Positions 1 through 64,000 of a DNA stretch of 64,000 bases are shown piece by piece; position 1 is the first letter of the stretch, and the number at the start of each line of letters is the position of its first letter. The stretch spans positions 62,001-126,000 of the forward strand of contig MSTD01000013.1 in NCBI GenBank assembly GCA_001942045.1, in the 5' to 3' direction. The DNA is from Mycolicibacterium porcinum. GTDB lineage: Bacteria; Actinomycetota; Actinomycetes; Mycobacteriales; Mycobacteriaceae. The position numbers and the translations under genes are program-made. The notes under the pieces are model-generated. The model was not told the DNA's origin and ran no database searches. It was given only the letters and a program-made list of their open reading frames with translations.

Positions 1-2
1 CG

Positions 3-3000
3 GGATCCACCGGCCTGCCCAAGGGCGTTCCGGTGCCGCACCGGCCGATCGCGGAGTACTTCGTCTGGTTCGGCGGCGACTACCAGGTCACCGAGGACGA
101 GCGCCTGCTGCAGGTCGCCTCGCAGAGCTTCGATGTGTCGATCGGCGAGATCTTCGGGATGCTGGCCGCCGGTGCGCGACTGGTGATCCCGAAGCCGGGT
201 GGGCTGGGCGACATCGGCTATCTCACGGATCTGCTGCGCGACGAGGGCATCACGTCGATGCACTTCGTCCCGTCACTGCTCGGGTTGTTCCTGTCGCTGC
301 CGGGGGTCAACGAGTGGCGCACGCTGCAGCGCGTGCCGATCGGTGGAGAGGCGTTGCCGGGGGAGATCGCCGACAAGTTCCTCGCCACGTTCGACTCGCT
401 ACTGCACAACTTCTACGGGCCCACCGAAACGGTGCTCAACTGCACGCGTTACAAGGTCGAGGGCAAGCAGGGCGCCCGGATCGTGCCGATCGGCACGCCG
501 AAGATCAACACCACGATCCATCTGCTCGACGATGCGCTGCAACCGGTGCCGGTCGGGGTGATCGGTGAGATCTACATCGGCGGAACACATGTCGCGCACG
601 GGTACCACGACCGCCCACGCCTGACCGCCGAACGGTTCGTCGCAGATCCGTTCAATCCCGGCGGACGGATGTACCGGTCGGGCGACCTGGCCCGGCGCAA
701 CGCCGACGGGGACATCGAATTCGTCGGCCGCGCCGACGAGCAGGTCAAGATCCGCGGCTTCCGGATCGAACTCGGTGAGGTCTCCGCGGCCATCTCCGTC
801 GACCCGTCCGTGGGGCAGGCCGTGGTGGTGGTCAGCGACCTGCCGTCACTGGGCAAGAGCCTGGTCGCCTACATCACGCCGGCGGCCGGGGCCGAACGGG
901 TGGAGATCGACCGCATCCGGGCCAGGGTGACCGCGGCCCTGCCCGAGTACATGATCCCGGCGGCGTTCGTCGAGCTGGCCGAGATCCCGATCACCGCGCA
1001 CGGCAAGATCGATCGCCGGGCCCTGCCCGAGCCGGAGATCCGCTCGGCCACCGAATTCCGTGCGCCCGAATCCGAAACCGAACACGAGATCGTCGCGCTG
1101 TTCGGCGAGTTGCTCGAGCGCGACGGCGTCGGCGCCGACGACTCGTTCTTCGATCTGGGCGGTCACTCCCTGCTGGCCACGAAGCTCGTCGCCGCGGTGC
1201 GGACCCGCTGCGGGGTCGAGCTCGGCGTGGCCGATGTCTTCGAGAACGCCACGGTGGCGGGCCTGGCGGCCAAGGTCGACGAGCTGCGCGCCTCGGGCCT
1301 CGGTGCCGGCCTGCCTGCCATCGTCGCCACCGCCCATGACGGGCCGGCCCAGATGTCGGCGGCCCAGCACCGCCAGTGGTTCCAGTTCCGCATCGACGGA
1401 CCCAACCCGGTCAACAACGTGCCCTTCGCGGCACGACTGACCGGACCCTGCGACGTCGAGGCGCTGGCCACCGCGGTCAGCGATGTGGTGGCCCGCCACG
1501 AGATCCTGCGCACCACCTATCGCGAAATCGACGGTGTGCCTTACCAGGTGGTCCATCCCGTCGCCCCGGTGGTGGTGCGTCGCGCCGACGGCGCCGGCGA
1601 GGAGTGGGTGCAGGGCGAGCTCGACGCCGAACGACGGCACTGCTTCGACCTGGAGAACGAGTGGCCGGTGAAGGCCGCGATGTTGTCCACCCCGGATTCG
1701 CACGTGCTCTCCCTGGTGGTGCACCACATCGCCGCCGACCACTGGTCGGGCACGGTGCTGTTCACCGATCTGCTGACCGCCTACCACGCCCGCCGGGCCG
1801 GACACGCTCCCGAATGGGCGCCGTTGCCGGTGCAGTACGCGGACTTCGCGGCGTGGCAGGCGGAGGTACTCTCGGGCGGCGACGAGCGGGTCGAGGAGCA
1901 ACGCACCTACTGGACACGGCAATTGGCGGGTCTGTCGGGGGAGGCGGACGTCGAGAACGGCTTGCAGCCGGACTTCCCGCGGCCGCCGGTGCCGACCGGT
2001 GAGGGCAAGGCGCTCGACTTCACCATCGATACGGCCTTGCGGGGCAAGCTCGTCGAACTCAGTCGTGAGCTCGGGGTCACCGAGTTCATGGTGCTGCAGG
2101 CCGCCGTCGCGATCGCGCTGCACAAGGCCGGGCAGGGGACCGACATCGCACTGGGCACTCCGGTGGCCGGGCGCACTGCCCCCGAACTCGATGCGCTGAT
2201 CGGGTTCTTCATCAACATCGTCGTGCTGCGCAACGACCTGTCGGGCAACCCGACATTGCGTGAGGTGCTGCGGCGTTCCCGTGACATGGCGCTGGCCGCC
2301 TACAAGCATCAGGACCTACCGTTCGACCGGGTCGTCGACGCGGTGAGCCCGGTGCGTTCGCTGGCGCGCAACCCGCTGTTCGGGGTGGTGGTGCACGTAC
2401 GTGAGGACATGCCGGCCGAGCAGGTCATCGACACCGGTGCCGACGGTGAAACCCGTTTCACCGCACTGGAACCCACGTTCGACGTGGCGCACGCCGACCT
2501 GTCGCTCAACTTCTTCGCCGAGGCCGGCGCCGGCTATCGGGGCACCGTCATCTACCGCACCGAGCTCTACGAGGCGGCCACCGCGCAACGTCTCGTGGGC
2601 TGGCTGCATCGCATCGTCGAGGCATTCGCCGGCGACGCCGATCAGACGGTGCGTGACATCGCGGTCCTCGATGAGGCCGAACGTGACCTGCTGGTCAATG
2701 ACTGGAGCCGTAAAGCGGTGCCACCGGCCGGACTGCCGCAGACCGAGGGCGCAGACCGCGTCTACGTGCTCGACGAATGGCGTCAACCGGTGGCGATCGG
2801 TGTCACCGGGGACGTCTACTACGCAGGGGGTGCGGTCGGCCGTGCAGCCGGAGCCGCCCGGGGACCTGCGGCACAGCGCTTCGCGGCCAATCCTTTTGCC
2901 GATGGGCAGCTGTACCGCACCGGGGACCGGGGCCGCTGGACCACCGACGGCAGGCTGGAGCCGATCACCACCGGTGAGCCTCGCCTGCAGGCCGCGCTGG

Positions 3001-3575
3001 AAGCGCTCGACGGGGTTGCGGTCGCGGCCACCCGGCACTGGGACCTCCGGGGCGTGACGACGTTGGCCGGCTACCTGGTGGCCGAACCTGCAGTGGCCGA
3101 CACCGAAACCCTTTTGGACAGTGCCCGGGCCGCGCTGCCCGAGGAGTTCTCCGGCGCCGTGCTCGCGGTGGTCGACGACATCGTGCCCGCCACCCTGACC
3201 CGGCCACAGATCACGTCGTCAGCGCCGTCGGAGCCGCCGGCCACCCCGACCGAGCACACGCTGGCGGCCATGCTGGTGGATCTGCTCGGCGCCACGGACG
3301 TCGGCCGGTACGACGACTTCTTCACACTCGGCGGCGACAGCATCCTGGCGGTGCAGCTCGCGGCGCGGGCACGTGATGCCGGCATGGCCCTGACGGCCCG
3401 CATGGTGTTCGAACACCCGGGGCTGGCCGACCTGGCCGCCGCGATCGACGCGGCCGGGGACGGTGCCGCGGCGGCCGATGTGCACCACGAGCCGATGTCC
3501 GCGTCGGGTCTGTCGCCCGACGAGCTGGCCGCCCTGACCGCGGGATGGGGCCAGGGCCAGGGGATCTCGACATGA
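3..3575 (+). CDS. mbtE: Mycobactin NRPS MbtE, 5' truncated by window edge
   Basis: Non-ribosomal peptide synthetase of mycobactin assembly; in the known pathway MbtE loads and condenses a lysine-derived residue. The first in-frame codons read GSTGLPKGV, adenylation motif A3, so the start and the upstream condensation domain lie outside the window. Visible order: adenylation domain (A3 to the [10 protein letters not shown]10 lysine, about nt 3-1040), carrier domain with LGGHSLLAT (phosphopantetheine Ser at nt 1167-1169), a condensation-type domain (HHIAADH at nt 1722), a short degenerate adenylation-like stretch that keeps YRTGDRGRW (nt 2720-3090), and a second carrier domain with LGGDSILAV (Ser at nt 3339). 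It ends in an ATGA overlap with mbtF. Confidence 0.93.
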
Positions 3576-6500
3576 CGACCACCGGAACGCCGCCCGGCGT
3601 CGAGGACGTGTTGGCGCTCAGCCCGCTGCAGCAAGGGCTGTACTCGCTGGCCGGCCTGACCGAAGGCGACGACGGAGCCGATCCGTACGTCATCGCGATG
3701 GCAGCCGACGTCGACGGGGCGCTCAACGCTGAGCTGCTGAGGACGTGCGCCGAGGCGATGCTGGTGCGCCATCCGAACCTGCGGGCCAGCTTCTTCCAGG
3801 GAAACTTGAGCCGTCCGGTCGCCGTGGTCCCGTCCGCGGTCGAATTGCCCTGGCGTCAGGTGCAGGCCGACGACGAGCAGGCGGTCACGTTGGAAGCCGA
3901 GGAGCGCGCCCGGCGATTCGACCTCGGCCGCGGGCCGTTGATCCGCTTCCTTCTCATCGAAAAGCCCGGTGAGCGTTGGCGTCTGGTGATTGTCGCCCAC
4001 CACATCGCGATCGACGGCTGGTCGCTGCCCGTGTTTGTGGGGGAGCTACTCGCGCTGTACGGCGCGAACGGCGATGCCGCCGGACTGCCCGGGAAAGTGC
4101 GTCCGTACCGCGACTACATCGGCTGGCTGGCCGGTCGCGATCAGCAGGCCAGCCGGGCGCGGTGGCAGTCCCATCTGTACGGCCTGGATGCCCCCACGTT
4201 GCTGTCCCCGGTGCTGGCCGGACGGGAGACCCAGCCGGGCCTGCCGTCGCGCACCGAGGTGAGCCTCGACGAACAGCAGTCCGCGGCGATCTTCGAGGCC
4301 GCCAGGTCCCGCGGCGTCACGGTCAACACGCTGTTCCAGATGGCCTGGGCGACAATTCTTTCGGTCTGCACCGACCGCACCGACGTGGTGTACGGCGTCA
4401 CGGTGTCGGGGCGTCCGGATGAGCTGGCCGGCGTCGAGTCGATGGTCGGGCTGTTCATCAACACCGTGCCACTGCGGGTCCGGGTCGACCCCGGCCTGCC
4501 GGTCGGCACCCAGTGTCTGGCGTTGCAACGCGAAGCCGCCGAACTACGTGACCACAGCTATCTCAGCCACACCGAGTTGCGTTCGATCGGTGGGATCGGC
4601 GAGCTGTACGACACGCTGCTGGTGTACGAGAACTTCCCGCCCGGCGGGTTGGTCGGCAGCGACGAGTTCGACCTCGGCGGCGCGATACTGCGGCCGTCGG
4701 CCCTGGAGAGCCTGTCGCATTTCCCGGTCACGATCGCCGCGCATCCCACCCACGGCCGGCTCACGGTGCTGGTCGAAACCCTCGACGGGGCACTGGGACC
4801 GCTCGATCCGCGTGGCCTGGGCCTGCGGGTGCTGACTGTCGTGCAGCGGCTGCTGGACCGCTGGGAACGTCCGCTGCGCGAGGTCGCCGTCACGCTCGAT
4901 GACGACCCGCAGCCGGTAGGGGCACCGGCCATCGACGGTGAAGACCGGCCCCACACCGGCTTTCATACCGCCTTCACCGAGAACGCCGGGGAGCGGCTCG
5001 GTTCGGTGGCCCTGAGCTGGGATGGGGGAGAGCTCAGCTACCGCGAGCTCGACGCCGCCGCCGATCGCCTGGCCGCTGCGCTGATCCGGCGCGGGGTGGG
5101 CGACGAGACCCCGGTCCCGATCCGGTTGCGCCGCGGGCCCGACTACGTGGTGGCGATGCTCGCGGTGCTCAAGGCGGGCGGAATGATCGTGCCGCTGGAC
5201 CCGGCCATGCCCGATGAGCGGGTGGCCGAAATCTTGCGACAGATCGGCGCCGGCCGACACTCGCTCGTCGTCGACGAAACTCTGCTCGCCGCCGTCGATT
5301 CCGAACCGGACGCCGACTACCGACCCGCGCCGGTGCGCCCCGGACAGGGTGCCTACATCGTGTTCACCTCGGGCACCACCGGAAAACCCAAGGGCGTCAT
5401 CGGAACCCATCAGGCCCTGCTGGCCTACTGCGCCGACCATGCGAACCAGGTGTTGCGGCCGGCGGCCGCGCGCCTCGGCCGTCCGCTCCGGGTGGCCCAC
5501 GCCTGGTCGTTCACGTTCGACGCGGCCTGGCAGCCGTTGGCAGCCCTGCTCGACGGGCACACCGTGCACATCGTCGCCGACGACGTGCAGCGCGACGCCG
5601 AGGCACTGGTGGACACCATCGGGCGCTTCGCGATCGACATGATCGACACCACCCCGTCGATGTTCGCCTCACTGCGGGCCGCGGGCCTGCTGAGCCGGGT
5701 GCCGTTGGCGGTGCTCGCGCTCGGCGGTGAGGCCATCGACACCGCGACCTGGCAGGGGATCCAGTCCGAGTGTGAGCGCACCTGGATGTCGGCACACAAC
5801 TGCTACGGACCGACCGAGACCACGGTGGAAGCCGTCGTGGCCGTCATCGCCGAACACCCCCAACCGTGCATCGGTCATCCCACCGAGTCGACCGCGGCAT
5901 ACGTGCTCGACGGGTGGCTGCGTCCGGTACCCGATGGCGTCTACGGCGAACTGTATTTGGCCGGTGGACAATTGGCCCGAGGTTACCTCGGGAGACCGGG
6001 GGAGACGGCCGCGCGGTTCGTCGCCGATCCCTTCACGCCCGGTGCCCGGATGTACCGCACCGGAGACGTGGTGCGCCGCAATCCGGAGTCTCGTGCCATT
6101 GAATTCCTGGGCCGCAGCGACGATCAGGTCAAGATCCGCGGCTTCCGGGTGGAGCCCGGCGAGGTGGCCGCGACGCTGCACACCCATCCCGGCGTCCGGC
6201 ATGCCCATGTGGCGGTACGGCAGCACCGCAGCGGGCCGCGCCTCGTCGCCTACGTGGTCACGACCACCCCGGCCGCCGAGCTGCGCCGGATGTTAACCAC
6301 CACGCTGCCACGGCATCTGGTGCCCCACCACATCGTCGTCGTCGACGAGATCCCGCTGACCACCAACGGCAAGGTTGACGATGCCGCACTGGCGGCGCTC
6401 GGCACCGGCGGGTCTACCGAGGGATCTGAGCAACCGGCCACCGAGACCGAGCGGGTGCTCGCCGAGGTGCTGGCCGAGGTGCTGGGCACGCCCGAGGGTG

Positions 6501-8002
6501 CCGGTGTCGACGTCACCGCCGACTTCCTCGATCTCGGGCTGGACAGCATCGTGGCGCTGTCGGTCGTGCAGGCCGTGCGCCGCCGCGGCGTCGCGTTGCG
6601 GGCCCGGCTGATGCTGGACTGCGCGACGGTTCGCGAACTCGCGGCCGCCATCGACTACGACGCGGTCGAGCTCGAGCGCTCCGACGACGCACCCGACGAA
6701 GCCACACCATCGGGGCCCATCCCACTGCTGCCCAACGGGCGCTGGCTCTACCAGTACGGTGACCCCCGCCGGCTGGCGCAAACCGAGGTGTTCCGGCTGC
6801 CGGCGGCCATTACCCGGCCGCAGCTGGAAGCCTTGTTGCGCAACGTGGTCGACGGTCACGAGGTGCTGCGCACCCGGCTGGATCGCGATGCCCTGACATT
6901 GGTCGCGCACCCTCCGCGCGAGGTGCTTACTGAAGCCACGGGCTCCGGTGACCTCCACGACGCGGTGGCCGAGCAGGCCGAGGCCTCGGTGCAGCGCATG
7001 GATCCGGAGAACGGATCGATGCTCGACGCGGTCTGGTTGCACCACCCACAGGTCGACGGCGGCCTGCTGATCCTGACCGCCCATGTGTTGGCACTGGATC
7101 CGGCGTCGTGGCGGATTCTGGTGGGTGAACTCGAAAATGCCTGGCATGCAGTGGCGTCCGGGCGTGATCCGATGCCGGTGCGGGAACACACCTCGTTACG
7201 GCAGTGGTCACGCCTACTCACCGAACGGGCGGCCGGGCTTGACACGTGCGACTTCTGGGTGCAGCAGTTCGACGGGGACGATCCTGAGATCGGTACCCGC
7301 CGAATCGATCCCGCCACCGACCGGATGGCCGATGTGACGGTCACGATGTCCTTCGCCGAGCCGGAGCTGACGTCCCGGCTGTTGACCGGCCCGGTCCCGG
7401 TGACCGAGGTCCTGGCCGCGGCGACAGGCCGGGCCCTGACCGGCTGGCGCCGTCACCGTGGCCAGCCGGCCCCGGCACCGCTACTGGCGTTGGAGACTCA
7501 CGGTCGCTCGGATGCGGTGGTGTCAGACCACGCAGACGTGGACACCGGCGATACCGCCGGGTTGCTCAGCATGATCTACCCGTTGCGGCTGACCGCCGAT
7601 GACGCGAAGGGCGTGGCCGCGCAGGTGGCAGCCATCCCAGGCGATGCCATCGACTACGGGCTGCTGCGGTACCTGCGCGCGGACACCGCCGAACGGCTCG
7701 GCGCCCACCGGGACCCGCAGGTCCTGCTCAACTACCTGGGCCGGATTGAGCTGGATGCGTCCGATCACGCCCTGCTGCAGGACCGGTCGTTGCAGACCGG
7801 GGTGACCCCGATTCCCGAACCGAATGTCGCTGTGCGCCATGAATTGACGATCATGGCCGCGGTGATCGACCGCGACGGGTCGGCCGTGCTCGGCACCCAG
7901 TGGCGGACCCTGCCCGACCTTCTGTCCGCCGATGACATCGCCACTCTGCAGGCGCTGTGGCTGGACGCATTGCGAGACGTGTTGCGAGAGGTGACTGCAT
8001 GA
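3572..8002 (+). CDS. mbtF: Mycobactin NRPS MbtF
   Basis: Terminal NRPS of mycobactin synthesis, thought to add the second lysine-derived residue that ends up as the cyclised hydroxamate. 1476 aa from the ATG overlapping the mbtE stop. N-terminal condensation domain opens with LSPLQQGLY and keeps HHIAIDG (H143, H144, D148). The adenylation domain has [11 protein letters not shown] (from residue 599), NCYGPTETT and a C-terminal NGKVDD. The carrier serine is S992 in [11 protein letters not shown]. The last ~420 residues resemble an epimerization domain ([15 protein letters not shown]), but its catalytic motif reads AHVLALDP, keeping His1171 and Asp1176 while losing the first His and the Gly. No thioesterase domain is visible. 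Confidence 0.93.
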
Positions 8003-9300
8003 GTACCCCAACGACCCCCACGCTGGCCGTCATCGGCGCCGGACCCAAGGCCATCGCGGTGGCCGCCAAGGCCGCCGAGTTACGGGCGATGGGTGTGCCG
8101 GCCCCAGAGGTGGTCGTCGTCGAACGTGCCGGGGTGGCTGCCAACTGGCAGGCGGTCGGCGGATGGACCGACGGCAATCATCGCCTCGGTACCGGGCCCG
8201 AGAAGGACATCGGCTTCCCGTACCGGTCGTCATTGGTGTCGCGGCGCAACGCCGAACTCGACGAGCGCATGACCCGGCACAGTTGGCAGGCCTACCTGAT
8301 CGCCACGGGTGGATTCGCCGAGTGGGTGGACCGCGGCCGGCCCGCACCGACCCACAAACGCTGGAGTCAGTACCTGGGCTGGGTGGCCGACGACATCGGG
8401 ATGAACGTGGTTCTCGGTGAGGTGGAACAGATCTCAGTCGACACAGACGCGCGCCGGTGGGTGTTGCGCACCGCCGAGGACACCGTCAGCGCCGACGGCC
8501 TGATGATCACCGGGCCCGGCCAGGCCGAACGTTCGGTGTTGCCGGGCAACCCTCGGGTGATGTCGATCGCGCAGTTCTGGCATCAGGCCGGCAAGCATGA
8601 ACTGATCACCGCCGAGCGGGTGGCGGTGATCGGCGGCGGCGAGACGGCCGCCTCGATGCTCAACGAGCTTTTCCGGCACCGGGTTTCGACCATCACGGTG
8701 ATCTCGCCGACCGTCACCCTGTTCACCCGCGGCGAGGGGTTCTTCGAGAACACCCTGTTCTCCGACCCGACTGGATGGACCGGTCTCACCCTAGCCGAGC
8801 GCCGGGATGCGCTGGCCCGCACCGATCGCGGCGTGTTCTCTGCCCGCGTGCAGGACGCGCTGCTGGCTGACGACCGGATCCGTCACCTTCGTGGCCGGGT
8901 GGCGCATGCGGTGGCCCGCGATGAGCGGATCCGGCTGACCCTGTCCACCAACACCGGGGGCGAAGCGGTCGAAACCGTGCACGGTTTCGATTTGGTGATC
9001 GACGGGTCCGGCGCCGACTCGCTGTGGTTCGCACCGTTGTTCAGCCAGGACGCTCTGGACCTGCTGGAGCTGGGCCTCGGTGGACCACTGACCAGTGAGT
9101 CGCTCCAGGAGAACATCGGGCACGACCTGGCCCTGACCGATGTGTTCCCCAAGTTGTTCCTTCCGGGACTGGCCGGGCTCACCCAGGGCCCGGGCTTCCC
9201 GAATCTGAGCTGTCTCGGCCTGTTGTCCGACCGGGTGCTGGGCGCCGACCTGACCCACCCCTCGATGAGGAGACTCGATGAGTACCAATCCGTTCGATGA
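7999..9300 (+). CDS. mbtG: L-lysine N6-monooxygenase MbtG
   Basis: FAD/NADPH-dependent hydroxylase that makes the N6-hydroxyl of the lysine-derived groups, which become the iron-binding hydroxamates of mycobactin. The chosen ATG overlaps the mbtF stop (ATGA) and gives 433 aa beginning [20 protein letters not shown], so the FAD-binding GxGxxx motif lies right at the N-terminus. A second nucleotide-binding motif, [10 protein letters not shown], marks the NADPH site near residue 212. An upstream in-frame start at 7957 would put 14 residues inside mbtF and is less likely. Its 3' end overlaps mbtH by 23 bases, as expected in one polycistronic message. Confidence 0.93.
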
Positions 9301-9499
9301 CGAGAACGGCACGTTCTACGTACTGGTCAATGCTGAGGACCAGCACAGCCTCTGGCCGGCGTTCGCCGATGTGCCCGCTGGCTGGCGGGTGGTCTTCGGC
9401 GCGGCCGGCCGCACCGAGTGCCTGGACTACGTCGAGGCGAACTGGACGGATCTGCGGCCGGGCAGCCTGCGTGAGGCGATGGCGAACCAGGGCAGCTGA
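9278..9499 (+). CDS. mbtH: MbtH-family NRPS accessory protein
   Basis: 73-residue member of the MbtH family; these small proteins bind adenylation domains and are needed for solubility or activity of many NRPSs, here presumably MbtE/MbtF (and MbtB outside the window). The family signature is clear: [19 protein letters not shown], then SLWPAF and VPAGW. The start lies inside mbtG, so translation is coupled. The stop codon is part of a perfect palindrome shared with the convergent gene downstream. Confidence 0.95.
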
Positions 9500-9512
9500 C
9501 CGGCGCCGGTCA
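9497..9512. terminator. Palindrome spanning two convergent stop codons
   Basis: TGACCGGCGCCGGTCA is a perfect 16-base palindrome. Its left TGA is the mbtH stop and its right TCA is the reverse complement of the stop of the opposing small gene. With only ten bases between the coding regions it is the only visible candidate for a bidirectional terminator; there is no T-run and the loop would be minimal, so the termination role is an inference. Confidence 0.4.
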
Positions 9513-9824
9513 CGCCAGGTTCGGCGCGAGGGCGTCCATGTCGAATACCCGCGCGTGGAGGATGGTGCGGTTTCGCAGCGCCGCGCGTACGGCCCGGTGC
9601 AGGCCGTCCTCGAGATAGATGTCGCCGCGCCATTTCACCGCATGCGGGAACAGGTCCCCGTAGAACGTCGAGTCCTCGGACAGCAGCCGGTCCAGGGCGA
9701 GCACCGTGGTGGTGGTGACGAGCTCGTCGAGGCGCAGTTGGCGCGGCGGGATGCGGGACCAATCCCGGTAGGAGAGCCCGTGCTCCGGGTAGGGTTTGCC
9801 CTCCTGGACGCCCTTGAAGATCAT
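9510..9824 (-). CDS. Conserved mycobacterial protein, Rv2375-like
   Basis: 104-aa protein starting MIFKGVQEGKPYPEHGLSYRDW, in the position and of the length of M. tuberculosis Rv2375. The sequence suggests a soluble protein without signal peptide or membrane segment; LDELVTTTTVLALDRLLSEDS and the middle segment with GDIYLEDGLHRAVRAAL suggest an alpha/beta fold. I do not recognise a biochemical function. A much longer upstream reading frame exists, but the extra residues cross the divergent promoter region of hrcA and look non-coding. Confidence 0.75.
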   Translation of the reverse strand: MIFKGVQEGKPYPEHGLSYRDWSRIPPRQLRLDELVTTTTVLALDRLLSEDSTFYGDLFPHAVKWRGDIYLEDGLHRAVRAALRNRTILHARVFDMDALAPNLA

Positions 9825-10029
9825 CGCCGGCCCGCCTCCGTCGCAGCGTCGCGCGGTGTTGCCATCGGCATAGGTGCCTAGGCTAATACGTTCACGGGTC
9901 GTTGCCCGAGCCGGTATCGCCTGCCTCGAGGATCCCGGGCGCTCGCCACGAATCGGTAAACCCGCTGCTGATCGGTAAAATGAACCGAGCAAAATAAAGT
10001 CATCGCTGCTGCGAAAGGTAGGTGAACAG

Positions 10030-11061
10030 GTGGGGAGCGCCGACGAACGTCGTTTCGAGGTGCTGCGTGCCATCGTCGCCGACTTCGTGGCCACGCAGGA
10101 GCCCATCGGCTCGAAGACCCTGGTGGAGCGCCACAACCTCGGCGTGTCCAGCGCGACGGTCCGCAACGACATGGCGGTGCTGGAAGCCGAGGGGTACATC
10201 ACCCAGCCGCACACCAGTTCGGGCCGGGTGCCCACCGAGAAGGGCTACCGCGAGTTCGTCGACCGCATCGACAACGTCAAGCCGTTGTCGTCCTCGGAAC
10301 GCCGCGCCATCCTGTCGTTCCTGGAGTCCGGCGTCGACCTGGACGACGTGCTGCGACGTGCGGTGCGGCTGCTCGCGCAGCTCACCCGGCAGGTCGCCAT
10401 CGTGCAGTACCCGACACTGTCCACCTCGACTGTGCGCCACCTCGAGGTGGTGGCGCTCACCCCGGCGCGGCTGCTGCTGGTGGTCATCACCGATTCGGGT
10501 CGGGTCGACCAGCGCATCGTCGAACTCGGCGACGCCATCGATGACCATGAGCTGTCCAAACTGCGCGAGATGCTGGGCCAGGCGCTGGAAGGTAAGCCGC
10601 TCACCGCGGCGTCGATCGCGGTAAGCGATCTGGCCTCGCACCTCAACGGTCAGGGCGCACTGGCCGATGCGGTCGGCAGGTCGGCGACCGTCCTGGTCGA
10701 GACACTCGTCGAGCACACCGAGGAACGACTGCTCCTCGGCGGGACCGCCAACCTGACCCGCAACACCGCCGATTTCGGCGGATCGTTGCGGTCGGTGCTG
10801 GAGGCTCTCGAGGAGCAGGTGGTGGTGCTGCGGTTGTTGGCGGCCCAGCAGGAAGCGGGCAAGGTCACCGTGCGTATCGGTCATGAGACCGAGGCCGAGC
10901 AGATGCTGGGAACGTCGGTGGTGAGCACCACGTACGGCAGTTCGGGCAAGGTGTACGGCGGAATGGGTGTGGTGGGTCCCACCCGAATGGACTATCCGGG
11001 AACTATCGCCAATGTCGCGGCGGTTGCTCTTTACATCGGCGAAGTCCTAGGTACTCGGTAA
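10030..11061 (+). CDS. hrcA: Heat-inducible transcription repressor HrcA
   Basis: Represses chaperone genes at normal temperature by binding CIRCE elements; folding of HrcA is itself dependent on GroE in the known model. 343 aa, GTG start preceded by AAAGGTAGG. The N-terminal winged helix ([50 protein letters not shown]) and the C-terminal [17 protein letters not shown] segment are intact. It heads a run with dnaJ2 and rsmE, 43 bases before dnaJ2. I saw no CIRCE inverted repeat in the 205-base upstream gap, so autoregulation is not supported here. Confidence 0.95.
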
Positions 11062-11104
11062 CACAGCCGGTTCGTCCGGCACAGAAAGGTCAGGCAAGGT
11101 CAGC

Positions 11105-12247
11105 GTGGCACGCGATTATTACGGCTTGCTCGGAGTGAGCAAAGGCGCGAGCGATTCGGAGGTCAAACGTGCCTACCGACGGCTGGCGCGTGAGCTGCAC
11201 CCCGACGTCAATCCCGATGAGGAGGCGCAGGCCCGGTTCACCGAGATCCAGATGGCCTACGAGGTCCTCTCGGATCCCGAGAAGCGTCGCATCGTTGACA
11301 TGGGCGGTGACCCGATGGAGTCGGTGGGCGGTGCGCCCGGTGGGTTCAGCGGGTTCGGCGGGCTGGGCGATGTCTTCGAGGCGTTCTTCGGCGGCGGCGC
11401 CGCGTCCCGCGGGCCGGTCGGCCGGGTACGGCCTGGTGCGGATTCGCTGCTGCGGATGCGGCTGGACCTGGAGGAGTGCGCGACGGGCGTGACCAAACAG
11501 GTCACGGTGGACACCGCGGTGTTGTGCGACCTGTGCCACGGCAAGGGCACCAACGGGAAGTCCACGCCGGTCGCCTGCGACACGTGTGACGGCCGGGGCG
11601 AGATCCAGACCGTGCAGCGCTCGCTGCTCGGCCAGGTGATGACCACCCGTCCGTGCCCGGTCTGCGGGGGAATCGGTGAGGTCATCCCCGATCCGTGCCA
11701 CCGGTGCGGTGGCGACGGCCGGGTGCGCGCCCGTCGTGAGATCAGCGTCAAGATCCCGGCCGGTGTCGGCGACGGCATGCGGGTTCGGCTGGCCGCCCAG
11801 GGCGAGGTCGGGCCGGGCGGCGGGCCCGCAGGTGACCTCTACGTCGAAGTCCACGAGAAGCAACACGACATCTTCGTCCGCGACGGTGACGACCTGCACT
11901 GCACCATCTCGGTGCCCATGGTCGACGCCGCGCTGGGCACCACGGTCACCGTCGACGCGATCCTCGACGGGCCCACCGAACTGACCATCGCCCCGGGTAC
12001 CCAGCCCGGCGCGGTGACCACCTTGCGGGGCCACGGCATGCCGCATCTGCGATCCGGGGTGCGCGGTGACCTGCACGCCCACGTCGACGTGGTGGTGCCG
12101 TTGCGGCTCGACAGCACCGACACCGACCTGCTGCGCAAGCTGAAGGAGAACCGCAGCCGCGACACCGCGGAAGTGCGTTCGACGCAGGCTTCGACGGGCT
12201 CCGGCGGCCTGTTCAGCCGGCTGCGTGAGACGTTCACCGGCCGCTGA
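11105..12247 (+). CDS. dnaJ2: Chaperone DnaJ2
   Basis: Hsp40 co-chaperone that delivers clients to DnaK and stimulates its ATPase. 380 aa, GTG start. J domain with HPD at residues 32-34, a Gly/Phe-rich linker ([19 protein letters not shown]), and all four zinc-binding CxxCxGxG repeats ([32 protein letters not shown]), followed by the C-terminal substrate-binding domains. Actinobacteria usually have a second DnaJ linked to dnaK-grpE; the linkage to hrcA marks this as the dnaJ2 copy. Confidence 0.96.
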
Positions 12248-12262
12248 CGCGGGGCTGATGGC

Positions 12263-13012
12263 GTGAGTGCAGCGCTTTTCTACGTCGACGCGCTGCCGGG
12301 CGCGGGGGAGTTGGCCGTCGTCGACGGCGACGAGGGTTTCCACGCGTCCAACGTGCGCCGCATCCGCGTCGGCGAGCAGATCGATCTCAGCGACGGCTGT
12401 GGTGCGCTGGGGCATTGTGTCGTCGAGGAGACCGCCAAGGGCTGGTTGTCGGCGCGGGTGACCGAACGTGTCGCCATCGCGGCCCCGCGTCCGACCGTCA
12501 CCGTGGTGCAGGCGCTGCCCAAGTCCGATCGCTCGGAGCTGGCCGTCGAGCTGGCGACCGAAGCCGGTGCGGACGGGTTCGTCGCCTGGCAGGCGACGCG
12601 CTGCGTGGCCCGCTGGGACGGCCCGAAGGTGGACAAGGGTCTGCGGCGCTGGGAAGCGGTGGCTCGCTCGGCGGCCCGCCAGTCGCGGCGCGCATACATC
12701 CCCGGGGTCGAGGGCGTGGTGTCGACGCCTGCGCTGACCGAGCGGGTGGCCGAGGCCGTGGCCGGCGGCGGGGTGGTGCTGGCGTTACACGAGTCGGCCA
12801 CCGAACCGCTCGCCGAATTGCCTCTGGCCCAAGCGGATTCGTTGATGCTCATCGTGGGGCCGGAAGGCGGCATCGCCGATGAGGAGATCGTCGCGCTGAC
12901 CGGGGCCGGCGCGAAGGCCGTCCGGCTCGGCCCGACCGTGCTTCGGACGTCGACGGCGGCCGCGGTGGCCCTGGGCGCGATCGGTGCGCTGACGGCGCGC
13001 TGGGAGATTTAG
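12263..13012 (+). CDS. rsmE: 16S rRNA m3U1498 methyltransferase RsmE
   Basis: SAM-dependent SPOUT methyltransferase that modifies U1498 in the 30S decoding region. 249 aa, GTG start 16 bases after dnaJ2. The N-terminal PUA-like part ([19 protein letters not shown]) and the SPOUT knot motifs are present: [43 protein letters not shown] (around residue 199) and [16 protein letters not shown]. Same position as Rv2372c, downstream of dnaJ2. Confidence 0.93.
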
Positions 13013-13049
13013 CGCCGACGGGTGTGCCGGCCGCCATTACGCTCCATTC

Positions 13050-13766
13050 GTGAGCTATCCGCCGCAAGGCCCGCCGCCGTACGGCCCGCCGCCCCACGGG
13101 CAGCCTCCTTACGGGCAGCAGCCCCCGCATTGGCCACCACCGCCCTACGGCCAACCACCGCAGTGGCCTGCGGCCGGCCCGCCGATCCGGCCCAGGAAAT
13201 CGGGGCTCGGCATCGCGATCGTCGCCGTTATCGCCGTCGTGAGCCTCTTGTTCGTCGGTTTCATCGGGTACGAGATCTACCGGGCGGACGCTGAAGGGCA
13301 GGACCGGACTGCCTATTCGGCATCTGACTTCTCTGACGCATGCGACAACGACCACATCACCAACGCCGCCGAATACCGCGAGCCCTACAACGTCGTGGCG
13401 TTCTTCAAGGGGCTCGGTCTCGTGGATGAAATCTGGCTGTCGGTCGCGGATGACAAATGGGCCACGTCCGGCGACTTCACCGAGATCAATGTGGTCGCCT
13501 GCCTGGAGCGGAAAAGGGGCAGCGAGGCGAAGGTGACCTCGTGCGTCGACGACGATGACCACACAACGGTCAACTACTACTCCGTCGAGTACGAGATCAC
13601 CTTCCGCGAGGCCAAGACCGGCAAGGTGATCATGGACGGGGGAACAGTGCCCGGTACTGCCGGAAGTTGCCCCGTCCTGGGCTCCTATGACAAGAGGTCT
13701 CGCAAGATGTACGCCAGGCCGGACGAGGATGCGGTGCGGGCCGCGTTGGACGCGTTCGCAGGTTAG
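13050..13766 (+). CDS. Proline-rich N-terminus, single-pass membrane protein, unknown function
   Basis: 238 aa, GTG start. The first ~47 residues are a Pro/Gly/Tyr/Gln-rich tail (PPYGPPPHGQPPYGQQPP), then a basic RPRKSG, one hydrophobic segment (about residues 53-76) and an extracytoplasmic domain of ~160 residues with four cysteines that could form disulfides. This layout is common in mycobacterial envelope proteins. No catalytic motif is recognised. The place is that occupied by PE_PGRS40/Rv2370c in M. tuberculosis, but the protein is unrelated to PE proteins. Confidence 0.8.
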   Translation: MSYPPQGPPPYGPPPHGQPPYGQQPPHWPPPPYGQPPQWPAAGPPIRPRKSGLGIAIVAVIAVVSLLFVGFIGYEIYRADAEGQDRTAYSASDFSDACDNDHITNAAEYREPYNVVAFFKGLGLVDEIWLSVADDKWATSGDFTEINVVACLERKRGSEAKVTSCVDDDDHTTVNYYSVEYEITFREAKTGKVIMDGGTVPGTAGSCPVLGSYDKRSRKMYARPDEDAVRAALDAFAG

Positions 13767-13905
13767 CGCCACGCCATCTCGCTGACCTGTGTGTTCAGTC
13801 GGCCCGCTTAACCAGTGGGGCGTGTCGTTGACCAGCGGTAAACTTGACAGGCAACGTACGGCACCGGGCCGTTTGGAAAACACGGAAAGCAGGCACAAAC
13901 TCCAC

Positions 13906-16029
13906 GTGACGCCCCGCGACACGACCGCTGACTCGTCGGCCACCGCATCGGAATCGGTCCGCAGCAGCATCACTGTTCCGCCCGACATCATCGTGGGCCT
14001 GCTCGGCTCGGCTGATGAGAATCTGCGGGCCCTCGAAACACTTCTGGCTTCCGACATCCACGCCCGCGGCAATGAGATCACCTTCACCGGTGAGCCCGCC
14101 GACGTGGCGCTGGCTGAACGTGTGGTCGCCGAGCTGATCGCCGTCGCCTCCGCCGGGCAGGCGGTGACGCCCGAGACGGTACGGCACAGCGTCGCCATCC
14201 TCACCGGCACCGAAGACGAGTCGCCGGCCGAGGTGCTCACGCTCGACATCCTGAGCCGCCGCGGCAAGACCATCCGGCCCAAGACGCTGAACCAGAAGCG
14301 CTACGTCGATGCCATCGATGCGCACACCATCGTGTTCGGCATCGGCCCGGCCGGTACCGGCAAGACATACCTGGCGATGGCCAAGGCAGTCAGCGCGCTG
14401 CAGTCCAAGCAGGTGAACCGGATCATCCTGACCCGCCCCGCGGTGGAAGCCGGTGAGCGCCTCGGTTTCCTGCCCGGCACATTGAGCGAGAAGATCGACC
14501 CGTATCTGCGTCCGCTCTACGACGCGCTGCACGACATGATGGACCCCGAACTGATCCCAAAGTTGATGAGCGCCGGGGTAATTGAGGTCGCACCGTTGGC
14601 ATACATGCGGGGCCGGGCCCAACCCCTGTTCGCCAACGTGCTGACACCTACCGGGTTCCGGCCGATCGGTGAGCTCAAGGTCGGCGATTTCGTGATTGGT
14701 TCAGACGGGTCGCCGACTGAGGTGACGGGTGTATACCCGCAGGGCTTCAAGGAGATCTACCGCGTCTTCACTCAAGACGGCGCATCGACCCTCGCCTCCG
14801 GTGACCATCTTTGGGCGGTGTACACGGCTTCCGATCGGCGACGGAACAAGCCGGCTCGGATACTCGAGACCAAGGAGATGATCGGAAACCTCCGTGCTGC
14901 TCATGCTCACCGCTACGAGCTACCGGTACTGAGTGCGCCGGTGAAGTTCGAGTCTCGGCCCGTCCCGATGGACCCGTATGCACTCGGGTTGCTGTTGGGT
15001 GACGGAAGCTTCTCCTCGCGTGCGACTCCGAGTTTCACGACGAAGGATCCGGAGCTGGCAGAGGCGTTGGGACGGCTCATCCCGGGTATCGAGGTTCGAC
15101 GCAAGACCGACATCGGATATGTGTTGAACCGGATCACCACACCCGGTGAGGTCATCACGATCGAGAACCCGGTGACGGGCGTGATGCGTCGACTCGGCCT
15201 GTCCGGCAAGAAATCCGAAGCGAAGTTCGTACCCGAGGATTACCTGTTCAATTCGGCGGATGTGCGTTTGGCGGTGCTGCAGGGACTTCTCGATACCGAT
15301 GGTGGTCCGGTAACCCAAGAAGGCCGGACCTGCCGGATCCAGTACACGACGGTGTCTGATCGGTTGTGCGACAACGTGATCTTCCTCGTCGAGTCTTTGG
15401 GCGGTGTGGTTTATCTGCGGACCCGGGATGCTGCCGGCCGCAAACCGGGCCTGGCCCGCGGCCGAGAGGTCCACCATCGGTACGACTCGAACGTTCTCGA
15501 CATCCGCTTGCCCGAGGGCCTTATCCCGTTCCGGCTCGCGCGCAAGGCCGAGAAGTACGCCGCGACGGGTGGGGGCCGTCCGATGCGATACGTGGACCGT
15601 ATCGAACCCGTGGGCACCACGGAGGCGGTCTGCATCAGTGTCGCCGCAGAGGACTCCCTGTATGTGACCGAGGATTTCCTCTTGACGCACAACACCCTCA
15701 ACGATGCGTTCATCATCCTCGACGAGGCACAGAACACCACCGCCGAGCAGATGAAGATGTTCCTGACGCGCCTCGGCTTCGGCTCGAAAGTCGTTGTCAC
15801 CGGCGATATCACGCAGGTGGATTTGCCCGGCGGGGCCACCTCCGGGCTGCGGGCCGCGATGAACATCCTCGACGGTATCGAGGACATCCACTTCGCCGAA
15901 CTCACCAGTGCCGACGTGGTCCGGCACCGCCTGGTGTCCGAGATCGTGGACGCCTATGCCCGACATGAGGAGCCGGCATTGCTCAACCGTGCCCAACGCC
16001 GTTCGTCGAACGGGCGGCCCCGCAGATGA
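13906..16029 (+). CDS. phoH1: PhoH-like ATPase, interrupted by an intein
   Basis: Cytoplasmic P-loop ATPase of the PhoH family, linked in other bacteria to RNA metabolism together with YbeY. The GTG at 13906 begins [10 protein letters not shown], matching the usual N-terminus; an upstream in-frame start at 13789 is unlikely. KH-like N-terminal part, Walker A GPAGTGKT (residues 147-154), then after MRGR the reading frame enters a 359-residue intein and resumes with [14 protein letters not shown] (Walker B). Removing the intein gives 348 aa, close to the usual PhoH1 size. The intein must be excised for the ATPase site to form. ATGA overlap with ybeY. Confidence 0.93.
14617..15693 (+). mobile_element. 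Class 3-type intein with LAGLIDADG homing endonuclease in phoH
   Basis: In-frame protein intron of 359 residues between Arg of MRGR and Thr of TLND. It begins with Ala (no N-terminal Cys/Ser) and ends LTHN, followed by Thr. Block B ends SGDHLW, putting Trp at 66; the F block reads EAVCIS with Cys339, and Thr357 precedes the terminal His358-Asn359. Ala1 plus this Trp/Cys/Thr set is the diagnostic pattern of class 3 inteins, which splice through the internal Cys. Both endonuclease motifs keep their acidic residue: [10 protein letters not shown] (Asp129) and [10 protein letters not shown] (Asp228). GC-ending codons look fewer than in the flanking phoH (24 of 34 against 30 of 34 in samples counted by hand), suggesting transfer. 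Confidence 0.9.
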
Positions 16030-16562
16030 GTGTCGAGGTATCCAACGAGTCGGGCATCGACGTCTCCGAGGACGAGCTGATCAGTGTCGCGCGGTTCGTC
16101 ATCGCGAAGATGGACGTGAACCCGGCGGCTGAGCTGTCGATGGTGCTGGTGGACAGCGCCGCGATGGCCGACCTGCACATGCGGTGGATGGACCTGCCGG
16201 GGCCCACCGACGTGATGAGCTTCCCGATGGACGAGCTGGAGCCCGGGGGACGCCCGGATTCGCCTGAGCCGGGTCCGTCCATGCTCGGCGACATCGTGCT
16301 GTGCCCTGAGTTCGCCGAACAGCAGGCCGCCAAGGCCGGGCACTCACTGGGTCAGGAGTTGGCGCTGCTGACCGTGCACGGCGTGCTGCACCTGCTCGGC
16401 TACGACCACGCCGAACCGGACGAGGAAAAAGAGATGTTCGCGCTGCAGCGCCAGCTCCTCGAGGAATGGGTGGCTGATCAGGTCGAGGCGTACCACGCCG
16501 ATCGGCAGAGCCAGAAAGATCAGCGCCTGCTCGACAAGTCCCGATATTTCGACGAACCGTGA
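16026..16562 (+). CDS. ybeY: Endoribonuclease YbeY
   Basis: Metal-dependent RNase of the UPF0054 family, involved in 16S rRNA 3'-end maturation and 70S quality control in bacteria where it was studied. 178 aa. The zinc motif [11 protein letters not shown] (His118, His122, His128) is complete, and the conserved [11 protein letters not shown] and [10 protein letters not shown] segments are present. Starts inside the phoH stop (ATGA) and ends in a GTGA overlap with the next gene, so all three are translationally coupled. Confidence 0.95.
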
Positions 16563-17890
16563 CCGGCATACTTCCGCTGCTCGGCGCCGTGGTGCTGGTC
16601 GGCTTCGGTGGCCTGTTCGCAGCCATCGACGCCGCGCTGTCCACCGTCTCGATCGCGCGCATCGAGGAACTGGTCCGCGACGAACGTCCCGGCGCCGCCC
16701 GGCTCAGCCGAGTCGTCGCGGAACGGCCCCGCTACATCAATCTTGTTGTCCTGCTACGAATCACCTGCGAGATCAGCGCCACGGTCCTGCTGGTGTCGTT
16801 TCTGGACGGTCACCTCGGTGTCAGCTGGGGTCTGGTGGCCTCGGCCGCGATCATGGTGGTGACGAGCTTCGTGGCCATCGGCGTCGGCCCGCGTACGGTC
16901 GGCAGGCAGAACGCGTACTCGATCGCGTTGATCTCGGCATTGCCGCTGCAGGCGATCTCGGTGCTGCTCACCCCGATCAGCCGGCTGCTGGTGCTGATCG
17001 GTAATGCGCTGACGCCCGGTCGTGGTTTCCGCAACGGTCCGTTCGCCTCCGAGATCGAGCTGCGTGAGGTCGTCGATCTGGCCCAGCAGCGCGGCGTGGT
17101 GGCCGACGAGGAACGCCGGATGATCCAGTCGGTTTTCGAACTGGGGGATACCCCGGCGCGCGAGGTCATGGTGCCGCGCACCGAGATGGTGTGGATCGAA
17201 AGTGACAAGTCAGCGGGCCAAGCCACGTCGCTCGCGGTACGGAGCGGGCATTCCCGCATCCCGGTCATCGGCGAGAACGTCGATGACATCGTCGGCGTGG
17301 TTTACCTGAAAGATCTTGTCCAGCAGACCTATTACTCGACCAACGGCGGCCGCGACACCAACGTGGCGCAGGTGATGCGCCCGGCGGTGTTCGTCCCGGA
17401 CTCCAAGCCGCTCGACGAACTGCTCAACGAGATGCAGCGCGACCGCAACCACATGGCGCTGCTCGTCGACGAATACGGCGCCATCGCCGGGCTGGTCACG
17501 ATCGAGGACGTGCTGGAGGAGATCGTCGGCGAGATCGCCGACGAGTACGACACCGATGAGGTGGCCCCGGTCGAAGACCTCGGTGACCGTCAGTACCGGG
17601 TGTCGGCACGGCTGCCGATCGAAGACCTCTGCGAACTCTACGAAATGGAAGCCGACGAGGACCTGGACGTGGACACCGTGGGCGGGCTGGTGGCGTTCGA
17701 ATTGGGCCGCGTGCCGCTGCCCGGCGCCGAAGTCACCTGGGACGGTCTGAGATTGCGCGCCGAAGGTGGTTCCGACCATCGTGGCCGGGTGCGGATCGGC
17801 ACGATCCTGGTGAGCCCGGCAGAAGAAGCCGAGAAACCCGAGACCCTCGATCCGCCCCGCGCGCGAGGAGGACAGGAAGCAGATGACTGA
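16559..17890 (+). CDS. CorC/HlyC-type CBS-domain membrane protein
   Basis: 443 aa, GTG start overlapping the ybeY stop. N-terminal DUF21-type membrane region with several hydrophobic helices, a linker with [19 protein letters not shown], a pair of CBS domains ([12 protein letters not shown] and, after [39 protein letters not shown]) and a C-terminal CorC/HlyC domain ([19 protein letters not shown]). Relatives are implicated in magnesium or other divalent-cation transport; substrate not deducible here. Equivalent to Rv2366c. Confidence 0.92.
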
Positions 17891-18200
17891 GCTCGACGCA
17901 GAAGACAACAAGCTCGTGGTGTTGGCACGTGGCGCGATGGGCCGTGCCGAGGCGTCCTCGGGTGCGGCGGTCCGCGATCAGGACGGCCGGACCTATGCCG
18001 GAGCGCCGGTGAGTCTGGCGGCGCTGCAGCTGACCGCGCTGCAGGCGGCGGTGGCCGCTGCGGTGTCCAGCGGCGCGACCGGACTTGAGGCCGCCGTGCT
18101 GGTGGGTGGCGCCGCCGACGACGCCGGCGTGGCCGCGGTGCGGGAACTGTCGGCCGACGCCGCGGTGATCGTCACCGACCGGGCAGGAAACCCAGTATGA
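17883..18200 (+). CDS. Degenerate cytidine deaminase-like protein
   Basis: 105 aa, equivalent in place and size to Rv2365c. The layout [38 protein letters not shown] resembles the N-terminal half of cytidine deaminase, but the zinc ligands expected in that fold (HAE and PCxxC) are absent; there is no cysteine at all. A catalytic deaminase is therefore unlikely. It overlaps the CBS-protein gene by eight bases and era by four, so it is made in fixed proportion to Era and may be a partner or chaperone (inference). Confidence 0.75.
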
Positions 18201-19096
18201 GTGAATTCCGTTCCGGCTTCGTCTGTTTCGTCGGCCGGCCCAACACCGGCAAGTCGACGCTGACCAACGCACTGGTGGGCCAGAAGGTGGCGATCACCTC
18301 GAACCGGCCGCAGACCACCCGGCACACGATCCGCGGCATCGTGCACCGTGAGGACTTTCAGATCATCCTGGTCGACACCCCTGGACTGCACCGGCCGCGC
18401 ACCCTGCTCGGGCAGCGACTCAACGACCTGGTCAAGGACACCTACTCCGAGGTCGACGTCATTGGTCTGTGCATCCCGGCCGATGAGCGCATCGGTCCCG
18501 GTGACCGCTGGATCTATCAGCAGATCCGCGCGGTGGCGCCCAAGACCACGCTGATCGCCGTCGTCACCAAGACCGACAAGGTGTCCAAGGACCGCGTCGC
18601 CGAGCAGCTTCTCGCGGTCAGTGAGCTCGTCGGGCCCGACGCCGACATCGTGCCGGTCTCGGCCACCGCCAACGAACAACTCGACGTGCTCACCGATGTC
18701 CTGGTCTCCAAACTCCCTCCGGGGCCCGCGTATTACCCCGACGGTGAGTTGACCGACGAGCCAGAAGAAGTGCTGATGGCCGAGCTCATCCGGGAGGCCG
18801 CGCTGGAAGGCGTGCGTGATGAGCTGCCGCACTCGCTGGCCGTGGTCATCGAGGAAGTGTCCGAGCGCGAAGGCCGCGACGATCTCATCGACGTACACGC
18901 CATCCTCTACGTCGAGCGCGACAGCCAGAAGGGCATCGTGATCGGCAAGGGCGGGGCGCGGCTGCGCGAGGTCGGCACCGCCGCCCGCACCCAGATCGAG
19001 AAGCTGCTCGGCACAAAGGTGTATCTCGACCTCCGGGTCAAGATCGCCAAGAACTGGCAGCGCGATCCCAAACAGCTGGGGCGTCTGGGGTTCTAG
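18197..19096 (+). CDS. era: Ribosome-assembly GTPase Era
   Basis: Essential GTPase that binds the 3' end of 16S rRNA and checks 30S assembly. 299 aa, ATG overlapping the previous stop. G motifs: GRPNTGKS (residues 13-20), DTPGLH (60-65), TKTD. The C-terminal KH domain has VIGKGGARLREVG. Being in one coupled run with phoH and ybeY, it forms a small rRNA maturation/quality-control operon. Confidence 0.97.
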   Translation: MSEFRSGFVCFVGRPNTGKSTLTNALVGQKVAITSNRPQTTRHTIRGIVHREDFQIILVDTPGLHRPRTLLGQRLNDLVKDTYSEVDVIGLCIPADERIGPGDRWIYQQIRAVAPKTTLIAVVTKTDKVSKDRVAEQLLAVSELVGPDADIVPVSATANEQLDVLTDVLVSKLPPGPAYYPDGELTDEPEEVLMAELIREAALEGVRDELPHSLAVVIEEVSEREGRDDLIDVHAILYVERDSQKGIVIGKGGARLREVGTAARTQIEKLLGTKVYLDLRVKIAKNWQRDPKQLGRLGF

Positions 19097-19115
19097 CCGG
19101 GCGGGCGAGTCGCCG

Positions 19116-19469
19116 CTATTTGCTCATCAGTACGGCAATCGCGACCACGATCGCGATCACGAGAATCGAGAGGCCCCAGAGCATCAGCCCTGTCTTGGCG
19201 CGCTCCCGTGCGTCGTTGCCAAGGCCGTGCCCTGTCGAGTCGCCGGAGAAGAACACCAGGGCCGCTAGCAACTGCCACCCCCATGAGTCGCCGTTGCTGC
19301 GCTTGGGCTTCGGCGGAGTGGCGGCAGGCGGGGGGTAGTACGGGAGCTGTGGCTGGGCGCCATAAGGCTGCGCGGGCGGATACCCGTATCCGTACGGTCC
19401 AGGCTGCGCCGGCGGGTAGGACCCTGGCAGAGGTGGCTGCTGCGGATGGTACGGATTCGGATAGGTCAT
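19116..19469 (-). CDS. Small proline-rich membrane protein
   Basis: 117 aa, ATG preceded by a purine-rich GAGGGGG. First ~55 residues are rich in Pro, Tyr, Gly and Gln (YGYGYPPAQPYGAQPQ), then a basic PPKPKRSNG, a weakly hydrophobic segment and a strong C-terminal membrane helix (GLSILVIAIVVAIAVLMSK). The tail composition resembles that of the protein encoded at 13050-13766, although the membrane parts are not alike. No known function. Confidence 0.75.
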   Translation of the reverse strand: MTYPNPYHPQQPPLPGSYPPAQPGPYGYGYPPAQPYGAQPQLPYYPPPAATPPKPKRSNGDSWGWQLLAALVFFSGDSTGHGLGNDARERAKTGLMLWGLSILVIAIVVAIAVLMSK

Positions 19470-19564
19470 TCCGGTGCCCCCTCGGCCATGTTCGATCGCC
19501 CGCAGAATCCTATCCGGCCTGAGACTAGGGTCCGATCAGCAATTTCCTTGGGCCGGCTCGGCTT

Positions 19565-21061
19565 CTAGCCGGCTCGCCGGTCGAGCGCGTTGATCGCGGC
19601 CGCGGCCTGCGACGCATCCGTCTGGGACGGGGCAGTCCACCAGACCTCGGGTTGCTTGGCGGCCCAGCCGGTGATCGCCTCCAACTCGGCGGCCAGCGAG
19701 ATCAGCAGTGGCTCACTGTCGGCCGGCCCCATCAGCTGGACCCCGATCGGCAGTCCGTCGGAGGTGAAGCCGGCGGGCACGTTGATCGCGGGCCAGCCCA
19801 GCAGGTTCCACGGCCAGGTCACCGGGCAGGCGGCGATCGAGCTGCGTTCCGTGGCCGACCACCCGCGGCGGTCGAATTCGTGTGTGAGAGGCGGTGGTTG
19901 GGCTGTCGTCGGGGCGATGATGACGTCGACGAGATTGAAAATCCAGGAGATCCGGCGTTGTGCGGCGGCCTCGTGCGCACGGGCCTTGCGGAGCACGTCC
20001 TGCGACAGCAGCCGTCCGATCCTCATGTTGGCCACGGTGCGTTCGTCGTAGGGCATGTCGCCGAGCCGCTCGGCCCAGTCCAACAGACCCGCGGTCGAGC
20101 GGGCCAGGAAGTCCCACGACATCCGCAGGCTGTAGTTGGGGTCCTTGGCCACCACGGTGTGGCCCAGGTGGCCGAGCTGGTCGGCGACGGTCTGCAGGGC
20201 ATCGCGGATCTCGGGGTGCAGCTTGGCGGGGAACCCGGTGAACGGGAACTTCGTCGACATCGCCACCCGCAGCGGACCCGGGGCGCGGCCGACATACTCG
20301 GCGGCCTGGATCGGTGCCGGTTTGTGCAGGTCGCCCTCGGCATTGCCGGACGCGGCATCGAGCACCAGCGCCGCATCGGTGACGGTGCGGGCCAGCACCC
20401 CGTTGACGGTGATGCCGTTGAACGCCTCGGGCAGCGGCCAGGTCGAGATGCGCCCGCGCTGCGGCTTGATGCCGACCAGGTGCGTCCAGGCCGCCGGAAT
20501 GCGGACACTGCCCGCGCCGTCGGACCCGATGGCCGCGGTCACCAACCCTGCCGCCACGGCCGCGGCGCTGCCGCCCGAGGAGCCACCCGGGCTGTGCTTG
20601 CGTGACCACGGGTTGCGGGTGTGTCCGAAGCCCGGGCCTCCGGTGAACGGCCACTGCCCGAGCTCGCAGGTGTTGGTCTTGCCGACGATCACCGCGCCGG
20701 CCGCTTTCAGCCGGCGCACCACCTCGGCATCGGCGGTGGCGACACGCACGTCGCCGTCGGCGCCGAACCGGGTGGGCACCCCGGCGATGTCCACGTCGTC
20801 CTTGACCGCGATGGGGATTCCCAGGAGCGGGAGGTGTTTGCCGGCTGCGCGAGCCGCGTCGGCCCTGGCGGCATCGGCCAGTGCCTGCTCGGTCAGCACG
20901 ACGCGGAATGCGTTGAGAGTCGATTGGCTCGCAGTGATGGCATGCAAGGACCGGCGCACCAGTTCATCAGAAGTGACTGCGCCGCTGGCGAGTTGGTAGA
21001 GCTGATTGGTCAGGGTGGGGAACGGAAGCGATGTCGAGTCGGAAGTCGGGGTTTTGGCCAT
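19565..21061 (-). CDS. amiA2: Amidase AmiA2 (amidase signature family)
   Basis: Amidase-signature hydrolase acting on carboxamides; the natural substrate is not known. 498 aa from MAKTPTSDS, the start consistent with the homologous Rv2363. The Ser-cisSer-Lys triad is visible: Lys87 in GIPIAVKDD, the serine-rich PGGSSGGSAA (161-162) and Ser185 in SDGAGSVRIPAA. The reading frame stays open upstream for another 221 codons, but that part lies antisense to recO and is spurious. Divergent from recO with a 63-base gap. Confidence 0.9.
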   Translation of the reverse strand: MAKTPTSDSTSLPFPTLTNQLYQLASGAVTSDELVRRSLHAITASQSTLNAFRVVLTEQALADAARADAARAAGKHLPLLGIPIAVKDDVDIAGVPTRFGADGDVRVATADAEVVRRLKAAGAVIVGKTNTCELGQWPFTGGPGFGHTRNPWSRKHSPGGSSGGSAAAVAAGLVTAAIGSDGAGSVRIPAAWTHLVGIKPQRGRISTWPLPEAFNGITVNGVLARTVTDAALVLDAASGNAEGDLHKPAPIQAAEYVGRAPGPLRVAMSTKFPFTGFPAKLHPEIRDALQTVADQLGHLGHTVVAKDPNYSLRMSWDFLARSTAGLLDWAERLGDMPYDERTVANMRIGRLLSQDVLRKARAHEAAAQRRISWIFNLVDVIIAPTTAQPPPLTHEFDRRGWSATERSSIAACPVTWPWNLLGWPAINVPAGFTSDGLPIGVQLMGPADSEPLLISLAAELEAITGWAAKQPEVWWTAPSQTDASQAAAAINALDRRAG

Positions 21062-21124
21062 CACTTTCGAGAATATCGGCGGTGCATAACGGAACCTGTC
21101 CCACCATGGTGCGACACTGTCACG

Positions 21125-21979
21125 ATGCGGCTGTACCGGGACCGGGCGGTGGTGCTGCGCCAGCACAAGCTCGGCGAGGCCGACCGGATTGTCACCCTGC
21201 TCACCCGCGACCATGGTTTGGTGCGCGCGGTGGCCAAGGGGGTTCGGCGTACCCGCAGCAAGTTCGGCGCGCGGTTGGAACCGTTTGCTCATATCGACGT
21301 TCAGCTCCACCCGGGGCGCAACCTCGACATCGTCACGCAGGTTCAGGCCATCGACGCGTTCGCCGCCGACATCGTCAGTGACTACGGGCGCTACACCAGT
21401 GCGTGCGCGATGTTGGAGACCGCCGAGCGGCTGGCCGGGGAGGAACGGGCACCGATGCCCGACCTGCACCGGCTCACGGTGGCCGCACTGCGCGCCATCG
21501 CCGACGGTCGCCGGGCCCGCGAGCTGGTGCTCGATTCCTACCTGCTGCGGGCGATGACGATCGCCGGCTGGGCGCCGGCGCTGACCGAGTGCGCTCGGTG
21601 CGCCACGCCGGGTCCGCACCGGGCGTTCCACGTCGCCGCCGGAGGCAGTGTGTGCGTGCACTGTCGGCCCAGCGGATCCAGCACCCCGCCGCAGCCCGTA
21701 CTGGAACTGATGTCGGCGCTGCACGAGGGCGACTGGGCGTACGCCGAGGCCTCCTCATCGAGCCATCGCAGCCAGGCCAGCGGACTGATCGCGGCGCATC
21801 TGCAATGGCACCTGGAGCGTCAGCTGCGCACATTGCCTCTGGTCGAGCGGGTGTACCGGATCGATCGGACAGTCGCCGAACAGCGCGCGACGCTGGTCGG
21901 GCAGGATATGAGCCATGGCATTGACGAAGGACGGGAAGCGGGGCAAGTCGGCCTACCCACAGCTGCCCCCGGCGCCTGA
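21125..21979 (+). CDS. recO: DNA repair protein RecO
   Basis: Recombination mediator that loads RecA on SSB-coated DNA and anneals strands. 284 aa from [22 protein letters not shown]-fold N-terminus ([24 protein letters not shown]) and a C-terminal zinc site made of CARC and CVHC. The last 65 bases overlap uppS, so the C-terminal ~20 residues ([15 protein letters not shown]) are encoded in DNA that also encodes the uppS N-terminus. Confidence 0.94.
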
Positions 21980-22808
21980 GGACTATCCGGTCTTTCCGGA
22001 CACCTCGACCTGGCCCGTCGTCTTCCCGGAGATCCCGGCCGGCACCAACGGCCGCTTCGCCCGCCCACCGCAGCACACCTCCAAGGCGGTCGCACCGCGG
22101 ATCCCGGCCGATCAGGTCCCCAACCACGTCGCCGTGGTGATGGACGGCAACGGCCGGTGGGCCACCCAACGCGGGCTGGGCCGTACCGAGGGGCACAAGA
22201 TGGGCGAGGCGGTGCTGATCGACATCACCTGCGGCGCCATCGAACTGGGTATCAAGCACTTGAGTGTCTACGCGTTCTCCACCGAGAACTGGAAACGCAG
22301 CGCCGAGGAGGTCCGGTTCCTGATGGGGTTCAACCGCGAGGTGGTGCGCCGTCGCCGGGAAAACCTCAACGCCATGGGTGTGAACATGCGCTGGGTCGGG
22401 TCGCGGCCCAAGATGTGGCGCAGCGTCATCAAAGAGTTCGACATCGCCGAGCAGATGACGGTCGGCAATGACGTCATCACGGTCAACTACTGCGTGAACT
22501 ACGGCGGGCGCACCGAGATCGTGGAGGCGGCGCAGGCTCTGGCCACCGAAGCCGCTGAGGGCAAGATCAACCCGAGCCGGATCAGTGAGGCGTCGTTCGC
22601 CAAGCATCTGCACCGTCCCGACATCCCCGATGTGGACCTGTTCATCCGGACGTCGGGGGAGCAGCGGGCCAGTAACTTCCTGCTGTGGCAGTCCGCGTAC
22701 GCCGAGTTCGTGTTCCAGGACAAGCTGTGGCCGGACTACGACCGGCGTGACCTGTGGGCGGCATGCGAGGAGTACGTGAACCGCAACCGTCGCTTCGGTA
22801 GGGCCTGA
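21915..22808 (+). CDS. uppS: Decaprenyl diphosphate synthase (cis-prenyltransferase)
   Basis: Long-chain cis-prenyltransferase that makes the polyprenyl carrier of cell-wall synthesis; the M. tuberculosis homologue Rv2361c makes C50 decaprenyl diphosphate. 297 aa. Catalytic motif [10 protein letters not shown] with Asp77, [10 protein letters not shown], and the C-terminal [19 protein letters not shown] and YAEFVF. The ~70-residue N-terminal extension before the conserved core is normal for mycobacterial members. Starts inside recO. Confidence 0.95.
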
Positions 22809-22809
22809 C

Positions 22810-23256
22810 ATGCCCGGCCTCCTGCAGCAGTTGTCCTCGGCGCTCAGCGAGGTGATGTCCGTCGTCGAGGAACCTGACGAGGCGCTGACCGTGACGGTCG
22901 ACGGTTCGGTGGCCTCGGTGCGGGTGGTGGCCATCGCCGAGGGCCTGGAGATGGTCTCGCTGACCCAGCCGTTGGCCTGGGATCTGCCGCTGAACAACAA
23001 GATTCGCGAGCGGGTGTCCGAGCATGCCAGCAAGACCATGCTGGGCACGGTGGTGTTGGTGGAGAAACTGGTCGAGACCCCCACGAACGGGGCAACAACC
23101 AAGGGCGCGACGCGCAAGCGGCCGGCCAAGAAGGTCGCCGACGTGATGCTGCGGTACAACTTCCCGGCGGCCGGGCTGACCGACGACGCGCTGCGCACGC
23201 TGATCCTCATGGTCCTGGCCACCGGTGCCGACGTGCGCCGGGACCTGATCTCGTGA
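22810..23256 (+). CDS. Conserved mycobacterial protein, Rv2360c-like
   Basis: 148 aa, starts two bases after uppS. The N-terminal 80 residues (LLQQLSSALSEVMSVVEEPD, VASVRVVAIAEGLEMVSLTQPLAW) look like a compact alpha/beta fold. They are followed by a Thr/Lys-rich linker (TTKGATRKRPAKK) and a short C-terminal helical part. No signal peptide or membrane segment. It is the positional counterpart of Rv2360c; function unknown. Confidence 0.75.
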   Translation: MPGLLQQLSSALSEVMSVVEEPDEALTVTVDGSVASVRVVAIAEGLEMVSLTQPLAWDLPLNNKIRERVSEHASKTMLGTVVLVEKLVETPTNGATTKGATRKRPAKKVADVMLRYNFPAAGLTDDALRTLILMVLATGADVRRDLIS

Positions 23257-23690
23257 CGCCTTCTGACGAGCGCTTGCGCGAGGAGCCGATGACCACAGTC
23301 ATCCGGATCGTCGCCGCCGTGGTGCTCGACGAGCACGACCGGCTACTGGTGGTCCGCAAGCGCGGCACGACCGCCTTCATGCAGCCCGGCGGGAAGATCG
23401 AGCCGGGGGAGCGGCCGATCGAGGCGTTGTCCCGGGAGGTCCGTGAGGAGCTCGGGGTCGGATTCGAGGTTTCGGCGGCCGAAGAACTCGGCCATTTCAC
23501 CGCACCCGCCGCCAACGAACCAGGCCACTCGGTCGATGCGTGGCTCTACCTGGTCCGCTTGGACGGCGAGCCGCAGCCGCAGGCCGAGATTGCCGAGATG
23601 ACGTGGATCGACCCGCACGCACCGGGCGATATCGAGCTGGCGCCGCTGACCCGTGACACCGTGCTGGCGTTGGCGCGCGATCGGGTGTAG
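23253..23690 (+). CDS. NUDIX hydrolase
   Basis: 145 aa; hydrolyses a nucleoside diphosphate linked to some moiety. The complete NUDIX box begins at GGKIEPGE and continues through REVREELGV. The GTG start overlaps the preceding stop (GTGA); an internal ATG at 23289 (MTTVIRIVAAV) would remove 12 residues and align better with the domain. Substrate cannot be read from the sequence. The gene follows uppS and its partner and is followed by the convergent zur. Confidence 0.88.
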   Translation: MTPSDERLREEPMTTVIRIVAAVVLDEHDRLLVVRKRGTTAFMQPGGKIEPGERPIEALSREVREELGVGFEVSAAEELGHFTAPAANEPGHSVDAWLYLVRLDGEPQPQAEIAEMTWIDPHAPGDIELAPLTRDTVLALARDRV

Positions 23691-23794
23691 ACGCAGTTAC
23701 GCCGCGGATTGCAGCCACCAGGTAGCTGCAGACCTACACCTAGAGCATGTCTAATCAATGTCATGGTGTCGCGGTCCCAATGGGAGCTCACGAC

Positions 23795-24193
23795 CTACCC
23801 GGCGGCGCCGACGCACGCGCCGCACGTCCCGAAGATCTCGATGGTGTGGCTGACATCGGAGAAGCCGTGCTCGCGGGCCACGTCGGCGGCCCAGGCCTCG
23901 ACCTGGCCGCCGGAGATCTCGACGGTCGCACCGCAGGCCCGGCAGACCAGATGGTGATGATGGTCCTCAGAGCAGCGCCGGTACACCGATTCGCCGGTGT
24001 CGGTGCGCAGCGTGTCGACGTTGCCCGTGGTCGCCATGGTCTGCAGGGTGCGGTACACCGTGGTCAGGCCGATGGCCTGGCCGCGACGGCGCAGCTCGTC
24101 GTGCAGCTCCTGGGCCGAGCGGAACCCGTCGGTCTCGTTGAGCAGGTCGGCGATCGCCGCACGCTGCCTGGTGGAGCGGACCGCGCCCGTCAC
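23795..24193 (-). CDS. zur: Zinc uptake regulator Zur (FurB)
   Basis: Fur-family repressor that senses zinc and shuts off uptake genes. 132 aa. Winged-helix half has TRQRAAIADLLNE and GLTTVYRTLQTMA; metal-binding half has EDHHHHLVCRACGA, a second CGAC pair and EIFGTCGACV, giving the Cys4 structural zinc site plus regulatory His ligands. Second gene of the smtB-zur operon, overlapping smtB by four bases, as in M. tuberculosis Rv2358-Rv2359 (furB). Confidence 0.95.
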   Translation of the reverse strand: MTGAVRSTRQRAAIADLLNETDGFRSAQELHDELRRRGQAIGLTTVYRTLQTMATTGNVDTLRTDTGESVYRRCSEDHHHHLVCRACGATVEISGGQVEAWAADVAREHGFSDVSHTIEIFGTCGACVGAAG

Positions 24194-24558
24194 CGCGGTT
24201 CCTCACTGGCGTGGGCGACGGCGTCGGCGACGATGTGGGCCAGGTGATGGTCGACGAGGTGGTAGAGCACCTCACGTCCGGCGCGCTCGCTGGCGACCAC
24301 CCCGGCCTGCTTGAGGATCCGCAGGTGCTGGCTCACCAGTGGCTGCGGCACAGCGAGCGCGTCGACCAATTCATGGACGCAGCGCTGGGACTGCTGCAGC
24401 TGCAGGACGATGGCGATCCGCAACGGGGCGGCCAGGGCGCGCAGCAGCTCGCCGGCATTGTCGAGGACCTCGCGCGACGGCATTTCCGACGCCGGGGCGG
24501 TGCTGTCCTCGCGCGCGTCGTCGTGTTGATTTACGGTGATATTGGAAATCGTTTCCAT
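24190..24558 (-). CDS. smtB: Zinc-sensing ArsR/SmtB-family repressor
   Basis: 122-aa winged-helix repressor released from DNA by zinc. HTH core LRALAAPLRIAIVLQLQQS and PQPLVSQHLRILKQAGVV, with the C-terminal helix DHHLAHIVADAVAH carrying the Asp/His alpha-5 zinc site. In M. tuberculosis the homologue represses the smtB-furB operon under low zinc, allowing Zur to be made when zinc is high. The first codons coincide with one palindrome, and a second lies just upstream; see the operator entries. Confidence 0.93.
   Translation of the reverse strand: METISNITVNQHDDAREDSTAPASEMPSREVLDNAGELLRALAAPLRIAIVLQLQQSQRCVHELVDALAVPQPLVSQHLRILKQAGVVASERAGREVLYHLVDHHLAHIVADAVAHASEEPR
24543..24557. promoter_or_regulatory. 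Candidate Zur box at the smtB start
   Basis: TGGAAATCGTTTCCA: two 6-base arms (TGGAAA/TTTCCA) around a 3-base centre, overlapping the smtB start codon. Actinobacterial Zur boxes are 15-base palindromes of the TGAAAATNATTTTCA type, and this one fits with one change per arm. It would let Zur act on its own operon. Inference from pattern only. Confidence 0.5.
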
Positions 24559-24571
24559 TACGGGTCACAAT

Positions 24572-24591
24572 ACATGCGCGATATCGCATGT
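24572..24591. promoter_or_regulatory. Candidate SmtB operator
   Basis: ACATGCGCGATATCGCATGT has 7-base arms (ACATGCG/CGCATGT) around CGATAT, 14 bases upstream of the smtB start on the minus strand and about 65 bases upstream of glyS. The length and symmetry are those of ArsR/SmtB-family operators, and the site is placed to block smtB-zur transcription. Not tested against a known SmtB consensus. Confidence 0.5.
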
Positions 24592-24655
24592 CAACTGCCC
24601 CGGAGCCCGCGGCGGATTATCGCTGCCGGCGAGCTGGTCGCTACTCTGATGCACC

Positions 24656-26041
24656 GTGGCATCCATCATCGACACCGTTGCGAACCTGGCGAAACGCCGT
24701 GGCCTGGTCTACCAGTCCGGAGAGATCTACGGCGGCACCAAGTCCGCCTGGGATTACGGGCCGCTCGGTGTCGAGCTCAAGGAGAACATCAAGCGGCAGT
24801 GGTGGAAATCGGTCGTGACGTCCCGAGAGGATGTTGTAGGCCTGGACTCCGCCATCATCCTGCCGCGCCAGGTGTGGGTGGCCTCCGGTCACGTCGACGT
24901 CTTCAACGATCCGCTGGTGGAGTGCCTGAACTGCCACAAGCGGCACCGGCAGGACCACATGCAGGAGGCCTACGCCGCCAAGAAGGGCCTCGATGACCCG
25001 GATTCGGTGCCGATGGACGAGATCGTCTGCCCCGACTGCGGCACCAAGGGTCAGTGGACCGAGCCGCGCGACTTCAACATGATGCTCAAGACCTACCTCG
25101 GCCCGATCGAGTCGGAGGAAGGTCTGCACTACCTCCGCCCCGAGACCGCCCAGGGCATCTTCGTCAACTTCGCCAACGTGGTCACCACCGCGCGCAAGAA
25201 GCCGCCGTTCGGCATCGGTCAGATCGGCAAGAGCTTCCGCAACGAGATCACCCCGGGGAACTTCATCTTCCGCACCCGCGAGTTCGAGCAGATGGAGATG
25301 GAGTTCTTCGTCGAGCCGTCGACCGCGGGCGAGTGGCACAAGTACTGGATCGAGACCCGGCTGCAGTGGTATGTCGACCTCGGCATCAACCGGGACAACC
25401 TGCGCCTCTACGACCACCCCAAGGAGAAGCTGTCGCACTACTCCGACGGCACGGTCGACATCGAGTACAAGTTCGGCTTCGCCGGCAACCCGTGGGGTGA
25501 GCTGGAGGGCATCGCCAACCGAACCAACTTCGACTTGTCCACGCACGCAAAGCATTCCGGTGTCGACCTGTCGTTCTACGACCAGGGCGCCGACACCCGC
25601 TACGTGCCGTACGTGATCGAGCCGGCAGCCGGCCTGACCCGCTCGCTGATGGCGTTCCTGGTCGACTCCTACACCGAGGACGAGGCGCCCAACGCCAAGG
25701 GTGGGGTGGACAAGCGCACCGTGCTCAAGCTCGATCCGCGCCTGGCCCCGGTCAAGGCCGCGGTGCTGCCGTTGTCGCGCAATGCCGACCTGTCGCCGAA
25801 GGCCCGCGACCTGGCCGCCGAGTTGCGCAAGAACTGGAACGTCGAGTTCGACGACGCCGGTGCGATCGGCCGCCGCTACCGCCGCCAGGACGAGATCGGC
25901 ACGCCGTTCTGCGTGACGGTCGATTTCGACACCCTGGAGGACAACGCCGTCACCATCCGCGAGCGCGACGCCATGACACAGGAGCGCATCGCGCTGGACA
26001 AGGTGTCGGACTACCTCGCGGTGCGGCTCAAGGGCGCCTGA
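24656..26041 (+). CDS. glyS: Glycyl-tRNA synthetase (dimeric class II)
   Basis: Charges tRNA-Gly. 461 aa, GTG start, the single-chain alpha2 type. Motifs visible: [17 protein letters not shown], a zinc-binding pair [10 protein letters not shown] and [20 protein letters not shown] (motif 2 region), [19 protein letters not shown], and the C-terminal anticodon-binding domain with [19 protein letters not shown]. Divergent from smtB; the 97-base gap holds the putative SmtB operator. Confidence 0.97.
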
Positions 26042-26051
26042 CCCTTCCCGC

Positions 26052-26109
26052 CGAGCAGACGCGAATGTTCCCCAAAACCGTGGTTTTGGGGAACATTCGC
26101 GTCTGCTCG
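26052..26109. terminator. Perfect 28-bp inverted repeat between convergent genes
   Basis: Left arm 26052-26079 and right arm 26082-26109 are exact reverse complements separated by two bases (GT). The arm begins CGAGCAGACGCGAATG and ends CCCCAAAACC. It fills nearly all of the gap between glyS and the convergent TPM gene, so it can fold identically in both transcripts. There is no U-tract, as is usual for mycobacterial terminators. Confidence 0.75.
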
Positions 26110-26114
26110 CGCAA

Positions 26115-28139
26115 TCAGAAGCGGCCGCCGCCGCCGGAGTAGCTGCGGCCCGATGAATGTGACGACCCGCCGTATGACGTCGGGCGGCCCATGCTGCGGC
26201 CGCCGCCCCAGCTGCCTCCGTACCCACCACCGAAGCCACCACCGAAACCGCCGCCGCCCCGCAGGATGTTTCCGATGAGGATGCCGCCGAGCACCGCACC
26301 CATGTCGGACCCGCCGCCGCCGTACTGCGAGGTGTAGGACCGCTGCGCGGCACGGACGTCATCGTTGGCCAGGCCCTGCGCCTGGGCGGCCAGCGTCGAC
26401 GCCCCGTTCGCGTGTGCCACCGCCTCATTCGGATTCGACGCCCGCTTGGCTTCGGCGGCCTGAAGTTGCCGTTGCGCCTCGGCCAGCCGGGTGCGGGCTT
26501 CCGGGCCGATGCTGCCGCGCCGGGTCTCGATGAAGTCCGACACCGCCGTGATCCGGGACTGGGCGGTGAACAGCGCCTGCTCCAGCGCCCGGGCCAGCCG
26601 CTCGGCGGCTTCCTGTTGTTCGTGCACGCCGGCCAGCAGCTGATCGAGTTCGGCGTCCGCCGTGGTGAGCCGGGTGAACGTGCCCAGTGGGTCGGCCTTG
26701 CCGTTGGCCGTCGCGTCGTCGGCCGCCTTCTTGGCGGCGTCGCGGGCAGCGCTGAGCTTGTCGGCCTGCGGCGTACCGGGCTGGGCCAGCAGCGAATTCG
26801 CCTGGTCGATGCCGGCCTGGATGTCGGTGATGGCGGCGGGCAGACCGGCCAGGGCCCGGTTGATGTCGGAGGCCGCGGTGTCGACGGCGTCGAGGAGGGT
26901 GCGGGCCTGGTCCAGTGCGGACTCGGCTGAGCGCACGGCGTCGACCAACGCGGTCTGGTCGGTGGCCGGCCGGGAGACCAGGCCGCGGGCCGAGGTGATG
27001 CTGCGATCGGCGAAGGCCAGTCGCTCCTTGGCGGTGTCCACGTTGGTCGCCACCGAATTCAGTGCGGTGGCGTCGAATTGGGTGTGCAGATTGTTCAAGG
27101 TCTGGCTGGACGGTTCGATGCGGGCGGTCAGATCGACCATCTGCTGGGTCATGGCGTCCAGCCGGGTCGGCGCGTTGATCACCAGATCGCGCAACTGCTC
27201 GAAGGCCTGGCTCTGAGTGTCCAACTCGCGGTCGGCCCTGGCTGCCGATACCACCACCTGCGTCAACAGCTGACGCTGCTGCAGCGGGGTCTCGGGTGCA
27301 TCGTCGTCGAGGGTCTGGCGCACGGTGAAGGCTTGGGCCAGCGCGGTTTTCGCATTGGCCAGGGCGGCACTGAACGGTTCGGTGCGCTTGGCGCCGAACT
27401 CCTCCACGGCCAGCTCCAGCTCGGCCTCACTGGTGCGCACGGCGTTGTCGACGTCGACGACGATCGAGCGGGACAGCTCGTCGAGCGCCTCCAGCGGCAC
27501 CGAGGCCAGGGCGTTGGCATCGGTCGGGTCGACCCGCTTGGCGGCCTCGAACTCGGCGTGGCGGCGCTTGGCCCGGCGCCGGCGCGACCACCACCACAGC
27601 AGGCCGGCCAGCACCACCACCACGCCGAGGGCGATCAGCATGCCGGGCCACGACACGCCGGGTGCGGCGGGAGATTCGGGTTCGGAGTTCAGCCCGTTGG
27701 CCGCGGCGATCGCGGCCCCCGCCCAGTCGTCTCGGCGCAGGGCCGGGGTGACGCTGTTGCGCCGGATGTCGTCGGCGCGCGCCGAACTGGTGACGGTATC
27801 GGGCACCTGGAACGCGAACGCCCGGTCCACCGTGGCTATCGCCAACAGTGCGTCGTCGTCACCGAAATCGCTCAGCTGCATGGTGTTCTGCGCCCAGCCG
27901 ACCGGGTTCTGCCGGGCGAAATCCTCGGTGAAGACCACCCATAGCTTGATGTGGCGGTCGTCGTAGAGCCGGTCGATCGCGCGTTGCACGTTGCCGCGCT
28001 GGGCCGCCGACAGCACCCCGGCGTTGTCGGTGAGTTGGGTGGCCAGCCGCAGCGGCGGTTCGGCGGCGGCGCCGGGAGCGACCACGAGTGCGGTCATCAG
28101 GATCGCGAGCAGCATGGACAGCAGACGGGCGATACGCAT
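26115..28139 (-). CDS. TPM-domain membrane protein with long helical region and Gly-rich tail
   Basis: 674 aa, homologue of Rv2345. Signal peptide at residues 1-26 (cleavage near GAAAEP), TPM domain (LTDNAGVLSAAQRGNVQRAI, LWVVFTEDF, DDDALLAIATVDR) facing the outside, one membrane helix (PGMLIALGVVVVLAGLLWWW) followed by RRRRAKRRH, then ~400 residues of Ala/Leu/Gln/Asp-rich helices likely to form coiled coil in the cytoplasm, and a Gly/Ser tail (GGGGFGGGFGGGYGGSWGGG). Upstream in-frame codons are ignored because the signal peptide begins at MRIARLL. Function unknown; the TPM family is associated with membrane-protein assembly or phosphatase activity elsewhere. Confidence 0.88.
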   Translation of the reverse strand: MRIARLLSMLLAILMTALVVAPGAAAEPPLRLATQLTDNAGVLSAAQRGNVQRAIDRLYDDRHIKLWVVFTEDFARQNPVGWAQNTMQLSDFGDDDALLAIATVDRAFAFQVPDTVTSSARADDIRRNSVTPALRRDDWAGAAIAAANGLNSEPESPAAPGVSWPGMLIALGVVVVLAGLLWWWSRRRRAKRRHAEFEAAKRVDPTDANALASVPLEALDELSRSIVVDVDNAVRTSEAELELAVEEFGAKRTEPFSAALANAKTALAQAFTVRQTLDDDAPETPLQQRQLLTQVVVSAARADRELDTQSQAFEQLRDLVINAPTRLDAMTQQMVDLTARIEPSSQTLNNLHTQFDATALNSVATNVDTAKERLAFADRSITSARGLVSRPATDQTALVDAVRSAESALDQARTLLDAVDTAASDINRALAGLPAAITDIQAGIDQANSLLAQPGTPQADKLSAARDAAKKAADDATANGKADPLGTFTRLTTADAELDQLLAGVHEQQEAAERLARALEQALFTAQSRITAVSDFIETRRGSIGPEARTRLAEAQRQLQAAEAKRASNPNEAVAHANGASTLAAQAQGLANDDVRAAQRSYTSQYGGGGSDMGAVLGGILIGNILRGGGGFGGGFGGGYGGSWGGGRSMGRPTSYGGSSHSSGRSYSGGGGRF

Positions 28140-28198
28140 GACCGTCAATCTAATGCGCTCCCGCGTCGGCGCGTTGCTTCCTGGCAGACTGTGCGTCG

Positions 28199-29476
28199 GT
28201 GAACGGGGATACGCAGGCCTGGTATGACGACTTCGACCGGCAACGTCTGGTGGTCGAAGCGCCGAAGGGTGCTGCGCTGCCCGGGACCGATACCGAACAC
28301 CGCACCGACTTCGCCCGTGACCGGGCTCGCGTATTGCACAGCGCGGCGCTGCGGCGGCTGGCCGACAAGACCCAGGTCGTCGGCCCTCGGCACGGTGACA
28401 CCCCACGCACCCGACTCACCCATTCACTCGAGGTGGCCCAGATCGGTCGCGGTATGGCGATCGGACTCGGCTGCGATCCCGACCTGGTCGACCTGGCCGG
28501 GCTGGCCCACGACATCGGGCACCCGCCGTACGGGCACAACGGTGAGCGCGCGCTCGACGAGATCGCGAAACCGTTCGGCGGATTCGAGGGCAATGCCCAG
28601 AACTTCCGGATCCTCACCCGATTGGAGCCCAAAGTCCTTGATGCCGAAGGGCGGTCGGCCGGGCTCAACCTGACCAGGGCCGCACTGGACGCGGTGGCCA
28701 AGTATCCGTGGCCCAGCTTCGGCACGCGCCGCAAGTACGGCTTCTACGACGACGACGCCGAGGCGGCCGAATGGGTGCGGGCCGGGGCGCCGGCCGAGCG
28801 GCCTTGTCTGGAAGCCCAGGTGATGGACTGGGCCGACGACGTCGCCTACTCGGTGCACGATGTCGAGGACGGCGTGATCTCCGGGCGCATCGACCTGCGG
28901 GTGCTCGGCGATCCCGACGCGGCCTCGTCGCTGGCAGATCTGGGCGCCAAGAATTTTCCTACCGTCACCCACGACGAACTGCTGGCCGCTGCCGAGCGGC
29001 TGTCGCACGTGCCGGTGGTGGCCGCGGTGGGGAAGTACGACGGGACGGTGGCGTCCTCGGTCGCGCTGAAGACCCTGACCAGTGAACTCGTCGGGCGGTT
29101 CGCCAACGCGGCGATCACCCAGACCCGGGCGGTCGCCGGTGACGGGCCGCTGCGTCGTTTTGATGCCGACCTCTCCGTGCCGCCGCTGGTGCGCGCCGAA
29201 GTGGTGCTGCTCAAGATGCTGGCGTTGCAGTTCATCATGTCCGATCACCGGCACCTGCAGATCCAGGCCGATCAGCGCACGCTCATCCACGAAGTCGCCC
29301 TGGCGTTGTGGGCGCAGGCCCCCGGCAGCCTGGACCCGCAGTTCGCGCCCGAGTTCGACCTCGCCGCCGACGACGGAGCCCGGCTGCGCGTGGTGGTCGA
29401 TCAGATCGCGTCCTACACCGAGAGCCGGCTGGAACGAGTGCACGAGGCGCGCTCGCCCCGGCCGATGGCCGACTAG
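28199..29476 (+). CDS. dgt: Deoxyguanosinetriphosphate triphosphohydrolase-like protein
   Basis: HD-domain dNTP triphosphohydrolase that splits dGTP to deoxyguanosine and triphosphate; regulates dNTP pools. 425 aa, GTG start. Metal ligands visible: His75 in LTHSLEVAQ and His104-Asp105 in [15 protein letters not shown], with the later [14 protein letters not shown] supplying the last Asp. Followed 52 bases later by dnaG, the order also seen in M. tuberculosis (Rv2344c-Rv2343c). Confidence 0.95.
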
Positions 29477-29528
29477 GTCCTCGGTGTCGGCAAACCCGTT
29501 CGGAGCCGCTTCCGCGCACGCATAGACT

Positions 29529-31433
29529 ATGCCGGTGGCCGGCCGGATTTCAGATCGCGATATCGCGGCCATTCGTGAAAGAGTCCGCATCGAGGACGTC
29601 GTCGGTGACTACGTCCAGCTGAGGCGGGCCGGGGCCGACTCGATGAAGGGTCTGTGCCCGTTTCACGACGAGAAGTCCCCGTCGTTCCATGTGCGGCCGA
29701 ACCACGGTCACTTCCATTGCTTCGGCTGTGGCGAGGGTGGCGACGTGTATGCCTTCATCCAGAAGATCGAACACGTCAATTTCGTCGAAGCGGTCGAGCT
29801 GCTGGCCGATCGGGTCAACTACACCGTCACCTATACGGGCTCGTCGACGACCAATGTGCAGCGTGACCGGGGCAGCCGCAGCCGGTTGCTGGCCGCCAAT
29901 GCCGCCGCTCAGGAGTTCTACGCCGAGGCGCTGAACTCCGATGAGGCGGCGGAGGCGCGCAAATACCTGACCGAGCGCAACTTCGACGCCGCCGCGGCCG
30001 CTCAGTTCGGCTGCGGGTTCGCGCCGTCTGGATGGGATACGCTGACAAAGCACTTGCTACGCAAGGGTTTTGAGTTCAAGGAGTTGGAAGCGGCCGGTCT
30101 GAGCCGGGAGGGCAAGCGCGGGCCGATGGACCGGTTCCACCGTCGCCTGCTGTGGCCGATCCGGGTGTCCTCGGGTGAGACCATCGGCTTCGGCGCACGC
30201 CGGTTGTTCGACGACGACCAGAACCAGGCGAAGTACGTCAACACCCCCGAGACGGTGCTCTACAAGAAGTCACAGGTGTTGTTCGGCCTGGACCGCGCCA
30301 AGCGCGACATCGCCAAGGGGCACCAGGCCGTCGTCGTCGAGGGATACACCGACGTGATGGCCATGCACTTGGCCGGGGTGACCACCGCGGTGGCCTCGTG
30401 CGGCACCGCGTTCGGTGAACAGCACCTGTCGATGCTGCGCCGATTGATGATGGACGACAACTTCTTCCGTGGCGAGCTGATCTACGTGTTCGACGGCGAC
30501 GCCGCCGGCCAGGCCGCCGCGGTGAAGGCGTTCGAGGGCGAGCAGAACCTGTCGGGCCAGTCGTTCGTGGCGGTGGCGCCTGACGGTATGGATCCGTGCG
30601 ATCTGCGGCTGCGCTCCGGCGACGGCGCGGTGCGCGACCTGGTGGCGCGCCGAACTCCGTTGTTCGAGTTCGTGATTCGCAGTGCACTGGCCGAACATGA
30701 CCTGGACAGCGCCGAAGGCCGGGTGGCTGCGCTGCGGCGTTGCGTGCCGATGGCGGCCCGGATCAAAGATCCGACGCTGCGCGACGAGTACGCCCGGCAG
30801 TTGGCCGGCTGGGTCGGCTGGGACAACGTCGCCCAGGTGCTCGGCCGGGTCCGGGAGGAAGCCAGCGGTGGCCGCAAGGACTCCCGGCGTCAGCCCGCCG
30901 GACGGCAGGCCCGTCCCGCGGCGGCGCCCGTGCCGCGCCCCGACCCGTCGGATCCGACCCTGTGGCCGCAACGTGAGGCGCTCAAGGCCGCTCTGCAATA
31001 TCCGGCGATCTCCGGGCCGGTGTTCGACTCGTTGACCGTCGAGAGTTTCACCCATCCCGGGTATGCCGCGGTGCGATCGGCGATCGAGGCGTCGGGCGGC
31101 ATGGCGGCGGGTAAATCGGGGGCCCAGTGGATCGAGGCGGTCCGCGAACAGACCACGTCGCCGGCAGCGGCCGGCCTGGTCAACGAACTGGGTGTGGAGG
31201 CCATCAACGTCGAGGATGACGAGCAGCTGCCGCGCTACATCAGCGGTGTGCTGGCCCGCCTGCAGGAAGTGTGGGTGGGTCGCCAGATCGCCGAGGTGAA
31301 GTCCAAGCTGCAACGCATGTCGCCGGTGGAGCAGGGAGACGAATATCACGCCCTCTTCGGTGACCTGGTGGCGATGGAGTCCTACCGGCGCAGCCTGCTG
31401 GAACAGGCCAGCGGCGACGACCTGACTGCGTGA
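29529..31433 (+). CDS. dnaG: DNA primase DnaG
   Basis: Makes RNA primers at the replication fork. 634 aa. N-terminal zinc finger with Cys43, His46, Cys64, Cys67 (CPFHDEKSPSFH, HCFGCGEGG), RNA polymerase domain with RFHRRLLWPI and FGARRL, TOPRIM motifs VVVEGYTDVMAMH and VFDGDAAGQAA, a Pro/Arg/Ala linker around residue 455, and a C-terminal helicase-interaction domain. Start ATG matches MPVAGRISDRDIAAIRERV. Confidence 0.97.
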   Translation: MPVAGRISDRDIAAIRERVRIEDVVGDYVQLRRAGADSMKGLCPFHDEKSPSFHVRPNHGHFHCFGCGEGGDVYAFIQKIEHVNFVEAVELLADRVNYTVTYTGSSTTNVQRDRGSRSRLLAANAAAQEFYAEALNSDEAAEARKYLTERNFDAAAAAQFGCGFAPSGWDTLTKHLLRKGFEFKELEAAGLSREGKRGPMDRFHRRLLWPIRVSSGETIGFGARRLFDDDQNQAKYVNTPETVLYKKSQVLFGLDRAKRDIAKGHQAVVVEGYTDVMAMHLAGVTTAVASCGTAFGEQHLSMLRRLMMDDNFFRGELIYVFDGDAAGQAAAVKAFEGEQNLSGQSFVAVAPDGMDPCDLRLRSGDGAVRDLVARRTPLFEFVIRSALAEHDLDSAEGRVAALRRCVPMAARIKDPTLRDEYARQLAGWVGWDNVAQVLGRVREEASGGRKDSRRQPAGRQARPAAAPVPRPDPSDPTLWPQREALKAALQYPAISGPVFDSLTVESFTHPGYAAVRSAIEASGGMAAGKSGAQWIEAVREQTTSPAAAGLVNELGVEAINVEDDEQLPRYISGVLARLQEVWVGRQIAEVKSKLQRMSPVEQGDEYHALFGDLVAMESYRRSLLEQASGDDLTA

Positions 31434-31495
31434 TCGCCGACATCGCGATAGGGTGAGGCGCAGTCGGGCCCCTACACGCGAAAGAGGCAAACCCG

Positions 31496-31789
31496 GTGAC
31501 ACTGTTCAACACGCAGACGCGGCGTTACGTTGCAGTCGGCGCATTCGCGCTGGTCGCAGGCGCGGCCGCGGCCGCCCCGGCGCTCCTCGCCACCACCTCC
31601 GGCCCCGAGGTCTCGGCCCAGCCGGCCTGCCTGGCCTGGTTCGGCAACAAGGAGGACGGCAAGTGCCTGTCCTACTCGAACGGAATGCCGGCCAACGTGG
31701 GCACGCCGTGGGTGGGCGCAGGCGGTAACGGCGGGTTCGTGACCGGCCCGCTGCTGCCCGGCACGTCGATCAACCAGGGGATCGGCTAG
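31496..31789 (+). CDS. Small secreted protein, Rv2342-like
   Basis: 97 aa, GTG start with AAAGAGG upstream. Hydrophobic N-terminal segment (VAVGAFALVAGAAAAAPALLA) looks like a signal peptide; the mature part is short, with two cysteines (PACLAW, GKCLSYS) and a Gly-rich end (WVGAGGNGGFVTGPLLPG). Counterpart of Rv2342 next to dnaG. Function unknown. Confidence 0.8.
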   Translation: MTLFNTQTRRYVAVGAFALVAGAAAAAPALLATTSGPEVSAQPACLAWFGNKEDGKCLSYSNGMPANVGTPWVGAGGNGGFVTGPLLPGTSINQGIG

Positions 31790-31793
31790 GCCC

Positions 31794-32057
31794 CTACCAG
31801 CTACGTTTCCCAGACGCGTCGGTGGACTCCTTGGTGGAGTACACCGACGTTTCTGCGTCTATGGGGGTGAGGGTGAGGAACTGCGGGTCAGGCGACACCC
31901 GCTTCGCGATCTTGCGCCGTCCGGCGTCCATTACTGCCTTGGTGGCCGGATTGGAGGTCACCGCACGGTAGGTGCTGGCGATCTGCTCATAGCGGCGTCG
32001 CCCGGCCTTTGCGCCCAGCACGTAGCCGACGGCGATCACGGCGGCATAGCGGATCAC
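31794..32057 (-). CDS. Small membrane-anchored protein
   Basis: 87 aa from the GTG at 32055-32057, chosen because GGAGGA lies seven bases upstream; the longer frame upstream lacks such a site. N-terminal hydrophobic segment IRYAAVIAVGYVLGAKAGRRRYEQI followed by a basic, helical stretch and the C-terminal LTPIDAETSVYSTKES. The GYVLGAKAGRRRYEQI pattern is common in short actinobacterial membrane proteins of unknown role. Nearly abuts the convergent Rv2342-like gene. Confidence 0.75.
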   Translation of the reverse strand: MIRYAAVIAVGYVLGAKAGRRRYEQIASTYRAVTSNPATKAVMDAGRRKIAKRVSPDPQFLTLTPIDAETSVYSTKESTDASGKRSW

Positions 32058-32198
32058 AGTGTTCCTCCCACGGCAGAGTTTGTGTGTTCCATCCTGCCTC
32101 ACCCGCACCCCGGCGCGCCCGTCTGGGAGCGAGTTGGCGGCAGCGGCGGTCCGTACGCTAGAGTCAACGCTCGGCCGCGGAGCTTCCGCGGAAGGTAG

Positions 32199-32271
32199 TC
32201 CCCTGTAGCTCAATTGGCAGAGCTCCCGACTGTTAATCGGGCGGTTGATGGTTCGAGTCCATCCGGGGGAG
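32199..32271 (+). tRNA. asnT: tRNA-Asn (GTT)
   Basis: 73 nt cloverleaf: acceptor TCCCCTG pairs with CGGGGGA, D-arm GCTCAATTGGCAGAGC, anticodon stem CCCGA/TCGGG with loop CTGTTAA (anticodon GTT), T-arm with GTTCGAGTC. Discriminator G; CCA is not encoded. Same place, near dnaG, as the M. tuberculosis tRNA-Asn. Confidence 0.96.
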
Positions 32272-32294
32272 CAAGTTCTCGAAAACCCCAGCGT

Positions 32295-32609
32295 TTATGA
32301 CTGGGGCCGGGCCTGAGCCTGACGGGCCGCCTGGGTAAGCGCCTCCACCAGTGGATTGGACGCCGAAGCGAGAGCTTTCCGCTCCTCATCGGTCAATTGG
32401 TAGAACGTCCACACGCCCCAGGCTGCCGGCCGCACGTACACCGTCACCTGTTGCCGGTTGTTCTGCAGCACCGCCGGCACGGGTACGGCGCGATCGAGGG
32501 TGGCGGCGCTGGCCATCTCCTCGGCGATCTGCTGGACGTTGACTGATTCCTGCAGTTGGTACAGCACGGCCTTGTTGGCGGGGCCTTCCATGGCGAGGAA
32601 CCAAGCCAT
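32295..32609 (-). CDS. Small conserved protein of unknown function
   Basis: 104 aa from MAWFLAMEGPANKAVLYQLQES, with AAGGAG upstream of the ATG; the in-frame extension to 32660 is unlikely. Predicted soluble, mixed alpha/beta, no cysteine and no signal peptide. Segments QQVTVYVRPAAWGVWTFYQLTDEERKAL suggest a small sheet. I do not recognise the family. Ends 23 bases after the tRNA-Asn gene, in the opposite direction. Confidence 0.65.
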   Translation of the reverse strand: MAWFLAMEGPANKAVLYQLQESVNVQQIAEEMASAATLDRAVPVPAVLQNNRQQVTVYVRPAAWGVWTFYQLTDEERKALASASNPLVEALTQAARQAQARPQS

Positions 32610-32730
32610 CAGTGTCTCCTTGAGGTAAGTGGTGAGCGGTGATCGCGGGTCGGATCGCAAACAGTGTCACCTATCGACGCGCCGCCGTCAGCCCACTCGT
32701 TGAGCCGGTTTGATTCGCTACCCTCGGGGT

Positions 32731-33222
32731 GTGTACCCACGGCTGTTCGCCATCGTCGCCTTCGTCGGTTTCCTCGCGGTTGGTTGCGGCTGGAGTCCGT
32801 CATCCGCGCCGCCCCCGAAGCCCGATACCTGCGCCCCGTCGGACGGTCCCAGCGCTGACACGGTCGCCGAGCAGATCGCGAAACTGCCCGCACCCGCAGC
32901 GGGTAAGGAATGGACCCAGATCGGCACCGGGCACACCACCAACTGCCGCCTGTACTGGGTGCAGGTGGGCCAGTCGAACCCGGAGCCCAACAGCGTCGGG
33001 CAGCTGCTGTTCTTCGACCGGCAGACCCCGCTCGGCCCGGCCACCCCGGAGCCCCGGCCGTACATCAATGTGGTCACCAACGCCGATGACAGTGTGGTGG
33101 TGAACTACCAGTGGCAGCAGGGCCACGATTCGCCGACCTCGCCGACCGGTATCGCCACCGTGCGGTTCCGGATCGGGGACGACGGCAAACTGGTTGCCGT
33201 CGACCCGATTCCGAAGCCCTGA
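32731..33222 (+). CDS. LppP/LprE-like lipoprotein
   Basis: 163 aa, GTG start. Signal peptide with lipobox AVGC (lipidated Cys near residue 20), then a Ser/Pro-rich linker and a domain with TNCRLYWVQVGQ, QLLFFDRQTPLG and VVVNYQWQQG, the pattern of the mycobacterial LppP/LprE lipoprotein family. Located on the outer face of the membrane. Biochemical role unknown. Confidence 0.75.
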   Translation: MYPRLFAIVAFVGFLAVGCGWSPSSAPPPKPDTCAPSDGPSADTVAEQIAKLPAPAAGKEWTQIGTGHTTNCRLYWVQVGQSNPEPNSVGQLLFFDRQTPLGPATPEPRPYINVVTNADDSVVVNYQWQQGHDSPTSPTGIATVRFRIGDDGKLVAVDPIPKP

Positions 33223-33228
33223 GCCGCC

Positions 33229-35151
33229 TCAGCCGTTGAGCAGCTCGGCGGGGTCGAGCATCGCCGCGTAACGCAGCTGCTCGGGGATCCCGAATCCGTC
33301 GACCAGGGTTTCGACGTGCGGGCGCAGTGACCGGCAGCGTTCGTTGATCCCGCGCGTCACGGCCTTGGCGCGTTCGGTGGACAGGAACCGGTGCTCGATG
33401 AACCAGGCCTTGTCGCCCTCGATCACCGACAGCGCGTACAGGTCGCAGACATCCTCGAGGAGCTCGCGGGCGGTGTCGTCCTCGCAGGCGTCGATGCCTG
33501 CGACGAACGCTTCCAGGATGACCCGGTCGATGTGCGCCTGCGCGGCATGCAGCACGTGATCCTGCACGGCGTTGAAGGCGTCGAAGGCCGACATCTCCTT
33601 GGATTTGCCCTGCAGCCGCCGGGCGACCGAGGCCAGCATGTACTCCTCGCGGTCCTCGAACATCTTGACCTGGGTGCCGCGGTTGAACAGGCTGCCTTCC
33701 TCCTCGTTGTCCTGGCGGCTGTCCAGGACGGTCTGGATGATGGTCTCGGCCGCAGTGCGCTTCAGCACCCGCTCGCCGGCGTAGTTGGCCGCGAACCGCA
33801 CCCATTCGACCGGGCTCATGCCCTTGATGTCGTCGGCGTAGGCGGTGAGCAGTTCTTTGGCCACCAGCTGGGTGAGCACATGGTTGTCACCCTCGAACGT
33901 GGTGAACACGTCGGTGTCGGCGCGCAGGGCGATCAGCCGGTTCTCGGCCAGATAGCCTGCGCCGCCGCAGGCTTCGCGAGCCTCCTGGATGGCGTGGCTG
34001 GCGTGCCAGGTGTTGGCGGCTTTCAGGCCGGCGGCGCGGGCCTCCAGCTCGCGCTGCTCCTCGGCATCCGGATCGTCGGAGGTCTGCAACTCGTGGCATT
34101 TGGCCACCAGCTCGTTCTGGGCGAACTGCAGCGCGTAGGACTTGGCGATCAGCGGCAGCAGCCGGCGCTGGTGCACCAGGTAGTCCATGATCAGGACTTC
34201 CTCATCGCTCTTCGGGGCTTCGAACTGCCTGCGTTCCAACGCATATCGCGTGGCGATGTCCAGCGCCACCCGTGCGGCCGCCGCAGCGCTGCCGCCGACG
34301 GTGACCCGGCCTCGGATCAAGGTCCCCAGCATCGTGAAGAACCGCCGGCCCGGGTTCTCGATCGGTGAGCTGTAGGTGCCGTCGGGGGCGACGTCGGCGT
34401 AGCGGTTGAGCAGGTTCTCGCGCGGGACGCGCACGTGATCGAAGACGATGCGCCCGTTGTCGACGCCGGGCAGGCCACCCTTGTAGTGGCAGTCCGACGT
34501 GGTCACGCCGGGCAGGTCGCTGCCGTCGTCGTCGCGGATCGGGACCACAAAACAGTGCACGCCGTGGCCTTCCCCGTCCGGCGTGATCAGCTGTGCGAAA
34601 ACCGTTGCCACCCGCGCCGTCTCGGCGGCTCCGCCGATGTAGTCCTTGCGCGCGGTGGGGGTGGGGGAGTGAACGACGAATTCCTGGGTTTCCGGATCGT
34701 AGGTGGCGGTGGTCTCCAGTGACTGCACGTCGCTGCCGTGACCGGTCTCGGTCATCGCGAAGCAGCCGAGCAGGTCGAGATCGATGAGCCGGCGCACGTA
34801 CGCCTTGTGGTGGCGCTCGGTGCCGAGGTTCTCGATCGCGCCGCCGAACAGGCCCCATTGCACCCCGGCCTTCACCATCAACGAAAGGTCGCTCATGGCC
34901 AGCATCTCGATGCTGGTGATGGCGGCGCCGACGTCACCGTTGCCGCCGTGTTCCTTGCGGAAGCCGTCCTCGGCGGCCCCGGCCGCCGCCATGATCTTGA
35001 GCTGCTCGGCCACCTTGGCCCGGGCGATGACGGTGTTCGGGGTGTAGTGCGGCCGGAAGATCTCGTCCGACAACCTGGTCCGCATGGCGTTCTTGACGTC
35101 GCGCCAACGGCCGTCCAACGTGTTTCGCAGATGCTCGGCAGTGGAGGTCAT
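33229..35151 (-). CDS. Acyl-CoA dehydrogenase / acyl-CoA oxidase-like flavoprotein
   Basis: 640 aa from MTSTAEHLRNTLDGRW; a TTG at 35217 could add 22 residues. Size and layout match acyl-CoA oxidases more than the ~390-aa dehydrogenases: FAD-binding segments CFAMTETGHGSDVQSLETTA and the PTPTARKDYIGG strand, then GRVTVGGSAAAAARVALDIA, CGGAGYLAENRL and TDVFTTFEGDNHVLTQLVAKELL, followed by an extra C-terminal helical domain. It catalyses 2,3-desaturation of acyl-CoA, with oxygen or ETF as acceptor; the sequence alone does not decide which. Confidence 0.88.
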   Translation of the reverse strand: MTSTAEHLRNTLDGRWRDVKNAMRTRLSDEIFRPHYTPNTVIARAKVAEQLKIMAAAGAAEDGFRKEHGGNGDVGAAITSIEMLAMSDLSLMVKAGVQWGLFGGAIENLGTERHHKAYVRRLIDLDLLGCFAMTETGHGSDVQSLETTATYDPETQEFVVHSPTPTARKDYIGGAAETARVATVFAQLITPDGEGHGVHCFVVPIRDDDGSDLPGVTTSDCHYKGGLPGVDNGRIVFDHVRVPRENLLNRYADVAPDGTYSSPIENPGRRFFTMLGTLIRGRVTVGGSAAAAARVALDIATRYALERRQFEAPKSDEEVLIMDYLVHQRRLLPLIAKSYALQFAQNELVAKCHELQTSDDPDAEEQRELEARAAGLKAANTWHASHAIQEAREACGGAGYLAENRLIALRADTDVFTTFEGDNHVLTQLVAKELLTAYADDIKGMSPVEWVRFAANYAGERVLKRTAAETIIQTVLDSRQDNEEEGSLFNRGTQVKMFEDREEYMLASVARRLQGKSKEMSAFDAFNAVQDHVLHAAQAHIDRVILEAFVAGIDACEDDTARELLEDVCDLYALSVIEGDKAWFIEHRFLSTERAKAVTRGINERCRSLRPHVETLVDGFGIPEQLRYAAMLDPAELLNG

Positions 35152-35247
35152 ATCCGACGGTAACGCGTACCGCCGTTGCTGTCGGTCGTTGTCGCCAAGG
35201 TAAGCCTTCCTGGACAAGCGTCACCTGTCCGCGAAAGACTGGCGACC

Positions 35248-35982
35248 ATGCCGGACTCGGTCGGGGAATCGCTGTCTCCCACCGGCTTGCCGCACGTGAG
35301 CTATCACCGGCATGCCGATGTGACGGGTGGCTGGTTGCGTGCCGCCACTTTCGGTGCGATGGATGGTCTGGTCAGCAACACCGCGTTGATCGCCGGTGTC
35401 GGGGCCAGCGCCTCAGCGCACACCGTGGTGCTCAGCGGTGTGGCCGGGTTGCTGGCCGGGGCCTTCTCGATGGCGCTCGGTGAGTACACCTCGGTGACCA
35501 CCGCCAACGAGCAGGTCGATTCCGAGGTCAAGGTGGAGCGTCGGTCGTTCCGCAAGAATCCCGAGGCCGAGCAGGCCGAACTCGTGGCCATGCTCCAGGA
35601 GATGGGGATGACGGCCGAGACGGCGACGAAGGCCAGCGAGGAAATCCACCGCGACCAGAATCGGGCCTTGAACTTTCACCTCGTGCAGGAATTGGGTGTG
35701 CACCCGACGGAGAAACCGTCGCCGTGGGTGGCCGGCGGCTCGTCTTTCGTGTTGTTTGCGATCGGTGCGGTCATCCCGCTCATCCCGTACCTGCTCGGCT
35801 TCGAATCGTTGTGGCTCGGGCTGGCGTGCGGCGGGGTGGGCCTGTTGATCGCGGGCGGCGTGGCGGCCAAGTTCACCCGCAAGTCGGTGGCCATCGCCGG
35901 GCTGCGGCAGCTGGTGTTCGGGGCCGTCGCGATTGCGGCCACCTACGCCGTCGGCATCTTGGTCGGCGCTGTGCTGACCTGA
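35248..35982 (+). CDS. VIT1/CCC1-family iron or manganese transporter
   Basis: 244 aa. Membrane helices are visible around GAMDGLVSNTALIAGV, VVLSGVAGLLAGAFSMALGEYTSV, SSFVLFAIGAVIPLIPYLL, LGLACGGVGLLIAGGV and AVAIAATYAVGILVGAVLT; the central hydrophilic stretch (SEVKVERRSFRKNPEAEQAELVAML) is the metal-binding insert of this family. Members move Fe2+ or Mn2+ out of the cytoplasm. Ends in a TGATG overlap with the next gene. Divergent from the acyl-CoA dehydrogenase gene. Confidence 0.88.
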   Translation: MPDSVGESLSPTGLPHVSYHRHADVTGGWLRAATFGAMDGLVSNTALIAGVGASASAHTVVLSGVAGLLAGAFSMALGEYTSVTTANEQVDSEVKVERRSFRKNPEAEQAELVAMLQEMGMTAETATKASEEIHRDQNRALNFHLVQELGVHPTEKPSPWVAGGSSFVLFAIGAVIPLIPYLLGFESLWLGLACGGVGLLIAGGVAAKFTRKSVAIAGLRQLVFGAVAIAATYAVGILVGAVLT

Positions 35983-37043
35983 TGCTGCGCCGCATTCTGT
36001 TGGCCGGTGCCATCGTGGTGTCGGCGTGTGGGCCGGCGCATGCCGAGCCCGGCCTGGACTACCTCGGCCAGCGCCAGGTGACGCCCGGCGCCACGCTGGA
36101 CGGCACGGTGATCGGCGGGCTGTCGGGCATCAGTTACGACCCGGCCGCCGACCTGTACTACATCATCAGCGACGACCGCTCCGCCAAGAATCCGGCACGT
36201 TTCTACACCGCGCGGATCACGCTGTCGGACAACGGTATCGGCGATGTCGAGTTCGTCGGCACCCAGCCGTGGCTCGACCGCGGCGGACAACCGTTCGCGC
36301 CGTTGAACATTGACACACAGCCACCGGTGGTGCCGCCCGATCCCGAGGCCATCGCCTTCGATGCCCGCAGGCAACGGCTGTACTGGACCAGCGAGGGGGA
36401 GCGCCGTGTCGAGGGGCCGGGGGCGCCGGTCCTGCTCGACCCGTGGGTGCGCACCGCCGGCCTCGACGGCGGCTTCCTCGGCGAGTTCGCGCTGCCCGAC
36501 GGGTTCCGGATGTCGGCGGACGAGCACGGCCCGCGGCGCAACAACGCGCTGGAAGGCCTCACGCTCACGCCCGATGGTCGGTATCTGTGGGCGGCCATGG
36601 AGGGGCCCGACTATGACGACGGTCCGCCACCCGACGCGCAGCGCGGCGCCCTGACCCGCATCGTCCGCTTCGACGTTGAGTCCGGAGCGCTCGACGGTCG
36701 GTACACCTACCCGTTGGATCCGGTCAGCGCCGGTCCGGGCGGCGACAACGGCCTGTCGGATCTGGTGGCGCTCGACGACAACAGCTTTCTGGTGATCGAA
36801 CGCGGCTTCGGCACACACGTCGCGGTGCGGATCTACCGCGCGAACCTTGTCGAGGGATCGACCGAGCTGCGCAAGACGCTGCTGGCCGACTTGACCGACA
36901 CGCCGGGGCTGGACCCGCTGGACAACATCGAGGGAATCACGTTGGGGCCCAAGCTGCCCGACGGCCGGCAAGCCGTGATCGCCGTCAGTGATGACAATTT
37001 CTCGCCCACGCAGGTGACGCAGTTCCTGCTGTTCGCGCTGTAG
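35982..37043 (+). CDS. Exported esterase-like/phytase-like protein
   Basis: 353 aa with the esterase-like activity of phytase fold (beta-propeller): GTVIGGLSGISYDPAADLYYIISDD, PPDPEAIAFDARRQRLYWTSEG, NNALEGLTLTPDGRYLWAAME, GLSDLVALDDNSFLVIERG and DNIEGITLGPKL. The N-terminus is a signal peptide; VVSACG could be a lipobox (lipoprotein) or cleavage may follow AHA. The ATG overlaps the VIT1 stop, so the two are coupled. Substrate unknown; a phosphate ester is a guess from the family name only. Confidence 0.82.
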   Translation: MLRRILLAGAIVVSACGPAHAEPGLDYLGQRQVTPGATLDGTVIGGLSGISYDPAADLYYIISDDRSAKNPARFYTARITLSDNGIGDVEFVGTQPWLDRGGQPFAPLNIDTQPPVVPPDPEAIAFDARRQRLYWTSEGERRVEGPGAPVLLDPWVRTAGLDGGFLGEFALPDGFRMSADEHGPRRNNALEGLTLTPDGRYLWAAMEGPDYDDGPPPDAQRGALTRIVRFDVESGALDGRYTYPLDPVSAGPGGDNGLSDLVALDDNSFLVIERGFGTHVAVRIYRANLVEGSTELRKTLLADLTDTPGLDPLDNIEGITLGPKLPDGRQAVIAVSDDNFSPTQVTQFLLFAL

Positions 37044-37058
37044 CCGCGGTGGGGGCTT

Positions 37059-37115
37059 CGAGATCGACGCCAGGGTCGTGAAACTCGACGAATCGTGACC
37101 CTCACGTCGATCTCG
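37059..37115. terminator. Imperfect inverted repeat after convergent genes
   Basis: Left arm 37059-37081 (CGAGATCGACGCCAGGGTC...) and right arm 37093-37115 pair in about 17-19 of 23 positions with an 11-base loop. It lies between the esterase-like gene and the convergent YoaK gene and could terminate both. The arm core GAGATCGACG-AGGGTC recurs in another hairpin at 44857-44914. Confidence 0.6.
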
Positions 37116-37144
37116 GCGAGAGCGAGGCGGGCAAAACGCGGCGG

Positions 37145-37831
37145 CTACTTCAACAACGCGTGCCGGTCGAAGTAGAAGTAGGTATATGCCGCGGTGATCG
37201 CGCAGACGACCGTGGCCACCAGCAGCATCTGCGAGCCGCTGACGACAAAGCTGATGAAGCCGCCGACGATGGCGCCGCCGGCGAATCCGGACCAGAGCAT
37301 GAAATACCCCAGCCAGTCGCTCAATTGGCCGCCGCTGATGTGGCGTTCGATGCCCTGGCCCATCTTCACCAGTGTCCCGGTCACGTAACTCAGCGGGATC
37401 GACACCTCGTCGTCTTTGACGAACGACGTGTTCAAGGCGCCGATACCCAAGGCCACGAACAGGATTGGGACATACGGAACATCACGGGCCGTCCAGCCGC
37501 GCTCGACGAGGTCGACCACGGTGGAGACGACCAGCGCAAGCGTCGTCAGCACCGTCGCACCGTGGGGATGATTGACCCACAGATGGCGGCGGCACAGCGA
37601 GGCGATCACGTCTCCGCCGACGAAGGCGAGCAGCAGCAGTGCGGCACCGATGGCCAGCCACTCCTCGCCCTGGAACAGCCCGAGGAACGCCCGCTCGGTG
37701 TTGCCGGTCATGAAGGTGACGAAGTACCCCGCTGAATGGGTGAACGCGGCGGCGCCCAGCACTCCGGCCAGGCCGGCCAGAACCCACGACAGTCGGGCTT
37801 CGCCGTCGAACTGCTGCGCCATGGTCCCCAT
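37145..37831 (-). CDS. YoaK-family (DUF1275) membrane protein
   Basis: 228 aa with about six hydrophobic helices (WVLAGLAGVLGAAAFTHSAG, AIGAALLLLAFVGGDVIASL, TTLALVVSTVVDLVERG, ILFVALGIGALNTSFV, FMLWSGFAGGAIVGGFISFVV, VATVVCAITAAYTYFYF). The N-terminal GYFVTFMTGNTERAFLG is the usual DUF1275 signature. Two starts are possible, MGTMAQQF and MAQQF three codons later. Function not established for the family. Confidence 0.82.
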   Translation of the reverse strand: MGTMAQQFDGEARLSWVLAGLAGVLGAAAFTHSAGYFVTFMTGNTERAFLGLFQGEEWLAIGAALLLLAFVGGDVIASLCRRHLWVNHPHGATVLTTLALVVSTVVDLVERGWTARDVPYVPILFVALGIGALNTSFVKDDEVSIPLSYVTGTLVKMGQGIERHISGGQLSDWLGYFMLWSGFAGGAIVGGFISFVVSGSQMLLVATVVCAITAAYTYFYFDRHALLK

Positions 37832-37877
37832 TGTGGGGAGCTTTGCCGGTGCTCGGGACGAGTTTCGGCCCGCGGCG

Positions 37878-39089
37878 TCAGCTGTCGCTGCCGACGGTGA
37901 CGGCGGTTGCCTCGTCGGTGAGCTCGTCGAGTTCGGCTTCTTCGACGTCGATCCCGACGAGGTGCGGACGGGTCAGGGCGAGCACACCGGCACCGGCCAA
38001 CACTGCGAGCGCGCCCACCCAGTACGGCAGGTGCACGTTGACCTGCTCACCGAGCACCCCGGCCAGCCACGGCGCCACGGCGGCGCCGCCGAAGCGCAGG
38101 AAGCTGTAGGCCGCCGAGGCCACTCCGCGCTCCACCGGCGCGGCTTTCATCACGGTTTCGGTGATCAGCGTGTTGTTGATGCCGATGAACAGGCCGGCGA
38201 CCACCACACCCGATGCCAGGACGACCTTGGAGTCGGTCCATATCGCCATCACGGTCAGCACCGCGGTGAAGGCCAGCAGGTTGAGGATGAGCACCCGCAC
38301 CGTGCCGAAGCGGTGCTGCAGCCGCGGGGCGACGACCACGGAGGTGAACGCCAGCGCCAGGCCCCAGCCGAAGAAGATCAGCCCGATCTGATGGGCGGTC
38401 ATGTTCAGCGGGAAGGGCGTGAATGCCAGCAGGGTGAAGAACCCGAAGTTGTAGAGCAGCGCGGTGATCGCGACGCCGAGCAGGCCGCGGTGGCGCAGCG
38501 CCCGGAACGGATCGGCCAGGGTGGTGGCGCGTTCGGCGCGCGGCGTGGCCGGAAGCAGGAATGCGGTGATCACCAGGGCGAAGGCCATCAGCGCCGAGAC
38601 GCCGAAGAACGGGCCGCGCCAGGAGATCGAGCCGAGCACACCGCCGACCAGTGGGCCGATCGCGATGCCCAGGCCCAGTGCCGCCTCGTAGAGGATGATG
38701 GCTTGCGCCACAGAGCCTTTCGCGGAGTTGACGATGGTGGCCAGCGCGGTGGCGATGAACAGCGCGTTGCCGAGGCCCCACAGGGCGCGCCAGCCCACGA
38801 TCTGCATCACGGTGTCGCTCATCCCGGCCAGGCCGGCCCCGGCGATGATGATCACCAGGCCGAGCAGCAGCGTGCGCTTGGGCCCGATGCGGCTGGACAC
38901 CATACCGGTGATCAGCATCGCCACGCCCATCACCGCCATGTAGCTGGTGAACAGCAACGACACCTGCGACGGCGAGGCGTTGAGGTTGTCGGCGATCGGC
39001 TTGAGGATGGGATCGACCAGGCCGATGCCCATGAAGGCGACGACGGAGGCGAAAGCGACGGCCCATACGGCCTTGGGTTGGCGCCACAT
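37878..39089 (-). CDS. MFS transporter, probable drug exporter
   Basis: 403 aa with twelve predicted helices in the major facilitator pattern: FMGIGLVDPILKPIADNL (helix 1 and loop), SRIGPKRTLLLGLVII (the loop 2-3 motif), EAALGLGIAIGPLVGGVLG (antiporter-like motif C), and a second half with FFGWGLALAFTSVVVAPRLQHRFG. It lies 19 bases after marR in the same direction, so it is probably the pump controlled by that repressor. Substrate unknown. Confidence 0.9.
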   Translation of the reverse strand: MWRQPKAVWAVAFASVVAFMGIGLVDPILKPIADNLNASPSQVSLLFTSYMAVMGVAMLITGMVSSRIGPKRTLLLGLVIIIAGAGLAGMSDTVMQIVGWRALWGLGNALFIATALATIVNSAKGSVAQAIILYEAALGLGIAIGPLVGGVLGSISWRGPFFGVSALMAFALVITAFLLPATPRAERATTLADPFRALRHRGLLGVAITALLYNFGFFTLLAFTPFPLNMTAHQIGLIFFGWGLALAFTSVVVAPRLQHRFGTVRVLILNLLAFTAVLTVMAIWTDSKVVLASGVVVAGLFIGINNTLITETVMKAAPVERGVASAAYSFLRFGGAAVAPWLAGVLGEQVNVHLPYWVGALAVLAGAGVLALTRPHLVGIDVEEAELDELTDEATAVTVGSDS

Positions 39090-39108
39090 CGGGGCGGTAA
39101 CTCCTTAA

Positions 39109-39585
39109 CTAGTTTTCGTGCGAGAGCGGGTGCTCGTCGACGTCGGTGAGCAGCCGTCGAATGATCTCGACGGAGGCTGCCAGCGTCGTGCGCTCCTCGG
39201 CGCTGAGGCGTTCGAGTCGGGGGTTGATCGCGGCGGCGCGATCGGCCCTGGCTTGCTCGAGGGTCCGCCGGCCCTGCTCGGTGATGCGGATCAGCACCGC
39301 GCGGGCGTCGCCGGGATCGGTGGTGCGTGATACCAGGCCGGCGTCTTCGAGACGGCGAACCTGGGTGGTCATGGTCGGCTGCGAGCAGTGGTCGAGGTAG
39401 GCGAGGTCGGAGATTCGTGCCTCGCCCTGGTCCTCGATGGTGGACAGCAGCCGGGCCTGGGCCCAGGGCAGTGGTAGCCGGGTGCGCTGGGTGGCCAGCC
39501 GATTCAACCGGGCGACGACTGCCAACAGGTCAGCGCCGAGTTCGGTGTCGTCGGATACCGTGGCATCCTCGGTCGGGGTCGACAT
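39109..39585 (-). CDS. MarR-family transcriptional regulator
   Basis: 158 aa from MSTPTEDATV; an ATG three codons upstream (39594) sits one base from the operator and is the alternative start. Winged-helix core: LPLPWAQARLLSTIEDQG, ISDLAYLDHCSQPTMTTQVRRLEDAGLV, wing with TTDPGDARAVLIRITEQG. Family members are released from DNA by aromatic or drug-like ligands. It precedes an MFS exporter and has a palindrome at its own promoter, the usual efflux-pump control circuit. Confidence 0.92.
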   Translation of the reverse strand: MSTPTEDATVSDDTELGADLLAVVARLNRLATQRTRLPLPWAQARLLSTIEDQGEARISDLAYLDHCSQPTMTTQVRRLEDAGLVSRTTDPGDARAVLIRITEQGRRTLEQARADRAAAINPRLERLSAEERTTLAASVEIIRRLLTDVDEHPLSHEN

Positions 39586-39596
39586 GCCCACCATAT

Positions 39597-39615
39597 TACA
39601 TAGATTTGCTATGTA
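39597..39615. promoter_or_regulatory. Candidate MarR operator
   Basis: TACATAG-ATTTG-CTATGTA: perfect 7-base arms around a 5-base spacer. It is AT-rich in a GC-rich region, immediately upstream of marR (minus strand) and about 75 bases before the divergent ECF-transporter gene. Size and position fit a MarR dimer site giving autoregulation of the marR-MFS pair. Confidence 0.7.
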
Positions 39616-39690
39616 GTCTAGTCGGCGGGCGTGCTGTCGCTCACACAACGGGCACCCGACGGCCGCGATCGCGGCTGGCAGAATCGAACG

Positions 39691-41736
39691 ATGACCGCGA
39701 AACCCCCGGCGACGACGCCTCGGCGCGGCCTCACTCCCGGCGAACTCGCGCAGGCCGCGGTGATGGCTGCGCTGTGTGCGGCCACCGCAATCATCGCCGT
39801 GGTGGTGCCGTTCGCCGCCGGGCTTTCGGTGCTGGGGACCGTGCCGATGGGACTGCTGGCCTACCGCTACCGGCTGCGGGTTCTGCTCGCGGCCACCGTC
39901 GCCGCCGGCACGATCGCGTTCCTGATCGCCGGCATGGGCGGAATGATGACCGTCGTCGACTGCGCCTACATCGGCGGACTGACCGGAGTGGTCAAGCGCC
40001 GGGGCCGCGGCACCGGCACCGCGTTCGCGGCCGCCGTGGTGGCCGGGGCGTTGTTCGGATCGGCGATCGTCGTCGCACTGACCGTTCTGACGCGGTTGCG
40101 CAGCTTGATCTTCGACTCATTGACCGCCGGCATCGAAGGGATGGCCAAGGTCTTAGAGCGCATCCCGGTGCTCGACGTGGCCGCCGATCCGCTGCGGGCC
40201 TTCTTCGCCACGATGCTCGATTACTGGCCGCTACTGATGGTGTTTCTCGGCATCACCAGCATCACCTCGGTCAGCATGATCGGCTGGTGGGCCTTGTCAC
40301 GCATTCTGGCCCGGCTGCTCGGCATCCCCGACGTGCACAAGCTCGATGCCGACCACGAAGGTGAGGGTGCGACGATCGGGCCCGTGCCGGCCCGGCTGAC
40401 CGACGTGCGGTTCCGCTACCCGGGCGTCGAGCGCGACGCGCTCGGTCCGGTGTCGATGGAGTTGCAACCCGGCGAGCACGTCGCGGTGACCGGGCCCAAC
40501 GGCTCGGGCAAGACCACGCTCATGCTGATGCTGGCCGGGCGTCAACCCACCTCGGGCAACATCGAGCGGGCCGGTGCGGTCGGACTGGGTCACGTCGGCG
40601 GTACCGCGGTGGTGATGCAGCATCCGGAGAGTCAGGTGCTCGGGAGCCGCGTGGCCGACGACGTGGTGTGGGGTCTTCCCGTCGGCACCACCGCCGACGT
40701 CGAGCGGCTGCTGGCCGAGGTCGGGCTCGACGGCCTGGCCGAACGTGACACCGGAGGACTGTCCGGTGGTGAACTGCAACGGCTGGCCGTCGCCGCGGCT
40801 CTGGCGCGTGAACCCTCGCTGCTGATCGCCGACGAGGTCACCAGCATGGTCGACCAGCAGGGCCGCGAGACCTTGATGAACGTGCTGTCCGGGCTGACCG
40901 ATCACCATCAGATGTCGTTGGTGCACATCACGCATTACAACGACGAGGCCGATTCCGCCGACCGCACGGTGGCGCTCAGCGGCAATGGCGGTTCGGCCGA
41001 CAACACCGATATGGTGCAGACCTCCGCGGTGCCCGTCGCTGCCACTCAGGCGGTGCACAACAGCGCCCCGGTACTCGAACTGACCGGCGTCGGCCACGAA
41101 TACGCCAGCGGAACCCCATGGGCGAAAACAGCTTTGCGCGACATCACGTTCACCGTCAACGAGGGCGACGGGGTCCTGGTGCACGGTCTGAACGGGTCCG
41201 GCAAATCGACCCTGGCCTGGATCATGGCCGGGCTGACGGTCCCCACCTACGGAGCCTGCCTGCTGGACGGGGTGCCGGTGGCGCATCAGGTCGGTGCGGT
41301 GGCAATCTCGTTCCAGGCCGCCCGGCTGCAGTTGATGCGCAGCACCGTGGGACGTGAAATCGCCTCCGCCGCAGGCTTCTCGGCACGCGAGCACGATCGC
41401 GTCGCCGGCGCGTTGGAGATGGTCGGACTGGACGCGGCACTGGCCGAGCGCCGTATCGATCAGCTCTCGGGCGGCCAGATGCGTCGCGTCGTGCTGGCCG
41501 GATTGCTCGCTCGCTCACCGCGTGCGCTGATCCTCGACGAGCCGTTGGCCGGCCTGGACGCCGCCAGCCAGCGGGGCCTGCTGCGGTTGTTGGAGGATCT
41601 GCGGCATAACAACGGGCTGACCGTCGTCGTCATCTCGCACGACTTCACCGGGCTGGAAAGCCTGTGCCCGCGCACGCTGCATCTACATCACGGTGAACTC
41701 GCGCTCGCTCCGACGGCCGCCGGAGGTGCCCGATGA
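39691..41736 (+). CDS. ECF-type importer: fused membrane S-like component and two ABC ATPases
   Basis: 681 aa from [13 protein letters not shown]. First ~215 residues contain several membrane helices ([81 protein letters not shown]). Then two ATPase domains: the first with [19 protein letters not shown] and LLIADEVTS; the second with [19 protein letters not shown] and [10 protein letters not shown]. The first Walker B has Asp-Glu in IADEV. It is the counterpart of Rv2326c. With the next gene (EcfT) it makes a complete vitamin- or metal-uptake machine; the substrate is not readable. Confidence 0.9.
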
Positions 41737-42575
41737 CCGCACCGACACGAGGTCAGCGCAAGCCCGTCGTGCTGTTGCGCCCGGTCCCCGGCGACACCGT
41801 CATCCACCGGCTGTGGGCCGGCACGAAATTGTTGGCCGTCGCGGGCATCGGCGTGCTGCTGACGTTCTACCCGGGATGGGTGCCGATCGCGTTCGTCGCG
41901 GTGCTGGTCCTGGTGACCGCGCGGCTGGCGCACATTCCGCGTGGCGTGCTTCCGTCGATCCCGTTCTTCCTGTGGATCCTGCTGGTGATCGGCGCGGCGC
42001 TGGCAGCGCTGGCCGGTGGCTCCCCGTTCATCGACATCGGCTCGATACAGGTGGGCCTGGGCGGGCTGCTCAACTTTCTGCGGATCACCGCGTTGTCGAT
42101 CGTGCTGCTCGGTCTGGGCGCGCTGGTGTCCTGGACGACGAATGTCGCCGACGTCGCGCCTGCGGTGGCCACGCTGGGTCGCCCGCTGCGAGTGCTTCGC
42201 ATCCCCGTGCATGACTGGGCGGTGACGATTGCGTTGGCGCTGCGGGCTTTCCCGATGCTGATCGACGAGTTCCGCACGTTGTATGCGGCGCACCGGCTCC
42301 GGCCGGTCGAGCCGGCCGAGACCTTCCGGGCGCGGCGCAAGCAGCGGATCAGCAATCTGGTCGACCTGCTGGCCGCCGCCGTCACCGTGGCGTTGCGCCG
42401 GGGCGACGAGATGGGGGATGCCATCACCGCGCGCGGCGGCGCCGGTCAGATCTCGGCGGCGCCGTCACGGCCCCGGAGGCGGGACTGGATCGCCTTCGCC
42501 ATTCTCGTTCTGGTCTGTGGCAGTGCCCTGGCGCTGGAGCTCACGATCCTGCCCACCAGCCTGCCCCGACGCTGA
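41733..42575 (+). CDS. ECF transporter transmembrane protein EcfT
   Basis: 280 aa, ATGA overlap with the ATPase gene. Several helices ([30 protein letters not shown] split across two, [36 protein letters not shown]) and the cytoplasmic coupling motifs: AAHRLRPV near residue 190 and [17 protein letters not shown], which correspond to the Ala-Arg-Gly signatures by which EcfT docks on the ATPases. The final 111 bases are shared, in antisense, with the DUF4349 gene on the other strand. Confidence 0.9.
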
Positions 42576-43460
42576 CGGCTGCCCGCTACGTCGCCTGGTC
42601 AGCCGGATCGCGGCCACGATGATCACCGCCGCGATGACGACGACCGCCAGCCACGGCAGAAACAGTCCGAACAACATCACCGCGCCCGACGCCACCGTGA
42701 CCAAGCCGTGCCAACCGCGCTCGACCTGCCCCCAGAACCCCTGATACTGCGGGGCGGGGCCACCGATCTGCTCGGCCGTGATGTCGAGATTGACCGTGCT
42801 GTAGTCGATCTGGTCGCCGAGCTGGGTGCGCTGCGCGCGCAGGCTGTCCAGGTCGGCCTGCCGCTGCGACAACGCTTCTTCGGCCTTGATCAGCGCCTCG
42901 GGATCCTTGGCCTCACGCATGATCCCGAGCAGCCGGTCCACCGAGGTCTGGAGCGCGGTGATGCGGGCGTCGAGGTCGACGCGCTGTGAGGTCACGTCGT
43001 CGGCGCGGACCTCGACGGTCTGCACCGTGCCGAGTTTCTTGAACTCGTCGAGGGTCCCTTCGAGTTTGGCGGCCGGGACCCGCAGCGCCAGGGAGATGTG
43101 TGCGCGACCGGAACTGGAGCCGGCGTCCTCGGAGCGGCTGTCGATGCGGCCGCCGGCATCGGTGGCCAGCGATACGGCCTTGTCCGCCACCGCCACCGGA
43201 TTACCGGTGGTGATCGTCATCGACGCGGTCTTGACGATGTCGCGTTTGACCTCGGTCGGTATCGGCGCGGTCTTCATTCCCGGGCCGGCCTCCGGCGCCG
43301 GGGCCGCCGGGGCGAAACCGGCGTCACTCTGCGGGGCGGACGGCGCCGAGGAGCTGGGGGAGTGCTCGGCCGCGCAAGCCGGCACGGCAGCCAACATGGC
43401 CGCGGCAAACAGTGCCACCGTCAGTCGGCGGTGGCGGGATGCACTCGTGTGCGGGGGCAT
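42465..43460 (-). CDS. DUF4349 lipoprotein
   Basis: 331 aa. Signal peptide with lipobox AVPAC (Cys near residue 29), Ser/Pro/Ala linker, DUF4349 domain ([61 protein letters not shown]), a helical [20 protein letters not shown] segment, and a C-terminal membrane helix ([22 protein letters not shown]) with a polar tail. Found in the envelope of many actinobacteria; function unknown. The gene end overlaps the end of ecfT on the opposite strand. Confidence 0.85.
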
Positions 43461-43513
43461 CAGCCCAATGTAGGCGACCGTCGGAGGTCAGGGGGGCGGG
43501 AATTTCCCGCGGT

Positions 43514-44845
43514 CTAGCGCGCCGCCGCGGAGTTGGCCGCCCACTGCGCATCGGCCAGTGATTGCTCGACATCGCGACGGCCCAGGAACATCTCGTCGAA
43601 GTACGGCTTGAGAGCCTGGTATCCGGCCGGGAAGCCGGCTGCGCCCGGCGCCGGGATCCGGGGCCCGTTCAGCACCCGGAAGAACGGGCCGACATCAACG
43701 CCGCGGGCCTTCCAGTAGTCGTGGTACACCGGCTGAGCGGCCAGCACGGCCGGGATGGCGGCGCCTGTGACGCCGAGGTATTCGTTGCCGCGTTTGCTGC
43801 CCATCCACGACAACACCTCGCGCACCGCATCCGGGTGACGGGTCGCTGAGTTCGCCGCTGCGGCAATGCCGTTGGTGACACTGACCCGGCCCTTGGGGCC
43901 GGCCGGCAGCATCGCCACGCCCCACCGGAACCGTGCCTGGTTGGCGATCGCCGCCAGGTTGTAGGTGCCGGATTGGAACAGCGCCATGCGCCCCTGCAGG
44001 AACGTGTTGCGGGAGAAGTCTCCGTTGTTGTTGGTGGCCGAGGCCGGCGGCGCGACGTGGTCGTCGTTGATCAGCCGAACCAGATACCTGAACGCCTCGA
44101 CGGACTGCGGGTTGTCGAACGCGAAGCGGCCACCGATGGTGAAGATCCCGCCCGCCGAGCCGATGTAGTTGAGGTAGATGCCCTGAAGGTCGTTGGCGGC
44201 GTTGTAGCCCCACTGCCGGATCCGGCCGGCGTCGAATCCTTCGGTGGCCGCGGTGCGGCCGTGCTCGTCGACGGTGAGCCGGGCCGCCAGCGACCGCAGC
44301 GTGTCGTCGGGTCCGTCGGACCAGCGCAGCGTGGTCAGCTCGGCGAGGTCCACCCCGGCGGCGTCGAGCAGGTCGGCATTGAAGTACACCGCGATGCCGG
44401 CGTCGGTCAGTTGCGGCACCGCCCACAGGGCGTCGTTACGGGTGAACTGGTTGACCACCGAGGGTTCCCAGGCGCGGGCTGCGTTGGCGCCCAAGGTCTG
44501 TCCGATGTCGAGCAGCCGGCCGTTGTCGGCGTAGCCGGCGAGGTAGGCGTTGGACAGCCAGAAGATGTCGTCGGCACTGCCGCCGGCCACGTCGGTGCGC
44601 AGGCTGTCGAAGTAGGCCGAGTACGCCACGGTGTTGACCCGCACCTCGATATCCGGGTGCTCCTTGCCGAACTCGGCGAAGGACTCCCGGTAGGCGGCCG
44701 CGACCTGTGGGTCCCACAGTCGCACGGTGACGACGGTGCGGCCCTCGGGTTCGGTGGTGCGGCCCAGCAGCGTTGCCACCACCAACAGTGTGGCCATGAC
44801 GAGGGCGAGGCCGGCGGCGATGAGCGTCGAGCGTCTCGGTTTCAT
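43514..44845 (-). CDS. uspC: Sugar ABC transporter substrate-binding protein UspC
   Basis: 443 aa extracytoplasmic solute-binding protein (family 1). N-terminal hydrophobic anchor LIAAGLALVMATLLVVATLLG lacks a lipobox Cys, so it is probably membrane-anchored by an uncleaved or type I signal. Typical binding-fold segments: VRLWDPQVAAAYRESFAEFGKEHP, DIFWLSNAYLAGYADNGRLLDI, VPQLTDAGIAVYFNADLLDAAG, FLQGRMALFQSGTYNLAAI. The M. tuberculosis homologue binds amino sugars. Third gene of uspABC; no ATPase gene is present nearby. Confidence 0.88.
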   Translation of the reverse strand: MKPRRSTLIAAGLALVMATLLVVATLLGRTTEPEGRTVVTVRLWDPQVAAAYRESFAEFGKEHPDIEVRVNTVAYSAYFDSLRTDVAGGSADDIFWLSNAYLAGYADNGRLLDIGQTLGANAARAWEPSVVNQFTRNDALWAVPQLTDAGIAVYFNADLLDAAGVDLAELTTLRWSDGPDDTLRSLAARLTVDEHGRTAATEGFDAGRIRQWGYNAANDLQGIYLNYIGSAGGIFTIGGRFAFDNPQSVEAFRYLVRLINDDHVAPPASATNNNGDFSRNTFLQGRMALFQSGTYNLAAIANQARFRWGVAMLPAGPKGRVSVTNGIAAAANSATRHPDAVREVLSWMGSKRGNEYLGVTGAAIPAVLAAQPVYHDYWKARGVDVGPFFRVLNGPRIPAPGAAGFPAGYQALKPYFDEMFLGRRDVEQSLADAQWAANSAAAR

Positions 44846-44856
44846 CCGCGTGCCCC

Positions 44857-44914
44857 GCGAGATCGACGTGAGGGTCGTTGCGCCCGCGATTTCACAGCCC
44901 TGGTGTAGATCTCG
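44857..44914. repeat. Inverted repeat between uspB and uspC, same core as 37059-37115
   Basis: Left arm from 44857 contains CGAGATCGACGTGAGGGTC; right arm 44895-44914 reads CAGCCCTGGTGTAGATCTCG, giving an interrupted stem. It fills most of the 73-base gap between uspB and uspC, inside the operon, so it may stabilise or attenuate the message. Sequence core shared with the convergent-gene hairpin near 37.1 kb suggests a dispersed repeat family. Confidence 0.55.
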
Positions 44915-44918
44915 ACGA

Positions 44919-45731
44919 TCATTTGATCCCCGTCACGACGATCGAGCGGACGATGTTGCGCGAGAACGCGATGAACAACACGATCAGCGGGACGATCGCG
45001 ACCGTGGTCGCCGCCATCACCAGGGTCCACTGCGCGTTGTACTGCGTCTGCAGCCCGGCCGTCGCGACGGTGAGCACCTGCCATTTGCTGCCGCTCGTGA
45101 TCACCAAGGGCCACAGGAAATTGTTCCACTGGCTCACCACGGTGATCAGGGCCAGGGTCACCAGGATCGGCCTGCTGGCCGGCACCACCACATGGGTGAT
45201 GACGTCCAGGGTGTGGGCGCCGTCGAGGCGGGCCGCGTTGATCAGATCCCGCGGAATGGACCGAAAGTACTCACGCAGCAGGACGATCGCGTACGGCGAG
45301 CCGAACATGAACGGCAGCACCAGCGCCCAGAAGGTGTTGCGCAGTCCGGCCTCGGCCATCATCAGATACAGCGGCACCACCGTCACCGTCGCGGGCACCA
45401 TCAGCGTCGCGATGTACACCCAGAACAGGGCGTCGCGACCGGGAAACTGCAGCCGGGCGAAGGCGTAGGCGGCCAGCACCGAGCACACCAGCTGGCCCAG
45501 CAGGATGACGGCGGTCATCAACGCGGTGACCATGATGGCGCGTCCGAATCCGGCGTCGGACAATCCGATGTAGTTCTCCAGCGTCGGCGGCTTGGGCAGC
45601 GACAGCGGGGGATCGGTGGCGAACTGCTCGGCCGAGGTGAACGAGGTGAGCAGCCCGAGCCCGAAGGGCACCAGCGTGATCACCGCGCCGAGGAGCAGCC
45701 CCACGTAGATCAGCGCGTTACGTGAGGTCAT
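44919..45731 (-). CDS. uspB: Sugar ABC transporter permease UspB
   Basis: 270 aa inner-membrane permease (MalG type) with about six helices (LIYVGLLLGAVITLVPFGLG, ILLGQLVCSVLAAYAFARL, IATLMVPATVTVVPLYLMM, FIAFSRNIVRSIVVTGIK) and the EAA motif in FRSIPRDLINAARLDGAHTLDVITHVVVP. Starts 14 bases inside uspA. Together with UspA and UspC it imports a sugar. Confidence 0.92.
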   Translation of the reverse strand: MTSRNALIYVGLLLGAVITLVPFGLGLLTSFTSAEQFATDPPLSLPKPPTLENYIGLSDAGFGRAIMVTALMTAVILLGQLVCSVLAAYAFARLQFPGRDALFWVYIATLMVPATVTVVPLYLMMAEAGLRNTFWALVLPFMFGSPYAIVLLREYFRSIPRDLINAARLDGAHTLDVITHVVVPASRPILVTLALITVVSQWNNFLWPLVITSGSKWQVLTVATAGLQTQYNAQWTLVMAATTVAIVPLIVLFIAFSRNIVRSIVVTGIK

Positions 45732-46590
45732 AGCTGATCCTGCGGCGGAAGTAGATGTGCTGGAGCAGCGTGATGCCGACGAGGATGACGAACAGCACGA
45801 TGGCCATCACCGAGGCCCGGCCCACCGCGGCCGCACCGAACGCCTCGGCATAGATCCGGTGGGCCACCAGGTCGGTGTGGCCCTGCGGCCCACCCGCGGT
45901 CAAGGCGTACACGGTGTCGAATACCTGCGCGGCGCTGACGATTCCGGTGACCAGGACGAAGAACATCGTCGGGCGCAGCATCGGCAGGGTGATGTGACGG
46001 AACCGCTGCCAATCGGTGGCTCCGTCGGTGCGGGCGGCGTTGTGGACATCGGCCGGGATGTTGAGGATGCCGGCCAGAAAGAACAGTGTCACGTAGCCGA
46101 CATTGGTCCATACCACGACGGCCGACACCACCGGCAGCGCGAGCCCAGGATCGGTGAGCCAGTCCACCTGCCGACCCAGCACGGTGCTCAGCGCCCCGTC
46201 CGTGGGGGCCAGGATCCATTTCCACAACACTGCGATGGCCAGGGGCGCGCAGATCCACGGCAGCACGTACACGGTGCGGAAGAAGCCGGTGCCGGGAAGC
46301 CCTCGCGCCAGCAGCGACGCCGCGATCAGTCCCAGCACAGTCTGCGTCGGCACCACCAGCAGCACGAACAGCAGCGTCACCGCCAACGAAGTGGCGAACG
46401 ACGAGTCGGTCAGCACCGAAGCCCAATTGTCCAGTCCCACATACTCGATCGGGCCGAGCAGGTCCCACCGTTGCAGGCTCAGCCAGATCACCACGAGCAT
46501 CGGCAGCAACAGGAAGGTGACCACGCCGAAGAGGCTGGGGGCGACGAGCGCATACCCCAGTGCGGTCGTGCGGACACGCGAGGTGGCCAT
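45718..46590 (-). CDS. uspA: Sugar ABC transporter permease UspA
   Basis: 290 aa permease of the MalF type, first gene of the uspABC run. Helices around YALVAPSLFGVVTFLLLPMLVVIWLSL (split), VTLLFVLLVVPTQTVLGLI, FLAGILNIPADVHNAA and SVMAIVLFVILVGITLLQHI; the EAA coupling motif is LNIPADVHNAARTDGATDWQ. Promoter presumably in the 188-base gap shared with the divergent cutinase gene. Confidence 0.92.
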   Translation of the reverse strand: MATSRVRTTALGYALVAPSLFGVVTFLLLPMLVVIWLSLQRWDLLGPIEYVGLDNWASVLTDSSFATSLAVTLLFVLLVVPTQTVLGLIAASLLARGLPGTGFFRTVYVLPWICAPLAIAVLWKWILAPTDGALSTVLGRQVDWLTDPGLALPVVSAVVVWTNVGYVTLFFLAGILNIPADVHNAARTDGATDWQRFRHITLPMLRPTMFFVLVTGIVSAAQVFDTVYALTAGGPQGHTDLVAHRIYAEAFGAAAVGRASVMAIVLFVILVGITLLQHIYFRRRISYDLT

Positions 46591-46778
46591 CGGGCCATTA
46601 AAGCGCGTCGTGACAGGAGGGCGCCAAGGTGGGCAAGGTCAACGCCCGAATGCCTCGGTGTCATCCCGGTCGGAGCAATTAGCTCAGATGACGTACATCA
46701 CTTGACCGCTCCGGAATCGAAGTCCCGGGTTTGCGCTTGTAGCTGGTAACAGCGACAGCAAGGACCGGGGGTTATCTC

Positions 46779-47561
46779 ATGAGCACAGCGCAGCCAGCCC
46801 GAACGGGCAGCGTGATCTCCACGGTGGCACAGTCCACGATCTTCACTGCCCTCGCCCTGGTCGCCATGGTCCTCGGCTCGTTGGCCGGTCCGATCGCCTC
46901 GGCAAATGCCGCCGATGGGTGCGCCGACGTCGAGGTGGTGTTCGCCCGCGGCACCAACGAGGCGCCCGGCGTGGGCGCCACCGGCCAGGCGTTCGTCGAT
47001 GCCCTCAACGCCGACCTGCCCGGCAAATCCATCGACGTGTACGCGGTGAACTACCCGGCATCGCTGAACTTCGGCCAGGCGACCGACGGGATCGCCGACG
47101 CGAGCAACCGCATCCAGTCGATCGCCGCGAACTGCCCGGCGACCAAGATCGTCCTCGGCGGCTACTCGCAGGGCGCCGCGGTGGCCGGCTACACCACCTC
47201 CAGCTCCGTTCCGGCCGGGTATGTCCTGCCCGCCGGTATCAGCGGCCCGATGCCCGCATCGGTCGCCTCGCACGTCGCCGCGGTGGCTCTGTTCGGCACA
47301 CCCGACGACTTCGTCCTGGGACTGGCTGACCGCAGCGCACCGCCCATCGCGATCGGTCAGCCGTACGTGGCCAAGACCATCCAACTGTGTGCTCCCGGCG
47401 ACCCGATCTGCTTCCCAGGAGGTCTGAACCGCGCCGCCCACAGCTCCTACAAGGACAACGGGATGGCAGTCCAGGCAGCCGATTTCGTGGCCCGCCAGCT
47501 CGGCGGAGCGGCCCCCTCGGCGCCGGTCGTGCAGACCGCAGCCGAAGTCGGCGATAACTGA
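46779..47561 (+). CDS. Secreted cutinase-family esterase
   Basis: 260 aa serine hydrolase of the mycobacterial cutinase-like (Culp) family, acting on lipid esters outside the cell. Signal peptide ~45 residues ending SANAADG. Nucleophile Ser130 in GGYSQGAAVAGY, Asp208 in CAPGDPIC and His221 in NRAAHSSYKDNG complete the triad; cysteine pairs C48/C119 and C204/C211 match the family disulfides. Starts 188 bases after uspA diverges away; no other gene-like signal seen in that gap. Confidence 0.92.
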   Translation: MSTAQPARTGSVISTVAQSTIFTALALVAMVLGSLAGPIASANAADGCADVEVVFARGTNEAPGVGATGQAFVDALNADLPGKSIDVYAVNYPASLNFGQATDGIADASNRIQSIAANCPATKIVLGGYSQGAAVAGYTTSSSVPAGYVLPAGISGPMPASVASHVAAVALFGTPDDFVLGLADRSAPPIAIGQPYVAKTIQLCAPGDPICFPGGLNRAAHSSYKDNGMAVQAADFVARQLGGAAPSAPVVQTAAEVGDN

Positions 47562-47611
47562 CACCAACCGAACACAAAGCCGACGGCCGGAAGCGGATTC
47601 GCTTCCGGCCG

Positions 47612-48598
47612 TCAGCCTTCGAGCTGTCGAAATCCGGCGACGGTGTCGGCCAGCGTGATTCGCGGATCTCGGTAGGTGATGCCGAAGTCGCGTTCGCTCG
47701 GTGAGTCGTCCGACGCCGGCATCTGCGTGTAGTACTGCATCCCGGCCTCGGTGAACGGGGTCTGGAACGGCAGGAACGGCCCCATCCGGTCGAGTACCTG
47801 GCCGGCCACCCGCAGCACGGTGTCGGGCACCGGGACTGCGAACATGGTCTTGTCGCCGACCTCGGTGAGCAGCTTGGCCAGTTGGTCCACCGGGATGCGA
47901 TGTCCGCCCGCCATGTAGCGGCGCGGGCCGCGCCCGGGTTCCAGCAGCGCCACGTGCAGGGCGGCCAGGTCTCGACCGTCGACAATGGTCCAGGCCGCAC
48001 TCCGCCCGGGGATCGCCCCGAGTTGCAGCGCGGCGGCCACGCCCTCGCCGGCCTCACCGAACTGGTTGCCCACCGGCGGACCCATCACCATGCCGGGATA
48101 GGTGATGTTCACCGGAGCGCCGGCGTCCTGCATTCCGCGGGCATAGATTTCGACCTGCGCCTTGGACCGCCCGTAGCCGTCCGTCCCGCCGAACACCGGC
48201 AGGTCGGCCTCCAGGGTCTCCACATCGGGATTGAACAGCGCGGTGATGCTCGAAACGTGGATGATCGGATCGAGGCCGAGCTCGACTGCCCCGCCGAGCA
48301 CGTTGCGCGCACCGTCCATGTTGGTGCTCATCATCTGCGCGGTCTGGCTCGGATCGGTGGCGACCAGTGCGGCACTGTGCAGGACGGCGTCGCAGCCGTC
48401 GAGTGCGCGCATGACCGAGTCGCGGTCGGTGATGTCGCCGACGGCATGGTCGGAAACGTCGACCCCCAGCTTGGCGACGCTGGTGTGCAGCCGGTCCGGA
48501 TTGCGCACCAGGAAACGAACGGAATGGCCGGCGTCGGCAATCGCTTTCGCGCTCCAGCCGCCCACAAATCCGGTACCGCCGGTGACCAACACGCGCAT
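47612..48598 (-). CDS. NAD-dependent epimerase/dehydratase family protein (SDR)
   Basis: 328 aa extended short-chain dehydrogenase. Nucleotide motif VTGGTGFVGGWSAKAI at the N-terminus, HVSSITALF and the catalytic YGRSK (active-site Tyr-Lys) near residue 142-146, then NITYPGMVMGPPVG. Such proteins act on nucleotide sugars, 3-ketosteroids or related alcohols; substrate cannot be told. Stands alone between the cutinase and sulfatase genes. Confidence 0.88.
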   Translation of the reverse strand: MRVLVTGGTGFVGGWSAKAIADAGHSVRFLVRNPDRLHTSVAKLGVDVSDHAVGDITDRDSVMRALDGCDAVLHSAALVATDPSQTAQMMSTNMDGARNVLGGAVELGLDPIIHVSSITALFNPDVETLEADLPVFGGTDGYGRSKAQVEIYARGMQDAGAPVNITYPGMVMGPPVGNQFGEAGEGVAAALQLGAIPGRSAAWTIVDGRDLAALHVALLEPGRGPRRYMAGGHRIPVDQLAKLLTEVGDKTMFAVPVPDTVLRVAGQVLDRMGPFLPFQTPFTEAGMQYYTQMPASDDSPSERDFGITYRDPRITLADTVAGFRQLEG

Positions 48599-48677
48599 GA
48601 CGCCAACCTCCCAGCGAACAGAACGACTGTCGCAAGGACGCTAGTACGTCAGGAGCCGGAAGGAAGCGTTTTCAGCC

Positions 48678-48767
48678 CGGCTCAGCCTCCGTGCCCAATT
48701 TGTCGGCTCAGCCTCTGTTCCAGATTGTCGGCTCAGCCTCCGTGCCCAATTGTCGGCTCAGCCTCCG
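48678..48767. repeat. Tandem direct repeat of ~25 bp at the sulfatase 3' end
   Basis: Three near-identical units of 26, 25 and 25 bases start at 48678, 48704 and 48729, each opening CGGCTCAGCCTC and ending AT(T)TGT. A partial fourth (48754-48767, CGGCTCAGCCTCCG) runs into the stop codon and last codons of the sulfatase gene. Unit 2 differs by a few bases. Slippage of the 3' end of the gene is the simplest origin. Confidence 0.85.
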
Positions 48768-50425
48768 CGAAGCGTGGCGAGCTCCTTCATGTTCGCCAAC
48801 CCCTGCTCCTGCGCCTCGTTGAGAAACTCCGGCAGCGGGGCCCGCAGTTCGGGGAGCACCTCGTGGTCGAGTAGCCCCTGCAGCTCAGCCTGTTTGGCGC
48901 TGCGATCGGCCACGTTGTCGAGTTCCTGAACTCCGGAATCGGTTGCGTAGTCGTACAACTCGTGATGGATCGGCCGTGTGGTATCGATGTCCATCGAACC
49001 GGGCTTCCAGTACGTGTACATGCCCAGCTTGGCTTCAGGGGTACGCACGGCCACGATGTGACTGGGCGCCGAGGTCGGGATCTCGGTCGGCGGGCCGTCA
49101 GCACCGAAGAACTTCTTTGCCATAGGGGATTTCATCAGCGCGGCCATCTCCTCGACCGACATGTCATCGGTGGCATGCGCGATCCACGGCCGGCCCTTTG
49201 CCGTTGCGTCGGAGGCGATTTCGGCGATGTCGGCGCGTCCGGACAGGTAGGAGTAGCGGGAGTCCGAGCGCCAGCTCGCGCCGCCGTGCGCGATGGTCAT
49301 CAGCAGTGCCGCCAGGTCGGCGCTGGACGTGAGCTGTGTGCGGGTGGCGCCGGCGTCAGGTGTCAGATGACCTGACGGGTCACGGATGTAGAGCGGCACT
49401 CGGATGCTCTCCTCGTACACGGCGGCGCCCTTGCCGCGCAGGCCGTGCGAGCCGGCGTACTCGCCGTGGTCAGAGGTGAACACCACGACGGTGTTGTCGT
49501 CGATCTCCGGCCGGGCCGCGAGAGTGTCGAGCACCCGGCCGATCTGGGTGTCCACCTGCTGGTGCAGCCAGAGATACATGTCCAGGCACCGCGCCCACTG
49601 CGCGGCAGCTTCCGGTCCGGTGTAGTCCATCGCGCCGGTCATCAACGGCGACATGAAGTTCATGTAGTCGATCTGCAACTGGGGCTTGCCGCGCCGCCGC
49701 AGATCCTCCGCGGTTTCGAAGTTCACCGGCTTCGTCGTGAACCGGCGCGGAACATCGTCCGGCAGAGGATTTTTCGGCCACCAGCAGATGTCATGCGGAT
49801 TGACCAGCGACACCGTGGTGCACCAAGGGCCCTCGTTGGCGTGGGCATCGAACCAGCCGGCGAACTGATCGACGATCGACGGGTCCTGCTGCAGGCCCTG
49901 GTTCGGCGCACCGTTGGGGGACGGGTAGGTGCCGCCGGAGAACCCGTGCACGTCCAGGCCATCGGGGGTGTTGTCCGCCATGCTGCCCAGATGCCATTTG
50001 CCCCACCACCAGGTGCGGTAGCCGGCGTCGCGCAGCATCGTTCCCCAGGTCGGGAACCGGGCCGCCAGCGTCGACTCGGTGGGCCCTTCACCGGTGTACA
50101 GACACCCGGTCTGGTGGGAGTACAGCCCGGTGGTCAGCACCCCGCGCGACGGTGTGCACATGTTCGACGCGCTGTAGTGCGAACCGAACGATGTGCTGCG
50201 CGCCCGGAGCCGGTCGAGATTCGGCAGCAGGGCACCGAGTTGTTCGGTATCGGGGAACCATTGCGGCGCCCGCATCTGGTCCACGATGACGACGAGGATG
50301 TTGGGCTGGCCGGCCACGCTCGGCGTGCGCCTGCCCAGTAATTCATACCCGCCGAATCCCACCGCGGCCGCGCCGGCGGCCACTGCCGCGCCACCTAGGA
50401 CTGTCCGTCTGCTGAGCTCTGCCAT
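48758..50425 (-). CDS. Tat-exported sulfatase
   Basis: 555 aa type I sulfatase. N-terminus LSRRTVLGGAAVAAGAAAVGFGG is a twin-arginine export signal. Metal residues in ILVVIVDQMRAP (Asp49 region); the formylglycine site is Cys90 in CTPSRG (CxPxR), which requires a formylglycine-generating enzyme before export. Further conserved segments: WWWGKWHLG and VVVFTSDHGEYAGSHGLRGKG. Cleaves sulfate esters; substrate unknown. The 3' end merges with a tandem repeat. Confidence 0.9.
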   Translation of the reverse strand: MAELSRRTVLGGAAVAAGAAAVGFGGYELLGRRTPSVAGQPNILVVIVDQMRAPQWFPDTEQLGALLPNLDRLRARSTSFGSHYSASNMCTPSRGVLTTGLYSHQTGCLYTGEGPTESTLAARFPTWGTMLRDAGYRTWWWGKWHLGSMADNTPDGLDVHGFSGGTYPSPNGAPNQGLQQDPSIVDQFAGWFDAHANEGPWCTTVSLVNPHDICWWPKNPLPDDVPRRFTTKPVNFETAEDLRRRGKPQLQIDYMNFMSPLMTGAMDYTGPEAAAQWARCLDMYLWLHQQVDTQIGRVLDTLAARPEIDDNTVVVFTSDHGEYAGSHGLRGKGAAVYEESIRVPLYIRDPSGHLTPDAGATRTQLTSSADLAALLMTIAHGGASWRSDSRYSYLSGRADIAEIASDATAKGRPWIAHATDDMSVEEMAALMKSPMAKKFFGADGPPTEIPTSAPSHIVAVRTPEAKLGMYTYWKPGSMDIDTTRPIHHELYDYATDSGVQELDNVADRSAKQAELQGLLDHEVLPELRAPLPEFLNEAQEQGLANMKELATLRGG

Positions 50426-50458
50426 GTCCTCACGTTAGGCCTCGCTACGATCGGTCGA

Positions 50459-51013
50459 GTGTTGACGGCCCAAGATCCAGTGACCTGGGAGCCGCGGCGC
50501 ATTGCCGTCGCCGGGGTATCGGGGTCGGGGAAGACGACTCTTGCGACGCGTCTGTCGCGCGCGTTCGGCCTTCCGTACGTCGAGATCGACAGCCTCTATC
50601 ACGGGCCCGGGTGGGAGCCCCGAACCACGTTCGTCAGCGACGTCGAGCGATTCATCGCGGGAGATTCCTGGGTGATCGAATGGCAGTATCGCGCCGTGCG
50701 CGGCCAGATCTTGGCGCGAGCGGACACCCTGCTGTGGCTCGACCTACCGACCCCGGTGGCGATGCGCCAGTTGACGCGTCGCACTGTTCGCAGACGCGTC
50801 GGCCGTCTCGAATTGTGGAACGGCAACACCGAACCACCGCTGCGCACGATTTTCACCGACCGTGACCACATCTTGCGGTGGGGCTTCCGCACCCGAAACA
50901 AGCTCCGCGACACCGTCCCCACGCTGGGATCGCAGGTGCCCCATCTGCACATCGTCCGCTTCACCCGCCACCGTGACGTCGAAGCCTGGCTGAGCCGCGT
51001 TGCTCCCACCTGA
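50459..51013 (+). CDS. P-loop NTPase, adenylate/shikimate kinase-like
   Basis: 184 aa, GTG start. Walker A GVSGSGKTTLATRL at residues 19-31 and a following LPYVEIDSLYHGPGW segment, the pattern of FlaR/topology-modulation-like small kinases, with a basic lid (RRTVRRRVGRLELWNGNTEPP). Probably phosphorylates a small molecule; the target is not known. Not part of an evident operon: tldD follows 35 bases later with its own context. Confidence 0.8.
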   Translation: MLTAQDPVTWEPRRIAVAGVSGSGKTTLATRLSRAFGLPYVEIDSLYHGPGWEPRTTFVSDVERFIAGDSWVIEWQYRAVRGQILARADTLLWLDLPTPVAMRQLTRRTVRRRVGRLELWNGNTEPPLRTIFTDRDHILRWGFRTRNKLRDTVPTLGSQVPHLHIVRFTRHRDVEAWLSRVAPT

Positions 51014-51048
51014 ACAAAGTCAACCCACGGCGCCGCTACCGTGGGGGC

Positions 51049-52566
51049 GTGACAGCTCAAAGACGTGTGGACGCAGATTTCCTGGAGCTGCCCCGGTTCG
51101 AGTTGGCTGACGCGGCGTTGTCTGCGGCAGCCTCGGCCGGCGCCAGCTATGCCGACCTGCGGATTCACCGCATCACCACTGAGATCATCCAATTGCGCGA
51201 CGGTGAGTTGGAGATGTCGGTGGTCAACCGCGAGGTCGGTCTGGCGGTGCGGGTGATCGTCGACGGCACCTGGGGGTTCGCCTCCCACGCCGAGCTGGCG
51301 CCCGGGGTGGCCGCAGAGACCGCGCGCCGTGCGGTGGAGGTCGCCACGACGCTGGCGTCGCTGAACGCCGAACGCATCGAACTGGCCGGCGAACCGGTCT
51401 ACACCGATGTGACGTGGGTGTCCGACTACGGTGTCGACCCGTTCGTCGTTCCCGCCGCGGACAAGATCGGGCTGCTCGGCGAGTACTCGGGCCGGTTGCT
51501 GGCGGCCGACGGTGTGGACCATGTGTCGGCGGGCGCGCACGCGGTCAAGGAGCAGACCTTCTACGCCGACACGTTCGGATCCTCGATCACCCAGCAGCGG
51601 GTCCGGGTAATGCCGACGATGGAGGCGGTGGCCGTCGACTCGGCGGCCGGGTCGTTCGAGACCATGCGCACACTGGCCCCGCCGACGGCGCGGGGGTGGG
51701 AAGCGCTGGCCGGGGACGACGTGTGGGACTGGACCTCCGAACTGGCCGAGCTGCCCACGCTGCTGGCCGAGAAGACCAAGGCGCCTTCGGTTGTTGCCGG
51801 ACCCACCGACCTGGTCATCGACCCGTCGAACCTGTGGTTGACGATTCACGAATCGATCGGGCATGCCACCGAATACGACCGGGCGATCGGCTACGAGGCG
51901 GCCTATGCCGGGACGTCGTTCGCCACTCCGGACAAGCTCGGCACCATGCGCTACGGCTCGCCGGTGATGAACGTGACGGCTGATCGCACTGTGGAATTCG
52001 GCTTGGCCACGGTCGGTTTCGATGACGAAGGGGTACGTGCGCAGAGTTGGGATCTGGTGCGCGACGGTGTCTTCGTCGGCTATCAGCTGGACCGGGTGTT
52101 CGCGCCGCGGCTCGGCGAAGCACGCTCCAACGGCTGCTCGTATGCCGATTCACCGCATCACGTTCCGATCCAGCGCATGGCCAACGTCTCATTGCAGCCC
52201 GGCCCGGAGGACCTCAGCACAGCGGACCTGATCTCGCGGGTGTCCGACGGTATCTACGTCGTCGGGGACAAGTCGTGGTCGATTGACATGCAGCGCTACA
52301 ACTTCCAGTTCACCGGTCAGAGGTTCTACCGGATCCGCGACGGCCGGCTCGACGGTCAGCTGCGCGACGTGGCCTACCAGGCCACCACGACGGACTTCTG
52401 GGGTGCGATGGAAGCCGTCGGCGGGCCGTCCACCTGGCGCCTCGGTGGGGCGTTCAACTGCGGCAAGGCCCAGCCCGGGCAGGTGGCACCGGTCAGTCAT
52501 GGCTGCCCGAGCGCACTGTTCCGCGGCATCAACGTACTGAACACCCGAACGGAGGGCGGCCGATGA
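51049..52566 (+). CDS. tldD: TldD-like metalloprotease
   Basis: 505 aa, GTG start. Catalytic subunit of a TldD/TldE-type peptidase, with HESIGH at residue 267 (HExxxH zinc site) and the conserved TIHESIGHATEYDRAIGYEAAYAGTS region (quoted in parts). Relatives process ribosomally made peptides such as microcin B17 and CcdA; actinobacterial function not established. Overlaps the TldE gene by four bases and is the counterpart of Rv2315c. Confidence 0.92.
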   Translation: MTAQRRVDADFLELPRFELADAALSAAASAGASYADLRIHRITTEIIQLRDGELEMSVVNREVGLAVRVIVDGTWGFASHAELAPGVAAETARRAVEVATTLASLNAERIELAGEPVYTDVTWVSDYGVDPFVVPAADKIGLLGEYSGRLLAADGVDHVSAGAHAVKEQTFYADTFGSSITQQRVRVMPTMEAVAVDSAAGSFETMRTLAPPTARGWEALAGDDVWDWTSELAELPTLLAEKTKAPSVVAGPTDLVIDPSNLWLTIHESIGHATEYDRAIGYEAAYAGTSFATPDKLGTMRYGSPVMNVTADRTVEFGLATVGFDDEGVRAQSWDLVRDGVFVGYQLDRVFAPRLGEARSNGCSYADSPHHVPIQRMANVSLQPGPEDLSTADLISRVSDGIYVVGDKSWSIDMQRYNFQFTGQRFYRIRDGRLDGQLRDVAYQATTTDFWGAMEAVGGPSTWRLGGAFNCGKAQPGQVAPVSHGCPSALFRGINVLNTRTEGGR

Positions 52567-53924
52567 TCGGCGCACAGCAGGTCGTCGACATCGCTTTGGG
52601 TGCAGCGGATCCCGGGCTTGAAACCATGGTGCTGGTCACCGACCGGTCCGACGCCTCGCTGCGGTGGGCCGGAAATTCGATGACCACCAACGGTGAGACG
52701 GTCAGCCGCACCATCACGGTGATCTCGATCGTGCGCCGCGGGGACAAGGCGCACGCCGGGTCGGTGCGCTCGACCGAAGTGGATCCGGCGGTGATCCCGG
52801 AACTGGTGGCCGCCGCCCAGCGCGCCGCCGCGGCCTCACCCGAGGCGCGGGATGCCGCTCCGCCGTTGCCGGCCGCGGGTCTGCCTGCCGACTGGGATGC
52901 ACCGGTGGTGGGCACCGGTGCACAGGTGTTCAGCGGCATCGCCGGCGATCTGGCCAAGGGTTTCGCCGGGTCCGACCAGCTTTACGGATACGCCCGCCAT
53001 GTCATGGAGACGACCTTCCTGGCGACCTCCACCGGGCTGCGCCGGCGCTACACCCAACCGACCGGGTCGGTCGAGATCAACGCCAAGCGAGACGGGGCGA
53101 GTGCTTGGGCCGGGGTGAGCACCCCGGATTTCGTTGATGTTCAGGTGGATTCGCTGCTCGACGAGCTGTCACTGAAGCTGGGGTGGGCCGAGCGCACGGT
53201 CGAGTTGCCGGCCGGTCGCTACGAGACATTGATGCCGCCCTCGACGGTGGCCGACATGATGATCTATCTGACTTGGGCGATGGACGGCCGTGGGGCGCAG
53301 GAGGGCCGCACCGCGCTGTCGGCACCCGGCGGCACCCGGGTGGGCGAGAAGCTCACCGATCTGGGCCTCACGCTGTACTCGGACCCGTTCGCGGGGGAGT
53401 TGGCCTGCCAACCGTTCGTCGCAGTTCCGAGCTCGTCCGAGCGAGTGTCGATCTTCGACAACGGCTTGGACATCGGCCGGGTGGACTGGATCCGCGACGG
53501 GGCGGTCAATGCGCTCGCCTATCCACGGGCGGTGGCCGCCGAATACGGCACACCCGTCGCGGTGCCTGCCGACAATCTGTTGATGACCGGTGGCGCAATC
53601 GAATTGGCCGATATGATCGCCGGCACCGAGCGCGGCCTGCTGCTCACCACGTTGTGGTACATCCGCGAGGTCGACCCGACCGTGCTGCTGCTGACGGGGC
53701 TGACCCGTGACGGCGTCTACCTGATCGAGGACGGCGAAGTGACGGCCGCGGTGAACAACTTCCGGTTCAACGAGAGCCCGCTCGATCTGTTGCGCCGCGC
53801 CTCGGAGGCCGGCCTCAGCGAGGTTACGTTGCCGCGCGAGTGGGGCGACTGGGCCACTCGGGCGTCCATGCCGACGCTGCGGATCCCGGACTTCCACATG
53901 TCCTCGGTGAGCCAGGCACAATGA
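52563..53924 (+). CDS. tldE: TldE/PmbA-like metalloprotease subunit
   Basis: 453 aa. Same fold as TldD but without HExxxH, as expected of the non-catalytic partner. Conserved GTGAQVFSG, LPAGRYETLMPPSTVADMM, and the C-terminal EVTAAVNNFRFNESPLDLL typical of PmbA. ATGA start overlap with tldD means fixed stoichiometry. Counterpart of Rv2314c. Confidence 0.92.
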   Translation: MIGAQQVVDIALGAADPGLETMVLVTDRSDASLRWAGNSMTTNGETVSRTITVISIVRRGDKAHAGSVRSTEVDPAVIPELVAAAQRAAAASPEARDAAPPLPAAGLPADWDAPVVGTGAQVFSGIAGDLAKGFAGSDQLYGYARHVMETTFLATSTGLRRRYTQPTGSVEINAKRDGASAWAGVSTPDFVDVQVDSLLDELSLKLGWAERTVELPAGRYETLMPPSTVADMMIYLTWAMDGRGAQEGRTALSAPGGTRVGEKLTDLGLTLYSDPFAGELACQPFVAVPSSSERVSIFDNGLDIGRVDWIRDGAVNALAYPRAVAAEYGTPVAVPADNLLMTGGAIELADMIAGTERGLLLTTLWYIREVDPTVLLLTGLTRDGVYLIEDGEVTAAVNNFRFNESPLDLLRRASEAGLSEVTLPREWGDWATRASMPTLRIPDFHMSSVSQAQ

Positions 53925-53931
53925 GGTAAGG

Positions 53932-54615
53932 GTGTTGTCCCAACGGCAATTCACGGTGCACGGCCCGTCCCATTGGGCCGCTATCGCCGTGTTCGTCGTC
54001 GGGACGCTGCTGCTGGTCTGGCTCGGACACCGCCAGACCGAACCTCAATCCCGGCGCTTCGGCCGCATTCTGGGCGTGCTGACGGCCGCGATCTACGTCG
54101 CGATGTTGGCCTACACGCTCATTCCGCCGTCGATCGAGCGGTCCGTACCGTTGCGCTTGACCGACCTCGCGACCGTGGTCGGCGCGTACGCACTGTGGTC
54201 GCGGCGGCATTGGGCGTACGTGCTCACCTACTACTGGGGCCTGGTGCTCAGTACTCAGGCGCTGGTCTCACCCGTGCTCAAGAGTCCGGATTTCCCGCAC
54301 TACGAGTTCCTGGCGTTCTGGTCCATCCACCTGCTGGTGGTGTGGGCGGCCATCTATTTGACGTGGGGCCGCGGTATGCGGCCGCACTGGCGGGACTATC
54401 GGCTCGTGGTGGTGGTGACCGCGGTGTGGGCCGTTGTCACCATGACGTTCAACGGTATTGCCGGAACCAACTACGGTTTCCTGAACGCCAAACCCACCAC
54501 CGCGTCGCTGTTGGACGTGATGGGTCCGTGGCCGGTCTACGTCTTGGTGGCGAGTGCATTGGTGGCTGTGGTGTGGGCACTGATGACCTGGCCGTGGGAA
54601 CGGCGCAGGCCCTAG
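53932..54615 (+). CDS. YwaF/TIGR02206-type membrane protein
   Basis: 227 aa, GTG start seven bases after tldE. About six hydrophobic helices: HWAAIAVFVVGTLLLVWLG, RILGVLTAAIYVAMLAYTLI, HLLVVWAAIYLTWGRG, YRLVVVVTAVWAVVTMTFNG, GPWPVYVLVASALVAVVWAL. The LRLTDLATVVGAYALW and NYGFLNAKPTTASLLDVMGPWP segments match the TIGR02206 membrane family. Function unknown. Converges with, and overlaps by four bases, the symporter gene on the minus strand. Confidence 0.82.
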   Translation: MLSQRQFTVHGPSHWAAIAVFVVGTLLLVWLGHRQTEPQSRRFGRILGVLTAAIYVAMLAYTLIPPSIERSVPLRLTDLATVVGAYALWSRRHWAYVLTYYWGLVLSTQALVSPVLKSPDFPHYEFLAFWSIHLLVVWAAIYLTWGRGMRPHWRDYRLVVVVTAVWAVVTMTFNGIAGTNYGFLNAKPTTASLLDVMGPWPVYVLVASALVAVVWALMTWPWERRRP

Positions 54616-56078
54616 GCGCGGACGACCTCGGTGGTGTCCCGCCCGGCCAACCGGTCATCCCACACCTGCAGCACGTCGGCGGAGGTGCGTGGTGTCACCA
54701 GGCTCACCACGACGTAGGTGATCAGGCTAGCCACCAGGCCGTAGTAGATGGGCTCGTTGGCCAGCACGTCGCCGACCACCGCCATGGTGCCGAGCGTGAC
54801 GAGGGTGCCGACCCCCATGGCCGCCAGCGCACCGGCACCGGTGGCCCGCTTCCACAGGAAGCCACCGAGGATCGGCACCAGCAAGCCCCCGACGAGGATG
54901 TCGTAGGCGATGGTCAATGCGCCGACGACATCGTTGAGCAGCGCGGCGATGACGATGACGATGATGCCGAGTACCGCGACGTAGCGGCGGTCGGAATGCA
55001 CGTCCACTTCCGGGTTTTCGGTCTCTTCGGGCTTGCGGCCCACCAACCGCAGCAGCATCGGCTTGATGTCGGTGCGGGCCACGGTGGCGGTTGCGATCAG
55101 GGCACCCGATGCCGTCGACATCATCGCGGCGACCGCCGCCGCGAGGACGATGCCGCTGATCCCCACGGGCAGAATCGCTTCCGCGATCTGCGCGTAGACG
55201 TCGTCCTTGGCCTTGATGTCGGGCATGAAGGTCGATGCGGCCAAACCGATCAGTGCGCCGGCGATTCCGTAGAACACGCAGTAGATCGCGGCCGTGGTCC
55301 CACCCCAGCGGGCAACCTGCGGGGAGCGTGCGGTGAACACTCGCTGCCAGATGTCCTGTCCGATCAGCATTCCGAAGCTGTAGACGACGAAGAACGTGAT
55401 GATGGTGTCGGTACCGATGGAGGTGAGGCTGAACACGGCGTCCCCGGCGCGCTCCCGGATACCGTCGAAGCCGCCGGCCCGGTGCCAGGTGAACGGCAGC
55501 AGCAGGAAGAACACGCCGATGGTCTTGAGGACGAACTGCACCATGTCGGTCAGGGTGATGGACCACATGCCGCCGATCGACGAGTACAGCATGACGACCA
55601 TGCCGCCGATCACCACCGAAAGCGTTCGGCCCGTGCCGAACAGCACGTTGAACACCGTCGCGTAGGCGATGGTCGAGGTGACCGACAGCATCAGCGTGTA
55701 GGCCGCCATGACGACACCGGAGGCCGAGGTCGCATCCACCCCGTAGCGCAGGCTCAGCATCTGCGCGACGGTGTAGACCCGCAGGCGCTGGATGGGTCCG
55801 GCGAAGAACAGGCTCAGGGCCAGCAGGCCGATGGCGATCGCCACCACCAGCCACATCCCGGAGATGCCCCACTTGTAGCCGAGACCTACACCGCCCACGG
55901 TGGAGGCACCGCCGAGCACGACGGCGGCCATGGTGCCGGTATACAGCGTCGGCCCGAGGCGCCGGCCCGCGACCAGGAAGTCAGCGGAGTCCTTGGTCCG
56001 GGTCTTTCCCCAGAACCCGAAGGCGAGCATCGCGACGAGATAGATGACGACGATCGCGATATCGACTGGTTTACCCAC
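54612..56078 (-). CDS. Sodium:solute symporter (SSS family)
   Basis: 488 aa, GTG start, about 13 predicted helices. Family features: DFLVAGRRLGPTLYTGTMAAVVLGGAST (in parts), GPIQRLRVYTVAQMLSLRYG, YSSIGGMWSITLTDMVQFVLK (the SSS signature region) and IVLAAAVAAMMSTASGALIATATVARTDI (in parts). Last gene of the operon with the NCS1 permease, ureohydrolase and TPP enzyme, 15 bases after the TPP gene. Substrate is inferred from context to be a guanidino acid or a pathway product. Confidence 0.88.
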   Translation of the reverse strand: MGKPVDIAIVVIYLVAMLAFGFWGKTRTKDSADFLVAGRRLGPTLYTGTMAAVVLGGASTVGGVGLGYKWGISGMWLVVAIAIGLLALSLFFAGPIQRLRVYTVAQMLSLRYGVDATSASGVVMAAYTLMLSVTSTIAYATVFNVLFGTGRTLSVVIGGMVVMLYSSIGGMWSITLTDMVQFVLKTIGVFFLLLPFTWHRAGGFDGIRERAGDAVFSLTSIGTDTIITFFVVYSFGMLIGQDIWQRVFTARSPQVARWGGTTAAIYCVFYGIAGALIGLAASTFMPDIKAKDDVYAQIAEAILPVGISGIVLAAAVAAMMSTASGALIATATVARTDIKPMLLRLVGRKPEETENPEVDVHSDRRYVAVLGIIVIVIAALLNDVVGALTIAYDILVGGLLVPILGGFLWKRATGAGALAAMGVGTLVTLGTMAVVGDVLANEPIYYGLVASLITYVVVSLVTPRTSADVLQVWDDRLAGRDTTEVVRA

Positions 56079-56093
56079 GATGATTCCTTCGGT

Positions 56094-57698
56094 TCAGAGG
56101 TGAGTGGGATCGAACATCTTGAGCACTGCGGGCAGGACGACCACGGCCGGGCCCTCGGTGTCGAATGTGGCGGCCACGATGTCTCCGACGTTGTCGGGGG
56201 TGGCGGTGTGCGCGGGTATTCCGAAACTCTCCGCGAGCCGGGCGAAGTCGGGCCGGGCCAGTTCGGTGGCCGTCGCGGTGCCGAACTCGGCGGTCATGTA
56301 CTCGCGAAGGATGCCGTAGCCGCCGTCATCGACGATCAGCCAGGTGATGTTGGCGTCGTGTTGCCGGGCCGTGGCGAGCTCGGCGATCGAGTACATGCCG
56401 CCGCCGTCGCCGGACACCGCGAATGTGCGTTCGCCGGTGGCGATCGCGGCGGCCAGTGCGGCGGGGAAGGCGAATCCCAAACCGCCTGCACCCTGGGCGG
56501 AATGGAAGGCACCGTTCTGGGGATCCCACGCTGACCAGGCCCAGTAGCCGGCGATCGTCATGTCCCAGAAGGTGTGAGTGCCCGACGGCACCGCCGCCCG
56601 CAGGTCGGCCATCAGCCGCAGTTCGGTCGCCACCTCCTGGCCGGCCAGCCTGTCCTGCACAGCCTTTCGCAGCTCCGCTGCCTGGACGGCGCCGGCGGTG
56701 TTGTCGCGCGCGTCGACCAGCTCGGTCAGCGCGCGCATGGCCCGCGCGGCATCGGCGTGGATGGCGAGCGCGGGATGGTTGGCCTCGAGCACGCGCGCCT
56801 CGGCATCGATGTGGATCAGCCGGCCCCGCAAGGCGAACGTGAAGTAGTTGCTGGTGACCTCGCCCATCGCGGTACCGACGGCCACCAGTACGTCAGCATT
56901 CTCCAGCATCTCGGTGGTGTAGCGGTCCTCGATCCACGACGCGGCCGACAGCGGATGGTCGAAGGAGATGGCACCCTTGCCGCCGACCGTGGAAACCACC
57001 GGGGCGCCGAGCTTCTCGGCGAGGGCGACCAGGGCCTCCGTGCCACCGGGTGAGCGCCGCACACCGCCGCCGGCCAGAATGACCGGTCGCTGCGCGCCGT
57101 TCAGCAATGTCGCGGCGTCCTGGATCAATTCGGCCCGCGGGGCACGCTGCGTCGGCGCCACCTCGATTGCCGCGACCGGCGGTACCGTCGTCGGCTCCAG
57201 CAGGACGTCCTGCGGGATCTCCACCCAGGTCGGCCCGGCCGGCGCCGAGCGCGCCAACGCGTACGCGTCGGCGATCAGGCTCGGGATCTCGGCCGCCTGC
57301 CGCACGGTGGCAACGCTTTTCGTGACGTTCGCCGCACTGGCCTTCTGATCGTCGAGCTGGTGCAGCATGCCGCGGCGTAGGCCCATGCCGGCCCGCGGTA
57401 CCTGACTGGCGATCACGAGCACCGGAACCCCGGTGGCATAGGCCTCCTGCAGTGCACCGAGAGCGGTCAACGCCCCCGGCCCGGTGGACAGGAAGAGCAC
57501 GCCGACCTCGCCGGTGACGCGGCTGTAGCCGTCGGCGCCGAACGCCGAGTTGTTCTCCACCCGGGAGCTGACGAACGTCAGATCGCTGCGCCGGATGGCG
57601 TCGAACAGGCCCAGCGCGTTCTGGCCGGGGATGCCGAACACATGCGAGACACCCAGCGCGGTCAGGGTTTCGACGACCAGGTCGCCGCCGTTACGCAT
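56094..57698 (-). CDS. Thiamine-diphosphate-dependent decarboxylase, AruI-like
   Basis: 534 aa ThDP enzyme of the acetolactate-synthase superfamily. Cofactor glutamate in [18 protein letters not shown] (around residue 48), central NAD/FAD-like domain ([15 protein letters not shown]), and the ThDP motif [12 protein letters not shown] ... [10 protein letters not shown]. The neighbour is a ureohydrolase, which suggests a 5-guanidino-2-oxopentanoate (2-ketoarginine) decarboxylase like AruI of the arginine transaminase pathway; an acetolactate synthase proper would be expected near ilvN/ilvC. Overlaps the ureohydrolase gene by eight bases. Confidence 0.8.
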
Positions 57699-58638
57699 CA
57701 GGACCCAAGGCCAGCAGGGACACCAGGTCGTAGGCGACGTGGGATGCGGCGACGCCGGTGATCTCGGCGTGGTCGTAGGCCGGGGCGACCTCGACGACGT
57801 CGGCGCCCACGAGGTTCAGGCCGCGGAACCCACGCAGGATCTCCAGCAGTTCGCGGCTGGTCATACCGCCGGCCTCGGGGGTGCCGGTGCCGGGAGCGTG
57901 CGCCGGGTCGAGCACGTCGATGTCGATCGAGACGTACACCGGCCGGTTTCCCAGACGCTGCCGTAGTTTGTCGACCACCTCGCGCACGCCTTGGTAGTAC
58001 ACGTCGGACGAGGTGACGATGCCGAATCCGAACCGGCGGTCGTCCTCGAGGTCCTTCTTGCCGTACAGCGGCCCGCGGGTGCCGACGTGCGACAGCGCTT
58101 CGGTGTCGACGATGCCCTCTTCGACCGCGCGGCGGAACGGCGTGCCGTGGGTGTACTCGGCGCCGAAGTAGGTGTCCCAGGTGTCCAGGTGAGCGTCGAA
58201 GTGCACCAGCGCCACCGGGCCGTGTTTGGCCGCGGCGGCGCGCAGCAGGGGCAGGGCGATGGTGTGATCGCCACCGATGGTCACCAGCTTGGTGCCGTCG
58301 GCGGTCAGGTCACGTGCCGCGCCTTCGATGGTCTCGATGGCCTCGTGAATGTTGAAGGGGTTCACCGCGATATCGCCGGCATCGGCGACCTGGATGAGCT
58401 CGAACGGGGACACGTCCATCGCGGGGTTGTACGGACGCAGCAGCCGCGAGGATTCGCGGACGTGGGTGGGGCCGAACCGGGCGCCGGGCCGGTAGGAGAC
58501 ACCGGAATCGAACGGCACCCCGGCGACCACCACATCGGCTTTGGTCACCTGGTCGAGACGGGGTAGCCGGGCGAAGGTGGCCGGGCCGGCGAAGCGCGGG
58601 ATCTTCGATGCGTCGACGGGGCCGATCGGGGCGGTCAT
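57691..58638 (-). CDS. Ureohydrolase (agmatinase / guanidinobutyrase family)
   Basis: 315 aa manganese enzyme that releases urea from a guanidino compound. Metal ligands: His125 in GGDHTIALP, Asp148, His150 and Asp152 in [10 protein letters not shown], Asp239 and Asp241 in [14 protein letters not shown]. The [10 protein letters not shown] segment matches agmatinase-type members. With an AruI-like enzyme next to it, 4-guanidinobutyrate is the likeliest substrate (GbuA-like), giving urea and GABA; agmatine is the alternative. Confidence 0.87.
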
Positions 58639-60194
58639 GCTGTCACTTCCTCTGCGGTTGGGGTGATTTCGGGGCTGTCGTCACTGACGATCGGGATGTT
58701 TGCGGCCGGGCCGGCGGGGACGGCGCGGGGGCCGTCGGGACCGAACGCGTCGCGTGGTTCGGGGAATGCCCACAGCAGCGCCGGATACAGGACGGCGGCC
58801 AGACCTAGACCGACCGGGATGGACAGGTCGACGCCGCCCGCGAGATTGCCCAGCGGGCCGACGAATTGATCGGGCAGGTTGACGAAGCAGATCGACAGGG
58901 CCGCCGAGACCAGCCACGCGCCAAGGCCACGCCAGTTCCAGCCGTGGGTGAACCAGTACCGGCCGCCGCGCTGGCGCCGGTTGAACACCTGCAGCGCGTC
59001 GGAGTCGTACCAGCCGCGGCGCGTGAACCAGCCGATCATCATCACGACCATCCACGGCGCGGTGCAGGTGACGATGAGGACCGCGAACGTCGAAATGCTC
59101 TGCACCACATTGAAAGCGAACCGGCCGATGAAGATGAACACGATCGCGATCGAGCCGATGAAGATGGTGGCCTGCACACGGCTGAAGCGGGGGAACACGC
59201 TGGAGAAGTCCAGGCCGGTGCCGTACAGCGCGGTGGTGCCGGTTGACATGCCGCCGATCAGCGCGATGAGGCAGACCGGGATGAAGTACCACCCGGGCGA
59301 CACGGTCAGGAGTCCGCCGACGTAGTCGCCGTCGGCGAAGCGGTCCGGGGCATGGGTGGCGATCACGCTGGCGGTGACGAGACCGAACAGGAACGGCACG
59401 AGCGTCGACAATTGCGCTGCGACGGTGGCCAGCATGGTCTTCCAGGCCGGGGTGCCGCGGGGGATGTAGCGCGCCCAGTCGCCCAGGAAGGCGCCGAACG
59501 ACACCGGATTGGACATCACGATCAGTGCGGCGCCGACGAACGACGGCCAGTACATGGGGTCGCCCATCGGGAGGGTTCCCGCGTAGCTCGCGTCGAACAT
59601 GCCGCCGAAGGCGACGATGCCCGCCAGGAACAGCAGCGTCGCGGCGACGACGGCGATCTTGTTGACCAACAACATGAATCGGAACCCGTAGATGCACACG
59701 ACGAGGACCAGCAGGGCGAACACGGCGTAGGCGACCGCGACCATGGCGTCGTTCTGCGGCAACCCGATCGCGCGGTTGGCACCGCCCACCAGGACGTCAC
59801 CCGAGGTCCACACCGAGATCGAGAAGAACGCGACGGCGGTCAGGAGTGACAGGAAGGATCCGACCACACGACCGTGCACACCCAGGTGTGCTGATGAGGA
59901 CACCGCGTTGTTTGTCCCGTTGCGGGGGCCGAACAGTGACATCGGGGCCAGGATCAGCGCCCCGAGGACCAGACCGGACAGGGTGGCCAGCAGGCCGTCG
60001 CGGAATGACAGCCCGAAGATAATCGGGAAGGTGCCCAGCACGACGGTGGCGATGGTGTTGGCCCCGCCGAAGATCAGCCGGAACAGATCCAGCGGGCCGG
60101 CCGTGCGCTCGGCGTCAGGGATGGGTTCGACGCCGTGCGTCTCAACCTCGGTGGCCCTGGGCGGTGCGGTGATCGCGGGTGATTCCGTTGCCAT
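58635..60194 (-). CDS. NCS1-family permease (cytosine/purine/allantoin type)
   Basis: 519 aa, about 12 helices. NCS1 features: [29 protein letters not shown] (in parts), [27 protein letters not shown] (in parts), [45 protein letters not shown]. First gene of the operon, ATGA-overlapping the ureohydrolase gene. Family members import nitrogen-rich compounds such as cytosine, allantoin or hydantoins; here a guanidino compound is suggested by context. Confidence 0.88.
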
Positions 60195-60330
60195 GCCGAT
60201 CCTTGCCCGAAGGTGAATGTGATGTGCGTTACGGTAAACCCGCAGTTCGGGACATGCAATCGATTCGATCGTGGCACCCGGGTCATGAGTATCGATATGT
60301 CAGTGACCCACGTCATTTGGATCAGAAGAC

Positions 60331-60388
60331 GCGAATTTTCGCGGCTACACCGATCTTTCTGCCGGTACGATTGTGTGGAAAATTTTTC
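60331..60388. promoter_or_regulatory. Palindromes in the divergent lrp/NCS1 promoter region
   Basis: GCGAATTTTCGC (60331-60342; arms GCGAA/TTCGC) and GGAAAATTTTTC (60377-60388) are AT-centred dyads in the 217-base gap between the NCS1 operon and the Lrp gene. Lrp/AsnC sites are typically AT-rich dyads of this sort, so the regulator may act on both directions. Nothing else was seen in this gap. Confidence 0.4.
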
Positions 60389-60411
60389 GACCAATTTTCA
60401 GGCGGTGCCCG

Positions 60412-61317
60412 TTGGACGAGGTGGACGAGGCGATCATCAGCCTCCTTGAGGGCGACGGGCGGCTGACGCACCGCGACATCGCGCAGCACGTGGGACTATC
60501 GCGATCGGCGGCAGCGGCGCGCACGCAGCGGCTGCTCGACGGTGGACAGGTGGTGATCCGCGGAGTCGTACATCCCGCGGTGCTCGGTCGGGGCGCACTG
60601 GCGCACGTGAGTGTGATGGTCGACGGGCCGGTGGCGCCGATCGCGACGGCGCTGGCGCAACGCGTCGATGTCGCGTTCCTGTCGCTGACGAGCGGTGCAT
60701 ACGGGTTGATCGCCGAGGTGCGGGTCGGGTCGATCCGCGATATCGACGGCGTGATCGCCGAATTGCGCGCGATGGCCGGTGTCGTCGGCGTCGACACGCT
60801 CACCTATGTCGAGGTGCTGCGCGATGTCGTCGGCCCGGTCGGTGACGTCAGCGTCGAGGTGGACGATCTGGATCTGGCCCTGCTGCGCGCTCTCCAAGAT
60901 GACGGACGGGCCTCCTACGTGGATCTCGCCGAAACGGTGGGACTTTCACCCGCGGGGGCGCGGCGGCGGGTGGTGCGGTTGGTGGAGTCGCAGGTGGTGC
61001 GCATCGGTGCCGTGGTCCGGCATTCCGGGCAGGACCGGCAGAGTGCGCTCGGCCTCGGTATCCGGCTGACCGGAGCCGGCGACGAAGTGGTGTCAGCACT
61101 GGTGGGGATGCGCTCGGTCATCTTCGTGGCCCGCACCCTGGGCCGGTTCGACCTGCTGGCCACGGTGCGGGCGTTCTCCGCCGCCCAGTTGGTCGAGATT
61201 CTCGACGCGGTGCGGGCGCTGCCCGGGGTCGGTGTCGTCGAAAGCTGGGTACATCTGGACGTGGTCAAGGAGAGTTACGCCTCCGGTCTGGAGGTGCTGG
61301 AATCAGGGGCCGAGTAA
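60412..61317 (+). CDS. Double-length Lrp/AsnC-family regulator
   Basis: 301 aa from the TTG giving LDEVDEAIISLLEGDG; a GTG three codons later and a GTG at 60373 are alternatives. Two Lrp units in tandem: HTH one LTHRDIAQHVGLSRSAAAAR with a ligand-binding part after it, then DLDLALLRALQDDGRASYVDL, HTH two LAETVGLSPAGARRRVVRLV and a second RAM-like part. Most Lrp proteins are ~150 aa, so this is a fused dimer. It is divergent from the guanidino operon, which it probably controls by sensing an amino acid or guanidino acid. Confidence 0.85.
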   Translation: MDEVDEAIISLLEGDGRLTHRDIAQHVGLSRSAAAARTQRLLDGGQVVIRGVVHPAVLGRGALAHVSVMVDGPVAPIATALAQRVDVAFLSLTSGAYGLIAEVRVGSIRDIDGVIAELRAMAGVVGVDTLTYVEVLRDVVGPVGDVSVEVDDLDLALLRALQDDGRASYVDLAETVGLSPAGARRRVVRLVESQVVRIGAVVRHSGQDRQSALGLGIRLTGAGDEVVSALVGMRSVIFVARTLGRFDLLATVRAFSAAQLVEILDAVRALPGVGVVESWVHLDVVKESYASGLEVLESGAE

Positions 61318-61339
61318 CCACACGGCGCCGCCCGGGTTG

Positions 61340-62167
61340 ATGGATACTGCCGGTGTGTCTGCCGATGTGCTCAAAGAGTTGACGGGCCTGGTCGCGGTAT
61401 CGCCGCCGCGGCTGGCCGACATCAATGCCGCGGTGCGGGAAGTGTGTGCTTCGACGCTGGGGTTGCCGCCCTTGCCGGCCGAATCCCGCGGTGGGGCGGT
61501 CGACCCGATGGTGACCGAGTTCGCCGAGCAGTTCAGCATCGACGTCACCGGCATCAACACCGAGCAGCGGGCCGCGTTCTCCGATCTGCTCGGCGCCGAC
61601 GTATTCACCGTGACCACCCTGATCTACATTGCCGACTTCGTGCCGCGGATGCGGGCCGGGCTCACCGCCCTCGGGGTGGAATGGCCCGCGGGCCCCGTCG
61701 ACTGGGACCACGACACCAGCCCGGCGGACTTCGTGTTGGACACGTTCGTGCCGGCGGTCGGTCGCATGCGCACGCTCGATCCGGTGACCTCCGAGATCGT
61801 GCGGCTGCGTGGGGCCCGTCAGCACAACTGCCGGCTGTGCAAGTCGCTGCGGGAGTCCGCGGCGCTGGAGGCCGGCGCCCGCGAGTCCGATTACGACGCC
61901 ATCGACGACTTCGAGAACTCCGACCTGTCCGACCGGCACAAGGCCGCGCTGCGCTATGTCGACACGTTGATCTGGACCCCCGCTCAGGTGTCCGGTGACG
62001 AACTGCGTCAACACTTTTCGCCGGACGAGGCGGTCGAGTTGACCCTCGACGTGATGCGCAACGCATGCAACAAGGTGGCCGTCGCGCTGGGAGCGGATGC
62101 CGCGCGCGTCGACGAGGGCACCGAGGAGTACCGGCTCGGCGCCGACGGCCAGCCGATCTACAGCTAG
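61340..62167 (+). CDS. Carboxymuconolactone decarboxylase/AhpD-like protein
   Basis: 275 aa from MDTAGVSADVLKEL; a GTG five codons later could also start it. The C-terminal half has LRGARQHNCRLCKSLRESAAL, the AhpD/CMD helix with its CxxC pair, and continues FENSDLSDRHKAALRYVDTLIW. The His expected four residues after the second Cys in AhpD is Arg here, so the peroxidase relay may be changed. The N-terminal ~130 residues are a second, degenerate helical repeat. Role unknown; possibly redox. Confidence 0.75.
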   Translation: MDTAGVSADVLKELTGLVAVSPPRLADINAAVREVCASTLGLPPLPAESRGGAVDPMVTEFAEQFSIDVTGINTEQRAAFSDLLGADVFTVTTLIYIADFVPRMRAGLTALGVEWPAGPVDWDHDTSPADFVLDTFVPAVGRMRTLDPVTSEIVRLRGARQHNCRLCKSLRESAALEAGARESDYDAIDDFENSDLSDRHKAALRYVDTLIWTPAQVSGDELRQHFSPDEAVELTLDVMRNACNKVAVALGADAARVDEGTEEYRLGADGQPIYS

Positions 62168-62215
62168 CCCAGGTTCACCGGGATAGATCTGGTCGAGCAC
62201 CGTGGCCAGGTTGAG

Positions 62216-62284
62216 TTACGCCGTTTTCGACCTCAGGGCTGTGGCCGCCGTGAGATCGCCGCCCTTACGTCGCAAACGGCGTAA
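62216..62284. terminator. Inverted repeat at the end of convergent genes
   Basis: TTACGCCGTTT (62216-62226) is exactly matched by AAACGGCGTAA (62274-62284), with a GC-rich spacer. The right arm lies in the last codons of the aldolase-like gene. The repeat sits between two converging genes, so a shared terminator is possible; there is no T-run. Confidence 0.35.
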
Positions 62285-63296
62285 GCAATTCCAGAACACC
62301 GTCGACTTCAGCCTCGGTGGTCGCCCACGAGCAGACGAACCGCACGGTGGGCAGCAGTGGATCGGGGCGGTGCACGGCGTATTCGGCCGCGACGGTCGCG
62401 TGGGCACTGGGGGCGAGGTCGACGAATATCTCGTTGGCTTCTGTACGCGTGGCCAGGGTCAGACCGAGTGCCTGAAATCCTGAGCTGAGCCGGGTGGCCA
62501 TCCGGTTGGCGTGGGCGGCCGTTTGCAGCCACAGCCCGTCGCGCAGGATCGCCTCGAATTGAGCCGCGATGAACCGCTGCTTGCTGGCAAGTTGGCCGAT
62601 CTGCTTCTGCGCGAAGTGAATTCCGTCGAACAACTCGGGGCGGCGCACCAGGATCGCGTCACCCATCAGCATCCCGTTCTTGGTGCCGCCGACCGTGACG
62701 ATGTCCGCGTCGGCGATGGCGTCGCGAGGAGAGATATCCAGTGCGGCAATCGCATTGGCGATGCGGGAGCCGTCGACGTGGACGAGGAGATCGAGATCGT
62801 GGGCGTGGTCGACGAAGTCCTTGACGGCCTGTGGAGTCCACACGCGGCCGTTTTCGGTGGACTGGGTGATGCTCACGATGCGGGGCTGTGAGTGATGCAC
62901 CGGCCCGCGGCGAGCCACCGCGGTGTCGAGCCGGGCCGGGTCGATGAGGCCGTTGTCGCTGGGCAGCGGTGTCACCGGGGCGCCGGAGAGTCGGACCGGC
63001 CCGCCGGCCTCGTCGACCAGTGAGTGCGCGATATCGCTGCACAGGATCTCCTGCCACGGCCGCACCGCGGCGGCCAGCGCGATGATGTTGGCCGCAGTGC
63101 CGGTGAGCGCGAACAGCACCTCGGCGTCGGGGGAGTCGAAGACGGTCTTGACCGCCTCGGCCGCGCGCTGCGTGGCGTCGTCGTTGCCGTAGGACGCGAC
63201 CGCCCCTTCGTTGGCCGCGACGATCGCGTCGATCACCTTCGGGTGGGCGGGCGCGGCATTGTCCGAGGCGAACGCGTGAGAAGGCACGTCCGCCAT
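62265..63296 (-). CDS. Low-specificity L-threonine aldolase-like PLP enzyme
   Basis: 343 aa, ATG start at MADVPSHAFASDNAAPAHP; the frame stays open upstream but is not supported. PLP enzyme of the beta-eliminating lyase family: SYGNDDATQRAAEAVKTVF, LTGTAANIIALAAAV, SITQSTENGRVW, HVDGSRIANAI, and the PLP lysine in VTVGGTKNGMLMGDA. Cleaves L-threonine/allo-threonine to glycine and acetaldehyde in the family. Precise substrate not certain. Confidence 0.88.
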   Translation of the reverse strand: MADVPSHAFASDNAAPAHPKVIDAIVAANEGAVASYGNDDATQRAAEAVKTVFDSPDAEVLFALTGTAANIIALAAAVRPWQEILCSDIAHSLVDEAGGPVRLSGAPVTPLPSDNGLIDPARLDTAVARRGPVHHSQPRIVSITQSTENGRVWTPQAVKDFVDHAHDLDLLVHVDGSRIANAIAALDISPRDAIADADIVTVGGTKNGMLMGDAILVRRPELFDGIHFAQKQIGQLASKQRFIAAQFEAILRDGLWLQTAAHANRMATRLSSGFQALGLTLATRTEANEIFVDLAPSAHATVAAEYAVHRPDPLLPTVRFVCSWATTEAEVDGVLELLTPFAT

Positions 63297-63313
63297 GATC
63301 CCACCGGCGCGCG

Positions 63314-63541
63314 CTACTTCGAGGCGACCTTCTTCTTGAGGAACAACGCCGGCAATACCACCGTGGCCACTGCTGTGACCAGCCAGACCACCACAGTGGC
63401 CGCGATCCACGAGCCGATGCCTCGGATGCTGAGGCCATGGGTGAGCACCGAGGCCAGTAACAGCGCGACCAGGGTGGAGATCAGCCCGATTCCGCCCGAC
63501 GAGCCCAGGAAGATCGCAATGCGCAGCAGAAAGCGGACCAT
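63314..63541 (-). CDS. Small membrane protein, holin-like
   Basis: 75 aa with two strong hydrophobic segments (IGLISTLVALLLASVLTHGL and WIAATVVVWLVTAVATVVLPALF) and a Lys-rich end (LKKKVASK). No signal peptide. Resembles the short phage-holin-like proteins found near housekeeping genes of mycobacteria, with no phage genes nearby. Probably co-transcribed with the aldolase gene, which starts 18 bases downstream. Confidence 0.65.
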   Translation of the reverse strand: MVRFLLRIAIFLGSSGGIGLISTLVALLLASVLTHGLSIRGIGSWIAATVVVWLVTAVATVVLPALFLKKKVASK

Positions 63542-63634
63542 GCGGTGAGGGTAACCGGGTCAGGCCTGGCTGCGGCCCCTGATTGACGTCCTGACCCGCG
63601 CCGTATGCGACCATATTGCGGCGCAGACGCGTCT

Positions 63635-63708
63635 GGGGCGGTAGCTCAGTTGGTTAGAGCCGGGGACTCATAATCCCTTGGTCGCGGGTTCGAGCCCCGC
63701 CCGCCCTA
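63635..63708 (+). tRNA. tRNA with CAT anticodon (elongator Met, or Ile2)
   Basis: 74 nt cloverleaf: acceptor GGGGCGG against CCGCCCT (first pair G-T), D-arm GCTCAGTTGGTTAGAGC, anticodon stem GGGGA/TCCCT with loop CTCATAA (CAT), T-arm GCGGGTTCGAGCCCCGC. Discriminator A; CCA not encoded. CAT can be elongator Met or the Ile tRNA read as ATA after lysidine modification; the initiator type is excluded because the three G-C pairs before the loop are lacking. Confidence 0.9.
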
Positions 63709-63883
63709 CTTCAACAGCGGTATTACCTCGGTTGATGGTGTTTCGGTAACGGTTTCAGAAAGTCTTAGAACGTTACGAGAAATGTTCGACGTCGCACACG
63801 CATCTGCTGTTTCCCTGGTTGTATCCATTAGGGGGCATCGTCACCGTAGTCAGGTTTGCCGACGCAGAAATGGGGGAACGAGA

Positions 63884-64000
63884 ATGCGTTTAGCCGCCAC
63901 CGTGATCACCATCGCTGCTGCCTGCGTCCTGCTCGCGGGATGCGGTGATTCGTCCGAACCGGCAGCCGAGACCACGGCGACCACACCGATGATCACGTCG
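63884..64000 (+). CDS. Lipoprotein, 3' truncated by window edge
   Basis: 39 codons are visible: MRLAATVITIAAACVLLAGC then GDSSEPAAETTATTP. A classical signal peptide with lipobox LAGC and a Ser/Thr/Ala-rich linker after the lipidated Cys. GGGGGAACGAGA precedes the ATG. The domain that would tell the family is outside the window. Confidence 0.8.
   Translation, partial: MRLAATVITIAAACVLLAGCGDSSEPAAETTATTPMITS

Follow-up and report, generated by a model that had tools for sequence, protein, structure and literature searches.

Evidence for an active-looking class 3 intein beside the Walker B motif of PhoH in Mycolicibacterium porcinum

In the stretch of 64,000 nucleotides of Mycolicibacterium porcinum DNA analysed here (hereafter, the window), the phoH gene is interrupted by an in-frame insert, which raises the questions of what this insert is, how it came to lie there and whether it could act as a switch on PhoH. 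The gene (13906..16029, forward strand, as are its parts and the ybeY, CNNM/CBS/CorC_HlyC and era-like genes described below) encodes a precursor of 707 amino acids if the GTG at 13906 is the start codon, a length shared by the database copy (P0001), whereas the mechanically called open reading frame starts at the GTG at 13789 and encodes 746 amino acids. The Pfam PhoH family matches the precursor in two stretches (E 1.3e-90). Between them lies a stop-free insert of 359 amino acids running from Ala1 to Asn359 (14617..15693), which breaks PhoH after ...MRGR and before [13 protein letters not shown], at five residues upstream of Walker B; the junction reads ...APLAYMRGR, intein, then [16 protein letters not shown]. 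The N-extein (13906..14616) ends with MRGR and includes the Walker A motif GPAGTGKT (14344-14367), and the C-extein with the stop codon (15694..16029) begins with a +1 Thr (15694-15696) and carries FIILDEAQ (15709-15732), which we take to be the Walker B motif of PhoH. The spliced protein would comprise 348 amino acids (387 from the GTG at 13789). The original prediction had given the coordinates, the length, Ala1, Trp66, Cys339, Thr357, the LTHN end and the +1 Thr exactly, and its 707-residue precursor is correct, given a start at the GTG at 13906.

The insert carries the hallmark residues of a class 3 intein. Indeed, when the window is compared with 80 related loci (kept from 90 found, all 80 at the identical PhoH site; 81 sequences in total), (i) block B (14806..14814) contains His64 (14806-14808) and Trp66 (14812-14814), both invariant (81/81) and matching by alignment His65 and Trp67 of DnaBi1, the DnaB intein of Mycobacterium smegmatis (residue numbers as given in PMC5222942), (ii) block F contains Cys339 (15631..15633), the predicted initiating nucleophile, which is present in 81/81 sequences and aligns with DnaBi1 Cys118, and (iii) block G consists of Thr357-His358-Asn359 (15685..15693), again in 81/81. 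The class 3 triplet Trp B:12, Cys F:4 and Thr G:5 thus corresponds to Trp66, Cys339 and Thr357, and these three columns align with those of class 3 DnaB inteins. The Trp/Cys/Thr-His-Asn residues are common to all 80 related loci, and because these five splicing residues (Trp66, Cys339, Thr357, His358 and Asn359) are invariant among relatives down to 52% identity (best tblastn segment of the most distant ones), a chance resemblance is excluded. The +1 Thr is likewise present in the window and in 80/80 related loci; Ser or Thr at this position is usual, though not strict, in class 3 inteins.

The predicted structure agrees with this assignment. The AlphaFold model of the intein, with a mean pLDDT of 91, fits the M. 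smegmatis DnaB intein, itself of class 3, with an rmsd of 1.5 Å (123 of 125 residues superposed); it has the Hint (intein splicing) fold, for which the Pfam match is weak (Hom_end_hint, E 0.00065, below the cut-off). That a class 1 or class 2 intein has been mistaken for a class 3 intein is extremely improbable, since the window has Ala at position 1, which rules out the class 1 start chemistry, and the triplet Trp66/Cys339/Thr357 is present and invariant in 81/81. Sequence, family conservation and predicted structure therefore support the class 3 assignment, and the original prediction is borne out on this point. Class 3 inteins need no Cys, Ser or Thr at position 1, which is Ala in 77/81 sequences and Ser in 4/81. 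The four Ser1 inteins (L042, L055, L070 and L073, from Nonomuraea and Streptomyces), which do not form one group in a quick tree, have kept the Trp, the block F Cys and the Thr, and their Ser1 could be a return of the position 1 nucleophile.

Furthermore, a LAGLIDADG homing endonuclease domain is encoded within the intein (about residues 112-317, limits set by eye; 14950..15567). It is recognised by Pfam LAGLIDADG_3 (E 1.8e-10, above the cut-off) and by matches to PI-SceI, and it has both motifs with acidic residues (GDG at 128-130 and DTDG at 226-229), namely motif 1 LGLLLGDGS (14983..15009) with Asp129 (Asp/Glu in 79/81) and motif 2 LQGLLDTDG (15277..15303) with Asp226 (81/81) and Asp228 (76/81). 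An intein of at least 350 amino acids with acidic residues at positions 129 and 228 is found in 66/81 sequences; the other 15/81 have a shortened intein or have lost an acidic endonuclease residue. Between the window and the nine nearest of the 80 relatives, dN/dS ranges from 0.033 to 0.105 for the splicing domain, from 0.049 to 0.135 for the endonuclease and from 0.005 to 0.104 for the extein flanks, which shows purifying selection. A degenerate intein that splices inefficiently and effectively disrupts phoH would have a precedent of a kind in the Arthrobacter DnaB-type intein that is called a pseudogene in the title of PMC3196547; such a state is very improbable here, given an open frame with every splicing residue present and, in 9/9 pairs, dN/dS values far below 1 for the splicing domain as well as for the endonuclease, next to extein values of 0.005-0.104. 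As far as sequences can tell, conservation and dN/dS fit functional splicing and an endonuclease that is functional for the most part.

The distribution of the insert is patchy. In a census of 297 genomes from the genus of M. setense (G001), to which the window presumably belongs, judging from its 95% intein identity, 32 genomes carry a PhoH-type intein (at least 68% identity), 26 as one full-length match and six in two pieces. The original prediction held that PhoH reads on once the intein is removed, and an 80-residue probe made of the joined flanks is indeed uninterrupted in 256/297 genomes and split in the same 32 carriers; for part of this census the call is based on the best E-value (at most 7.9e-39 taken as contiguous; about 1e-19 to 1e-22 together with three matches taken as split). 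The site is uncalled in nine genomes (G026, G034, G071, G104, G107, G127, G261, G276 and G289), and re-examination of eight of these (all except G127) left the site call unchanged. A different insert in the PhoH of G034 was considered and rejected, as this PhoH is situated at the edge of a contig and is matched only up to a point before the site. Other genera with the intein include Nocardia, Gordonia, Skermania, Streptomyces, Nonomuraea, Lentzea and Kutzneria. In a class-level sample, 25 of 394 genomes have an intein at 58-95% identity (one in two pieces), a count of intein matches rather than of individually read host genes. A plasmid-collection record of Nonomuraea gerenzanensis (whole gene, 69%) was set aside, its size of 11.9 Mb suggesting a chromosome. 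As to the word 'rare', applied earlier to class 3 inteins, those at the PhoH site have a patchy distribution, yet one that extends widely through Actinomycetota.

In a quick tree of the inteins (81 rows, SH-aLRT support only), Streptomyces, Nocardia, Lentzea, Gordonia and Kutzneria can each be separated from all other rows by a single branch (support 87-98); this does not hold for the labels Mycobacterium, Mycolicibacterium and Nonomuraea, the first two being names that overlap in usage. Because of this tree and the patchy distribution, the family of PhoH inteins looks old, with losses and gains within genera; the genus-level clustering would also fit a long vertical residence. Synonymous divergence between the window and seven of the nine relatives (L007, L008, L009, L010, L047, L069 and L080) is 0.98-1.78 in the two intein segments vs 0.34-0.86 for the flanks, a ratio of 1.4 to 4.6. 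Against M. setense (L005) it is lower in the intein (0.21-0.23) than in the flanks (0.50), and against M. fortunisiensis (L006) less clearly so (0.27-0.39 vs 0.41). These values suggest that the intein has moved between close species, with the caveat that the contrast between intein and flanks may reflect codon bias or saturation, since GC3 is lower in the intein (0.75 vs 0.82-0.84) and several synonymous distances exceed 1. Taken as a whole, the PhoH inteins appear to form a single family that is patchy across Actinomycetota, probably mobile and located at one site in PhoH.

The interpretation that we favour, with a probability of about 90%, is that of a class 3 intein next to Walker B that looks active and still mobile, splices by default and is a neutral or near-neutral passenger of phoH. 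In brief, Cys339 of block F would attack the peptide bond preceding Ala1, giving the block F branched thioester expected of the class, the acyl group would be transferred to Thr+1, Asn359 would cyclise and PhoH (about 348 amino acids) would be ligated, and this splicing would be expected to proceed by default. The internal LAGLIDADG endonuclease would cut the conserved insertion site and so allow the element to spread into intein-free phoH alleles.

A phage origin, which the original prediction had mentioned for class 3 inteins, has been proposed in the literature for the class (reportedly by Tori and Perler in 2011, to judge from the title). No recent phage donor is visible for the PhoH intein, since the best-ranked phage match among the best 40 of 549 records has 42% identity (none reaches 60%); a scan of viral contigs gave four loci only, at 27-28% identity. 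The gp2 intein of the Mycobacterium phages Phrappuccino and Settecandela resembles the PhoH intein (42% over 100% of the intein) and shares its AQPL start, the block B His and Trp, the block F Cys and the THN end; it differs in its host protein, in its insertion sequence and in a +1 Cys, and it is only a distant relative. The gp2 host protein is annotated as a terminase in two records and as a DarB-like antirestriction protein in a third, has no Pfam match at E 1e-5, and may owe the latter label to its intein. In one of these loci (L086:2569-3627, gp2 of NC_054727.1), the intein has Ala1, the block B Trp, the block F Cys, THN and a +1 Cys. According to a 2016 paper (PMC5222942), just a single class 3 intein with a Cys at +1 was known. 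Another candidate, a 'PhoH' of GX15bay (Caudovirales; L085, MK557849.1) with a class 3-like intein (35%), was rejected, as its flanks are unlike PhoH by eye; its name may be an artefact of its intein.

Five further inteins in large proteins, with 38-42% identity to the PhoH intein over its whole length, were found in the class-wide bacterial sample. Three of these were opened: two lie in actinobacterial RecG according to family matches (L098 and L100, the latter by family match only) and one in another helicase-type protein (L099). The junctions read in L098 (2548-3561, forward strand), where the break falls within the P-loop (GSGK|T), and in L099 (4240-5313, forward strand), split at GAGK|T, show the class 3 hallmarks, namely an AQP start, His-Leu-Trp, the block F Cys and THN|T. 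A literature search for RecG together with class 3 inteins found no paper.

Since the insert adjoins Walker B, it is a reasonable inference that PhoH function depends on splicing. The original prediction went further and extended this dependence to a coupled YbeY/Era module. The genes concerned are indeed neighbours: phoH is followed by ybeY (16026..16562; Pfam YbeY, E 2.6e-38), which overlaps the phoH stop codon, by a gene for a CNNM/CBS/CorC_HlyC membrane protein (16559..17890), by a gene of 105 amino acids without Pfam match (17883-18200) and by an era-like gene for a GTPase with a KH domain (18197..19096); upstream lie hrcA, dnaJ, a gene for an RNA methyltransferase and one of 238 amino acids that has no Pfam match (13050-13766). 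However, adjacency does not show control of YbeY or Era by splicing, and the uninterrupted PhoH in most genomes of the genus (256/297) shows that a switch of this kind is no general requirement.

The original prediction also suggested that oxidation or metal could switch PhoH off. In this view the intein would have been retained as a sensor, with zinc or oxidants blocking Cys339 so that PhoH would stay unspliced and inactive until the stress ends. DnaBi1 sets the precedent, since oxidation blocks its splicing by way of a Cys118-Cys48 disulfide (PMC6195587) and zinc stops it by binding to Cys118, the Val119 backbone and Tyr128 (PMC7360933, section 11). In a profile alignment, DnaBi1 Cys48 corresponds to position 47 of the PhoH intein, which is Ile in 77/81 sequences (including the window) and Val in 4/81; for lack of a Cys48 counterpart, the DnaB-type redox trap is absent. 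The only other cysteines of the window intein, Cys239 (kept in 79/81) and Cys251 (5/81), are both in the endonuclease. The residues corresponding to the zinc site are Cys339, Ile340 and Tyr349 (15661..15663; counterpart of the Tyr128 ligand described in PMC7360933), i.e. the Cys, the next residue and a Tyr at +10, and they are conserved in 81/81, so that inhibition of the PhoH intein by zinc is plausible on sequence grounds; splicing itself depends on such active-site residues, so that they would be conserved with or without a switch. Together with the many genomes lacking the insert, these points make a conditional switch unlikely.

Some lineages have additional thiols. Cys61 (CxxH, block B; 32/81), often with Cys60 (28/81), lies close to the His of block B in every one of the 21 Streptomyces and eight Pseudonocardiaceae rows, and Cys337 (C-x-C with the nucleophile; 9/81) is carried by nine Streptosporangiaceae; all three are absent from the window, and they are possible redox partners in these lineages. 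Direct oxidation of Cys339, for example to sulfenic acid, is conceivable by analogy with DnaB inteins, for which this modification has been suggested (PMC8557812). A zinc or oxidant brake on PhoH that would act by direct modification of Cys339 at the Cys-Ile-Tyr site rather than by a disulfide, with lineage-specific second thiols, nevertheless seems improbable, and splicing by default in a near-neutral passenger is preferred. A literature search, largely without subscription papers, found no paper on the splicing of PhoH inteins or its response to stress.

Compared with known systems, the PhoH intein is far from PI-SceI, the yeast VMA intein (21% identity over the aligned part), which is a class 1 intein. 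Its closest relatives, at 95% intein identity, come from M. fortunisiensis and M. setense, and 97% identity is seen with proteins listed under the names M. farcinogenes and M. conceptionense; together these presumably represent the M. fortuitum group. DnaBi1 (PDB 6bs8, 6own) is alike in the class 3 triplet, the fold and the zinc-site residues. In contrast to DnaBi1, which according to published work has no endonuclease, lies in the P-loop and has a +1 Ser and Cys48, the PhoH intein lies before Walker B and has an endonuclease, a +1 Thr and Ile47. In the form described for DnaB, the disulfide route cannot work in the PhoH intein, and the published zinc route could; PhoH inteins thus offer a natural test of which DnaB findings extend to other class 3 inteins. 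The find is already known in kind and host gene, since the PhoH inteins of M. fortuitum (OBK00716) and M. xenopi (EID13626) are aligned as class 3 inteins in a 2018 paper (PMC6195587, Fig. 6a) and M. smegmatis is described as having one intein in PhoH (PMC7360933). The M. fortuitum and M. xenopi inteins share with the window the host protein, the mycobacterial hosts and the splicing class, and no difference in kind is visible from their published description, on which the comparison is based rather than on accession sequence or site. The window intein is thus one more allele of a family already described from mycobacteria, and it adds a clear endonuclease-bearing example to the described group of class 3 inteins.
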